This document shows positions 1 through 64,000 of a stretch of 64,000 nt of DNA, piece after piece. The notes beneath the pieces are model-generated. The model had not been told where the DNA came from. It did no database searches and saw nothing but the letters and a program-made list of their open reading frames with translations. The stretch spans positions 135,163,990 through 135,227,989 of the forward strand of contig CP136067.1 of NCBI GenBank assembly GCA_032622095.1. Reading direction: 5' to 3'. Origin of the DNA: Siphonodentalium dalli. Its lineage: Eukaryota; Mollusca; Scaphopoda; Gadilida; Siphonodentaliidae. Position 1 is the first letter of the stretch. Each line of letters starts with the position of its first letter. The position numbers were made by a program, and so were the translations under genes.

Positions 1-240
1 TCTTCATCCGCAATTTTGTCCAAGACCATCCCTTTGACCACATGTTTCTGGGCCACATTTAATGGCACATCTCGAGAAATAACAAACTTAAAAAATCAAT
101 ATCTGATCACTCTGAGCTTTGATCGGTGGGTTCCTTGACTTGAATTAAATATTTTTTACCCCAGAAGCCAAAGAAATAGTAAATTAGGAGCATTAATTCA
201 GATTGAATTAATTGCATAATTTTGAATGTCTTGAGAATTC
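1..240 (-). repeat. Dispersed repeat R1, minus-strand copy
   Basis: Read on the minus strand this matches 21336-21730 and the split copy 47566-47617 plus 48441-48800. Shared words include ATTTCTTTGGCTTCTGGGG and the stretch around AAGCTCAGAGTGATCAG. The copy is cut by the window edge. I see no coding capacity. Confidence 0.75.
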
Positions 241-439
241 TTATTCTACATAGCTGTTTAAAATGGGGAAAAATCATTATTTATCAATTTTATATTCACA
301 TATTTAAAGGTCTCAGGGCTTTCACAATCACCTAAAAGCATATCTGTTTCTCGAGCTGTCCAAATTTTACTCACTGCTGTAATTGCCAGAACATTCATAC
401 AAATTGCAACAAGTAATATTTTGGTTATTTTCTCTTGTT

Positions 440-699
440 TTAACTCTTTCATGACAGGAGCTGTGCTGGTCCAGCATTAAAGACCCTGTGCCAGTACATT
501 CTCATATATATGCAAGTCTTCCATAGGGAGCCTCACATATATAAGAGAATGCACTGGCTTACAAGGTGATATAATATTGTTAGGCTATGTATTCTCTTAT
601 ATATGTGAGGATCCCTATGGGAGACTCGAATATATAAGAGAATGTATTGGCACAGGGTTTTCGCAAAATTTTAGGAAGTTCCAGTCATGCAAGGGTTAA
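440..699. mobile_element. TTAA-flanked foldback element with two internal hairpins (copy C1)
   Basis: It begins TTAACTCTTTCATGACAGG and ends CAGTCATGCAAGGGTTAA, so the ends are inverted and flanked by TTAA. Inside are two hairpins built on TCTCTTATATATGCGAG and its complement. TTAA duplication plus CCCTTT-like ends is the signature of piggyBac-type elements; no transposase is present. A close relative lies at 34374-34636. Confidence 0.75.
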
Positions 700-960
700 T
701 ACCAAGAAAATAATACGAGGTGACTAGAGTGCCACCATTGCTGTTGTAAATAATTTAATGAGGAAATACGCAGTGCACTGTCACTGATCCTGATCAATGC
801 TATCTGTATTTTAGAGTTATTGTTCTTTTTACTGAAAACATACACATTGGTTTATGTTAGAGTAGATTGTTACCAAAATTGATTTCAACATGCGGAATAT
901 CATCAATGGAGGATTATTGATAATTAACATATGAACAAATTCCTTCTATTCTAATAATGG

Positions 961-1157
961 TTTAACCTTTCCGTGACTGGAGCTTCCTGAAATTATGTAT
1001 GCGAGTTTCTCATAGGCCTGTGCCAATGCATTCTCTTACATTTGCGAGTCTCCCATTGGCCTAAAATATTTACCTTGTAATTCAATTCATTCTCTTATAA
1101 AAGAGAATGCTCTGGCACATGATCTTCAATGCGCAGCTCCCATCATGAAAGGGTTAA
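961..1157. mobile_element. TTAA-type foldback element, degraded (copy C2)
   Basis: It starts TAACCTTTCCGTGACTGGAG and ends CATCATGAAAGGGTTAAC, with one recognisable and one deleted hairpin of the TCTCTTATATATGCGAG type. It is the same family as 440-699 but older. The flanks 700-960 and 1158-1520 hold no gene; 1363-1472 has a short inverted pair around ACATTCTGACCAAA. Confidence 0.6.
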
Positions 1158-1527
1158 CAAGTTTGATATGATTTTCCAGCTGTACCCTCCATGATTGCCT
1201 TCCTTAACTTTAATATTGACGGTGGGGAATCGCATTGTTTCGAGGTTGGTCAGTACCACACATTCAAAATGGCCAATGCAAGTGCAAACTCACCGAAACA
1301 TAATATATGAGGAACTGACACAAAACATAGCATTTTGACTGTTACTGGTTTATTTTTTAAACAACATTCTGACCAAATTTGCTAGTCGGATGATCGTGGA
1401 ATACACCAGTCCATACATCTATCTAGGAGAATCCTTCGACTGACAACTTTGGTCAGAATGTTATAGCAAACAACTGAGTTTGAGGTATCAGCTTGTTTGA
1501 AAAATAGTATAGCATATACTATGTAAT

Positions 1528-1648
1528 ATATCATTATATAGTTTATTACCTTTTTCCTCGTTTCTGGTCGCTTTGCCTTGGCCATTTTGAATGCGTAATA
1601 CTCATCAACTCGAAATCACATGATTCCCTACTGTGTTTATATGTAATA
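1528..1648 (+). repeat. Intron-end tandem repeat, unit 1 of 3
   Basis: This 121-base unit recurs at 4958-5087 and 5088-about 5200. All units carry CGTTTCTGG or CGTTTCTTG and GCCATTTTGAATG. Units 1 and 2 are separated by a Helitron. Unit 3 runs up to the acceptor of exon 1, so the duplicated sequence is the end of that intron. Confidence 0.8.
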
Positions 1649-4600
1649 CTAGCAGGATTACCTGGCGTTGCCCAGGTTAAAGTGATGTGAAACCCTCTGC
1701 ATATTGTGGATATATGGTGGGACTAGAGGATACTCTTGTTCAAAGAGTTACACATATTCTCATAAATTATATATCCAAATAGCATCACAAAACATGATTC
1801 TTACACACAGAATATAAGTAGTAGCTCACCTTGTCGGATTGGAGCGATTGTCATTTTGTTTATCGCGATTAATCCGTCCCACCAATAAATAACTATTTAT
1901 TTACAACTGCATATACTTCAGACGTTACAACATGCACATCATAAACACATTAGTTCGCATAAATAAAAGACGACAATTGGGTTTACATAGAGATGTATCA
2001 ATCAATCCAGTAGGTTTGACTAAGATTTTGAGGACACCTGGTTGTCATATCTCCATGCAGACACAGATGTTTTAAAGAAATGTCCAGGTACTCCTCTGTT
2101 CATTGTGCTATATACTGGCTAATTATTTGCAGTTTAAAAGAAATGTTGCCATGCAGTTATATCAGCTACATGTGCCGGTCACAGAGCGAGATTTTGAGTT
2201 GTTTATGTTAGGCGATGAGTCTGTTCTAAAACATGAAAGATATCATCTGTATATTGGGCAGATATAACCTTGTCATATGTCACTATTGGAGGATCCTGAA
2301 AAGTCATGTGCCACTGACTCCGTTTTCTTTTATCTCAGAAGAAGTTATATTTGACGGCACACTGTTACCACTATTGTTGAACAGGCCTTCTATACATTTC
2401 ATATCTCTTGTAACTTTTTTGTGGAAACTATATTGAATGGGGCAGTCTCAATTGTGTTATAATATTAACATGAGCTAATCTAATATTTTAACATGCACCA
2501 TTATCTTCCTCGTAAAAAGTTACCACTGTTAGAACGCCTTGGAGCCATCTCGATTGTACCCCGTGAAGTTATATATAGAACACATACAGACGGACGTATA
2601 TTTCCTAATATATCTAGGCACCAAATGTGACGTTTTTAACACGCACGATTTGATTCCTCGTATCATTTGAGAAGAACATATATGAATTTGATGTTAATTG
2701 GCACTAAACATATATCGATCAGTTTTGGTGACCCACCCGTCCCTATTTCGAACTCAAGCGGCGCCACATTTGAAATAATTAAACCACAAACTTAGACTCA
2801 TTATGGAGATGAATATATATAAAATTGTTAAAAATTGGCGAGTATACAAATTTCTATCAAATTTAGGGCCCCCGTATCTCTCACCCAAACGGCACCAATT
2901 TGGCGTATTTAAACCACACGATTAGATTCCTCATATCATGGAGAAGAATATGAATCAGTCTGGTGGAAATCTCCGCTAAACATATTGTTTATCCATTTTT
3001 GTGTCTTTCTCACCCTCTGTGGACCCCTGTCTCGAAAATGGCACCACTTTTGACATCTTTAAACCACACAATTAGACTCCTGATATCATGGAGATAAATA
3101 TTTATAAGTTTGGTGCTAATCGGCTACTATAAAACAATTTTGTTTATCAAATTTAGTGCCCACCCCACACCCCACACCATCTCTCACACAAACAGAACCA
3201 ATATAGCTTCTTTAAATCACATGATTTGATTCCTCGTATCATGGATAAGAATGTGTATCAATTTGGTGGAAGCTGGCGCTAAAATTGTGTATCAATTCTG
3301 GTGCCCCTCTCCTTTTCAGTGCACCCCTGACTCGAATGACGCCACTTTAACACTTTTAAGCCACACCATTAGACTCCTCATACCATGTAGATGGTTTTGT
3401 ATAAGTTTGGTTCTTATCAAATTTAGTGCCTACCCCCTCCCCCAATCTCACATCCAAACGATACCAATTTGGTATCTTTAAATCATACAATTAGATTCCT
3501 TGTATCATGGAGAAGAATATGTATTAATTTGGTGGAAATCGGCACTAAAATTATATTTTATCAATGTTGGTGCCCCTCTCCCTTTCAGTGCACCCTTAAC
3601 TCGATTGACGCCACTTTTGACAGCTTTAAGCCACCCCATTAGACTCCTCATACCGTGTGAATGATTTTGTATAAGTTTTTGTATAAATTTGGTGAGTATA
3701 CAAATGCGTATCAAATTTAGGGCCCCCATATCTTTAATCCAAACGGCACCAATTTGGCATATCTAAACCACACGATTAGATTTTTCGTATCACGGAGAAT
3801 ATGTATCAATCTGTTGGAAATCAGCGCTAAACATATTGTTCATCTTTTTTTGTGTTCCTCTCACCCTCTATGCATCCTGACTCGATTATGAGAGACAGCT
3901 TGTGACATCCTTAAACTAGACAATTAGACTCTTGATATTATGGAGATGATTATTGATAAGTTTGGTAAACCAATTTTGATCAAATTAAGTGCATACTAAC
4001 TCCAATCTCTCACCCAAACAGCACCAACATGGCGTCTTTAAATCACACGATCAGACTGCTCGTATTATGGATAAGAATGCGTATCACTTTGGTGGAAATT
4101 GGCGCTAAAATTATTGATATCAAATTGGGTGCCCCTCTACCTTTCAGTTCAACCCTGACTCGAATGACGCCACTTTTGACAGATGTAAGCCACACAATTA
4201 GACTCCTAATACCATGTTTTGTATTAAGTGTGGTGGCAATCGGCGACTAAACCCATTCTTATCAAATTGGGTGCCCCTCCCACAATCTTTCAACACGACA
4301 GCAATTTGGTGTCTTTAAATCGCACAATTAGATTCTTGGTGGAAATCTGCGCTAAAATGAGTTTTATCAATGTTGGTGCCCCTCTCCCCTTCTGTGCACC
4401 CCTGACGCGAATGGCGCCATGTTTCACATATTTAAATAACACCATTAGATTCCTCATATCATGGGAATGATTATATATCAGTTTCGTGGCAATTGGCGGC
4501 AAATATTTTTTCCAACCCTCCCCATTTTCTGCCCCTGACAACAGCGTCACTTTAGAAAATTATAACCCGCACCATTATCTTTCCCGTAAAAAGTTACCCG

Positions 4601-4957
4601 CAATAGATCGTTTGGTGCCATCTAGATGGTCCCTCAGCGCTAGTTTATCAATTTTGGTGCCCCTCTCCCCTTCCGTGCATCCCCGACTCGAACGGCGCCA
4701 CTCTTGACATATTTAAATCAGATTCCTTATATCATGGGGATCATTATATATAAGTTTCGTGGCAATCGGAGACAAAAATATTTTCTGCCCCTCCCCCTAC
4801 TCTGCCCCTTACAATAACGGCGTCACTTTAGAAAATTCTAACCCTCACTATTATCTTTCTCGTAAAAAGTTAACCCTAGTAGACCCCTTTAGTGACATCT
4901 AGATGGTCCCCTGTGAATTTCTATAGACAGACAGACATTCGCAAATATAGATATAGA
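1649..4957 (-). mobile_element. Non-autonomous Helitron, minus strand, 3.3 kb
   Basis: On the minus strand it begins TCTATATCTATATTTGCG and ends with the hairpin CCTGGGCAACGCCAGG, eight bases, then CTAG. It sits between A (1648) and T (4958). Helitrons start TC, end CTRR after a hairpin and insert between A and T. The empty site ATGTAATA|TATCATTAT is present in the neighbouring repeat unit at 5080-5096, which fixes both ends to the base. There is no Rep/helicase reading frame, so it must have been moved in trans. Confidence 0.88.
2510..4920 (-). repeat. Internal array of about 17 degenerate ~140-bp units inside the Helitron
   Basis: Words such as ATTAGACTCCTCATA, CCCCTGACTCGAATG and GGTGCCCCTCTCCC recur every 130-150 bases, for example near 2921, 3071, 3220, 3367, 3490, 3639, 3773, 3921, 4050, 4195 and 4443. 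Units alternate between two types. Short plus and minus reading frames here are by-products of the array. Confidence 0.85.
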
Positions 4958-5200
4958 TATCATTATCCTAGTTTATTAACCTTTTCCTCGTTTCTGGTTG
5001 CGTTTGCCTCGGCCATTTTGAATGCTTGATACTCATCCACTCGAAATCACATGATTCCCCACCGTGTTTGTACCCCCATATGTAATATATCATTATTCTA
5101 GTTTATTACCCTTTTCCTCGTTTCTTGTTGCGTTTGCCAGCCATTTTGAATGTGTGATACTCATCAACCTAAAACTACGTGATTCCCCACTGTCTTTTTC
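4958..5200 (+). repeat. Intron-end tandem repeat, units 2 and 3
   Basis: Two direct copies (4958-5087 and 5088-about 5200) of the unit at 1528-1648. Unit 3 ends in the pyrimidine-rich tract used by exon 1. Units 1 and 2 keep most of the same sequence but lack the final TTTTACAG. Confidence 0.8.
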
Positions 5201-5211
5201 ATGTTTTACAG

Positions 5212-5321
5212 GATCTACACCTGTAGTGTTCATTATGGAGTCTATAATGGAACATGTGTCAAAGTATTTAAACAAGAATCCTACAGTTATCAAAACTGAC
5301 AACATGTACCGCAAAGGCCAA
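5212..5321 (+). CDS. XDH/AOX-like exon 1 of the window
   Basis: The exon follows the acceptor TTTTACAG and begins with the last two bases of a split codon. It encodes [19 protein letters not shown] and ends YRKGQ before the donor GTAAGT, phase 0. This matches the Mo-domain segment after the conserved R-x-P-G turn, where the family has an E-x-x-x-E-H-V helix. The missing first codon base comes from an exon upstream of the window. The 125 bases just before the acceptor are one unit of a threefold repeat. Confidence 0.9.
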
Positions 5322-8300
5322 GTAAGTACCATCATATTAACAATGAGTTTGTTGGATCACATACATTAAACCTCTCCAAACTAGACCGTCTATTAAACTG
5401 AATCCCTCTCCATACCGAACGAACTAACCAGTCCCGAATTCACCCGCGTGCATTCTCACTAAGAATTACCTCTGTAATCTGAAGCCTCTCCAATCCGATC
5501 ACCGAATGAGATTTTTAGCCCATAAGTTACTGAACGCATGCATATTGACCTCTGGAAAAACTAATGCACATGCATGTCAGTTCCATGTGTTTGTACCATT
5601 GTCTAATGTACTGGGCTAATCAGTTATCTGTTGATTGGATAATGCCTTTAGCCTGACAATGACAACAGGTGTCTGAATAGATATCACTATGTTTGTTTTA
5701 TACCCAAATTGGACAATTGATAATTTACCGTTAGATTACCCTAGTTCTGAATAAATCCTCAGTGGTTTGAGAAGAATGAGGCTACCAGAAGGTGAATTTT
5801 GTGATGATAGCATGCATTGCACGATAACATAACTAAATTCACCCTCTGGGGACCTCATTCTGCAAATGACAGACACACTATTTGCTGGCATTCTTGAAAT
5901 GTGCTTGTAATTGTAACTCGTCATTGTAATTGTATACCACATTTTTCCCCAGTACACATACTAACACTGCTGAATTGGTCTTTATCCAATGGCCTTGGGC
6001 ACTAAATTTCCCAGTTTCATAAAACGGGTATTAGGTTATCTAAGTTCGCTGAAATTGCTATTGTGATACCAATGTTTGGTTCATGTATATATTCGATTTG
6101 AAATTTGATTTGAGTCGCAAATCTCATCCCGATTCGATTAAAAAAATTATTTGACTGTTAACCTCTTTGCTGCTATGACGTCCGTAACTATTACGGACGT
6201 AAAAGTGCACGCCGTGTGCTATATGGTCCGTAGAAGTAGGCCATTATACATAACTGGAACTCAGGGAATAGTGCATCGGAATAACTGTATCTCTACGTTT
6301 CAAAAAGTGTATGATGTCCCACAATTGTGAACGATAATAGCTTTCAGCTGAGTCAGTTGTATGGTTCTTGTGACATTCCCGCTATATTTTCCCATTGGAA
6401 AATGCCAATAACGTCAACAGCCCAGCACACGACGTCATAGCCTCATTTAGCAGCGAAGAGGTTAACCCCCGATTCGCAGGACCCTAGTTCATTGCCTACT
6501 GCTAGACGCTGACACTCATTTTTCTCGTTGAAGGTGACGCCATGTAAGATGCCATTGACTTATTGTAGCATTCGCTCTCTGATGGAGAAATTGAAACAAT
6601 TGGCATCAATAGAGAAGAGGGAGAGTGAAATACAAGAATATAATAAGGCAAGTATGAAACATTCAATAGAGTTATACAGTAATGCTCTAATTAATCGACC
6701 TCTTAACCACAGCAGAATTATGGGTAACTTTTCAGGATTTAGTCGGAAATATGGCTTGTTGCCATTCATCGGAAAGCTCTCGCTGAGAGCTTTCTGTTAT
6801 ACCAGTATATAACAAGCCATATTTCCGACTAAATCCTGAAAAGTTACCCATAATTCTGCTGTGATTAAGAGGTCGATTAATTAGAGCATTACTGTAGGGT
6901 ATTCACTCACAACGTAACCCGGTTGTAAATACCTATTGATTGAGGGCATGTTATATACTGGTATAACAGAAAATACAGTTCCTCGCTGGCTGAAAAAGAG
7001 AGAGAAGTGACACACATCAGGAAAGAAATGTCCCTCCAGACTGGTTGCTGATATCTCCATATGTTGCCTAATAACTGGATCATGCCTAGAATTTCTATTC
7101 AGTCTAACACCCTAGAAATCAAATTCCACCAGTACAAGACATTGGAACTTTTTGAAGTTTAATAACAGGGAACCTAATAAAGTCAATTATTATCTATTCC
7201 TTAATAATGTACTTCACTTTAAGTGAAGGTCCTAACTCGAAATTTCACAACTTGCTTTGCGTTGCATACAATTATGGCATTTTTCCTGGGTAATTAATTT
7301 GATGTTTATTGCGATATTGGCTCACAAAAGTCAGAGAAAAGCATGCAATTTTGAGTTGGGACATTCACCTACAATGAAGTACATTATTAAGGAAACGACA
7401 ACAACTAAGAAATATATTCCCCGCGTTATGTTTTCGACTTTATAAGGTTCCCTGTCAAGACTTCAAAAACTTCTCATGTTTTGTTCTGGTGGAACATGAT
7501 CTCTACGGGCGTTAGCCAGAGTAGAGATTCGTGGCATGATCTACCTAATAGTGACATTAGCCTATAAATAGCCTCAAACAGATAAAGTCATCTGCTGTTG
7601 AATGTTGTCATCTTCCATCTGTGTGAGTGCTCCTAAATAAGAACGTTTATTCCAATATTGTTATCATCTTAAATACGAGCATGTAAGTCATATGACTTCA
7701 GGCCTCAAAACATTTGCAGAATGAGGTCCCCAGAAGGTGAATTTAGTGATACTACCCCGCATAGCAGATTAGCATCACTGACTATGGGGACATCATTCTG
7801 CTCAGGTCTCATCTTCTCTGTAAAGTATCTTTATTATCAAATTAACAAGTTTAGCAGCAGGGAGTCTGATTGGACTTTTTTTATTGGGCAAACAACACCA
7901 CCCAACCCCTGTTCCGGTGAATTTACTCAGGCCCAACAATTTCTTTCAATGTTTCAAGCTGTAATTGGTATTTTTGAAAATATGTAGAACCTGATGCGAA
8001 CTGAACTATTGGCAAGAGTCACAAGCAATCTACTCCTTCATAAAATAAATATTAAAAAAACACCTTTGAATGGCATTTGTAGCTTGAGGACGGGAATGAC
8101 CCAGTCATACCATAGTCATTCAGCCAGGTTCTTTGACATTATTTAACCCTTTCAGTGCCAAGTCCGATTTTTGTATCAACCCATATTTCCTTGATCATTT
8201 TTCAAATTTATTGATTATAATAATGTGATACATTGATGGAAAGAGCTCTTAGAGCTCTTTCCATCAATAAGAGCTCTTTCCATCAATGTATCACATTATT

Positions 8301-11300
8301 ATAATCAATAATTTGAAAAATGATCAAGGAAATATGGGTTGATACAAAAATCGGACTTGGCACTGAAAGGGTTAAATAATATTTTTGTCAAAATGTAAAT
8401 ATGGAATGTGCAAAATAATTTTTTTCTATATACACGACCCTACACAAAATCTCTAACAATATATATGAATGAAAACTTCATTATTTTATATGTTACCTGA
8501 CATCAAATGCCTAGCCATTTGTGGTCAGTGGTACCAGACAATTGATTGTCTGTTTCATCATCTCATTGAAATAAAAAGTATATTATTGTGCACCACCATT
8601 GTAAAGAAAACAATGAAATTTCAATTGGCCCAAAGTAGCTTTAATTAAAAGTTTGAGAGTTTTCCGAAATTTGTGATTTGTATCACCACAATGCTGGGAA
8701 CTCCATATTCAAGTTAAACACCAACATAGCAATGACACTCATGCTAGGAATGCCGTATCCAAGGTAAACACCAACCAGGAAGTTGTGCAAGATAAGATAG
8801 GGAATTCCCTGTATAATAATAGTACAGGTTATTTATGGGGAATCCCTCTGTGACTGAGTAAATTCTTAAATAACTGCGCAATCTTTCTCCTGCATTCAAT
8901 TGTATCTAGGGTTTAATCCCGGGACCGGGAATTCCCGGGTTCCCGGTTCCGGCAGTCGGTCCCGATTCCCGGGAAATTCAATTAGCAGAACCGGGAATCA
9001 AAGTCCCTATAAAATTAGCGTAATACCGTCTAATACGTTCGATATTAGAACCAATATATTATTTCTTTTCATAGAACATAACGTGAATATTAATGTCTGC
9101 CCTCACGGAAGCAGGGTCAACAATTTAAAGAGTCATGACTCATGATTGGCATCGACGCATTCTGGCATGATGCTGCACATGCACAGTCGCGTCACTCACG
9201 AGTCACTCACTTGTGATCCATGTGTCCCAGTCGCAGACTCGTTAGGTCACGGGACTCACAGAGTCACGGCCTCACAGGATGAACATGGTTGTGTAATGCC
9301 ACAAATTCCACAATGTGTATACGTGACAATTGACAAACGTGAGGCACATTGAGCAATTTGATTGTCTATAAAGTATAAATAAGAATGACGCAATTCACGT
9401 GCGGATTGCAGACAGTGCAGTATAAAACTATAAATAAGAATGACGCAATTCACGTGCAAAGGCTCAAAGGTTGGGAGCCTGTGAAGTGCATGACGTCAGA
9501 TTTCTCAGAATCATTTATTGTGTACTGCTCAATGCTCACCTGCAAATCTGCAATGGCTGCAAATCAGCTGTGATTATATAACAGACTAAGTTTACCACCG
9601 AATTTGACCGAATGGCTAACAGGCAAAATCTATCGCCGGTATGGGAGTACTTTGAGAAAGTGCAGCCAGACAAAGCACGGTGCAAAAAGTGCATGAAGCT
9701 CCTGAGTGTTACCGGAGGCTCCACAGGGGGGCTGTTAAAGCATTTGCGATCGGTCCATGACATTTCAGTAAAACGGCCCACTGGACCAGAAGTGAAGACT
9801 GAAACATTGTCGCCTCAGAAAGTTCCCAGACAATTGTCAGTGGGTAACTTTTTTGTGAAAAAAGTGGACAGTCTTGGCAAGATTTTGGCGAAGCTATCTG
9901 CGGTTGACGGCTTCTCTATTCATGAGTAGCGAATACATCCGTGCATCGCTCAGCCGAGATGGGCACAATTTGCCCAGAAATCCAACAGACGCCATGCTTC
10001 TCATCCAGGGATTTGCAAAAGAAGTAAGGGAACAGATGGCCGTTGAATTTAAACAAAGAATTGCGGCAGGTGAAAGGTTTTCGTTAACACTTGACGAATG
10101 GACGAGCGTTAGAAACAGGCGATATATGAATGTAAATCTTCATGGATTCGGTGGGAAAGTATGGAACACGGGATTAAAGCGCGTGTTGGGGAAATTTACA
10201 TCAGAAGCAATGGTTGCGTCGGTCAGGGAACATCTGGCTGAGTTCAACATTGATATAGATTCTGACTGTGCTATTAGTACCAATGACGGTGCCTCTGTGA
10301 TGATAAAATTTGGTCGTCTAATGCCAACAATTCCCGTCGTTTGTTACAGTCATGGCATTCACCCCGCTGTGAGTGATATTCTGTACAAAGGCGAAACTAG
10401 CGATCAGAATGAGGATAACGAAACTGACGAGAATGTCGAAGTAGAAACTGTAGTGTCAGCCGAGGATCATGTCATAGATTCTGAGGACGACGATGAATAC
10501 CAGGAAGGAGCCGATATAACTGCCGAAGATGAAGACCCACCAGAATTGATAGACAGCTACAATGATTTGGTAAAGAATGTTTGGACGGACTGCAAGAAGT
10601 TTAGGCGCAGTCGGCTGACGAGATCTTGCAAACATACGTCAAAGCGGAACATGGCGAAGAGTTGAAGCCGATTTTGGACATTAAGACACGTTGGAATAGC
10701 ATAGAACAGATGTTTGCGGTTTTATAAAGCTCCGTTCGTGTATGGCCAAGGCATTCGTGGATATAAAATGCAGTTCTACCATCACAGATTCCGAGTTTAA
10801 ACGAGTTCACATGATTCAGGATACATTGCGACCAATAACTATTGCTAATGAAGCCCTCGGTCTTCGGGACATTACCTTTATTTCTGCTGATAGCATATTG
10901 GAATTTTTATTCAAACAGCTTGAGAATTTGAACACTGAAATCAGCACCCAAATGCTCATTCGCTTGAAAGATAGGCTGGCTAAACGCAGAGACAAGAACT
11001 TAGTATCGTTGTTACGCTATTTACACGACCCAGTCGACCCTTTGCGTGAGACCGGCAGCAGTACTTTCTTCGAACTTTCATCAAAAGCTGCACGTACTCG
11101 CCTGGTGAAATCGGAACTTGGTAGGATGAAACCCGCTGTTGACTTAGATGGAAATAATGATACAGAGAAGCAAACTTCGGACGGAAACCCCGTGGTTGCG
11201 AGCGTTGAAGAACCTGTGGTCACGACTGTTCACACCCTTGAACAGGAATGCCAGGCATATATTGATAAATCGGTGGCTACTCATAGTCATTCCGACAAGG

Positions 11301-14300
11301 ACGCGGAACCGAAAATAAACGCGGAGTTTAAACTATTCGAAGCAAACAAGGAAAGAACGCCCAATCTGAATTTCTTATTCGAGGCATTAATGAGTGGAAC
11401 ACCCACATCGGTTGAAGCTGAATGTTCCTTTTCGTAGGCTGGCCAGTTTGCGACAAAAATTCGCTCATGTCTTAGTGATCGATCGTTGTGCGATCTCCTT
11501 TTTCTAAGGAAGTACTTCGGCAGCAAAAACAGTTAACTGACTCAATGTGATTATGTGATTAATATCGCGTATTCAACTATTAAAAGTATTCATCAATTTA
11601 GTTATCTATTCTGTAACAGGAACTTGTTGTTACACATTTTAGTTGAGTGTTTACTGTTTAGTTGTTTACGCCGCAAAATTACGCGGTCGGAGACTCGGAA
11701 CTTCGGAAGTTAGGAACTTTGGAAGATGGTATGGTTTTATTTGTTTATTTTGATGAAAATAAGTCTGACATAAGAATATAAAGAATATGTTATGTGCCCT
11801 ACGTGAGTTTCTGTGTCACGAAATATTCAATTGTCAGTCATTCCTGTTGGTCTGTAAATTATACCCGGGAAAATTCCCGGTTCCCGGTTCTGATGACGTT
11901 TTCAGTCCCGGTCCCGGTTCCACAAAATCCGGGAATATATTAAACCCTAATTGTATCCAAGGTAAACACCAACAGCAACGGCGCTCATAATGGGAATGAC
12001 GTATCCAAGGTAAACACCAGCATAGCAACGGCACTCATGCTAGGAATTCCATATCCAAGATAACACACCAGCCCACATGGGGGAGAATGTATTTCAACAA
12101 GTAAAGTAGGTGCTTATTTTTAGTTGTCATTATGCGTGATATAGAAGAAATATTTACAAAATAGTTAATAATAAAATATAAACAGTATATAAATATATAA
12201 ATAAATATATACAAGTACAAATAACAATACACATAGTTAGCTGGCCTACAGCCAGTACTGGGCACGGCTGTCTGGTGTCAACATATTCTGTATTTGTTTT
12301 CTACGCCGATAGACTTCTGAAAAGGAAAGGCCCAGTGTCCCGAAACGGGTATATTTACCCAGTAATTTTCCGCATTGTTCTGGCATAAGATTCTTGAATA
12401 CCAACGTTTTCTTGAAGCCATTCTTTCCATGTAACTGTTATCTTGCCAACCAGTTTTTCAGTGCTGTGTAATTCAAATGCCATAATAAGCCATTCTCCGT
12501 AATCAAGGGAGGCATAGAGAGATACTGAATATGTTTTTTTTTGAGTAATCCATAGCCTGATTTTAAGATTATTCAATGTTGTCAAGGCTTGTAATTTCCA
12601 CATCAGATTGGCCCATTCTAACCATTGTCATTTCACAACAGGCAAACAGATGGAAGAAGAAGGGTTTATCAGTTGTTCCACTGAAGCGTGGCATAGATTG
12701 GGCGTCCTTTGAATACAATGTTTATGCCACCATCTATAATGGCGATGGATCAGTTGTGATTACACACGGCGGGATCGAGAGTGGACAAGGACTCAATACA
12801 AAGGTAGAGCAAATATATTTATCCACCGCTAGCTACCTTTAGTGCCTTTATAACACCTGCCTAATAAAGTTACGTTTATTACTTCAAGGTTAGGTAGCTT
12901 TATTAGGTCAACGTAGCTCTATTAGGTTAGTACTACTTTTATGATGTAAATTTATATGCAAATTGCACAAGTAACTAGGTATGTCAATCGGCCTATATGA
13001 CGTCATTGTGATTTTAAAATATTTTTATCGTCCATCAACTACTGTTATTGATACAAAATTAATAAACGGATATATATTTTAGCTCTAAAACATCAATAAA
13101 TCATCAGAACAAGGTCGGCTTAGAATAACTGTATAAAAAAGCCAAGACACTATTTCGCTCTGATCTACACTTTAGTTTGCCCATTTCATGAATACTAATT
13201 AGTTTGCTTGACCTCATAAATGTAAGGGCGTCATCGAAGTAACGAATGAAAAACTTAGGAAAATGACAGAATTCTCCCACAAAAGGCAAGCTTTGCACAA
13301 TGGATAAATAAAATATGTAGCTAATGCTATTGCTTAAATAGTTTATGTCAGCATCTATTGGACTTGATGGTTTTAACCCTTTGAGTGCCAGGTCGATTTT
13401 TGTATCAACCCATATACCCTGTGCCAATGCATTCTCTTATATATGCGAGTCGACCATAGGTCACCTCGCATATATAAGAGAATGCATTGGCCTAACAATA
13501 TATATATATATTTTTTTTTTTTTGATACAATTTTAATAATTTACTCTTATATCCTTTAACAGACTTATTTTGTAGGTTTAGGGCCGATGAGATCGGCCCC
13601 TAGCACTCAAAGGGTTAAGCGACATCACTAACTACATATTATATATATATTAGTATAGCTGGTAATATCATATCCAGCTTATTATTATTTCGCTGCCTCA
13701 ATCGATCCATTTCCACTAAACATTCAATTTTTATAAATGTTGGTGTTAATTCAGTATATTCCTTTTAAAGACATAATATGGATAATAAAAAAAATACCGG
13801 GCGTTCAATGCTAGTTTGTCAGATTTTACCGAGAGTTCAATTCTGTTGGAGCACCACGATTTGAAATCGGGCTTGTATATCGAGAAAACTCAGGAAACAG
13901 GGGCCAAACGTTAAGCGTGGTTTTCAATGGGATATTGAGGCATCCAAAACATGTCTTTGTTATTAAATACTACATCGTATAGTTTAGTGCTGGGACGGTT
14001 GTCCGGATAACCGGTTACGGTTTGGTTACACGTGTCAACCGGTTGGAGGAGGCCACAACCGGATAACCGTAATATTGATAACGATCGTACTATCATCGTG
14101 GTACTCCGTGTAAATGTTTCCGAAATCATTTACGGAAGTTTAAGTAATGAGAGTAAGCTGCTTAGAAGCGATTTGGACAGTTGATTGTGTATTCATATAC
14201 CCCACAACACATGCCTGTTTGATCACCGGCGGCTTTTCTAGACATGAAAACAACAACTACACTCTTATCTGTGTCAGTCTGTGAATCACTTGCTACACAT

Positions 14301-17300
14301 TCAATGCCAATTTCCTTTGGCGGCCTTACATGACGTTCCGGCTGCACGCGCACCACGGCATACATCAAAGCAATCAAGTCTAGACTTTTACAACGTCATC
14401 AACAGTATGTCTGTTTTCTTGAAACTGCCCCCCCCCCCCCCTTTGTCATTACCGGTATATACCATTAGTTCATCTCAAAGCGATGACAGAAGACCTACAC
14501 AAACGGAAATCGAACGTTTGGGGACATTTAGTCCTAAATTGAAGATGACGAAAAAAAAAGGAAGAAGAAATGGGCGGTATGCATGGCCTGCCGAACGCGA
14601 TTCGTTTATTCTGGATCAACATCCAATATGAAGTCGCACATCCAGAAAACACACAGGCCTACTGGGAGTGGGAAATCAGAGTATATCTAGTGATGTATTC
14701 GATAACTTTAATTCCTAAACACTGGCTGGGGCTTGCGTAATGAATCACAATGATTTAATTTTGTTTATTAAATAATTGAAATAACATTGTATAGCCACTG
14801 TGATTAATATATACCTGCCTATACCCAAACACTAGTAAACATTACTAAACAACAGTATACCTACCTTCAGTATCTTGTTTGGGCTAATCGTGCCCGGGAT
14901 ATACACAAGGGAGGAACTATATTTCGTCACTGAAGGTTTTGCAAGCAAGCGTTGTTTATGCGGTGCGGAACTCCCGTAAACATTGATATACTAGCGCACC
15001 ACTAATATATATTATATTTTAGTTTGTTTGGGCTCAAAACTGAATTAATTTATACACATTTACAACTATTTGATCGCCGTAACGGGAAAGCATTGTACGA
15101 CCAAGACATCGTCATTTGTGATCGCATGTATATCAACGCGGTTAACCTGTTATGGTTAGGTTAATGCCCGTGGTTAACAGGTTAGGAAAAAAACCCAACC
15201 GTCCCAGCACAGCTAGTATAGTTTGAAAAATGTGCTTTTGATCGCAAACGTGACGTGTTTTGAGCACGAAAATAGGAGGTTTAACCTTGATTGACAAGAG
15301 AACTAGACATGACACTGAAACGAAATTAGTACGAAAATGTAGCGGAACATACCCATCATCGAGGCAGATTGGCACCCGGGCTGGAATTTTTACACAATTG
15401 GGGGTAAAGACGAAAATATACGTACCGTAGTCAGTCTGAGGTGAGCGACTTTTGTTTATGGCTGTTTACCGCAAACCAGCGTTCACTTCCGTCCACACAC
15501 AGTGATGTTCATACATGATTTAATCTTATTATCTGAAAACACTAGTGCTCTTCACGGTAAGTGTAATGAAAACAGCTATTTACTGTAACATTTTATGTTT
15601 ACATACAGTGTACATAACACAAATTTCAACACGCCACATCTCGCTATTGGAGGGATATTGATAATGGAAATAAGAATAACGTATATATTTTCTGACTTCG
15701 TCTTGATAATATTGATTACTTTACAGAATTTTATGTTAACCCTATTGTGATGGGAGCTGCGCTGGTGCAGCATTAAAACCCCTGTGCCAGTGCATTCTCT
15801 TATATATATTCTCCCATAGGGAGCATCGCATATATAAGAGAATGCACTGGCTTACGAGGTACTACAATCTGTTCAGGGTCTTGTTGAGGTGTTCTTTAGT
15901 TATGTCCAGGCTTTCCCTGGTTTTATATTGGCAGTTAGCCCTTTGAGGCTTACTCCATTTGGGAGCGCATAATGGTGGGTAAAGTCAACAAATATAAGGA
16001 GAGTCAGCAAGCAATTTTCCTCTCTACCACAGGTCCTCAAGAAGAATAATAACAATCCGAAACTTGTTTCTAGCAAAGGATTATTCATTGTTTGTGATCT
16101 TCGCTGTAGATTAATATCTCCTTAGACTTTTATGTTAATTCGCTTTCAATGAATATTTTGGAACTGAATAGGTGAATGCATTAAAAAATAAAATACCTAT
16201 TTTTAGTAGATAGATATATTTGATTGATGGTTTATTAATGTTTATTACACTCCTATGCGCAATTTCCATTATTCAACGTTGTTAATTAAAAATGGTAATG
16301 TCACTAGTGAATTATGTCATTTCCCGTGACGTCATTGACGTTATGTCGCTTACTGATCCAGACTGAATTTTCGATGGTTGATCTTTCTCCACATTGGGAA
16401 TTTCATGCATTAATTCTATGTTTTTTAATCATATTTGGCTAACCAAATTGATGCAGAAGTGTAATAAATGGAGTAATCAATTAGTTCCGAGAATAACGTT
16501 CAATAATTCACTCGAGGCGAGAGACGTTTGGTAAGAAACTTGTGTGCTAACGCGCACTTGTTTCTAACCGTCGTCTCTCACCTCTTTTGAATTATCTAAC
16601 GTAATTCTCGGAACCAATTGATTACTCTCTATATATAACATTATTTGGTGTCACAGAACAAACAGCATGAACTAACATTTATGCAAATGGACATCGGTAA
16701 AGATGACACTAAAGGTACTATGAACTAGTTTCAGATATATCTAGTTATACATATATGTATATATATCACATAATTAGCCCCTAAACCCAGCCTCATATAT
16801 TTTAGTATATATATTTAGTATTATCGCATTACACAATGTCGTCAGAGTTCAACGCAACTCTATTTTAATGTTAATCTCATATATATTTTGAAGACCTCTG
16901 TTTGTCTGTCTGTATGTTTGTTTGTCTGTCATTTATACAAATCTACGATTCTCGACCGATCGGGACGAAACTTGGTACGTGTGTGTAGTTTGACCAGGCG
17001 GTGGACGTTGTCGTATTGGCGAGCCCATGCGGCGCCCGCTTCGCGCATGCGCAGAAGAGATCTCGGAAATGGGTGGAGCTATCGACTTGAAATTTGCTAT
17101 GTGAATGTATCTTGCCCCGGATACGAATTTTATCGGGTCGCCGAGCCCGTGCGACGCCAGCTTTGCGCATGCGCAGACGAGATCTCGGAAACGGGTGGAG
17201 CTATCGACTTGAAATTTGCTATGTGAATGTATCTTGCCCCGGATACGAATTTTATCGGGTCGCCAAGCCCGTGCGACGCCAGCTTCGCGCATGCACAGAC

Positions 17301-20300
17301 GAGATCTCGGAAACGGGAGAAGCTATCGACTTGAAATTTGCTATGTGAATGTATCTTGCCCCGGATACGAATTTTATCGGGTCGCCAAGCCCGTGCAACG
17401 CCAGCTTCGCGCATGCGCAGACCAGATCTCGGAAACGGGTAGAGTTATCGACTTGAAATTTGGTTTTTGAATAGCCCGGACAACGTCGGGCTCATCGTCT
17501 AGTTAGAATATAATTATGATATTCGACTTATGTTGGGTTATTTTGTGTTGATTGTGAGACAAACATGGGTGATAAGGGTGGTTGAACAATGTTGTCATCA
17601 TGAAAAGACACATTTAAAATGAAGCTATATTTTTTCTTTAAGATGTTTTTACTTCCTCTTTGGTTGTGATAAGGAAATCAATACTAATTTTTTATAACCC
17701 CAGCCGTTTCGAGATCCTTTTTCCTTTCTAAAATGTGGTTATATGATAAAATGGATCTCATGTTCATTACAATTCTATACAAAATTTATTAACCTTGTGT
17801 ACAAAATTTTATTAGATCCAAGCTTTTTAGAGCACTCAGTTAATAAATTTTGTGTAGAATTGCGACTCATTAGAGATCCTCTATGTATATCATATTATAA
17901 TAATATTAATTATTATAAATATTATATAAATATTATAATATATTATTATAAAAATTATAATATATTATTATAAAAATTATATAAATATTATATAATTACT
18001 GTGTGAATGTTATATAAATATATTTATCCCGCAGGGTCGTAACACAACAAAGACAGGTCTGCCTGATTGACTACCTTTATTTAATGAATTATTAATCAAA
18101 AAGGTAGTCGTGAAATTATTGGTAGGATGTTCACTGTCCAGTTATCCATTTTTTGCTTTGCGTCTTCCTTTTTTGGGCCACAATCCGCCATGGCCACAAG
18201 CAAACAAGCGGAGTCCGTGGGAACCCGGACCTGAAACGAGACACTAGACCCCCTGGTTAGTGATGTCTGCTGGTCAGTGCCAAGCGAATGCCGCAGGATC
18301 ACAAAATAAACAAACAAACAAAAAAAGGGGGAGGGTGGGGGGGTTAATTTCAAACAAAAACATACTTTCCCCAATTTTCGAATCTTACGAAAAGACCTTG
18401 GCCCTCTCACGACTTGATCACGTGCCTCCGGCGATATAGTTCCGCTCTCCCGATTTACTGAGAACGATCAGCGCCCTGGTTATATATTACCCTGATGCTG
18501 CTGAGAGTTTTTGGTAACATTGCGAATAAATTACCAGGCAGATGTTTACTTATTAAATCTTATTAATGATCATACAGTACTGCATGTTAATCCCACCAAT
18601 GGAATTTGTGTATCGATCCGCATGATCCATCAAATCTTTATTTAGCAACTGACCCAATCGGGCACATGATCTTGTTTTGGTTCTATTCTTAGTTTTGGTA
18701 AACAACTGCAAACGTGTCTCTCTAGCTGTCATGTTTTAGCGACCCGACGGGATAAATGCAGTCGCTGTGCGATGCTCGTTATATCTATGATATCGATAAC
18801 AAATAAATGTTCATCTATTTATTGACCAGTACACATTTTACTTAATAATTTCATTTCTTTTCTTATAAATGCATGTCCACTTAGTCGTTTCTGTATCCCA
18901 GTATTTTCAATGATTAAATGTTTGTAAAATATTTCAAGGGTAGGGAACTGCCAATAGTAAAGGCTGTATATATTTTTCTCACAATTCTTTCATAATAATA
19001 CACTAAATTATGAAGTCAAAGAAGTCTGTTTTCTATTGCTATTTCAGGTTGCTCAAGTTAGTGCATATGAGTTGAAAATCCCGCTCGACTTGATCCGAGT
19101 AACTGCCACAAATACACTGACATCAGCCAACAGCAGCTCGACGGGTGGTAGTGTGACCTCTGAACTCTGTTCTGCAGTGAGTACATGTCATGTAGAACGG
19201 CATTTAATTACAGCTTTAATTAAAACCTTCAGTATCATTTTGCTCTGGTCATTTATTTCTTCCCGATCACTCACTCGCCTTTGAAATGGAGTGCACTATT
19301 GTAGATTCAGTAATGCCCTAAATAATCAACTCCTTAACCACAGCAGAATTATGGGTAACTTTTCAGGATTTAGTCGGAAATATGGCTTATTGCCATTCAT
19401 CGGAAAGCTCTCACTGATTTAGTCGGAAATATGGCTTGTTTCCATTCATCGGAAAGCTCTCAGTGAGAGCTTTCCGATGAATGGCAATAAGCCATATTTC
19501 CGACTAAATCCTGAAAAGTTACCCATAATTACTGTAAGCTCCAACATTGGGCCTTTTTTTTTAAAGCATGACTCCCTCTTCTTAGAAACTCACCGAAGGT
19601 GTGTTGCTGATGCCAAGTGAAGGGAACATTATTAAGACTTATTCTGGATCACAGATTATCTGTAACAATTATAGTTGGTCACAATAGGGCTGAAACAGTT
19701 ACAGGATTTTTATGACTGGTTAACCACGGTCATGCAGGCCTACATTGACATATACACAAAAAATTATTCAATTTAAGTCAAACAAAGGCCAACATAAATG
19801 GACAGCAAACGCCAAAATTGTTGCTAAACCTTGATGATTTCCTTACTGTGCAAATGCGCGGAGTTCCGAATGAAACTCGGGTGGTTTTGATTATCTCCCT
19901 TGCAGTGAAATATACCTTCCATGCATATAAGAGGACATGGGTAGGTAGTAATTTCCGATCTGCAATTTTTCATCTTCGCTGTGCAGAGATCAGTCTACAT
20001 AATTATTGATAATACTGTCCCTATTATTTATAGCAGGCTAGCAACACATGGTGCCCAGTCAGCATATTTCACTTGTCCATACATTTTCCAGTTTGCGCGG
20101 GCACCGAAATTGACACATGTCTTGACGCTCAGACAAATGTCATGTTGTTAGGTACACTGTCATTAGGATGTCTCAAATATCAAAGACCCCCACTGGAGAA
20201 AAAAAATGTTGCAACAGTACCGACTTGATACACCACGTTATCATAATTATTCTCCAATTTTCATTGTCATAAAATGTCCCAGACAGTTCACTTTGACTGA

Positions 20301-22917
20301 GGTGTGTTAACCCTTAGGATCCCAACATTTTGCTACATGTATCTGACTAAATCACATGAAACCCCTATAATATCATTGGAAAATCCATTACATATTTTCT
20401 TATCTGTCACTAGTGGCTAATAGCAAATAGTCCAAGCGGTAATCACTTTCATTGTATACCTGCGCGTGGCATAATTTTGATTCCGTACCATTCTGTGAAT
20501 TACTATTGAAAACTGATTATTTGTTTTGATTAAAATTATAGTATTGACAAATGTTACCAATAAATAACCCAATAGACGTCAAATAAAGACGAAACTAAAA
20601 GGGACTATATTTCGTTGCGCGCGTAGCGCAGTACTGACGTATAGTGGTGAAGCATCTGAGCCAACACCAGAATTGTATACAGTTTGCGTGTTCTCTACAG
20701 GGCTGATGTTGTTAAAAAGGCATAAAGCTTTAGTTTTTTTCATGTGATATACAAGATCTTCAACTCGTTATGTTGTGTTTTAAGATTTTATGAAACTCGT
20801 TTCATAAATTTGATTCACAACTCGTCTACGAATCAAATTTATCAAACTCGTTTCATAAAATCTTATATCCCAACATAACTCATTGGAGATCCTCTATATA
20901 TCTGACTTGCCTAACGAATGTCTTCAAACTTTTCCATTATAACTGTAAAACCTTAATCGAACAACAGTTATTTCATATATAATTATGATGTAAGTTTCAG
21001 TGCTGGAGGAAATGACATGGATATGAAGATTTGATTTTCTTGCGCAAGCCTTGAAATAGGGTGTCTGTCATTTGCAGAATGAGGTCCCCAGAGGGTGAAT
21101 TTAGTGATGCTACCCCGCATAGCGGGCTAGCATCACCAAATTCACCATCTGGGAACCTCATTCTGCTGAGGTGTAAGCAGAATGAGGTCCCCAGAGGGTG
21201 AATTTGGTGATGCGGGTGAATTTGGTGATGCTAGCCCGCTATGCGGGGTAGCATCACTAAATTCACCCTCTGGGGACCTCATTCTGCAAATGACAGACAC
21301 CCTATTTCAAAGCTTTCTTGCGGCATTTTATTAAAGATTCATTATCTGAATTAACGCTCCTAAATTACTATTTCTTTGGCTTTGGGGGTAAAAAATATTT
21401 GATTCGAATCGAGGAACCCACCCATCAAAGCTCAGTGTGATCAGATATAAATTTTTAAAGTTTGTTATTTCTCAGACAAAATTGCGGATGAGGATGGATA
21501 ACTCTAAAATCGAGTGGTAATAATGCCAAATTTTGTGATACTCAAAAAGTGATAATACGGCCATATTTCGTTGAACAAAATATTGATAAATAACACGTTT
21601 TGTGAAATTTGATACCATAGTTGACAGCGGTTAGCATTATTTTGTTGCAATTAATCAATTCTGATAACAAAAGCGTATTTTGAAGAAATGTTGTTGTTTT
21701 GTTGTATCTTGATGAAATGGGGACCGTCTTATCAGATTGAGTACCTTTATAGTGATGTGAAACAATCCAGTAGGGTGATCAGATAGAAATGGAAAATAAT
21801 CCTCTTCACAGTTCTTAACTCTTTCACTGCCATGCAGCACCACAGACACATACATGTACATGTACATGTAGCATATTGCTGATAAATACATATGGATTGG
21901 GTATTTCTCAATAACGTTTGTATCTGCCGAGCTATTTTCATGAAACTTGGTATGCCTGTAGGTATTGGTCTGGGGAATGGAATACACGCCCCAGTCCACC
22001 ATTGTCATGTGACCACGACCACAAACCACAAAATGGCCGCCACCCCCCAAAATATAAGAAAATTTCAGTATTTCTCAATAACTTTTGTATTTGTAGAGAT
22101 ATTTTCATAATATTTGGTATGTAAGTAGGTATCAGTATTGGGAATAGAAAATATGTTCTAGTCCGCCAGTGTCACATTTCACCGGGAGTTTCCCGTTACA
22201 AAATTGATTACATCACGTACACTGTTTTCACATAATAATATAGAGTTACTTTCCATGGATTGATGTTACGGGACGAAGGTGTCAGGATTCGACTCAAGTC
22301 GCGATCGGCAGAGGATGGGTAATTCGACTCACGATCGGCAGTGAAAGAGTTAATATTAATTAAGTGCAGTGACTGTCGATGGTGAAATCGTTTTCGTTAG
22401 TTTATCATCGATAGATGCGTCCCGAAAGGAGTAGTAAGTATTTACAATTGAGCGTAGTTCAGACAATATTTTCTATGGAGTGGTACGGTCGATTTGCTTG
22501 AGATTTTTGGTGATGTTAGTAGAATGCTACATTTCACCAGTTGGCATAGCACCTGAATACTAACTTATCAGATTCACGCACCCGAACAACTGGGGCGCCG
22601 GAAGAGGGGGCAGCTGACCCCCCTGCCCTTGACCAAGGGCGGCGAGCGGGGGCAGGACTTGCCCTTTTTCTGGAGACAGAAAATGCTTTTTGTGTGTTTA
22701 ATCTCGTGTTTTTATAGCAAAATGTGACTTATTTGGTCCAAATACCACCAATTTCACAAGGAATATTTATTTTTTGTCAATTTTATCACAAAACGGCCAT
22801 AAAAACTGACAAATACCATTAAAATAGGGATTTTTGCCACAATGAATTTATGGTTATTTTCCCGAGTTTGCGGAGAAAATGCCCCTTTTTTGCGGAAAAG
22901 TGCCCTTTTTGTAGGCT

Positions 22918-22961
<44 letters not shown>

Positions 22962-25900
22962 TGCCCTTGGATGCTTCCGGCGCCCCTGCCGAACAAGTCC
23001 GTAATATATCTTTAAGTTATGCATTAATTTTCCTTCCTCAATCAGGGTGCTATCGAGTGCTGTAAGAAACTAAATGAAGCCATCCAGCCGGTGAGAACTA
23101 AGTATCCTGACTTACAGTGGAAGGAACTCATACAGAAATGCTACTCCGAGAAAGTCGATCTCACTGCTCGCTACATGTGAGTTACAAGCCTGCAAATAGT
23201 GGGTCTGTCATTTGCAGAATGAGGTCCCCAGAGGGTGAATTTGGTGATGCTATCCCGCACAGTGGGCTAGCATCTCCAAATTCACCTTCTGGTGACCTCA
23301 TTCTGCTTAGGCCTCATCTTCTAGGAAGTATCTATAGTCTCAAATTAACATTGTTTTTAGTTACTTTTTCCCTTCTGGGAAGTTTCTATATCCTCTAATT
23401 TGCAGAAGATCGAACGCATAATCGGGTGACTAACAAGTGAACACCACCAACTTCAACTGGGGAAGTTTAATCTGATCCTAGGTCTCCCATAGCAGTTGAG
23501 GCCTAAGCAGAATGATGTCCCCAGAGGGTGAATTTAGTGAGGCTAGCCCACTGTACATATTTTCTGATGCACATGATGTCGAACTCGTGTTATATTATTG
23601 ATCAAATAATAGGGACACATTCCAGCATTACCCAGCCTGATTATAGTGTGTCTGTCATTTTCAGAATGAGGTCCCCAGACGGTGAATTTAGTGATGCTAT
23701 CCCGCATAGCATCACTAAATTCACCCTCTGGGGACCTCATTTTGCTTAGGCCTCATCTTCTCTGGAAACTTTCTTTGTTATAAAATTTCTATAGAAACTT
23801 TTTTAGTTGTGACCTCATTCTGCAAATGACAGGCACACTATAATCACGCTTGAGTATAACAGTTATTTCATGACCTCCACTGAGATTGTACTCATAATAT
23901 ACAGTAATGTCCTAAATAATCGACTCCTCAACCACAGCAGAATTATGGGTAATTTTTCAGGATTTAGTCGGAAATATTGCTTATTGCCATTCATCGGAAA
24001 GCTCTCAGTGAGAGCTTTCCGATGAATGGCAACAAGCCATATTTCCGACTAAATCCTGAAAAGTTACCCATAATTCTGCTGTGGTTAAGGAGTCGATTAT
24101 TTAGGGCATTACTGTATTATTACTTTTGCAGGCTACGGCCAGAGGATAGATATATATTCCAGTATAACACATATGGTGTGACAGCCACGGAGGTTGAACT
24201 GGACGTGTTAACAGGAGAACATCAGATTACAAGAGTCGACATTCTCTATGATTGTGGCGAGAGGTAAGGTTTAAAGATCTGGAGGATGTTGATGGTGGGT
24301 AAAACCACCATAAACGGAAAGAATACTAAAATAAAGACAGGCTTTGTTCTTAAACGAATCGTAAAAATATCTCGTAAATAGCATGTTATTGTCAACTCAT
24401 ACATTGTGTAAACAAAGAAGACAGTCTGTTACAGAAGCTTTGTATATAAACTAACATTCGGAACCAGCCAAAGTCCAAAGAAGATTTTCCTCTTTTACTC
24501 TATTGTCTATAGAGTGCACTGTGGAAGGTGGAGATCAAAGTCATGGTGGCATGCACAGCAGTCTCATTCAAATCACACCAAGTCTCCTTTTAATCGACCC
24601 ATACTGCCCGCTGTGACTTCAAAATCCAGCTACTGTACGTTACTTCATAGTTGGAGAATGATCAGACAGAAAACGTGTACCTAACTTCATTTTTAGTCCC
24701 CTCCTCACTGAAACTAACCCCAACCACTGGGGAGAAACAAGAACAACTTTTAGCGGATTATTCTCTTCTTTTATATATTTTAGCTTGAATGCTGAGATAG
24801 ACGTTGGACAGGTAGAGGGTGCGTTTGTAATGGGACTTGGTTATTATTTGCTAGAGAAGACTGTCTATGATAAAGAGTCTGGTGAACTGTTATCAAATCG
24901 GACATGGGTATGTTATATAAAGTGTGAACTGTTATCAAATCAGACATGGGTATGTTATATAAATTGGACATGGGTATGTTATATAAAGTGTGAACTGTTA
25001 TCAAATCAGACATGGGTATGTTATTTAAAGTGTGATTATCAAATCGGACATGGGTATGTCATATAAATTGGAAATGGGTATGTTATATAAATCTGACATG
25101 GGAATGTTATATAAATCTGACATGGGTATGTTATATAAAGTGTGAACTGTTATCAAATCAGGCATGGGTATGTTATATAAAGTGTGAAATGTTATCAAAT
25201 CAGACATGGGTATGTTATATAAATTGGACATGGGTATGTTATATAAAGTGTGAACTGTTATCAAATCAGACATGGGTATGTTATTTAAAGTGTGATTATC
25301 AAATCGGACATGGGTATGTTATATAAATCAGACATGGGTATGTCATATAAATTGGAAATGGGTATGTTATATAAATCTGACATGGGAATGTTATATAAAT
25401 CTGACATGGGTATGTTATATAAATTGGGTATGTTATATAAATTAGACATGGGTATGTTATATAAATCAGGTTTGTTATATAAATCATACATCGGTATGTT
25501 ACATAAAGTAGAATATAATCCCCCATCATAAAATAAAAAATAGTTAATATACCTTTCTATGATAAATGTACTCTCCCACTCAGTTTGAACGATCTATTTT
25601 TCATTTGGAGGGACGTTCAGGTAATAAAAACGGACAAAAAACAAATAATACAAGAGCAGAATGATTCCTATTTATAGGTCGGAAATGTTCAGATAATAAG
25701 TTCAACAAACGACCTAAAGTCTTTTGTAGACTTATTGTCTAAACATTTCCAAAGGGAACTACTCATCAATGAGTATTTAGTATAGAAAGGGAATCAAGAC
25801 CTTTGAACTTCAAAGGCCTTTATTCCTTTTCCATACTTTTCTATATACAATGTATTGCAATACAATACTTTAGACATGTAATTGCCCTATCCCAGCTTTG

Positions 25901-28900
25901 AGGTACAGTAATGTCCAAAATAAACAACCCCTAACCACAGCAGAATTATAGGAAATTTTTCATGATTTAGACGGAAATATGACTTGCTACCATTCGTCCA
26001 AAAGCTTTCAGTGAATGGCAACAAGCCATATTTTCCGACTAAATCCTGAATTTTTTTACATAATTCTGCTGTGGTTAAAGGGTCATATACTTCTGACATT
26101 ACTGTAGGTTCATCTGAACTAACATAAATTTTATAAAAGATTGTAAAAACAACTACCATCAACAAGTCAATGTAAACTTGGATCGCCTTTTCTTTTGTTC
26201 TTTCTTAATAACTAACCAATAACGAGATTTCACAAGTCAAAACCATTGTTATGTATACATTATGGTTGCTGTGGCAGTACCGATCAAAGCCCAAAGTCCA
26301 TTTAGTCCAGTAATATACCAAGGTTTACTTGACAGTAAACATTGGAAAAGGTCAAAGCATTGAAAATTATTCTGAAAATCATATTCAGACTGAAACAGTT
26401 TAAATTACTACATGATTGATGATGTTTGTTGACAAATCACTGTCACAGTTTTGTTTGTATAAAAATAATTTCAACATGTGAATTTTTGCTATTGGAGAAC
26501 TATCAATAATGAATAGTTTATTTCTTTCTCCATGATCTTAGGCCATTAAATTAGATTCAGTAATGCCCTAAATAATTTAATATCATGAATATATAGTGAC
26601 ATAGAACATTATTAGCTGATCATTATAGTCTGGTGTACTAATTATAACTCCAGAACAATTGAAAGGCATTGGAGGAAATTTAGGATCACATGCTGTATAA
26701 TAATGGAGAGGTGTCAATTTATAGACAACAATAACAATTGTGAATAGTCAGGGGCATTAGAACATTATAGGTAATCCCTATGCATATACTAGTAACACAT
26801 TGTAATTTTTATATCAGATTAATTAAATGAGTATATGCAGAACAAAGTTTCCTCTACATTTTCTGACTATTACTAGACAATTGAAGCTATCATAATTCAT
26901 GCTTACAATGTGCACCAAAATTAAAAAATAAAATTAAAGTCCTCCCTCCCTCGTTGATTCAGAAAAAAAAAGGTCTGAGCTGGTCTGAGACTCAAATAAT
27001 TATTTTTTTGGCCTAAAGTTTCCATGTCTTAATGAGAATTATATCCACACAATTTGTTATAAATCTGTGGGTTATATATAAATTAAGGATAAATGTGATG
27101 GACAACAGTCCTGATTCAGTATATTGCTCATGTTTAGTGTCTCTGGTGAATATGGGACTAAAATAAATAGTTTATGTGGAAATACCTGACTCCTCAAAAT
27201 AATAATTTGAAATAAATAATATATATGCCTCCCTCATCACTTTGAAAAACATATTCTCTGAGAAACTAACTTTATTTTGTTTATCGAGTCAAAATTATAG
27301 AAATTTATTGGCAATTTGCAGCTATTGCAGAGAAATCAAAACCTGTTTTGCTGTTTTGATAAAATCCATCACTTCAATAATTACAGTAATGCCCTGAATA
27401 ATCAACTCCTTAACCACAGCATAATTATGGGTAACTTTTCAGGATTTAGTCGGAAATATGGCTTGTTGCCATTCATCGGAAAGCTCTCAGTGAGAGCTTT
27501 CCGATGAATGACAACAAGCCATATTTCCGACTAAATCCTGACAAGTTACCCATAAATCTGCTGTGGTTAAGGATTTGATTATTTAGGGCATTACTGTAAT
27601 CATGTCATATATATATCATCTTGAACTTTCTTGTCATTACCACTTTCAATACATGAGTTAAGTTAATGCATATTTATGCTTATTTATAAAAAGTTTATAA
27701 ATTTATTTTGTAGAATTATCATCCACCGTCGAGTAAAGATATCCCAATAGACTTCCGAATCCACCTGTTGAAGGATGCTCCAAATCCTGTGGGAATTCTT
27801 AGGTCAAAAGGTAGGAATCACAATTCTCAGGCAATAATACCTGTATAATAATAGTCATGTCAACGTGTTAAACATACACATTATGTTGGATACCTAGTAT
27901 ATTATATATATTAATTTATAAATTTTATATAATTACAAAGTGTAGTATCTAATTTATAGTCAAAATTGAATATATATTTGAAACAAGGTGATATTGTTGA
28001 AACCTTGATGTCTATTTTGATAGTTTCTGAACTCTGCTGAGCAAGTGAGTATAGATCGTAGCAATAACTGAAAACTAGCTATTTAACATGCTCTGGGCCT
28101 TTGAGATTACATTTAAAAACAAATGCCATCTTAGTAAATTACCTCAGTAAAACCATTTCTGAGTTATGAGTGATGAATTGTGATTAAAAACTGGTAATAA
28201 TTTAAGCTAATTTGTTTAATTACACGTCCCAAAGCTGTGGGGTTCCCTATTTATTACTCATCATTCTTTACAATAAAATCAAATATATTAAAGGATTATA
28301 ATGGTGTAGTTTTCTCAGTCATTATCAATGACCGCTTATCCACTGAGCACTTTGCCATAAAGATTTTTGTGATAGGCTCCCCAAAGTAATGCCATTCTTG
28401 ATCGTTAATGTTCCCTCTTGTGACGTCACAAGAGGGACTAGGTATTGGATTTTATCTACCGATGGTAATCAATAACTGATTGTTTATACAGAAACGGCTG
28501 ACCATCGGAACTGAAAAAAATTGTATATATGGGTAATTTGACCCATGGAATCTTAATCAACTTTGATTGGTTCTGTTGATACCAGATGTCTTAAAAGGCC
28601 ACTAATAATTTATTTAGTTAACTATTTAATTATATATCCAAAATTATTGCAATCTGCAGGTCAGTGAAAATTGAAACACGGGGATAAATTGACAAATAGA
28701 GTGTAATTAAATAAATGCCGTTGACCGCAGATGACTTAAAGCAGAAAATATGAGCAATAAAGAGCATTCATTGTGTAGGAAAATTGGTACAGATGGGTCG
28801 CCAGACTAACACATCTATCCTAATTCAATTTGCGAGCTGTATAAACACGGCATGACATACATGTAACCTCTGGCTAATACTCTCCCTGTCATACAATTGT

Positions 28901-31900
28901 TTTACCACTAATTTTCCCACATATACAGTAATGCCCTAAATAATTGACTCCTTAACCACAGCAGAATTGTGGGTAACTTTTCAGGATTTAGTCGGAAATA
29001 TGACTTGTTGCCTTTCATCGGAAAGCTCTCAGTGAGAGCTTTCCGATGAATAGCAACAAGCCATATTTCCGCTTAATCCTGAAAAGTTACCCATAATTCT
29101 GCTGTGGTTAAGGAGTCGATTATTTAGGGCATTACTGTATTCTGCACTGACAATAAATGCTCTATATTAATTATATAATTTATTATTCCATTATTCATGG
29201 TACATGGGAAGATGCGCCTATCCCATGACATTCCCCTGGTCTGGTGACACATCTTTCCTGATTTCCATACACAAGGAAGGCCCTTTATTACTCATATTTA
29301 CCCCTTTAAGTCATCTGAGATCAACGGCATCTATCTCATTAAACTCTGTGGGTCAATTTATCCCCGTGTTTCAGTTTTCACCTACCAGATTGTAACATTT
29401 CGGGGTATATAATTAACTATTTTATTAAATTAATTATCAGTAGCCTTTTAAGACATCTGGTGTCAACGGGACCTATCTAATAGGATTCACTGGGTAATTG
29501 ACACCACATAATCCATGATGGAATATTCAATTGCATTAATCGTCATAACTTCAGTTACAGGCGGTCAATCAAAAAAACATTTCAGCAATGTGCTCAGTGG
29601 ATTAGCGGGCAGCGATAATAACTGAGAAAAACTACACCGGTGTAATCAATTATTTACCAGCGAAACCAGAAGAAACGGTGTAAAAACTTTCCATTTCCGT
29701 TACTAACCATAACAATTTTTTTAAGACAACATAGGAACCAGTCTACAAGAAGTACATTGATGACCTTGACACAAATTTAAACATCGCTCTGAAAATTTTG
29801 TAAAGATTCTGATCTACTATATATTTTGAGACTTCCGTTTATCTATTATATATTTTGGAAGATCTGTTTGTTTGTTTGTTTGTTTGTGTGTGTGTGTGTA
29901 ATCGATGAACTCGAAAACGGCCGACCTGATTTCGATGAAACTTGGTATGTGGGGGTATTTTCGGGTCAGGAGTAACATAGGCCTATTGATTTTCAGATCC
30001 GAGGTCAACTTTTCACGTGCCGAGGTCAAATCTGTTTTTACGCTGTGTTACGGGACTTTCATTTGAGTTCGGTGCTTACAAATCGATTCGAAACAGCGCG
30101 AATAATAAAATGCCAGTCATAATAATGACATTGTGAGAATCTTTCGTGTTTCCTCTTTCCAACGATATATAATGCGTATGTATCCGTTTTAGTTATCTGC
30201 CTCAATTATCAAGAAGAAGTGGTACTATCTTCCATCAGGATAAAAACAATGCGTAACTTCTATGACGTCGTTAGAGGTCATAAAGTTAGATCACGTTAAC
30301 GCTTAACCGGCCGATGCATTTGACTGTTTCAGACGTCTTGGCGATATCTCGGGCACCGATGGTAATTTATCTTTACGTTGAAACTTGATAATTAATGAGC
30401 GTGTGTGTATGAGGCGCGTTTATATACTTGAGTGGAAATCAAATCGGGTTAAACTGGCGGATTTTTACGGACGAAATTTGATGCATAGGGTATCTCGGTA
30501 TCCGCTGGGCCGATTTCCCGGTATCCGCTGGGCCGATTTCTACCATTTTTGGGGTGTTGGTGTTTGACCCCACCTGACCTTCAAAATGGTCAATTCAAGG
30601 TCAAATCGGGTAAAACCGGATGGATTTCGATGGGTACTTTTGTTCGGGTACTGTGTTTTGGACGGGTCAAATCGTGACCCCACTTGACCTTGGCCTTCAA
30701 AATAGACAATTCAAGGTCAAACCCGGACGAAGTCGGGTCACCTTCTAGTAAATATATATATATGTGTGTATATATATATATATGTGTGTATATACTTTAT
30801 AGAATCGAAAACGGCTGCACCGATCGAGACCAAACTTCCCATCTAAGGGTAAAAACCCACGGGAATGGTCGTCGCGGCGTTTTGGAGAAGCTCCGTGCAC
30901 CCATTCTCCACTCTCAGTCACAAAAAACGGCACTGTGGGGTTAATCGTGTTGATAGTTAAAGAGCGTTCGTATCCGCAGTGTCGTTGATAAAGAGCGTAT
31001 GCGTGTAGTGTGATTCTTACGTCTGGGTCCACATGTGAGCGTGACTGTATCCAGACATGAGCATGTTGTGTGATTCTTACGGGGGAGATTTTCATCGGGT
31101 CAGTTTTTCCGCCCGAGGTGATCTTCACCTTGAAACGGGTACCCACAAATGATATATATGTGTGTCCTTTATAGACTCGAACCGATTGAGCTCAAACTTG
31201 CTACCTACGGGAAGTGTCATGGACGGGTTAAATTGTGACCCCAACCTGACCTTGACCTTGAAAATGATAAATTCAAGGTCAAATCGGGTAAAATTGAAAA
31301 ACAAAAAATTAAATTAAAAAATTAATAAGGCACAATTAACTCATTGAAAAACAAAAAATTTAATTAAAATATTAATTAAAAAAATTAACAATTGTCATGT
31401 ATCTGACGATTGCGGCCAGTGGTGGGCTAACCTGCTAGTTGTAATATATTTAGGAACATTTGATGAATTTCAAGATATTTCATAAATCAAACAGTTACAC
31501 CAAGTTTCCATCGCAATGACTGAATTACAATCACGACAATGCCTTTATAAATATTGATCACCTGATATGTGATCATACTAAATAGAATTACAAATATAGT
31601 ACCATAGGTTCTTCAACATAAGATGAGTTGCAAGAGTCAAACGATATAACAAACAATAGGAAACAGAGGTGACAGACATGAGAATTCTGGATCGAAGTTA
31701 AGTTTCTGAAACAATTTCCAATATATAACTGTCGACCACGCCCTGTGCTTTACAATGTACATGCATTTGATTGGGCCACATGCCCCATCCTGGTACTACT
31801 GGTTTGACTAGATCTTAAAGACATATTATGTACTTGTTCGGGTGCATGAAACTCATCAGTTAGTAACCAGACGCTATGCCAACTGGAGGAATGTAGTATT

Positions 31901-34900
31901 TTACTAACATCGCCGAAAATTTGAAGCGAATCGACCATACAACTCCATAGAAAACACCGTCTGAACTACGCTCAATTGTAAATATTTACATCTCGATTCG
32001 GGACGCATCTATCGGCGATAAACTAACGAAAACGATTTCGCCATCGAGAGTGACTACATTTAATAAATATATAAGACTGACGTTGTGTGTTGTAAATTTG
32101 GATTAATATTTATAAAAATAACTACTTTGAGGAAGATTATTCTCCATTGCTATATGATCACCCAACTGGAGTGTTTCACATCACTTTAATGTAGGATTAA
32201 TGGCCCATGATGGATATATTCAAGATATATCTCTCACGGGTCATCTTCCCACAATAAATTCTTTATGTGATTGTAAAGCAAAGGGCGACGCCTATTAATC
32301 ATACTCACGTTGAATCGTGTTACATAAGGCCAAAAAAAAAAAGTGTTTTGGTTCTCGGGCAATTTTTTTTTCAAATCAATGAGGGAGGGAGGGTTTTATT
32401 TTTATTTTTTATTTTTTTTCTGCACATAGTAAGCATGGACAAAGATACCTTCCTCTGTCTAGTAATAACCAGAAAGGTAGAGGGAACTGTTACGCATATA
32501 AACTCATTTAGTCTTGTATAAAAATGACATTGTACTACCAGTGTATGACTGAGATTACCTAACAATGTCAATATATAATGCCCCTGACATTAACTACTGT
32601 TATTGTTGTCTAAAAACTGATACCTCCCCATTCTAATATGTGATCCTGAATTTAGTCCTGTGCCTTTCAATTGTATAAAGTTACAATTAGTGTAAGTTGT
32701 TCACAATGACTAATTGTAAGAAGAGCATGAGGATCAGCTAATAATTTTCTTAATTGTAGTCATCTACTTCATGTTGTAAGCCTGCAAGTCACTTTTTAAC
32801 ATATTACATGTTAGAGCTCAATGCACACTAATATTCAACACATATCTGCTATGGACATGTTGATAAAATCCAAACAAAATAAAAAAAGTTTTTTTTTTTT
32901 TTTTCAAATTTATTTTTTCGTAAGTTTTTTTGTCATAACATCAGGCATTGCAATAAAAAGGCCTAATGCGGCCCTTTTTATTCAATGCGGCGGGGCCTGA
33001 GAACCAAAACCTTATTTTGTTTTGGCCTAAGTAAGAATTTTTTTTTTGTCAGCTAGAGTTGATTTCAGAAAGTTCCTTGACTTCTTTCCAGCTGTTGGTG
33101 AGCCACCCCTTAATATGAGTTGCTCCGCCCTGTTTGCTCTGAAACACGCTGTTGAATCAGCTCGGGAGGAGATTGGCAAAAATTCTCATTTCCAGCTAGG
33201 TAAGGCCATATAAATAAAAGTTATGTTTTCTCATGCACCTCCTTCGTCACTCAGGCACCTCCGTCGTCACTCAGGCACCTCCATCATCACTCAGGCACCT
33301 CCGTCGTCACTCAGGTGCCTCCCTCATCACTCAGGCACCTCCGTCGTCACTCAGGCACCTCCGTCGTCACTCAGGCACCTCCGTCGTCACTCAGGCACCT
33401 CCATCATCACTCAGGCACCTCCGTCGTCACTCAGGCACCTCCATCATCAATCAGACACCTCCGTCATCACTCAGGCACCTCCTTCATCACTCAGGCACCT
33501 CCGTCATCACTCAGGCACCTCCATCATCACTCAGGCACCTCCGTCATCACTCAGGTGCCTCCGTCGTCACTCAGACTTGTCACTCAGGCACCTCCATCGT
33601 CACTCAGGCACCTCCGTCATCACTCAGGCACCTCCATCATCACTCAGGCACCTCCGTCATCACTCAGGCACCTCCATCATCACTCAGACACCTCCGTCAT
33701 CACTCAGGCACCTCCGTCATCACTCAGGCACCTCCATCATCACTCAGACACCTCCATCATCACTCAGGCACCTCCATCGTCACTCAGGCACCTCCGTCAT
33801 CACTCAGGCACCTCCATCATCACTCAGGCACCTCCGTCATCACTCAGACACCTCCATCATCACTCAGGCACCTCCATCGTCACTCAGGCACCTCCGTCAT
33901 CACTCAGGCACCTCCATCATCACTTAGGCACCTCCTTCATCACTCAGGCACCTCCGTCATCACTCAGGCACCTCCATCATCACTCAGGCACCTCCGTCAT
34001 CACTCAGGCACCTCCGTCATCACTCAGGTGCCTCCGTCATCACTCAGACTTGTCACTCAGGCACCTCCGTCGTCACTCAGGCACCTCTGTCGTCACTCAG
34101 GCACCTATGTTGTCACTCAGGCACCTCTGTCGTCACTCAGGCACCTCTGTCATCACTCAGGCACCTCCGTTATCACTCAGGCACCTCCGTCGTCACTGAA
34201 ATTTTCTTTTAAAAAGCCTCGTCAAACATTTTTTTCATAATTTTCTGTTAGAAATATTGGATTTGAATGACAAAGATAATTTATTTGGGTTACTGGAGTA
34301 TGTTTTCCAGATTTTGAGAAAGAAATACAAATTGAGATCTAATTGAATTGCCTGAGAACACACATATTTTATTTTAACCCTTTCGTGACGGGAGCTGCGC
34401 TGGTGTAGCATTAAAGATCCTGTGTCAGTGCATTCTCTTATATATTCGAGTCTCCCATAGGGAGCCTCACATATATAAGAGAATGCATTGGCTTACAACA
34501 TCAAGGTAAATATTGTTAGGCCAATGCATTCTCTTATATATGGGAGGCTCCCTATGGGAGACTCGCATATATAAGAGAATGCATTGGAACAGGGTTTTTG
34601 CAAAATTTCAGGAAGCTCCAGTCATGGAAGGGTTAATTGCCTAAGTGGTCATAAAATGGATGCAGAAAGATACAGATTAACACGATCAGTTTGTAGTGAC
34701 GAATTTCCCTGATGTCAGCATTAAATTCATTAATTTGTTTAATGCCATATTAGAAAGACTGGGTTCTTAGGCATATTGCCAATATTTTGCCCAAATATTT
34801 TCAGGAGAAATCTGGGGAATGTTATTGTTTTTTATCCTTATGGCATGCTGGAAATAAAATATTCTGTAGGTCGAAATCATATCTCAGAACTGAAAATGTA

Positions 34901-35653
34901 AGAGTGGAAAATCAATAATATATATGACGACTATCCAAGCAGTGTAGAGGGACACCTTAAACATTCCAATCACTCATCTAATTATATATATATATTAATG
35001 TGCTGATTTTAGGTGAATTTTCCATGCTATTATCTTTCTTTATTGGACACTAAATCATGATTAAACTTCAAAATTCTGACTGACACATGATTATATACCC
35101 ATTTATCACATATCTTTTCTGTCGACTTCTTTAACTTTTCTCTTCTATCACAGCTCCCTCCTTCTCATCCCTGCACTATTTTCCCAACATCTATGAGACA
35201 ACACAGAACTAAAGCTAAATTACTGGCTTCCTTACCCTATAACTGTCTACATTGACACTTATAACATCACCGGAGGAAAGGATCTTATTTAATAAAAGCC
35301 AAATATAGTGGTATCCCTTCCTCATTTGAACAGTTTGTTTGTCTATGTATAAATTGTCAATGTGATGTTCTGTTTTGTTCAAATAAAATATATACAGTTT
35401 AAATCAGATCAGATCTGAACAATGACACAATCTGTGCTTTACTGTAATGCAAATTAAAGACTGATGGTGATTTCCAATTTTGAAAGTAAACAAGTCTGGT
35501 TTATACTGATTTTATCAAAAATGGCCAATTCGGTGTCCAGTTACATCTTGAGCTGTTATTTTGAATTGTTTTTCAGATGCGCCAGCAACAGTCGATGTAC
35601 TGCAGTCTAAATGTTTGTTGGATAGGGCACAGTTCACTTACGGACCTAGCTGA
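5212..35653 (+). CDS. Xanthine dehydrogenase/aldehyde oxidase family protein, C-terminal 10 exons (5'-partial)
   Basis: This is a multi-exon gene for a molybdenum hydroxylase. Members oxidise aldehydes or purines at a molybdopterin centre and pass electrons through FeS and FAD domains; most are cytosolic. I read ten exons: 5212-5321, 6534-6647, 12642-12803, 19048-19176, 23046-23176, 24132-24263, 24784-24907, 27714-27810, 33092-33199 and 35577-35653. All introns end in AG and start with GT except one GC. Phases agree at every junction, giving 393 residues and a TGA stop. Family landmarks in order are [46 protein letters not shown]-like DVGQVEGAF, and VGEPPL with the catalytic Glu. The length fits the last 30% of a typical 1300-residue protein. 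The N-terminal exons are outside the window. The general pattern is closer to aldehyde-oxidase-like invertebrate paralogues than to vertebrate XDH, but I cannot assign substrate specificity because the discriminating active-site residues are only partly covered. No frame damage is visible, so the gene looks functional. Confidence 0.95.
5322..5740. other. Intron, no feature recognised
   Basis: This is unique A+T-rich intron sequence after exon 1. I see no gene or repeat signature up to the MITE at about 5745. Confidence 0.6.
5745..5895. mobile_element. Foldback MITE family B, divergent copy B1
   Basis: It carries AGAATGAGG and AGGTGAATTT on the left arm, and CACCCTCTGGGGACCTCATT followed by TGCAAATGACAGACACAC on the right. 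These are the hallmark words of a family found at six other places in the window. Confidence 0.7.
6159..6465. mobile_element. TTAA-flanked short element
   Basis: Ends are TTAACCTCTTTGCTGC and GCAGCGAAGAGGTTAA, inverted and flanked by TTAA, with ATGACGTC/GACGTCAT subterminal words. This fits a non-autonomous piggyBac-type element of 307 bp. It contains the small palindrome ACGTCCGTAA...TTACGGACGT. Its right end is 68 bases before exon 2. Confidence 0.75.
6534..6647 (+). CDS. XDH/AOX-like exon 2
   Basis: It encodes 38 residues, [15 protein letters not shown] to EIQEYNK, corresponding to the linker between the N-Y-K-G and N-R-W-K-K-R-G motifs of the family. Start and end are both phase 0. The donor is the non-canonical but efficient AAG|GCAAGT. 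A palindromic MITE starts 30 bases downstream of the exon end. Confidence 0.88.
6677..6894. mobile_element. Palindromic MITE family A, copy A1
   Basis: TA|CAGTAATGC at the left and GCATTACTG|TA at the right give a TA target duplication with inverted ends (Tc1/mariner/pogo style). Each arm is about 105 bases and includes AGCAGAATTATGGGTAAC and TTAGTCGGAAATATGG. It starts 30 bases after the exon 2 end. Confidence 0.85.
7127..7490. repeat. Foldback inverted repeat
   Basis: The left arm has CCACCAGTACAAGACATTGG and CAGGGAACCTAATAAAGTC, then TTAATAATGTACTTCAC. The right arm has the complements in reverse order (GAAGTACATTATTAAGG, then TTATAAGGTTCCCTG, then GTTCTGGTGGA). Arms are imperfect, roughly 150 bases. 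It is probably a decayed non-autonomous DNA element. Confidence 0.65.
7700..7990. mobile_element. MITE family B, copy B2
   Basis: It contains GCAGAATGAGGTCCCCAGAA and ATGGGGACATCATTCTGC, then the family's internal segment CTCATCTTCTCTGTAAAG and TATCAAATTAACAA. The open frame across it is a by-product. The stretch 7491-7699 shows nothing I can name. Confidence 0.65.
8143..8375. mobile_element. TTAA-flanked near-perfect palindrome
   Basis: Ends are TTAACCCTTTCAGTGCCAAG and its complement with TTAA at both sides. Arms of about 105 bases are nearly identical, separated by a short loop with repeated GAGCTCTTTCCATCAAT. TTAA plus CCCTTT suggests piggyBac-type mobilisation. The outer words (TTTTTGTATCAACCCATAT) are shared with the element at 13373-13618. 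Confidence 0.82.
8376..8690. other. Intron, no feature recognised
   Basis: A+T-rich unique sequence. No gene or repeat seen. Confidence 0.5.
8690..8785. repeat. Minisatellite fragment, ~50-bp unit (left part)
   Basis: Two units carry the words ATGCTAGGAATGCCGTATCC and AAGGTAAACACCAAC. The same unit continues at 11958-12065 on the far side of the hAT element, so the transposon entered close to this array. Confidence 0.7.
8899..8906. repeat. Target site duplication, left (ATTGTATC)
   Basis: The eight bases ATTGTATC directly precede the hAT element and recur at 11950-11957. Eight-base duplications are typical of hAT transposition. Confidence 0.9.
8907..11949 (+). mobile_element. hAT-superfamily DNA transposon, full length, 3.04 kb
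   Basis: Terminal inverted repeats read TAGGGTTTAAT at both ends and the 8-bp duplication ATTGTATC flanks them. Subterminal zones (8920-8990 and 11862-11935) are dense in GGGAACCGGGA-like and CCCGGG words, probable transposase-binding sites. The element carries a BED-finger transposase reading frame with several frameshifts. 9372-9466 contains a direct duplication with CACGTG and TATAAA-like words that could be its promoter. It lies in the intron between exons 2 and 3. Confidence 0.93.
9612..11535 (+). pseudogene. hAT transposase with ZBED zinc finger, frameshifted
   Basis: The frame opens at 9612 with a BED zinc finger (C-K-K-C ... H-L-R-S-V-H, residues about 24-50). A second frame (about 9928-10610) holds the segment with [20 protein letters not shown] and an acidic stretch rich in D/E. 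Then come [13 protein letters not shown] (the R-W motif of hAT enzymes) and, from about 10722, the C-terminal part ending [11 protein letters not shown], which is the start of the hAT dimerisation motif. That motif continues in another frame as [20 protein letters not shown] to a stop at about 11535. Frameshifts are needed near 9926, 10610, 10722 and 11437, so the enzyme is inactive. The sequence is otherwise well kept, suggesting recent death. It resembles ZBED-type transposases; the exact clade is not determined. Confidence 0.9.
11950..11957. repeat. Target site duplication, right (ATTGTATC)
   Basis: Matches 8899-8906 exactly and directly follows the inverted repeat end CCCTA. Confidence 0.9.
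11958..12065. repeat. Minisatellite fragment, ~50-bp unit (right part)
   Basis: Three partial units with AAGGTAAACACCA and GCTAGGAATTCCATATCC, related to 8690-8785. The rest of the intron to 12641 is A+T-rich with no feature I can name. Confidence 0.7.
12642..12803 (+). CDS. XDH/AOX-like exon 3 (molybdopterin-binding Q motif)
   Basis: The exon follows TTTCACAACAG and encodes [17 protein letters not shown], then [17 protein letters not shown]. The Gln codon at 12786-12788 corresponds to the family Gln that contacts the molybdenum cofactor. Both ends are phase 0 and the donor is GTAGAG. The frame joins exon 2 without gap (EYNK-ANRWKKK). Confidence 0.94.
12804..13372. other. Intron, no feature recognised
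   Basis: Unique A+T-rich sequence after exon 3. 12850-12935 has small repeats of CTTTATTAGG and TAGCTCTATTAGG. No gene seen. Confidence 0.5.
13373..13618. mobile_element. TTAA-flanked element with internal hairpin (copy C3)
   Basis: Ends are TTAACCCTTTGAGTGCCAGG and CTAGCACTCAAAGGGTTAA. Inside, 13424-13492 is one hairpin module starting CTGTGCCAATGCATTCTC and ending GAATGCATTGGCCTAA. The outer ends resemble 8143-8375, whereas the hairpin is the one found in the other TTAA subfamilies. Confidence 0.78.
13978..15224. mobile_element. Non-autonomous hAT-like element with 8-bp duplication
   Basis: TATAGTTT at 13978-13985 and 15217-15224 flanks a 1231-bp insert. The left end reads AGTGCTGGGACGGTTG. 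The right end, read inward on the other strand, carries TGCTGGGACGGTTG a few bases in. Subterminal GGTTA-rich words (CCGGTTAC, AACCTGTTA) recur at both ends. No transposase frame is recognisable; a C-run is at 14430-14440. Assignment to hAT rests on the duplication length and the end sequence. Confidence 0.72.
15225..15735. other. Intron, no feature recognised
   Basis: Unique sequence between two mobile elements. No coding or repeat signal seen. Confidence 0.5.
15736..15860. mobile_element. TTAA-type hairpin element, left half only (copy C4)
   Basis: It starts TTAACCCTATTGTGATGGGA and carries one hairpin (TGCCAGTGCATTCTCTTATA ... AAGAGAATGCACTGGC). The right half and the terminal GGGTTAA are missing. 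15861-16470 holds nothing I recognise. Confidence 0.65.
16472..16628. repeat. Foldback inverted repeat
   Basis: The left arm has GAGTAATCAATTAGTTCCGA, then CGAGGCGAGAGACG. The right arm has CGTCTCTCACCTC, then TTCTCGGAACCAATTGATTA. Arms about 65 bases, imperfect. Probably a small foldback element. Confidence 0.7.
16875..17502 (+). mobile_element. Non-autonomous Helitron, plus strand, with internal satellite
   Basis: It starts TCTCATATATATTTTGAAG after an A and ends with the hairpin CCCGACGTTGTCC-like pair (GCCCGGACAACGTCGGGC), eight bases, CTAG, then T. The 5' end aligns with the Helitrons at 29842 and 35813 (TCTATTATATATTTTGG). There is no replicase. The centre is a 122-bp tandem array. Confidence 0.85.
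17030..17460 (+). repeat. 122-bp tandem array (about 3.6 units) inside the Helitron
   Basis: GCGCATGC recurs at 17043, 17165, 17287 and 17409, exactly 122 bases apart. Units include GAGATCTCGGAAACGGG and ATCGACTTGAAATTTGCTAT. Overlapping reading frames on both strands come from this repeat. Confidence 0.92.
17748..17882. repeat. Foldback inverted repeat
   Basis: CAATTCTATACAAAATTTAT and, 50 bases on, ATAAATTTTGTGTAGAATTG form arms, extended by GGATCTCAT and GACTCATTAGAGATCC. The following 17883-18010 is almost pure A/T with repeated ATTATAATAATATTA words. Confidence 0.65.
18011..19047. other. Intron, nothing convincing
   Basis: Unique intron sequence. 18069-18108 has a small inverted pair around GACTACCTTT, and 18310-18345 a purine/C-rich run. 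A minus-strand open frame here (18096-18410) has no recognisable domain. Confidence 0.5.
19048..19176 (+). CDS. XDH/AOX-like exon 4
   Basis: It encodes [18 protein letters not shown], then [20 protein letters not shown]. This equals the family segment following the Q motif, including the T-N-T and the small-residue run ending S-x-x-G-S. Acceptor TTTCAG, donor GTGAGT, both ends phase 0, 43 codons. Confidence 0.94.
19308..19534. mobile_element. Palindromic MITE family A, copy A2 (internally rearranged)
   Basis: The left end is CAGTAATGCCCTAAATAATC. The right end joins CCCATAATT directly to ACTG|TA, so about 30 bases of the right arm are deleted. The centre has a duplicated GATTTAGTCGGAAATATGGC. 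It starts 131 bases after exon 4. Confidence 0.8.
19535..20715. other. Intron, no feature recognised
   Basis: About 1.2 kb without a supported gene or repeat. 20310 has TTAACCCTTAGGATCCC, which may be a lone TTAA-element end. Confidence 0.45.
20755..20885. repeat. Foldback inverted repeat
   Basis: ACTCGTTATGTTGTGTTTTA, AGATTTTATGAAACTCGTTT and AAATTTGATTC on the left pair with GAATCAAATTT, AAACTCGTTTCATAAAATCT and CCCAACATAACTC on the right. Arms about 55 bases. Confidence 0.7.
21049..21318. mobile_element. Foldback MITE family B, full copy B3
   Basis: Outer arms: GCCTTGAAATAGGGTGTCTG and CAGACACCCTATTTCAAAGC. Within are nested inverted copies of GAATGAGGTCCCCAGAGG and CACCCTCTGGGGACCTCATT with the core GATGCTA/TAGCATC. 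The middle has an extra partial duplication (21177-21225). Confidence 0.85.
21336..21730 (+). repeat. Dispersed repeat R1, plus copy
   Basis: Matches 1-240 (reversed) and 48441-48800. It leads directly into repeat R2 at about 21731, so R1 and R2 may be halves of one longer element. Confidence 0.8.
21815..22353. mobile_element. TTAA-flanked element, 539 bp, within R2
   Basis: Ends TTAACTCTTTCACTGCC and GGCAGTGAAAGAGTTAA, with TTAA on both sides. It is inside R2. Internal direct repeats AATATAAGAAAATTTCAGT-like and CTCAATAAC..TTTGTATTTG are present at 21905-22110. No transposase. Confidence 0.75.
22590..22988. mobile_element. hAT-type MITE with 8-bp duplication and poly-C core
   Basis: Inverted ends CTGGGGCGCCGGAAG and CTTCCGGCGCCCCTG are flanked by CCGAACAA (22582-22589 and 22989-22996). 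Other R2 copies show the empty site CACCCGAACAAGTCC (for example near 52128-52141). hAT ends commonly read CAGGGG with an 8-bp duplication. 22921-22961 is an uninterrupted run of C. Confidence 0.88.
23046..23176 (+). CDS. XDH/AOX-like exon 5
   Basis: It encodes [17 protein letters not shown], then [19 protein letters not shown], and ends two bases into a Met codon (donor GTGAGT). This corresponds to the C-x-x-L...W-x-x-x-V-x-x-A helix region of the family. It is flanked by mobile DNA on both sides: a dispersed repeat ends about 15 bases before the acceptor, and a foldback MITE begins about 15-20 bases after the donor. Confidence 0.92.
23190..23555. mobile_element. MITE family B, copy B4
   Basis: It starts within 20 bases of the exon 5 donor with AAATAGTGGGTCTGTCATTT, and carries the arm words GAATGAGGTCCCCAGAGG and CACCTTCTGGTGACCTCATT. 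Next come the internal segment with AAGTATCTATAGTCTCAAAT and a second arm AGAATGATGTCCCCAGAGGG. Confidence 0.8.
23640..23842. mobile_element. MITE family B, copy B5
   Basis: Outer arms GATTATAGTGTGTCTGTCAT and GACAGGCACACTATAATC enclose inverted GAATGAGGTCCCCAGACGG / CACCCTCTGGGGACCTCATT and the core GATGCTATCCCGCATAGCATC. Confidence 0.82.
23902..24114. mobile_element. Palindromic MITE family A, copy A3, next to exon 6 acceptor
   Basis: TA|CAGTAATGTCC and GGGCATTACTG|TA bound a 213-bp near-perfect palindrome. Its right end is 17 bases before the last base of the intron, so the branch-point zone of exon 6 must lie in the element. Confidence 0.9.
24132..24263 (+). CDS. XDH/AOX-like exon 6
   Basis: Its first base completes the Met codon from exon 5. 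It encodes [20 protein letters not shown], then [20 protein letters not shown], and ends within a Ser codon (CGE-S). Y-G-V/A-x-x-x-E-V-E-x-D-x-L-T-G is a strong family signature. The acceptor TTTTGCAG is only 17 bases beyond the end of a palindromic MITE. Donor GTAAGG. Confidence 0.95.
24264..24783. other. Intron between exons 6 and 7
   Basis: 520 bases of unique sequence with normal splice ends. No mobile element seen, unlike the neighbouring introns. Confidence 0.6.
24784..24907 (+). CDS. XDH/AOX-like exon 7
   Basis: It encodes [20 protein letters not shown], then [23 protein letters not shown]-x-G-Q-x-E-G-A-F is a strong family signature. The exon begins with the last base of the Ser codon and ends at phase 0 before GTATGT. 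The final 25-30 bases of the exon and its donor are the seed of a minisatellite that runs to about 25510, so several in-frame duplicate donors follow. Confidence 0.95.
24865..25510 (+). repeat. Minisatellite built from the end of exon 7 and its 5' splice site
   Basis: The seed is GAACTGTTATCAAATCGGAC then ATGG|GTATGT at the exon 7 end. About 15 copies of ATGGGTATGT follow, spaced 42, 24, 42, 38 and similar distances. A higher-order block of 259 bases is duplicated (24967 matches 25226, 25009 matches 25268, 25047 matches 25306). The first three extra donors are in the coding frame with no stop. See findings. Confidence 0.93.
25511..25905. other. Intron, nothing convincing
   Basis: Unique sequence with a short inverted pair (GGAAATGTTCAGATAATAAG and TTATTGTCTAAACATTTCC). 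No gene seen. Confidence 0.5.
25906..26104. mobile_element. Palindromic MITE family A, copy A4 (divergent)
   Basis: TA|CAGTAATGTCC and GACATTACTG|TA ends with arm words CCACAGCAGAATTATAGG and TTCCGACTAAATCCTG. More diverged than the other copies. Confidence 0.78.
26558..26577 (+). mobile_element. Solo end of MITE family A (A5)
   Basis: Only the left end CAGTAATGCCCTAAATAAT is present; the rest is missing. It may be a remnant or a chance of deletion. Confidence 0.55.
26600..27020 (+). repeat. Dispersed repeat R3, plus copy
   Basis: Reads as the reverse complement of 32326-32830: paired words include GATCACAT, CAACAATAACA and CCTCCCTCC, and TTGGCCTAAAG at the end. No coding potential. Confidence 0.65.
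27384..27596. mobile_element. Palindromic MITE family A, copy A6
   Basis: TA|CAGTAATGCCCTGAATAATC at the left and GGGCATTACTG|TA at the right, 213 bp, near-perfect palindrome. It ends 117 bases before exon 8. Confidence 0.9.
27714..27810 (+). CDS. XDH/AOX-like exon 8
   Basis: It encodes [20 protein letters not shown], then [12 protein letters not shown], and ends one base into the next codon (donor GTAGGA). The family has Y-K-x-P-x-x-x-D-I-P-x-x-F-x-V here, directly before the V-G-E-P-P motif. It follows exon 7 in phase 0 (TW-NYHPP). Confidence 0.94.
27811..28297. other. Intron, no feature recognised
   Basis: Unique A+T-rich sequence after exon 8 with no gene or repeat seen. Confidence 0.5.
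28298..29645. mobile_element. Large foldback element, arms ~400 bp
   Basis: The left arm (about 28298-28760) and right arm (about 29275-29645) are inverted copies: GGTGTAGTTTTCTCAG pairs with CTGAGAAAAACTACACC, and ACCAGATGTCTTAAAAGGC with its complement at 29439-29460. Also GAAACACGGGGATAAATTGA is matched in reverse at 29352. The loop contains MITE A7. At 28412-28437 there is a perfect 26-base palindrome centred on TGACGTCA. Confidence 0.78.
28926..29137. mobile_element. Palindromic MITE family A, copy A7
   Basis: TA|CAGTAATGCCCTAAATAATT and GGGCATTACTG|TA ends, 212 bp palindrome, in the loop of the larger foldback element, so it is a later insertion. Confidence 0.9.
29813..31438 (+). mobile_element. 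Outer Helitron carrying a nested Helitron
   Basis: It starts A|TCTACTATATATTTTGAG at 29813. After 29 bases it is interrupted by another Helitron (29842-30748) and resumes at 30749. It then has the family text TCGAAAACGGCTGCACCGAT and ends with CTAG|T at 31435-31438. Removing the inner element restores a continuous Helitron 5' region. The inner part has repeated GACCTTGACCTT and AAATCGGGTAAAA words. The 3' hairpin of the outer copy is weak, so its end is less sure. Confidence 0.7.
29842..30748 (+). mobile_element. Inner Helitron
   Basis: It starts A|TCTATTATATATTTTGGAAG and ends with the hairpin ACCCGGACGAAGTCGGGT, eight bases, CTAG|T. It includes the common text AACTCGAAAACGGCCGACC and AAACTTGGTATGTGGG. 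No replicase frame. Confidence 0.82.
31440..31740. other. Intron, no feature recognised
   Basis: Unique sequence between the Helitron and the R2 copy. Confidence 0.45.
31750..32200 (-). repeat. Dispersed repeat R2, minus copy
   Basis: Contains TCTATCGGCGATAAACTAAC, CGATTTCGCCATCGAGAGT and GAGTGTTTCACATCAC, the reverse of 51780-52160. It is intact and lacks both insertions of the 21731-23025 copy. Confidence 0.82.
32326..33030 (-). repeat. Dispersed repeat R3 with inverted ends, minus copy
   Basis: The left end has AAGGCCAAAA and GTTTTGGTTCTCGGGC; the right end has GCCTGAGAACCAAAACC and TTTGTTTTGGCCTAA, so the ends are inverted. The body is the reverse complement of 26600-27020. Probably a non-autonomous DNA element ending 60 bases before exon 9. 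Confidence 0.65.
33092..33199 (+). CDS. XDH/AOX-like exon 9 (catalytic glutamate)
   Basis: It encodes [19 protein letters not shown], then [16 protein letters not shown]. The Glu codon at 33100-33102 is the invariant base of the family active site. It begins with two bases completing an Ala codon and ends one base into an Asp codon (donor GTAAGG). A 20-bp minisatellite starts about 30 bases into the following intron. Confidence 0.95.
33227..34196 (+). repeat. 20-bp minisatellite, about 48 units, in intron 9
   Basis: The unit is CACTCAGGCACCTCCRTCRT with variation at the two R positions. An irregular CAGACTTGT unit occurs at 33572 and again at 34045, 473 bases apart, showing higher-order duplication. 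The array has no stop in any plus frame, which explains the three long overlapping reading frames; I do not regard them as genes. It starts about 30 bases after the exon 9 donor. Confidence 0.95.
34374..34636. mobile_element. TTAA-flanked element with two hairpins, complete (copy C5)
   Basis: Ends TTAACCCTTTCGTGACGGGA and CCAGTCATGGAAGGGTTAA. Two hairpins, each with TCTCTTATAT and its complement around CCCATAGGG / CCCTATGGG, lie on both sides of a short spacer. Closest relative is 440-699. Confidence 0.82.
34637..35576. other. Intron, no feature recognised
   Basis: About 940 bases, A+T-rich, unique as far as I can see, leading to exon 10. Confidence 0.5.
35577..35653 (+). CDS. XDH/AOX-like terminal exon 10
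   Basis: It encodes [17 protein letters not shown] and ends AQFTYGPS then TGA (35651-35653). The family ends with P-A-T-x-x-x-I-x-x-A-C and a short tail. Acceptor TTTTTCAG. I see no clear AATAAA within 1 kb after the stop. Instead a degenerate tandem repeat of about 78 bp starts at once, so the 3' UTR end is not placed. Confidence 0.93.
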
Positions 35654-35674
35654 ACAAACATATATGAAATTGTT

Positions 35675-36330
35675 CAACTTCAGCCAATATTCGCTGCATC
35701 GACGACAGGTTACCTACTAATAAGACTTCATCAAAAATGTTTAAATCAGATCAACTTCATCCCAACTTTGCTGCATCAACGACATGTTACTTACTAACCA
35801 GACTTCATCAAATCTATTATATATTTTGGAACTTATGTCTGTATGTATGTGATGTGTGTATGTGGGTTATAGACTCAAAAACTGCTAGACCGATTCGACT
35901 CAAATTTGGTTTGTAGGCCTACCTTGATCCCAGGAACAATATGGGCGGGTCCAATTTCATGTGCGACCGTGTCCTTGACCTTGACCTCACTCATATAGGC
36001 ATATTTCTGGACCTCGACCGATCTGACTCATATTTGGTAGGTAGGCGTTCTTTGATCCCACGAACAATATGGGCTGGCTGAGGTTCAATTTCTCGTGCAA
36101 TCTTGTCCTTGACCTTGACCTCGCTCATATACGTTCATATAGGCATGTTTAGGTCTGCCCGGACGAAGTCGGGCACATCAGCTAGTATATATATAATTAT
36201 CAAATCAACTTCAGTCAACTTGATAACATGGCTGAACCAAAAATATAAATTTGTTCAACTTCAGCCCAATTTCACTCCATCAGGAACAGTCAGATCACTC
36301 ATCTGTGGAGCAGACTGTATCATACATATA
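35675..36330 (+). repeat. Degenerate ~78-bp tandem repeat after the stop codon, split by a Helitron
   Basis: TTCAACTTCAGCC, GCTGCATCGACGACAGGTTA and GACTTCATCAAA recur about every 78 bases (35675, 35753, then after the Helitron at 36262). It begins within 25 bases of the terminal stop, so part may be 3' UTR. Confidence 0.65.
35813..36185 (+). mobile_element. Short Helitron (373 bp)
   Basis: A|TCTATTATATATTTTGG at the start; the hairpin GCCCGGACGAAGTCGGGC, seven bases, CTAG|T at the end. Internal text ACCGATTCGACTCAAATTTG is a feature of the other copies. It sits in the post-stop tandem repeat and has no coding capacity. Confidence 0.9.
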
Positions 36331-36520
36331 TGAATACGGTGAACTTGAGTCGTAAAAATATGAGGAGCCTGAAATTATAGTCACAGGCTAATGTTCAAGT
36401 GCTTAATGACTCATGCGATTAAATAGATATGGCTCATTCAAACCCAAAATTATGTGTACATAACTTGGTAAGAAGTATCCAAAAACATAAAAAATTGTTT
36501 TACCACTAATTTTCCCGAAT
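36186..36520. other. Downstream flank, no feature recognised
   Basis: The rest of the tandem repeat and unique sequence. The first AATAAA I notice after the gene is near 36866, too far to be a confident poly(A) signal. Confidence 0.4.
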
Positions 36521-36639
36521 ATACAGGAGATATTCAGGGAGGGAGATGTTCAGGGAGGGAGATGTTTGTCCTGGAAAAAGTTAATTTCCCACCGTTTCAT
36601 GACTATATACAGCAAAATAAGCAATTTTACCATAAGAGG

Positions 36640-37010
36640 ATTTTATGTCATGTAGGTGATGGGTGCATGGGGGGGGTGGATGTAAAAAATATCCAGGCCT
36701 GTTCAATTAAAAAAAAAAGAATGAAGATTTAAATAAGGAAACAAAAAAATTCTGGCCATTTCAGGATCAAACGATATCAAATGAGTGAAATTTATTTTTA
36801 GTCATAAATGGGGGGGGGGGGAGGGGGGGGGGAGATATTCAGGGAGGGAGATGTTTGTCACTTGTAAAATAAAAAACAAAATTAATTAAATATCAAAAAT
36901 CACTTTTCTGGCCATTTCAGGGTCAAACAATATCAAATGAGTGAAATTTATTTTTAGTCATACATGGGGGTGGGGGGGGGGGGATATTCAGGGGGGCAGA
37001 TGACATGTCA
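36640..37010 (+). repeat. Tandem ~150-bp units with long G runs
   Basis: CTGGCCATTTCAGG, CAAATGAGTGAAATTTATTT and TTTAGTCAT recur at 36752 and 36901, each followed by G runs of 9-13 bases and GATATTCAGGG. The runs could form G-quadruplexes on the plus strand. Confidence 0.75.
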
Positions 37011-37370
37011 CACCTGTATCAAAATAGGTCGATAAATACCTGTACTAGCTTTCTACGAGCATTATATTTCCCAGACAAGACACATTGAAGTAATAAACAA
37101 TACAACTTTGAACACAATTATATGGACCCTGTATTGCTTATTTTGCTTTATATAGATAGTCATGAAATGACGAGCAATTAACTTCTTACGAGAAAAATTC
37201 AGGGTTTGGGGTGGGGGAAGATATCCTGTTACACTGGGAAAAATTCAAAAGTGAATATTATTAGGTGTGTTTTGGGGCTCAAACCGCCATGTGGCTTTAA
37301 GTGATATATAAAAACTATCCATTATTAGCTAAGTAATATGGTATTCCTGATTCAGGGACTGTAGGTTACA

Positions 37371-37592
37371 AGTATATAAATGATAATTAACAAGCTCTTG
37401 AAACATCTCCAAAGCTTTCAGGCCAAGGCCTTCATCGTGAAATTTAATTCACTATAAAAGTTACATTCTTGCTGCTGCTTCAACACAATTAAAAGTTATA
37501 CATTTTATGGTGAATTAAATTCCACCAACGAAGACCTTGGGCCGAAAGCTTTGGAGATGTTTCAAGAGCTGTTAATTATCATTTATATACTT
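37371..37592. mobile_element. Foldback element
   Basis: TATAAATGATAATTAACA and GCTCTTGAAACATCTCCAAA at the left pair with TTTGGAGATGTTTCAAGAGC and TTAATTATCATTTATA at the right; the inner part (AAGGCCTTC / GAAGACCTT) is less perfect. 37598-37624 is a TTA repeat. Confidence 0.72.
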
Positions 37593-37783
37593 CTATCCAT
37601 TATTATTATTATTATTATTATTATTGTTCATGAGTATAAAAGAGATCTGAACATTCTCGAGAGATCTGAATATTTTTGGTCATGAATATTATATTCTCAT
37701 TTGAATATTCATTTATATTGTAACATTTAAGTTTTAATGGAATTTATTTTTAAAATTATCTGACATTTGACATATTTTTGAAC

Positions 37784-38224
37784 AAGCCTTGAAATAGTGT
37801 GTGCGTCATTTGCAGAATGTGGTCCCCAGAGGGTGAATTTAGTGATGCTATCCTGCATGGTGGACTAGCATCACCAAATTCACCCTCTGGGGACCTCATT
37901 CTGCTAAGGCCTCAACTGCTATGGAAGACCTAGGATCAGATTGATTTTTCCCAGTTAAAATTGGTGATGTTCACCCATTAGTCACCTCGATTATGCATTT
38001 TATCTTCTAAAAATTAGGGGATATAGAAACTGAACAGATGGGAAAAAGTAACTAAAACAGTGCTAATTAAATACTACAGATACTTCCCAGAAGATGAGGC
38101 AGAATGAGGTCCCCATAGGGTGAAATTAGTGATGCCATTCCTCTGTGCGGGGTAAAGTCACTAAATTCACCTTCTGGGGACCTAATTCTGAAAATGACAG
38201 ACAAGCTGTTTGAAGGCTTGGCGA
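37784..38224. mobile_element. MITE family B, long copy B6
   Basis: It starts CAAGCCTTGAAATAGTGTGT and ends GACAGACAAGCTGTTTGAAG. Both ends bear inverted GAATG(T/A)GGTCCCC arms. The interior has ATTGGTGATGTTCACCCATT and ACTTCCCAGAAGATGAGG, which match copies B4 and B7. This is probably the full form, about 440 bp. Confidence 0.82.
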
Positions 38225-38820
38225 GTGACAATTTTTGGTATCTACTCAAAAACACTAGATATCCTCTATTTATCTACCATTTCCTATGAAATTTGATGAT
38301 AAAAATGGCGATAATGAATTGTGATAAAAACATCTGTATCATTGCTGCAGTTGCAGTACAAGGCGCACATGATGTCATTGACTGGTCAAAATGATGAATG
38401 AACTGACATCACATCAATCGTATGAAAAATTAAAACAACATTCCATCGTATATTCTTGCGTACTATAAACAGATAGTTCGTAGATTTTTACATTATTTGG
38501 TTGCCTCCCATCGTGGGTATTATGGAAAAGCATATCACAAAGTAACTAATACATATATGTTGAGTATTTATTATATAATTATATAAAACTCGGGATAAAA
38601 GAATTTGTCCATTGAATTCAATTTCCGTTAGGCATATTCACGTCAACTTACAGGTTTGGGAGAATTTAGCAAATCGAGATAATTGTGTGAAACTGTTACA
38701 TTTACAGATTGGGAGAATTTACTCAAGAAAGCTTATCATCGAACACAAATCCAACAATTTTGGCTTTTAAAAATTTCCTAAAATGTAATTTGTGTGGTGG
38801 ATTCTGTCACACAAATGGTA
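38225..38820. other. Intergenic, no feature recognised
   Basis: Unique A+T-rich sequence with no gene or repeat seen. Confidence 0.45.
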
Positions 38821-38821
38821 G

Positions 38822-39003
38822 ATAAATGTGTTGTATACACAATGTATTTGTAACAATTCATGTATCGTGACTCCGCTAGTTTTCGAGGATACATAGTGAC
38901 TCGGCAACCAAGGTCGCCTCGTTGCTATATGACCACGAAAACTAGCCTCGTCACGATGCACGAATCGATACAACCACATTGTGTATATAACACATATTTA
39001 TTA
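38822..39003. repeat. Foldback inverted repeat
   Basis: TGTGTTGTATACACAATGTA, ATCGTGAC and GCTAGTTTTCG on the left pair with CGAAAACTAGC, GTCACGATGC and TTGTGTATATAACACATA on the right. Arms about 65 bases around a GTCGCCTCGTTGC loop. Confidence 0.7.
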
Positions 39004-39032
39004 CACTCTATAGTCTTTATATTATAAACATA

Positions 39033-39101
39033 CAGTAATGCCCTAAATAATCGACTTCTTAACCACAGCAGAATTGTGGGTAATTTTTCAGGATTTAGTC
39101 G
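39033..39101 (+). mobile_element. MITE family A, left arm only (A8)
   Basis: TA|CAGTAATGCCCTAAATAATC runs to GGATTTAGTCGG, where it breaks into a G run. The right arm is absent. Confidence 0.72.
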
Positions 39102-39500
39102 GGGGGGGGGGGGGGGGGTCGGAAAAAAATTAAGAATACAAGGACCGGGTGGGTGGGTGTCCCCGAGCCCGGAATGCAGATTTTTTCTGATGTCATGCAA
39201 TTTTTTTCCAAAATCATTTCTAAGACAAATTACAGCTTCAAAATGAATTGAAACAATCAGATTCATATAGTAGTGCATGCTATAGCCTTATACAAGTGAG
39301 GGGGGCTCTATATTTAATTTTTTTGTCCACAATTTCTCCCTTAAACCATGGGGTGGGTCCGGTTTTGGTCGAGGAAAAAAAATCCATTCTCATCTTTTCT
39401 CATAGTTTATCCGGGGAGGGGGGGGGGGTCGCACAAAAGTTTTATCATACAGGGCCGGGGGGGGGGGGGGGGGGGGGGGGGGTCCGAAGAGTCCCAAAAA
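39100..39500 (+). repeat. G-run cluster
   Basis: G runs of about 18, 11 and more than 25 bases (39101-39118, 39416-39428, 39456-39482) lie between AAAAA-rich words. Short reading frames here are compositional. 39500-40250 holds nothing I recognise. Confidence 0.7.
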
Positions 39501-40256
39501 AATGAGTTTGTGCAAATTTTTTTCTATTCACATTTTTGCCCTTGTTTTAAGTTGTTTTCAAATATATTCATTAATAATTGTGTTCTAAGGCAGGTTATGG
39601 CCTTTACAGACACTTAGGAACAGGGTAGGTATACGATATAAGTAATACAGGGGTGAGTGCATCTCAGAGGCCTGAACAAACTTGTTTGTGCAAATGTTTT
39701 TCAACCCACATTATGGACATTGTTTTAAGTTGTTTTCACTAATAAATGTTTTCTAACATAGATTATGACCTTAACCAACACTTAAGAAGAACATATGTAG
39801 GTATAAGATAAAGCACTCTCTGGTGCCAAATAAAAGTGATGAATGAATAGGAGTGCTGGTTTGCATTTCACCTCAAATTAATATTGAATAGTGCCTGATA
39901 GTGCTGGCATTTTCACTCTGGCATGTCTAATGACCAAATAATACTAGTGCTGCAGAGTGCTGGCTAACAAAATACCTCAAATTAAAAAATAAACATGCCA
40001 GCCTGTTTATTTGGCTTTAAAGAGTGATACTTATATACTATATAACTGTCATTGCAGGTATGGCTATAAGGTGTTCTGATATGATGGTTGGTGGCACCTT
40101 TTTGGGAACAACAGTGAAGAAGTCATTAATTAGTAACTGGACTATTTATGTAAAAATTAAACATAATGTTGGCTTATTGGCACTATAAATATTACCTCAC
40201 AATATCTGTGCATACTGTAGAATAAAACACTTTTTATTTCAAAATGTATTTTTCAA

Positions 40257-40382
40257 TGCCATTCATCGGAAAGCTCTGAGAGCTTTCCCATGAATGTCAA
40301 CAAGCCATATTTCCGACTAAATCCTGAAAAATGACCCATAATTCTGCTGTGGGTATGGAGTTGATTATTTAGGGCATTACTG
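40257..40382 (-). mobile_element. MITE family A, right arm (A9)
   Basis: GCCATTCATCGGAAAGCTCT and then the full right arm, ending AGGGCATTACTG. The left arm is lost beyond the centre. Confidence 0.72.
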
Positions 40383-40458
40383 TGTATTGTTTGCTACCAC
40401 ATGTGTTATACATATAATATTAATATAAACTATTATCCATATGATTGTTTTCTCTCTC

Positions 40459-40624
40459 TTAACCCTTTCATGATGGGATTTAATTAAGATCATTAAGATC
40501 CTGTGCCAATGCATTCTCTTATATATGCGAGTCTCCCATAGCGAACCTAAGAATATATACTCGTAATATATAAGAGAATGCACTGGCACAGGGTTTTAGC
40601 AAAATTTCAGGAAGCTCCAGTCCA
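40459..40624. mobile_element. TTAA-type hairpin element, right end lost (C6)
   Basis: It starts TTAACCCTTTCATGATGGGA and has one hairpin (CAATGCATTCTCTTATATAT ... ATATAAGAGAATGCACTGG). It then has GCAAAATTTCAGGAAGCTCC, after which the terminal AAGGGTTAA is missing. Confidence 0.7.
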
Positions 40625-40904
40625 GTGGCCTCCAACTTTACTGGTATTCTCTCTCTTAATTTGAGAGTATGGCCTCCCTGCCTCCACATTTACTTTTACT
40701 GGTACATGTGTTTCAGATGCTATTAAATGATACACATCACCCCTATCCCCATTCCAAATATCTATTGTGGACATCAGATATGTTCTATATAGTCTCCGTA
40801 ATTAAAATTAATTGATTGAGTGAGTGGGTGTTTTATGGAAAAAATGTATCTGCTCATAGATATGAATTGTTCACTTACTTACTGTGATAATATCAGCAGG
40901 TGTG

Positions 40905-41530
40905 TGGTGAATATTTAGAATGTCTTGGGAGGGGGACACCCGACAACACCCTTTGTTTGACCTTAATCTGTATATGTCCGAGAAATGGCCCTGGGTGCCC
41001 TGATTGAACCCCTCTGGACGGCTGCCATTTTGGATTGGTGTGGGTGAATATTTAGAATGTCTTGAGGGTGGGGGGCACGAACCCCAAAACATCCTTTGTT
41101 TGACCTAAATCGGTCAAGGGGCCGAGAAATGGCATGGGTACCCTATATGAACTCCTTTGGATGATGGCCATTGGATCCGGTGTGGGGTGAATATTTAAAA
41201 TGTCTTGGGGGGGGGCACCCTACAACACCCTTTGTTTGACCTAAATTGGTCAAGGGCCCGAAAAATGGCATGGGTGTCCTACTTTAAACCCTCTGGATGG
41301 CGGCCATTTTTTATCAGGGTGGTGTCAATATTTATATGTCTTGGGGGGGGGGGGGCACCCAATAACACCCTTTCTTTGACCTAAATCAGTCAAATGGGCC
41401 AATAAATGGCATGTATGCCTTATTTGAACCCATCTGTCCATGGCCGTTTTGAACCGGGTGTGGTGTGTGAAGTATGTGGAAAGAGTGTCTTGGGAGGCCA
41501 GCCTACAACACCCTTTATTTTAGCGAAATA
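40905..41530 (+). repeat. Tandem ~140-bp repeat, five units
   Basis: TGAATATTTAGAATGTCTTG or variants recur near 40908, 41043, 41186, 41324 and 41465, each followed by a G-rich stretch and ACACCCTTTGTTTGACC. The small minus-strand frames arise from it. Confidence 0.85.
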
Positions 41531-42049
41531 TGAAGAAAAAAACGAATAAGGAATGGAAGTTACTTTCTTTTCTGGACGATTAAAGGTTTGACCTAGAATA
41601 CATTTGGACTAAGTTGGTATTTATTCCATTTTGAAAAGGAATATATCCTCTATAACCAAAATCCGCGTTGAGCAAAATGTATTACAGAGATTTTATAAAT
41701 GCCCATTTTCCGTCCTTGGGAATTAGGATTTTGTACAATAGCCTCATCGGCGACACGAGAACGACTTACTCCTCATTCGATGATATATACCAGTTCGTGG
41801 GGAAACTGAAGTATGGGAGCGAATAGTGTGACACGGGCAGAAAATAATGCAATCGCGTCATGAAGTGGCTGTCAAAATGGCCGCAACCATAAAATAAACT
41901 CAGTTGGCGAAGAGGAGCCTTATATTTTACGTGCATATAACGCGTCAGGACAGTTAAGCCCCTATACGTAGGTTCGATCGGAACAGATGCTTACCTCTCC
42001 GGGGCCCCCAACACACCAGAGCAACCCTCATCTATCGAATCAAGAAAAC
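41531..42049. other. Intergenic, no feature recognised
   Basis: Unique sequence. A short stretch near 41990-42050 (ACAACC/GCAACCCTCATCTAT) is shared with about 43415-43470. No gene supported. Confidence 0.4.
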
Positions 42050-42350
42050 TTGAAATAGTTTGTCTGTCATTTGCAGAATCAGGTCCCCAGAGGGTGAATT
42101 TAGTGATGTTATTACTCATGGCGGGCTAACATAAAAATGCACCGTCCGTGGGACCTCATTGACAGACATATATAGTATAGTTGAGAAGTATCTACATGTA
42201 TATTATCAAATTAACATTATATATAGTTGGTTACTTTTCCCCCCTCTTTTCAGTTTCTATATCCCATAATTTGCAGAAGATAAAATGCATAATTGAGGTG
42301 ACTAATAGGCGAACCTCATTCTACAAATGACAGACACACTATTTCAAGAC
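42050..42350. mobile_element. MITE family B, copy B7
   Basis: Outer arms CTTGAAATAGTTTGTCTGTC and GACAGACACACTATTTCAAG. The interior has GAAGTATCTACATGTATATT and TTTGCAGAAGATAAAATGC. One arm hairpin is degraded. Confidence 0.8.
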
Positions 42351-42905
42351 TTGCGAGTCAACCAGTATAAATATCAACCCACATACGTGTGCATGGTGTA
42401 TGTTCTCATTGGCTATCCATCTACTATTAAGCTTTTGATAGTGCATGTCGGCGAACAAAATGGCAACACCAGATGAGTGAGAAGTATAATATTTGACATC
42501 AGGTATATGGTTATATAGAGCGGTTCCACCTTGAATGTCGCCGCTGTTATAGATGCGCACGTGACCTCTGATGAGAATAGAGCATTATATGGTACGTTCA
42601 TACACTAGCAAAATTGCCAGGTATTCTTTTGCAGGCAATCGGTGTAGAAAGCTACAATTTAACTGTCAGAAACCGAATGCCAAAATGCTTATGAAATTCA
42701 CCTGCACCACGGCTAACTATATATTAGAGATACAACTATGTAGTTTCACTAGCTATCGAAATTTAGCTGTAAATATGAAATTATCTCGCATGAATCAATC
42801 ATACAGGTATTATAAATCAATGTGTTAGTAGCGCCGTTACATATAGAACTACCGAAGTTTTACTTCTCCTGTCGTTAGCATTGGTAAATATGCATTGTTT
42901 TTTTT
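42351..42905. other. Intergenic, no feature recognised
   Basis: Open frames on both strands lack recognisable domains. No repeat family identified. Confidence 0.4.
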
Positions 42906-42906
42906 A

Positions 42907-42982
42907 CCCTGTGCCAATGCATTCTCTTATATATGCGAGTCGACCATAGGTCGCCTCGCATATATAAGAGAATGCATTGGCC
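42907..42982. mobile_element. Solo hairpin module (C7)
   Basis: CCTGTGCCAATGCATTCTCT to GAATGCATTGGCCTAA, with arms of 33 bases and one mismatch around ATA. No TTAA ends or partner hairpin nearby, so this is an isolated module. Confidence 0.8.
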
Positions 42983-42989
42983 TAACAAT

Positions 42990-43858
42990 TTTTTATCATT
43001 TTTTTTAAATAAATGTTTCTTACAATTTTTAGGACATAAAATAAAAACATCCATTACCCTGCAGAGAGCCCCTCGCATATTGCATGTTCAAAAATTGCCC
43101 TTCATATTCTGGCACCATATATTTTTCAATGGAAACATGCCTGCAAAAAAATGTATTGCAAACTTGCAATAATACATCTATATTAGTCCCAGCTTATATA
43201 TAGTCCCATAGCTTCAGGGCAGTTATGCGCCTCTAGTTTTATGTTGTCACATAAGCCATGTTGCCAAAAGACAATTTCAAAAGTCTATAGATCGTCTTGC
43301 GATGACGTCAATCATACTTCCGAATTCATGACGGCCGTCCCTGTCGATTTCGTGAACCGATTTGCATAACTTACTCATTATAGGCTGCTGGAGAGCAATG
43401 TTTTTAATCGATGGGAACTGATGCACCTCCCCCGGGCACGCGACATGTATGAACAACCCTCATCTATACGCTGAAAATTTAGTACCGGATTGTCCATTTG
43501 TTAATGGTCAAACCTATGCGCACAATTAGGTGCGCCGAGTTAATCGGTAGAAAGACATGTATCAAAGCCGTTACGTGAAACGATTCCTGTGGCTCCAAGA
43601 AAGTTAAAAATAGAAACTATCATCTTCCTCCCACAACTGATAGGTACTAATTTCTCCCTGGGTAACGGCTCAGTCGACACGCCACAGTACCCGACATCAC
43701 TCATCTACCCGAATATACATCGAGTATCCGCGAAACTCGACACAGTGTGCGGTGACACTCAACAGCCGCTAAACATAAAGCGGGTAGATTCAGAGAAACT
43801 ATACCGGTAGATTCACAGAAGCTAGCTTACCTGCAGGGAATCATTGCATTCTTTTCAG
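42990..43858. other. Intergenic or 5' flank of the candidate exon
   Basis: No repeat family seen. If 43859-43917 is real, its untranslated first exon and promoter would lie here; I cannot place them. Confidence 0.4.
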
Positions 43859-43917
43859 AATGGTCCGGATTATGTTTTCTATCGTGGTTTTATTGGTGAC
43901 ATTCACAGCAGAGCCAG
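43859..43917 (+). CDS. Candidate first coding exon of a secreted protein (signal peptide)
   Basis: A small interval bounded by CATTCTTTTCAG and the donor GTGAGT starts with ATG one base in. It encodes MVRIMFSIVVLLVTFTAEP, a good signal-peptide pattern: a short basic start, a hydrophobic core and small residues before a cleavage site. It ends in phase 1. I find no following exon that I can recognise, so the product is unknown. The ATG frame stays open past the donor for 91 codons in total. It could be chance. Confidence 0.3.
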
Positions 43918-44013
43918 GTGAGTTTAGAGAAATGTGCAGGGACGTCTTCGTGCATGTGGGGGTTCGATCGTCCACGGGTTGGACGCTATATCACATACAC
44001 CTTGGAATCCGGC

Positions 44014-44412
44014 TTAACCCTTTACCCAACAAACCGGCCAAAACCGGCCAAATAAAGCTTCAACAGCCTAAAATATCTTCGGTCTGTCTCAATAGAACCA
44101 TACAAATATGGATATCATTGGAACCGGCTCCTTGACCACATTGTGATAGTTACAGTTATGCCCTGTGCCAATGCATTCTCTTATATATGCGAGTCGACCA
44201 TAGGTCGCCTCGCATATATAAGAGAATGCATTGGCCTAAAAAAATACTTTTTTAACACTTTTTACCATTTTTTCTTACATTCTTTAACAATTTTATAATT
44301 TTTAATGTGTTAAGCCAATGCATTCTCTTATAAATGCGAGGCGACCTATGGTCGACTCGCATATATAAGAGAATGCATTGGCACAGGGCCGTTCTGTTGG
44401 GTAAAGGGTTAA
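44014..44412. mobile_element. TTAA-flanked element whose arms are hairpins (copy H1)
   Basis: Ends TTAACCCTTTACCCAACA and TGTTGGGTAAAGGGTTAA. Inside, two 70-base hairpin modules face each other around an A/T-rich spacer: CCCTGTGCCAATGCATTCTC...GGCCTAA and its inverse TTAAGCC...GGCACAGGG. Left of them is a 130-base unique segment with CCGGCCAAAACCGGCCAAAT. It is about 98% identical to 61330-61729 by eye, so transposition was recent. Confidence 0.88.
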
Positions 44413-44728
44413 AACATGAACTCCAGGATCCAGTTTAATAATATAACAACAAGGAACACCGGTATACCACGACACATGTATCTCACCCTGTGTATCCCCC
44501 CACCCGTTATAATTTTATTATGAACTACTTTTGGAGAAAACAACATTCTTTGCATGTTAATTTAAACCAATAAGAGGGATATTTTCTTCACCATATTTAG
44601 TTCACTACCCAACAGTGGCGGAGATAATATAAGGACAAACTGGTTACCGTATCACTGGTTACCGTATCACTGCGTATTATCGGAACGAATTGCGTTACTT
44701 CACTAATCTTTAAAATGAGATTAATACT

Positions 44729-45170
44729 TAAATTGTCTAAATATCATGTATTTAGTATCAATTGTCTTAATGGCAATGCATTTAGTATCAGTTGTCTTAA
44801 TATCAATGTTTTTAGTATCAGTTGTCTTAATATCAATGTATTTAGTATCATTTGTCTTAATATCGACATCTTTAGTATCAGTTGTCTTAATATCAATGTA
44901 TTCAGTATCAATTGTCTTATATAAATGTATTTATTATCAATTGTCTTAATATCAATGTTTTAGTAACAGTTGTCTTAATGTAAATGTATTTAGTATCAAT
45001 TATCTTAATGTAAATGTATTTAGTATCACTTGTCTTAATATCAATGTATTGAGTATAAGTTGTCTTAATATCAATGTATTTAGCATCAATTGTCTTATAT
45101 CAATATAGTATACATCGTCTTAATATAAATATATTTGGTATCAATTGATTTAATATCAATGTATTTAGTC
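44729..45170 (+). repeat. 30-bp minisatellite, about 14 units
   Basis: The unit is TATTTAGTATCAATTGTCTT followed by AATATCAATG. Two short plus frames are products of it. Confidence 0.9.
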
Positions 45171-45335
45171 GATTTGGAACGCGCAAGATTCTGATGCTTA
45201 TGTATGAATTGTTCAATTTCGCTGCAAACGGAATCACGTTATGCTGTTAGAAACTGGCGTATACGATGATAGAGCCGCCATACGGCTCCAAACCACCAGG
45301 AATCCGGCGTACTGGTTGGTTTCCTCAGTTTAATT

Positions 45336-45636
45336 TGGTTTATTGTGCATGGTTCATCGTCGTTTCTGCCATATACGGGTGGTTGTATAATACCGCATTA
45401 AGCTGCACAGATGGTTAATTTCTCCAGGAAATAATTCCACTGCACGTAGAAACCACAAACCATTGGAAATCCATTGTACAACTTGCCCAGATGCACGAAT
45501 CAGGTCACATTCCCCTCGCGTGTATATCACAAATCCGTGCTGCATGATCTGGATTAGAACCAGTCAGTTTCGTCATCGCTGGGCGGCTTATGTTGAAATA
45601 ATGCGCCATGAACCCTACCACTGAGCCACCAGGGAC
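45336..45636 (-). mobile_element. tRNA-derived SINE
   Basis: On the minus strand the head is GGTGGCTCAGTGGTAGGG (A box near 45618-45628), followed at 45551-45561 by the B-box-like GGTTCTAATCC. The spacing fits an internal RNA polymerase III promoter. The body shares ACTGCACGTAGAAA with the stretch at 56188-56203. Confidence 0.65.
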
Positions 45637-46515
45637 CATGCGGACGAATCGGAGTTACTATTCGATATGTTGTCGCAAGCTACCGCATACAAACACCATT
45701 TACTTTAGCATTCAATGCGGGTGGAATTGCCCTATATCAATGAATTTCTGGACCGATTGGGATTTCAGCAAAATTAACCTCATTGCTGGGTGGTCCAAAA
45801 CGTATACCCTATAGCAACACCCCTGATCCGTTCGACCTCTTCGGTTAGTCCATAGAATCTATCTTCGATGGAATAAAATTGGTCAGTTCGGATTTCGGCA
45901 AATATTAACCCCATTAAATTAAATAAGTATGTTTATTTGGATCCCGAGAGTAGAACATGTCCAACCGTAGGTGTGTTGGTTTGGAAATTTCTAGCAGTTA
46001 TAGGAATCTTGAGATACCAACGGGAGTGCAATTATTTTTAGTTGGACACCCCCTTCCCGTCGTTCCAACGGAGACGATCTATAGCTGCGTCCCTGGCTAT
46101 AATCATGCATCGAGTTGCTCGGTCCCCCAACACCGTAAATATGACAGTTTGAGAAAAAAATCATATATATATATTTACACACTAAGTGTTGTCATCACTA
46201 AATCCAGCATTCTGATTGGTCGGCGCCCACGTGGCTAGTTGCAGTTATTTCTCGGTGAATGCGTAACGCCTCATAACACCAAGCTAATAACACCATCGAT
46301 ACGTCATTAGGTTTGGAAAGACGAACGCGTAATGTTTTGGGCGCATTTGGACTCGCGCAGGATTGACTTAATACATCATCGGGTTTCAACATGAAGAGAA
46401 ATTGTTCCTATTAACTTTTGCCAAGGGTGCTATTGGGTATTTTGGGCTGATCTTGTCACGATACACTTTTCGATTTAAATATATTTTCAAAAGTGGCTTT
46501 TTCGCTAAATGTATA
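45637..46515. other. Intergenic, no feature recognised
   Basis: Unique sequence with several short open frames that lack domains. Confidence 0.4.
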
Positions 46516-46519
46516 TAAA

Positions 46520-46650
46520 TATAAGGATTAACTGTCATGTGGACTATTTTTATGGAGATGTAACGGTGAGGTAAGTGGACATAACTTGTGTAAAACCCTC
46601 ACCGTTACATCTCCATAAAAACAGTCCACATGACAGTTAATCCTTATATA
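46520..46650. mobile_element. Foldback element
   Basis: AAGGATTAACTGTCATGTGG and ATGGAGATGTAACGGTGAGG pair with CCTCACCGTTACATCTCCAT and CCACATGACAGTTAATCCTT around a 30-base loop. Arms of about 52 bases are nearly perfect. Confidence 0.82.
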
Positions 46651-46844
46651 ACAACATTGCTCTGCTGTGCCAATATCATGTGACTATCCCAGATGGACAC
46701 GACATCATGATTAATATAGCAGGACCACCTGTATATGCACACTACACATGTAATCGATTGAATGCGGTTCGGTTCTACACCCCGTTCTCTGTAGTTATAT
46801 GTCTTTGTAATTGCTTTATTCTCTGATCCAATATATAGTGACCT

Positions 46845-47200
46845 CCCAAACGTTTTCATCGTCACCATCATCATAGTCATCATTGTCATCGTTGTCCTCG
46901 TCGTCGTCGTTGTTGTCGTCGTCGTCGTCATCATCGTCGTCACCAGCATCTTCGTCGTCATTATCATTGAAACAACAACATCATCATCATCGACATAATC
47001 ATCAGTAGCATTAGCTTCATCATCATAATCATCATTAGCTTCATCATCATAATCATCATTAGCTTCATCATCATAATCATCATCATCGTCGTCTTCCTCG
47101 TTAACATATATCATGTGGTCGTCATCATCATCGCTTCATCATCATCATCATCATCATCATCACCATTCACAACAACAACAATAACAACTAAAACAACAAC
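46845..47200 (+). repeat. Trinucleotide (ATC/GTC/TCA) microsatellite
   Basis: Long runs of CATCATCAT and CGTCGTCGT, with repeated AATCATCATTAGCTTC. The acidic minus-strand frame (46644-47114) is a translation of this repeat. Confidence 0.93.
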
Positions 47201-47560
47201 ATTTTCGATGCGCACGAAATTTCTATTCGAACACTGAAAAACGTGTAATTATTTTCTTTTATGGGCGTCAGTGCAAGAGCTTTCACATATTGCATTGTCG
47301 CATGCGGTGTTAAACTGGCCCACACTATTCTGCACCCTACATACATTGTATATAAAAGTGGTATTTGAAGAAGAATTGAGCATTTATTTCAGTCAAACAA
47401 TTACAACGGAATGTTTACAATGATATATAGTGACTACGAGGCTCAAAATTTAATATCTTTTATGTGTTTGATGCCGAATTGTGTATTATACAGCATGGTT
47501 AACAACGCCATGCACCCAACAATAAAAGAAGCGAAAAATATTACGGTGACGCCGATAAAA
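47201..47560. other. Intergenic, unassigned open frame
   Basis: A 76-codon plus frame (47411-47641) starts here and runs into R1 and the next element. It has no known domain and its 3' part is repeat sequence. Confidence 0.4.
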
Positions 47561-47565
47561 GAAAT

Positions 47566-47617
47566 TGAAGATGCATTATCCGAATTAAAGCTCCCAAGTT
47601 ACTATTTCTTTGGCTTC
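47566..47617 (+). repeat. R1 copy, left fragment
   Basis: ATTATCCGAATTAAAGCTCC to TTTCTTTGGCTTC matches 21331-21385. It resumes at 48441 after an insertion. Confidence 0.78.
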
Positions 47618-48440
47618 GGGTGGATACACACATGCATGTAATCTCTGTATCGTATTTTACATGGCCACACCGATAATTGACAACATTAATCACCTGAGAG
47701 CGAGCGGTTCATTGTTAACAGGCCAGACAAGTGAGTACTCATAAGCGAAGTCAAACTATCTGCTATCAGGACATTTAAGGCCAGTCCAAAACATGTCTTC
47801 TCTTACGGATGTGGAAAATTAGTTAAGTCTGTGTGATATCTGGCATTTTATTAATGCACATCACCAGAAGCGACACATCTGGTGTATACAGGCTTGATAT
47901 AGAACATTTTCGACCATGATGCTTGCTTAGCGTGGGGTTTCGAAAGCTTCAAATCGATAAGGGACTTAGTTGAATGTATCGGTCGGAATAATCTGGTCAA
48001 GAAGGTATAATATATGTTTTACTTAAATAGCTCAGAGTTAGTCTGGTAACTTTCTGGATCATATATAGCCCCTAGTCGGGGGGTCATATATAGCCCCTGC
48101 GTCCAGGAAATCCTGATAATATTGCCCCCATGTTGGGGATCATAGCCCCTGCGTTGGGGAAATCCTGGGGCCATCATCGGTATAAATATCAAGAGAAGAC
48201 TGACAATGACTTAAACAGAAAGTCCAACATTTGGGTTATCGCGCGAACAATTATTTTAAGCGGCCTGACGACTTGGTTCAGTCAACGGTTCTCTGCACGC
48301 TCAGAGCTTGGCTCACTGTGGTCAAACATAGCCGCAATGATTGGGTTGTCAACGGACACATATTACATGGTCTGTATGATCCATGTAAAACTCCAAATAC
48401 ACGATAATACAGAGGATTACATGCATGTGTGTATCCACCC
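47618..48440. mobile_element. 823-bp insertion in R1 with inverted ends and 3-bp duplication
   Basis: Ends GGGTGGATACACACATGCAT and ATGCATGTGTGTATCCACCC, about 26 bases inverted. TTC flanks it on both sides (47615-47617 and 48441-48443). The uninterrupted site GGCTTCTGGGG is seen on the minus strand near 160-175. A 3-bp duplication occurs in PIF/Harbinger and CACTA groups, but I cannot assign it. No transposase. Confidence 0.82.
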
Positions 48441-48800
48441 TTCTGGGGTAAAAGATATTTGATTCGAGTCGAGGAACCCACCCATCAAAGCTCAGAGTGA
48501 TCAGATATCGATTTTTGAAGTTTGTTATTTCTCGAGACGTGCATTTGTGGCCCAGAAAAGAGTTCTTGGACAAAATTGCGGATGAAGATCGATGACTCTA
48601 AAATCAAGTGGTAATACGGCCACATTTCGTTGAACAAAATGTTGATAAATAACAAGTTTGTGAAATTTGATACCATCGTAGAGTGTGGTTAGCATTATTA
48701 TGTTGTATTAATCGATTTCTGATAACTATATTGTTTTTTTTGAAGAAATGTTGTTGCTGTATCTTGATGATATGGGGACCGTCTGATCAGATTGAGTACA
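48441..48800 (+). repeat. R1 copy, right fragment
   Basis: TTCTGGGGTAAAAGATATTT to GGGGACCGTCTGATCAG, continuing the fragment at 47566-47617. Confidence 0.8.
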
Positions 48801-48987
48801 ATTAATGACACTTTTCCAGTGTTCGAATGAATTTCGCAGAGGTGCAAGCTCATATGTACTTCTGTGCGACAGTGTTAATTGTCATGACAACACTGCATCT
48901 ACACGCGCAATTTATATCGATAACGATGTGACAATATCTGGCCTAATCGATAATGGAGAAATAAAAGAATTACGTTGAAATACAGTA

Positions 48988-49461
48988 CCAGTCAAAAGAA
49001 GTGGTATATTATAAGCGTTCTATTTTCGCGCCCAATATCGCAATAATATTGCAAGTGGAAACGCTTAAAAAGCGCGCCGCTTGCGATGTTATTGCACTAT
49101 TTTACGCTTATAAGATCGAAATATTTCGCGATTAATATTGCGACATTTTGCGCTCAAAATTGTGAAATTTAAAGCAAATTATTGCTTCTTCTATATTGTG
49201 TATTGCATAAATAGAGACAATGTTTTAGATGTGTAAATAATTATAGTTGTAAATGCTATATGTGTACACTATATGCACAGTATATATATCTAATATAAAT
49301 ATAACACTATCGGGTCTGTATGAAATTTTGCGCGCTTAATATCACAATATTTTGCGCTCGATATCGATTTTTGGTATTGCGCTATAATCGCGCCTTTTTC
49401 GAAATTAAGCGCGCTCATATCACAATAAGGCGCGCCTCAATACACCACTTCTTATGACTGG
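48988..49461. mobile_element. TA-flanked MITE with GCGC-rich interior
   Basis: TA|CCAGTCA at the left and TGACTGG|TA at the right, extended by AAGAAGTGGTATATT / AATACACCACTTCTT. The interior is dense in GCGC words and AATATCGCAATA-like subrepeats. The TA duplication fits Tc1/mariner-type mobilisation. Confidence 0.82.
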
Positions 49462-50000
49462 TACGACCCATTTTGTGTTGAATATCGGCAGCGTTGAAAA
49501 AATTCACACCGAGAACGCGGGGACATATAACAATTCCGAGAACGGGACGTACAGTATAACACCGAACCTCATTCAATCGATTACATGCGTGACATACTTG
49601 ATAATATAAACATGTATACATATGCACAATCATTATTATAATAATATTGCTGTGAATTTTGTGGGATGTGGCGTGTAACTTCTTTAGCGTGTGTTTTATC
49701 ATAAGATAATGAACGGTAAAGCAACATACATTTTCGTTTGAGCGCTGAAGTATATATAATACCGGCACTAACTATTCTCAAAGACTATCATTTGCACCGC
49801 GGGTTTGATATACGACCACTGCCCCCAGTCTTCAATCAACATCAAACGAAATGTATTTCGAACGTAAGTATAATGAGACTTGGACTAATAGTTACATTTT
49901 TCTTGGTGTATAACTTCTCGTTGGCCTGAAGAACGAAGAAACAGACCCACTCAAGCATAGGCATGTAGTACGCAAGAAATTTACACGCAACAGATTAAAG
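49462..50000. other. Intergenic, no feature recognised
   Basis: Unique sequence without a supported gene. Confidence 0.4.
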
Positions 50001-50360
50001 ACATGTCATATTATGGACTTGTTCCGGTGCGTGAAACTTATAAGTTAGAACTCAGGCGCTATGCCAACCTGAGGAATGTATATATCACTATACTAACATC
50101 GCCGAAAATATAAAAAAAATCGACCATATACCACTCCATGGTAAACATCGTCTGAACTATACGCTCAAGTTGTAAATATTTACATGAGATTCGGGACGCA
50201 AGTATGGCGATAAACTAACGCAAACGATTTCGACATCGAGAGTTATTGCATTTAATTAATACATATGAATGACGATGTGTGTACTCAGTTTGGATTAATA
50301 TTCGTAAAGATAATAACTTTGAGCAAGATTATTCTTTAAAGAAAGCAGGCGCGGATAATT
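50000..50360 (-). repeat. Dispersed repeat R2, minus copy
   Basis: GACTTGTTCCGGTGCGTGAA, TAACATCGCCGAAAAT and GATTTCGACATCGAGAGTTA match the reverse of 51780-52160. Confidence 0.8.
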
Positions 50361-50599
50361 CGATATAATTATATAAATATAGAGGGTATCGAATTGATGG
50401 GTTATATACCAATTGCCAAAAGGACTCCTTGACTTCCGTCCGCACTTCTCCCTTCAGTTATAAAAGTATACACTGGAATTGTCTAGCATTCGTTTGGCTC
50501 AGAACATGGATGTTCATTATTGCTCAATGTGCGTAAACAAATTCTTAATTATTATCGAAATGGCCATGTATCGGTAGGAATGTCACATTGAGATGTCCC

Positions 50600-50940
50600 T
50601 TATCTCCAAATCAACCTTGAAAATTGGTCCCGATTTTCGCCCATGTATATGGATTCGAACCAGCACCGGCCATGTCTAGCCTACACTCTTATGACTAATG
50701 TGTAGGTTTTCTACACAAAATGTGCAGCCCTGCTACACAATCATTATTCAATTTTGATCTTAAACATATTTGTGTAGTATATGTGTTGTTTCATATTCGT
50801 ACACAAATTGTGTAACAATTTTTACACATAAATGGGTAAATTTATACACATTTATACACAACTGTGTGCATAAAATCAACACATCCCTTACACATTTTGT
50901 GTAGGTTCTTACACACAAAATTCGTAGACAAGAAATGTAA
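50600..50940 (-). repeat. tRNA-like B box and TGTGTA-rich inverted segment
   Basis: GGTTCGAATCC on the minus strand at 50651-50661 is a perfect B box; a matching A box is not clear, so this is at most a tRNA/SINE fragment. 50700-50925 is bounded by GTGTAGGTTTTCTACACAAA and ACACATTTTGTGTAGGTTCT and is full of TACACA words. Confidence 0.45.
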
Positions 50941-51775
50941 GTTCAGTAGTCCGATGTGGGTAAAATATTAAAGATATATACAGATTTATCTGTTAAAACT
51001 TTCATGGCGCATAGTGGTATGTATACACTGCGATGATGGTTTATAAGAAGTTCGGGGGAGAGATACAGCATCTTTAATTGTGAAGACCACGGTTTGCAAC
51101 AGAGCGCACCAACCCATTGTGTTCGCGGCTTTAGTGCATATATGCGTGATGCATGTTTGTGTATATACCAACGCTCGATCATGTACGTTGTACTAATTAG
51201 CAAAACATTCTAGGTTAACTCTCGCGAGGTTTAGCTTTTTTCTTTCTGCTCCTTAGATCGGTCTCTGTACAACCGTGATGTTTTCTTTTTCCTCTTCCAT
51301 CATAATATTGCGACCATAGATTCCGTTACACGAGAGCGCATCACAATAATACAGGCGGATTCCGTTCTCTAGCGATATGTTTTTGCAGCATAGCATGCAT
51401 GCACCTATCACGTTTTGATTAATATACGGAATATGCAATTGCACACATACCAATAAAACTTATGTTTGTAACAAACTATCTCTGTTATGCCAACTTCTGG
51501 AATGGGATGTGAAATCCTCTAGACTTTTAAGAGTATAGAATTAAGATGTCTAGCATATACGCGTAGCAGACGCGAAAACTGAGTGTCGGGTCGGTAACAT
51601 AATTATTATTTCCACACCTGTGCTTTGCAGCTTAAAGGGGCATATGGGGAGGGTGGCGGTCTGCACACGTTATTGGCACAGGGAGGGGTGGGTGGCTGAT
51701 TCGAGGTCGGAACAAATATGTGCTATTGCCACGCTGTACATGCGCATGCAAAGCATTCTATTAGAATATAAGCCT
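50941..51775. other. Intergenic, no feature recognised
   Basis: Unique sequence. Open frames lack domains. Confidence 0.4.
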
Positions 51776-51779
51776 TTTT

Positions 51780-52190
51780 CTAAGATGAGATGTGAAACAC
51801 TCAGGTAGGGTGATCAAATAGAAATGGAGAATAATCTTGTTCAAATTAGTTGTTTTACAAATAGTACATGTAAATTGACAACACATACCGTCTTTCTTAG
51901 ATATTAATTAAATGCAGTGACTGTCGATAGCGAAATCGTTTTCGTTAGTTCATCGCCGATAGATGCGTCCCGAATCGAGTAGTAAATATTTACAATTGAG
52001 CATAGTTCAGACGATGTTTTCTATGGAGTGGTGCGGTCGATTTGCTTGAGATTTTCGGCGATGTTAGTAGAATCATACATTCCTCCAGTTCGCATAGCAA
52101 CTGAATACTAACTTGTCAGTTTAACGCACCCGAACAAGTCCATAATATGTCTTTAAAGTCCCACTTAATTTTCGAGTTACCGATAATCTT
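51780..52190 (+). repeat. Dispersed repeat R2, plus copy (uninterrupted)
   Basis: Intact reference copy: GGTAGGGTGATCAAATAGAA to CCCGAACAAGTCCATAATAT. It provides the empty site for the hAT MITE at 22590-22988. Confidence 0.85.
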
Positions 52191-52389
52191 TATTATAGTG
52201 CCTTAATTGATATAGGGTTTTATTAACAATCTATGCCATAAAATATGATTAAAATACTATAATTCATCACTATGTGAAGCGTCTGGGCCTCAGAAGATGC
52301 CCATAAAGAAATATAAATCAGCTGAAATCATAAAAAAGACCCCCCCCCCCCCCCCGTTATGGCTCACATAATTCAAAATAAAAATTTCA

Positions 52390-53788
52390 ATGGCTCTCCT
52401 CATGGTTTGCATATAAACTCGCTGACATGTTCGTGTCCGACCACTGCAGACGACATCACGATAACATCACTGACAGAGCACGGTCTGCGAAAACTTATTG
52501 ATTAATGTTATGACTATATAGTAAGAAGTGGAGATTCCAGTTTTCGCACGAAAAAAGTAAGGTTGTTATCTTCAATACCACTCGCAAACCAGCAAAGGTC
52601 GCAGAAGATAGGTCGTTTGTACTAGGACCCAGTGCAATAGCTGAATCCTTCCAGGTCACGCATCTGGGCATACTCCAGGATTCCAGAAGTTCCCATACAC
52701 CGAACATCGAACACGCATCTCAAATGATACGAAAATGCTTCTTTGCCGCTTGTCGCGCCCCTGTTTCGAAATATTTCACTCCCCTAACCAATATTAAACT
52801 GTTTAATCATGTAGCCATTCCTAAAGCCCTCTATGGTTGCGAGATGTGATGGAGCCTTGCATGCATGTACGAACTACCTCAATTTAGAACGGGCATATCG
52901 TATGTGCATTAAGAACATGCAACTTATCTCTCAGAGAAGTATAGTACAATTCTTTCTCTCTCCTTACTTGGCGTCTTGCCAATTGAGTATGATTTGGAGA
53001 GGAGAAAACTCTTGTTTCTGGGGGTCATCAACTTACCTTGTGGTCATAGGCAAGCTTTAGAAAAAGAAATATTTGCGTACAATCTTCATGCGAAGTTGCT
53101 ATATGACCGTCCACCCACGGGCTTTCTAGCGGAAATTACATGCGTTCTCCCAAAAATATGGCCTAAAAGCCCTAAATGGTCACCTCTTATAAACTTCGCA
53201 ACTACTGGAGCTTTTCCGTCTATGTCAATTTGCAAAAAGACTATAAAGGAACGCCTCACTGCTCACTACTGTCGTGAAACAAGTATTTATGCACAAGGGG
53301 ATATGCTATTCCTCTTTAAGGTCAGAACTGGTCCAATTTCAATTTGGAAACTTTGGGCTACACGTCGAGACGAACCAGCCTTTTTCGCTAACTGTGTTAT
53401 CATGGCAGGCACTCTTAACAGAACGACATATGATAATGCATCTATATGTAACCACTGCACATTAATGTATTCGAATCAATTGTTTCATATGTATAAAGAA
53501 TGCTCGTCTGACTTCGCTCTGATAACGCGGAACGCATTCTGGTATTCCATAATTGATAGATTTAGAATACCAGTGTTCAACTTCTTAGAAGCTATGTCGG
53601 AAGAAACCCTCTTAGCTTATTGCTTTGGTGGATGCAGAAGTGCACCTCATCTGCGTCGAGAAGCAATTATTCGAACAATGCGTCCGCTTCATTTGCGAAC
53701 TATGCGCGGTCTGAATAATACACACATATTTATAGATCTCCTTGACACCTTGTCTTGCAGGATTTATTCCCACAATATATCTGTATAG
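52390..53788 (+). pseudogene. Non-LTR retrotransposon fragment: end of reverse transcriptase and C-terminal domain
   Basis: Near 52445 the frame reads TADDITITSLTEHG, the catalytic x-A-D-D box of a LINE reverse transcriptase with the first aromatic residue changed. After a frameshift near 52530 it reads WRFQFSHEKSKVVIFN, then LGPSAIAESFQVTHLGILQD, and has a stop at about 52848. From about 52970 the frame is open for 270 codons to 53788 and includes C-N-H-C ... H-M-Y-K-E-C, a zinc-knuckle-like motif typical of LINE C-termini. The upstream reverse transcriptase, endonuclease and any 5' part are missing, so this is a 5'-truncated dead copy. The clade is not certain. Confidence 0.85.
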
Positions 53789-54020
53789 TGATATATGAAC
53801 TATTCTTCGGTCTTCAGTGTGGTGACTGGTAAGTCATCCGACCTCCTGATATTTTGATTATCACATAAAGAACTATATCGGCCTGTCCGCACGTACACAT
53901 TTTGATGGAGGTCCTTACCTAAGTTATATTTAATTATCGACTTCAAATGAGCCTTCTCAAGTTAAAATTGTATTGTGTATATATGTCTCCAGTTTACTTT
54001 TTGTGTGTATATATATATAT

Positions 54021-54247
<227 letters not shown>

Positions 54248-54249
54248 GT

Positions 54250-55355
54250 GTTAATTCACGAAACGACGATAAACCCAAAATAAAACATAAACATATGGGG
54301 TGTTTAGTATAAATAATATACAATGTAGCCGCGTTTTATTATTATATTTAAGACGTGAATGTTGTTTGTGTGTGTTTTTATTGAATGGTGTATATAATAG
54401 CGATGAGACCTTTGGGCACATTGTGCAAACGGCGAAGCGTTTCTATAAATGTGCTCCAACGGCCACATGCAGCGTTATATACCCATGCACCAATAAATCA
54501 AACGCAAACTACATTCATTTCTTATATTTAATATTATTATTTATATAACTTCTTTACGTATTAATTTCTATAAACGCAGCTGATTTTTTTCTGACATATA
54601 TATGTATACATGTCTGCAGTTTTGTATGTTTATCCCAATAGCTGCATGCAAATTAGACCAATTATCAATAACTTTGAATTATCGATCGACTGTTGTCTAT
54701 GGCCGCGGTTAAAAAAAAACAAGCGCAATTATGCTGATGGCTATCCGCATTTAGTCATGTATTTTATTGGGATATAAAACGCATGATCCGAGTAGCAGTT
54801 GACCAATCAGTGCAATCAGCGAACGGGATTTAGTGTGACACACGTGCTATGTAAATTTTGGAAAATATTGGCCACAAACCGAAGGTCAAAGGTCACAAAC
54901 TGAAGGTTGATGCGCCGCAGCCAGAGGAATGTGTATCTTCTTATAAGATACATTAGCGCAATAAGGAACTTTCCTGGCAAACTGTCACATATCTGTGTCT
55001 ATTGCACATTTTGAGTGATAAGCATGCATGGGTATAAAGTTACAAAATGTGTTCCTTTGATTGTTGCATAATTATTCTCTGCCAGCAGCTGCGATATCCG
55101 ATGGTTGTGATTTTCGTCCAATATGAAAACTAAATTCGGACAAATGACAGTTGTATCCATAACCGTGTGCCCCCGATCATTACAATGTTATGCGTGACAA
55201 TTTCGACTACACAATGTCAAACCCTTTATAAGTTTAGCGTCCAATCGCCCGTGGCTTTCTATAACACCCATCGCAAACTATCACAGACACCTACATGTAA
55301 TGCATCTTGATAATTGATCACTGAAATTGTTTGCATAGCCCTCTGCGACAAATCA
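54250..55355. other. Intergenic, no feature recognised
   Basis: About 1.1 kb of unique sequence without a supported gene or repeat. Confidence 0.45.
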
Positions 55356-55359
55356 CCTA

Positions 55360-55640
55360 GGAGAAAAACGTTCTTTAAATAATTGCTTTTTAAAAATAAC
55401 GCTCTTTAAAATGACATCTTCGAAAGAAAAAAAAACGCTCTTAAAAACGCTCTTTAAAATCACTTTAAAAAAATCTACGCTCTTTAAAAAATATCCATAA
55501 AATTAATAACGCTCTTTAAAATGACATCTTCGAAAGAAAAAAAACGCTCTTAAAAACGCTATTTAAAATCACTTAAAACAAACGCTCTTTGAAGAAATAT
55601 CTTTAAAAAGCGCACTCTTTAAAAATGTTACCGATGCCAG
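55360..55640 (+). repeat. Tandem repeat around ACGCTCTTTAAAA
   Basis: ACGCTCTTTAAAATGACATC and TTCGAAAGAAAAAAAACGCT occur at 55398-55440 and 55508-55550, about 110 bases apart, with many extra ACGCTCTT words. Confidence 0.85.
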
Positions 55641-55654
55641 CAGACGGAGTCGGA

Positions 55655-55955
55655 TTAATTGAGTTTAATTTCGATTTCAGCAACTAAGGCCATATCACGA
55701 CATTGCCAGTTTTAGTGGTGGAGGAAATCCGCACACTTACAGCTAATGTAACAGTAATTTCAATGGCTGATACAATCGTCGACCATGCGTGGTAAACCAC
55801 CGGCCATCGGCGAGTAACTGGCAACTCCACCAGATAACGAATTCGAGTTACTTAGTTCATGATGGATACATGTGGATTTCAACCCTCATCGTCAGAACTG
55901 GAGGGCGAGACGGCTTGGAGTTGTACCACTAACCGACTGAGCCACCGAGCCCCCC
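55655..55955 (-). mobile_element. tRNA-derived SINE
   Basis: The minus-strand head GGGCTCGGTGGCTCAGTCGG contains a perfect A box TGGCTCAGTCGG (55933-55944). GGTTGAAATCC at 55874-55884 is a near-consensus B box, about 50 bases downstream. The tail shares GGCCATATCACGACA with 56110-56125. Confidence 0.78.
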
Positions 55956-56096
55956 CCTAGCCGGAGGTCGGATCTGAAGCTATAAGGATTAGATATTGTT
56001 GCCAGGGCATAACATTTTAAACAGGTTTACGCTGGTAGCGCATAACAGTGTAAGGATCGGGATAATTTGCTGGTGATTGTGATTGGTTTAAAGGAT

Positions 56097-56400
56097 CGTT
56101 TCAACTGCCAGGCCATATCACGACACTGTCACATTTACGAGCGAAGGAAAGACCACACAAAGTGTTAATTTCAACGGGAGACCAATCCGCTGCACGTAGA
56201 AAAATACACGTTGTGTAACGCTGGTTCGGACACAGTTTAGAGTTTTCACAATCGTTATTGAATCCAGAATATGGTGCATGCATGAGTATAGGTTTTACCA
56301 CAACAACAGTTCCTAAGATCAAGGCAGTTAGAGTTTTCGCATGAAAGTCAGTTGTGGGGCTATTCGGTCCCTTCAAGAACGTAGGATCGCCGGTCTTTTC
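56097..56400 (-). mobile_element. SINE-related fragment
   Basis: GCCATATCACGACACTG and CTGCACGTAGAAA are shared with the SINEs at 55655 and 45336. The tRNA-like head is not clear. Confidence 0.5.
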
Positions 56401-56539
56401 AGATGTGGATTGCCAAACTTCTCATAAACTTCGTTTGCTCTCAGCTCACTTAATCCCGACTCGTCACACGGAGATTCTTACAATTTTGACGCTTCGCCTA
56501 TACAAATAAATCCAGGCCCTCCACGAAGACAAACCCAGC

Positions 56540-59176
56540 AAACACTTGGTCACGGTGAACTGAGAGTACTTAGCATCAATTTAAAATGACAAGAGATGGA
56601 ACCTAGCAAATATTATCAGCAGTGCAACACCTGACATCGTAGTAATAGGCACGGACTGCCACGGAAACATGGCTAAAACCAACAATCCACAACTCAGAAC
56701 TATTCCCCGAAGGCTATAAAATATTGACGAGAAAAGACAGATCAGATGGATATGGAGGCGTGTTGATAGCAACCAGATCAGACATAATAATTATGACATC
56801 CAAACTATCTCGACGACCATAATACAGAATTGTTGCAATAAAAATATCCTGCCGCCGAAATCACGAACTCGTTGTCGCGGCTATTTATCGCCCAACAGAT
56901 AAAAAACCAAGAGTACAGCATGTGTGCAAGACTATGAAGGAACTATTATATGTGACAACCACGGTAAAGCCACTATCTGGATATCATACGACACCAACCT
57001 GCCTGATATCAATTGGGAGGGAATGACTACAGACGGAAACCAGTAACAGAAAAGCATATATGAGGAGTTCATCAATATTGTACCAATATGCAGACTTGAG
57101 CGGATCGTCTCGTTTCCAACCAGGGATACAATCCTTCTGGACACTTTCTTCATAAACTGTTCAGACCATCACTAATAATATTGCGCAGACCCATCCCAGG
57201 AGTAAGTGACCATATCAGCTCACAAATCATGGCTAAATAACACCGACAACAAAAGATGAAAATGGTCAAAAGCAGATCTATCATGTCTGTCACTAGCTGT
57301 CAGAATCCAAACAGAATTTCCGAACCAATGTTTCAAAAACCTACAGCACTGAAGATCACTGGACAGCTTTTAAAGATATATGTTCCCACCTGATGCAGCT
57401 TATACAAATCAAAGACAGCTGCACCCGATACAGCCAGCACTGGGTAACAACAGAAATCAAACAGCTGTCAAGGAGAAAACACCGAGCATACAACGAGGCA
57501 AAACAAACTGAAAGCGCTACAAAACCACCAAAAAGACAGCAGAAAAGGCTTGCAGGAAAAAACACTGACAATTATCTACATGGTATGCTGACCGAAGATA
57601 GTTGCCGAAAAATGTCAAAGAGGTTCTGTTCAAACGCAAGCGGAATGAAAACTCAAGGCGTATTCCCACTTAAAACGAATGACGTCATATATAGTGATGG
57701 AAAGAACAAGGCTGAGATCCACAAAAAAAACAGTGTTCTTCAGTTTTCACTACAGAGAACATCTCCACCATGCCAACCACCAACATAGTTGAAAGTAGAG
57801 GACATCGAGATTTCAGAAAACGGCGTCCTTCACCTATTGAAAAACATCAAACCGCATAAAGCTTCAGGCCCAGCTAGAATACCAGGTCGACTATTGAAAA
57901 AAGTGCATCTGAAATAACACTGATGGTCACACGTATGTATCAAGCTACCATCGATTAAGGCAGAATCACATCGGAATGGAAAACAGCATATATCACTCCG
58001 CTATTAAAGAAAGGAGATAAATCAGATCTTGCAAATTACAGTATCACTATAACACCAATGCAGTAAACTGTTGGAAAACATCATCCACAATGAAATAATA
58101 GATTACCTTGAGAAAGAGAACATCCTTTCTGACTACCAGCATGGTTTCCGTAAGAAAAAGATCTTATGAAACCCAGCTACTACTTGCCACCGATGACATC
58201 ACGAGAGCAATATATCACAAGAAGCAAACGGATGATATACTCTTGGATTTCTGCTCAAGAAAGGCAAGATGTATGGAGTAAATGGAACCCTACTGACATG
58301 GATCGAGGACTTCCTACTTTCAGGTAGTCCTGGATGGGGAATAATCAAAACCAACAGCAGTGACATCAGGAATCCCACAAGGTGATGTAAACTCAAACGA
58401 CCTCCCAAAAATGCGTCACTTCAACACATCGTCTCTTCGCGGATGACTGCCTTCTGTATCGAACCATCACCTCGCAAAAAAGGTCGAAGAGCTACAAGCA
58501 GACCTCAACAATCTTGGGAGGAGACATGGCAGATGCAACTAAATCCTGATAAATGTGAACTGCTACGCATCGCCAACAACAAGCCGATCAACATCGGATA
58601 TAAGATCCAGGGCCAAACTCTCAAAGAGGCAAACAATGTCAAATATCTTGGAGTAAATCTGAACCACGATATGACTTGGGGCAAACACATAAACACCATC
58701 ATCAAAAAGACAAACTCAACATCGGCCTTCGTTACCTGCCAAACTGCGGTCCGGATATAAAATCGAAATTCTACAGGACGTTAGTGAGACCAATCATAGA
58801 CTACGCATCAACAGTGTGGTGTCCATACCTGGAAAAAGAATGACACAACTGGATAAAATACAACGCCGAGCTGCAATGGCTGCCTATAACAACTACAGCA
58901 ACAGGAGAAGTGTAACAGCTATGCTGACGCAACTTGATTGGGATGGTCTGGTAAGCAGACTTGTACAGGAGCAGAACACCAAAGCATCCACACCATTGGT
59001 CCAAACAAATTAAAAAAAACAGAGGGCATTCAAAGCTGATCAGACAGATGCAAACAATAGTTAAATTGTACCAACACTCTCTCTTTCCGTCAATGATCCC
59101 CCGCTGGAACAAACAGGACGAGGAGTTTGTCAAGAGCGAGTCATACGAGGAATTTGTGGCCACAAAGACAGTATGA
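56540..59176 (+). pseudogene. Decayed LINE (CR1/jockey-like) with endonuclease and reverse transcriptase
   Basis: Translating across frames gives LRVLSINL then NLANIISSATPDIVVIGTD (start of an apurinic-type endonuclease, 56560-56650), and ERIVSFPTRDTILLDTFFIN (57100). It goes on with QLSRRKHRAYNEAKQ (57450), YLHGMLTEDS (57570), and LFADDCLLYRTIT with the F-A-D-D catalytic box (58436-58447). Then come WQMQLNPDKCELLRI and VKYLGVNL (58530-58670), and YRTLVRPIIDYASTVWCPYL (about 58770). The end VKSESYEEFVATKTV stops at 59176. The order and motifs match CR1/jockey-type LINEs. Many frameshifts and stops interrupt it, so it is inactive. The 5' start is not clear and no tail repeat is evident. Confidence 0.9.
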
Positions 59177-60410
59177 GAAGAAAAAATCAAGAAGTTTAAC
59201 TTACACATATTAATTGAGCACCTATTTGGATTTTAAGCTGTCATTCTCCCTCCCGCCCGGGCAACAATGCGAAAATACACTTTTGGATATACTGAAGATA
59301 AAATGAATAATAACCCAGATATAAAATGCACCAGTTACCACATGAACATGCAGTATAATCCATGTATAATGACAAACGGAGTGTAAAATGACATTTGATA
59401 AATATACCTGTATTAACCTTGTCGAACAAAAACCAATCGTCATGCAATCGCTCGTTTTCATATGTCCTGCTTACGAAAAACTTCGCATTTAAGTTGTTTC
59501 GCAACATAACAATAACAATATGTGAGTACACCACATGCTTCCATGGAATGACAGAAGAAAACATTAATTTCATTTTCTAATGGAAATAGACACATTGTCA
59601 CAATAAATATCATATGCGACATATAATCGGGTCTTTCTTTGAAAAGCGACAAAGCTTTTAATTGTATAATGATTACATGAACAACTTATGATTGAGTTCA
59701 GAATATAAATTTTGACTGCGTCGGGTAATGTTTAATTCATATTACTCTATGTTTTATATGCGCATGTATGTGTATATGTTATATGTCATTATTGCAATAA
59801 AATATTTGTATATTGCATCTTACAAAAATATCATCACAAAATATAAATATTGACCACACACATGCACATGTATACATGCATCAAAGCACTGAAAGCAATG
59901 CAATACATCTACATGGCGTCGTGACGAATGTACTTGATGAGCAATGAGATTTTTTAATGTGCAGACATAGCCAGAGGGTAATACCGTGCATTTATTATGG
60001 CTCATACCGGTAGGTATAAATTCAATAAACGTCGAAGGAAAAAAAACATGGAAGATACAAAACATCTTAGCATTATTTACGACCACGCGGTACCATACAC
60101 GACGACGCCGATACAGACTAAACTTACAAGAAATAATTTATTTACACAAGGGTCGTTTGATTATGTACAAAGTGATATTGCATCCCCTGGCGTCTGTGTT
60201 GCTTTGTTGAGATAACAAGCCCGATAACAACCAGAAGAGGAGGGAACAAAGGTAATATTCTCCCAGATTCCCCCATACGTAATAAACCGGAAAGGCTCCC
60301 TGTAACTTCCCTTTGAGATGAGCTGTCTCATAACGGTTGCTATCTTCTAGATAAATTAAACACACAGTGTGCACTTTGGCTATCATGTTAATATAATTTA
60401 CACTCAAGCA
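59177..60410. other. Intergenic, no feature recognised
   Basis: About 1.2 kb beyond the LINE. Several short open frames without domains. No repeat family recognised. Confidence 0.45.
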
Positions 60411-60412
60411 CT

Positions 60413-60723
60413 TGCGCTGTTGAACTTGAATGCAGGAAGCTGGTTGTTGATATCGCGTCACGTGACAAATCTCTACCAGAACGCACCAGTCATACTTCCT
60501 TTCTGACTCTATCGCCGACTGGGTACTAGTCCATCTCTATATTTACATGTAGCGCTGTTCAGCACTCAATAGATTGCGCTGTGCAACTTGAATCAGGACG
60601 CTGCTTGTTAAAATCGCGCCATGTGAACAATCTCTACAATATCGCACCAGTCATACTTAATTTCTGATGCTATTCCCGACTGGGTACGTCTAGTCTAGTC
60701 TGTCTCTATATATTTAGCGCTGG
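60413..60723 (+). repeat. Direct duplication, ~160-bp unit twice
   Basis: CGCACCAGTCATACTT and CCGACTGGGTAC occur in both halves (near 60480-60530 and 60643-60690), with TGCGCTGT and AACTTGAATCAGGA-like words preceding. Confidence 0.8.
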
Positions 60724-61290
60724 TTTTTCCAGCCAAATTTAAATGGCGGAACTGATCGCTCTAAAGTAAAACTTGTGCTTTGAGAACAATTCCCGCACTA
60801 AAAACTTATTGACAAAATGGCGAATTAGAGCGGTAGTTTTGTTGACCATTTTCGCACGCCATATATATTCAGTAAAATCGCAGTAAATTATAACTCTTGT
60901 GTTTGACTTGACTGATGTTTGCGATGCATGTTGTTGTCCATTTTCGTTTATATAGACCTCTGTGTTGATAAAATAATCGGAGAACCAAATCACACCGTTT
61001 CGAGATATAGTTCTTTGGTTTTAGTGAGTCTTTCCAAACTTAAGTACGAAATTACACAATTTATTTCGATAGTTTGTGTGCTTGTTAAAGGGCAACATGT
61101 GGCTCTTTTCTCTTAGTATGTATGGTAATATCGCGGAAATCCACAAAATGTGGGTAAAATGTTGCCGGTAGCAGCGGTCATACCGATTAATCAAGTGAGA
61201 TAAAGCCTGCATTGTGTTTGTCATGTGACGTCGCACGCAAACATTAATTTGTTTCCATATTATTTGGATGTTGATTTTGTTACTTCCCAT
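60724..61290. other. Intergenic, no feature recognised
   Basis: Unique A+T-rich sequence. No gene supported. Confidence 0.45.
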
Positions 61291-61304
61291 GGAGTAGTCA
61301 CGAA

Positions 61305-61865
61305 ATTTACCCAATACTGGGCAATGGTTTTAACCCTTTACCCAACAAACCGGCCAAAACCGGCCAAATAAAGCTTCAACAGCCTAAAATATCTTCGGTC
61401 TGTCTCAATAGAATCATACACATATGGATATCATTGGAACCGGCTCCTTGACCACATTGTGATAGTTACAGTTATGCCCTGTGCCAATGCATTCTCTTAT
61501 ATATGCGAGTCGACCATAGGTCGCCTCGCATATATAAGAGAATGCATTGGCCTAAAAAAAATCTTTTTTTAACACTTTTTACCATTTTTTCTTACATTCT
61601 TTAACAATTTTATAATTTTTAATGTGTTAAGCCAATGCATTCTCTTATATATGCGAGGCGACCTATGGTCGACTCGCATATATAAGAGAATGCATTGGCA
61701 CAGGGCCCTTCTGTTGGGTAAAGGGTTAAACAACGCATGATTTACCCAAAATTAATTTCCCTTCTGCGTTGGGTGATTTTTTTGTAACCGTAAATTAATA
61801 TTGGGTAAATTGTTACCCTGCGTTGATTAAAAACATTGCCCAACAGTGGGTAAAATTAACCCAAC
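61305..61865. mobile_element. Short element with inverted ends hosting a nested TTAA insertion
   Basis: ACCCAATACTGGGCAATGGT on the left and ATTGCCCAACAGTGGGT on the right are inverted. Element H2 (61330-61729) interrupts it at TTAA. Without H2 it would be about 165 bp, rich in GGGTAAAT-like words. Confidence 0.68.
61330..61729. mobile_element. TTAA-flanked element whose arms are hairpins (copy H2)
   Basis: Same structure as 44014-44412 with only about seven differences by eye, including AATC for AACC, CACAT for CAAAT and CCCTTC for CCGTTC. Flanked by TTAA and nested in the element at 61305-61865. Confidence 0.88.
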
Positions 61866-61879
61866 GTTCGCGCGGTTGT

Positions 61880-63285
61880 GCCAATACGGGTACATATAAC
61901 TCTTAAGACGATCAAAACGGTTTGATTATTTAATTACAACAAAGTCAATAATGTTCAATCATCGGCATCTGGTTTCTTCCTAGTTTGTGTTCGTCTTCCT
62001 GTCGTCTGCTCGGGTTAGGGTCTTCTTGCGTCCTCATCAGTTGGGCGTGTCTGCTTGTTGTCTGCTCGGTTGAGTTCCGGTTGAGTTCGTCTTCCTGTCG
62101 TCTGCTTCGCTTCTTCGTCGGCACATTGGGGTAGCGTCGTTAGAAATACAAGATTGTAATGTTTACCTTGTATTCCTATCCATGTTCCCGACTGGAGATC
62201 CTAGCTGTCTTCTTAGCGCCACGAGAGTCGTTGGTCACATCTTGTAGCTCGTTGGGAACTGTGTATCGTGTCTCGGTTTGCCCGTGTCTAAATACAATGA
62301 GGGGATTATGCTGGCTCGATGCGCATTTCATGGTGCATCAACAGGGGCGTTCCTGGGTTAATCGAGCAGCGTCGTTTTCCTATATATATGCGTTCCTTAG
62401 ACTGCTCTTCTCGTCCAGCGCGCTGCATTAGGTTTCAATAGTCTTCTCTAGCAAGGCATCTGGTCTCGCTAATCCCGAAATTGTTCCGTTTACTCCCCCA
62501 ATTCTTCTTCTCTATATGTATCACGCTATAGGTATGTATACGTGCCCACTAATCTGCTTTTGGTGTCCAGTATTTCGCAATCACGATTTAGTCAACAGAG
62601 GCGCTGATATGTGTGGTAAATCGAGCAGCCCCCGCGAACCAGAGATTGTCTGTTTTCCCGGGTTGAGGGTTGTGTCCTTGGGGTTATCTTGGTACCCGGT
62701 GCTATATGCACCATTGTGTTGGGTAAAAGTGTATGGATGCAAGTTGGCATGACATTTTAGAATTAAATGTATTGATTAAGAAATTTGCTTGCATGCATGT
62801 GTTCAATAACCTATTGGTCTGACATTCTGTGAGCATGGAACGCAAAAAATGTCAGACCAACTTGCATCTACCTCCAATAGAAAGCAACAAAAACAACACC
62901 CTATCCTTATATTTAATTTCGCACTCAACTGGTTGATTAATAGAACATTTTATAGCCGATTTTTAACGGTATTCTGGTAGCTGTTTGGGACATTGGTTCT
63001 ATACAATATTAAAACAAGGTGGGGGCATGTCCGTGACGTCACGTGGCGTGATTTCAACCAACCAATGTCCCCCATTCATCTTAAGAGTGTGAATTTTAAA
63101 AACCCTTTCTATACTAAAGCATCATCACTCCTCGCGCCGGATCTGTGCGTTGCGGTGGGTCTGTGTATAGCGTTACAGTTAATGCGGTTAGAATTTTCGA
63201 CAATTGCTACATACTTTCCCTGGATATAGTGTTTGGGTAGTAACTTGTCGGTTTTATTCACTGAAATAAGAGCAAAATATATCTT
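61880..63285. other. Intergenic, no feature recognised
   Basis: Unique sequence. 61975-62125 has repeated GTCTTCCTGTCGTCTGCT. 62811-62862 has an inverted pair GGTCTGACATT / AATGTCAGACC. Open frames here (62159-62431, 62516-62752, 62993-63229) show no domain. Confidence 0.4.
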
Positions 63286-63289
63286 TAAA

Positions 63290-63670
63290 TGACGTGAAGC
63301 ACTCTAGTATAGCTTGATCAGATCGAAATGGGGAATAGATAATCTTGCTCAAAGTAGTTATATTTACAGATATTATATCCACTTTGACAACACACACACG
63401 GTAATTCCTGTATATTAACTAATTGCATGCAGTGACTCTCGATGGCGAAATCATTATCGTTAGTTTATCGCCGATAGTTGCGTACCGAATCAGAAGAAAT
63501 ATTTACAAGTGAGCGTAGCTCAGAAGATGTTTTCTGTGGAGTAGTACGGTCGATTTGCTTGAGATTTTCGGCCACGTTAGCAGAATGCTACATTACTCCA
63601 GTTGACTTGGTGCCTGAATACTAACTTATCAGTTTCACGCAACCGAAGAAGTCCATAAGCTCTCTTTAAA
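63290..63670 (+). repeat. Dispersed repeat R2, plus copy
   Basis: GTGACTCTCGATGGCGAAAT, TTGCTTGAGATTTTCGGCC and CTAACTTATCAGTTTCACGC match 51780-52160. Confidence 0.82.
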
Positions 63671-64000
63671 ATCAAATCATGAAAAAATATAATGGTCTAA
63701 ACAGACAAGAGACTTTAAGTTAAATCACTAACGTGGCGGTAAGCTGAGTATTATAGCTACCTCCAGTCTTAGCCAGAGATGTTTATCTCGTTACGGCGCT
63801 CGTAATACCAAAGTCGTGGAAGATAAATTATCTACTGAAATGAATTATAACAGAATGTAACATTTCTTCGCGTGCCTCACGTGACCTTGGTGGTATATTG
63901 CACCATTCATGCTCTCACTCGCTCCCCCTGACTATACTGATGATGTCCTGAGCAGCTGTTGTGAACAATGGCGCAGCATTCAGGTTGAATGGAATAACAA
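63671..64000. other. Window end, no feature recognised
   Basis: Unique sequence with no gene or repeat seen. Confidence 0.4.

Follow-up and report, generated by a model that had tools for sequence, protein, structure and literature searches.

Introduction

Minisatellites that arise at exon–intron boundaries are already known from several genes. PMC3087553 describes minisatellite-like duplications of such boundaries, termed ‘mirages’, in the amphioxus globin genes BflGb6 and BflGb9 and cites earlier cases in Adh3, with units of 10–72 bp; PMC3902484 adds TnC and PGBD5. According to PMC3087553, the length of mirage clusters is variable, those at Adh3 show somatic instability, regular splicing is apparently unaffected, and the cluster edges in BflGb6 escape homogenisation. 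A second system is human IFI6 (6-16, G1P3). There, in a passage of PMC4526556 citing Turri et al. 1995, two downstream repeat units serve as donors, giving three mRNAs and different isoforms; the corresponding passages of PMC2572611, PMC2915984 and PMC3618361 merely cite the Turri et al. 1995 work. Intron gain by tandem genomic duplication likewise duplicates a segment holding splice signals.

Here we analyze a tandem array at a 5′ splice site in a 64,000-nucleotide stretch of Siphonodentalium dalli DNA (the window). The array is a real and well-formed further member of this class. We consider it probable, judging from sequence, that mutation drove it and that it is mainly a by-product of repeats turning over at a splice junction, with most splicing at the upstream donor, and not a selected device.

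The host gene and its splice junction

As judged from its predicted peptides, the host gene is a relative of aldehyde oxidase and xanthine dehydrogenase. Exons were traced on the + strand between about 12.6 kb and 35.65 kb by eye and homology, with borders set by eye from homology and AG/GT and with the last exon chosen by eye from a tblastn list; the name ‘exon 7’ follows the numbering of the preliminary description. The architecture is eukaryotic, with introns that have AG/GT borders. Exon peptides joined by eye match PF20256 MoCoBD_2 (E 2.8e-64), which identifies a molybdopterin-binding domain, and the best PDB match is 7px0, ‘Aldehyde oxidase 1’ (E 4.8e-83), which we take to be a fly protein. 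Exon 7 and the next two exons also match 7px0 (phmmer E 6.6e-33). Rfam gave 0 matches; nine NCBIfam families matched a piece of 110 residues without any of them approaching its cut-off, an expected outcome for a fragment; and a xanthine dehydrogenase tail had no significant match in the window (best E 0.59). The junction at issue comprises the following elements.

24784..24907, + strand: coding exon (‘exon 7’), (S)LNAEID...ELLSNRTW; 3′ end in phase 0
24908..24913, + strand: presumed authentic donor GTATGT; score 5.91
27714..27810, + strand: next exon (‘exon 8’); acceptor TTGTAG; begins NYHPPSS

The terminal sequence of exon 7 is ...TCAAATCGGACATGG, with its last base at 24907 and the donor GTATGT starting at 24908. 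In tblastn, the alignment of the 7px0 segment ends at NRTW, position 24907. Because this segment aligns through NRTW to 24907, the exon part of the array is the older part.

Among the 14 splice junctions tested, amplification is specific to this one. When junction patterns of 15–16 nt were searched on the + strand with ≤2 mismatches, the exon-7 donor gave 20 matches including itself, and the 13 other junctions tested in the gene gave only self-matches.

Anatomy of the array

The preliminary description had proposed that the exon end and its 5′ splice site seeded a tandem array, and this donor-derived minisatellite is confirmed. The founding unit of 42 nt consists of the last 26 nt of the coding exon and the first 16 nt of the intron.

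24882..25507, + strand: array of 21 units (one exon-derived and 20 intronic), with lengths of 42, 38, 24 and 18
24882..25141, + strand: first copy of a higher-order block, starting inside the exon
25142..25425, + strand: second copy of the block, matching the first at 256 of 260 aligned positions and differing also by a 24-nt indel
25466..25515, + strand: last two units, the most diverged, and then AAAGTAGAATAT, presumably original intron sequence

The same description had counted about 15 copies and a 259-base block. The tandem array and the block both stand, with corrected dimensions: there are 21 units including the exon one, 19 donor-like sites are found once the variants TCGGTATGT and CAGGTTTGT are included, and the block is 260 nt with its first copy beginning inside the exon. 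After the exon-derived first unit, five units are 42 nt long, two are 38, 11 are 24 and two are 18. The last 18 nt (the core) of the units follow ATGGGTATGTTATATAAA, with 0 or 1 mismatches in 19 units and with 4 and 2 in the last two. ATGGGTATGT occurs 16 times on the + strand from 24904 to 25457 and once on the − strand at 15347, a window total of 17 that was reached in 0 of 100 shuffles (shuffle mean 0.25).

In the 42-nt units, AAAGT is joined to the exon’s GTGAACTG, and on our reading of the sequence this junction is the mark of the first join. Removing 18 nt between AAA triplets from the 42-nt unit yields the 24-nt unit at 25328–25351, a correspondence that covers its first nine letters. 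These features suggest the following history. First, a tandem duplication would have placed a copy of a 42-nt donor-holding segment, of 26 exon and 16 intron nt, in the intron, and expansion would have followed. Second, an 18-nt deletion between two AAA triplets would have shortened one unit from 42 to 24, and others would have lost 6 nt (to give 18) or 4 nt (to give 38). Finally, the 260-nt block, including the exon end, may have been duplicated recently. This makes the array a clean case: a single sequence allows one to read off the founding duplication, the products of slippage and the recent duplication of a block that includes coding sequence.

An artefact of assembly, with a wrong copy number or a wrongly duplicated block, is very improbable even though highly similar tandem units are prone to mis-assembly and PMC3087553 reports that a draft amphioxus mirage was aberrantly assembled, because the two block copies differ by four substitutions and one 24-nt indel and individual units carry private variants of their own.

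Donor sites and their reading frames

Many but not all units keep the splice signals, as in mirages: GT is present in 19 of 21, as GGTATGT or GGTTTGT, and the remaining two units have GGAATG. With a human matrix, 18 of the 19 sites score 5.91 and one scores 5.56, the 95.7th and 95.3rd percentiles among 3527 GTs on the + strand. Other GTs in the array are weaker by this matrix, for example the exon-internal GT at 24882 (5.1) and the AAAGTGTGA sites (4.38). Since the 19 scores are so nearly equal, sequence strength alone cannot explain why the first donor would win. The copies nearest to it, and the stop that follows, are listed here.

24950..24955, + strand: donor copy at +42; in frame, +14 residues
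24974..24979, + strand: donor copy at +66; in frame, +22 residues
25016..25021, + strand: donor copy at +108; in frame, +36 residues
25064..25066, + strand: first stop codon on read-through from exon 7 (ORF 24662–25066)

Predicted products from the donors at 24908, 24950, 24974 and 25016 keep an open frame to the natural stop, in a calculation that overextended exon 9 by three bases at its 3′ end and so added one codon while keeping the frame. The preliminary description’s claim of three further in-frame donors is borne out, as is the kind of insert that it described between NRTW and NYHPP. The remaining 15 of the 19 donors are predicted to lead to a premature stop: donor 25054 shifts the frame and meets a stop in exon 8, and the 14 later donors run into the stop at 25064–25066.

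Models of donor choice

We infer that donor 24908 is the main site, on the basis of the frames, the length constraint of the protein family and the amphioxus reports. Occasional splicing at +42, +66 and +108 would add 14, 22 or 36 residues, and minor in-frame isoforms perhaps exist alongside the product of the main upstream donor. Splicing at later donors would introduce a premature stop and probably lead to decay of the transcript. Several points count against this main reading: the near-equal donor scores, the use of such downstream donors described for IFI6, the bias of the homologue set and the 5-residue insertions near the junction (both given below), and the predicted accessibility of donor 24908 (unpaired probability 0.047, within a range of 0.001–0.067 for the 19 donors), which is not distinctive. 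RNA structure that hides the later donors was rejected on the same values, with a region median of 0.020 and three later donors above the real donor in predicted local unpaired probability.

Regular use of the first few downstream donors, as in IFI6, with in-frame isoforms carrying 14, 22 or 36 extra residues, is a less likely alternative. Both loci have a minisatellite that offers several splice donors to one exon, and donors of this kind are said to be used in IFI6 (PMC4526556). The first three extra donors here are in frame, open and scored like the real donor. By contrast with IFI6, where donor use is reported, the extra donors here are read from sequence, and the frames would permit use of the first three. 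Moreover, the in-frame offsets largely follow from one 42-nt founding duplication, with the 24-nt unit as its 18-nt-loss product, which weakens the case for regular use. Homologues also speak against it. An insertion at the W/N junction point was found in 0 of 82, a set of 80 bacterial loci, 7px0 and one mammalian-type xanthine dehydrogenase in which taking the best 80 of 546 bacterial homologues biases against insertions. In the same set, with its best 80 of 546 bacterial loci, two homologues carry five inserted residues at a point 12 residues ahead of the junction, so the loop there is not wholly rigid.

A selected donor array was rejected as the main reading on several grounds. Across the 20 intronic units, conservation is 0.967 in the donor columns and 0.961 in the nine remaining columns of the core, so no extra constraint on the donor is seen, in what is a weak test since array units are not independent. 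The 15 of 19 donors that would lead to premature stops and the absence of a junction insertion from the 82 homologues (bacterial part the best 80 of 546) oppose it as well. Nor do the in-frame offsets serve as a sign of selection, as the founding 42-nt duplication and the 18-nt loss suffice to produce them.

More speculatively, allele length might set which in-frame donors are available, such that individuals differ in carrying 0, 14, 22 or 36 extra residues in aldehyde oxidase. We regard this as improbable; if true, minisatellite length would tune an enzyme through splicing, by way of an insert that lies about 34 residues ahead of the conserved GEPPL motif.

We give very little weight to the idea that the array is maintained because its donors form a cluster of U1 snRNP binding sites that buffers splice-site loss or delays premature polyadenylation at TATAAA: 19 donor-like sites do lie beside 18 TATAAA motifs in 24908–25507, but donor columns are not conserved above others, TATAAA belongs to the same copied unit, AATAAA is absent from the array and splicing at 15 of the 19 donors would do harm. 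The same interval holds 16 TATATAAA motifs; like the TATAAA motifs, these are part of the copied unit, and both resemble TATA boxes or weak poly(A) signals.

Comparison with known systems

The array has parallels with the amphioxus mirages. Its founding unit also spans an exon–intron boundary, with 26 exon and 16 intron nt, and the 4 and 2 mismatches in its last two units would fit the pattern at the edges of BflGb6, in a comparison that covers 18 core positions and in which the 5′ edge is coding. In contrast with the amphioxus cases, the gene is a different one, and the locus adds a higher-order block of 260 nt as well as three extra donors that are in frame. Unlike in intron gain by tandem genomic duplication, no new intron is seen here and the copies sit within an existing intron.

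More broadly, 19 nearly identical serial donors provide a natural setting in which to test how one of many equal sites is chosen for splicing, and the array may be an intermediate on the way to a longer exon or to a gained intron.

Other repeats in the window

A 20-nt minisatellite of 49 copies (CTCAGGCACCTCCGTCATCA) occupies 33230–34197, starting 30 nt past the exon 9 donor (33200); no copies of the exon 9 end were found in the junction-pattern search (+ strand, ≤2 mismatches). Each of the three + frames of the region contains a long ORF, of which one is interrupted by a stop, and the acceptor-like CTCAGG occurs 41 times in 33203–34260. A near-perfect palindrome at 27377–27603 has 113-nt arms that are 94% complementary, with related arms at 25904–26106 and, by eye, at 23920–24100; from their sequences, these look like one family of fold-back, MITE-like transposons. 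On the + strand, ORF pieces at 9582–11437 resemble, by eye, a transposase of the hAT/ZBED type, and two of these pieces gave no Pfam match at 0.001. Finally, a 30-nt tandem array of 15 copies with a 208-nt higher-order period lies at 44731–45169.
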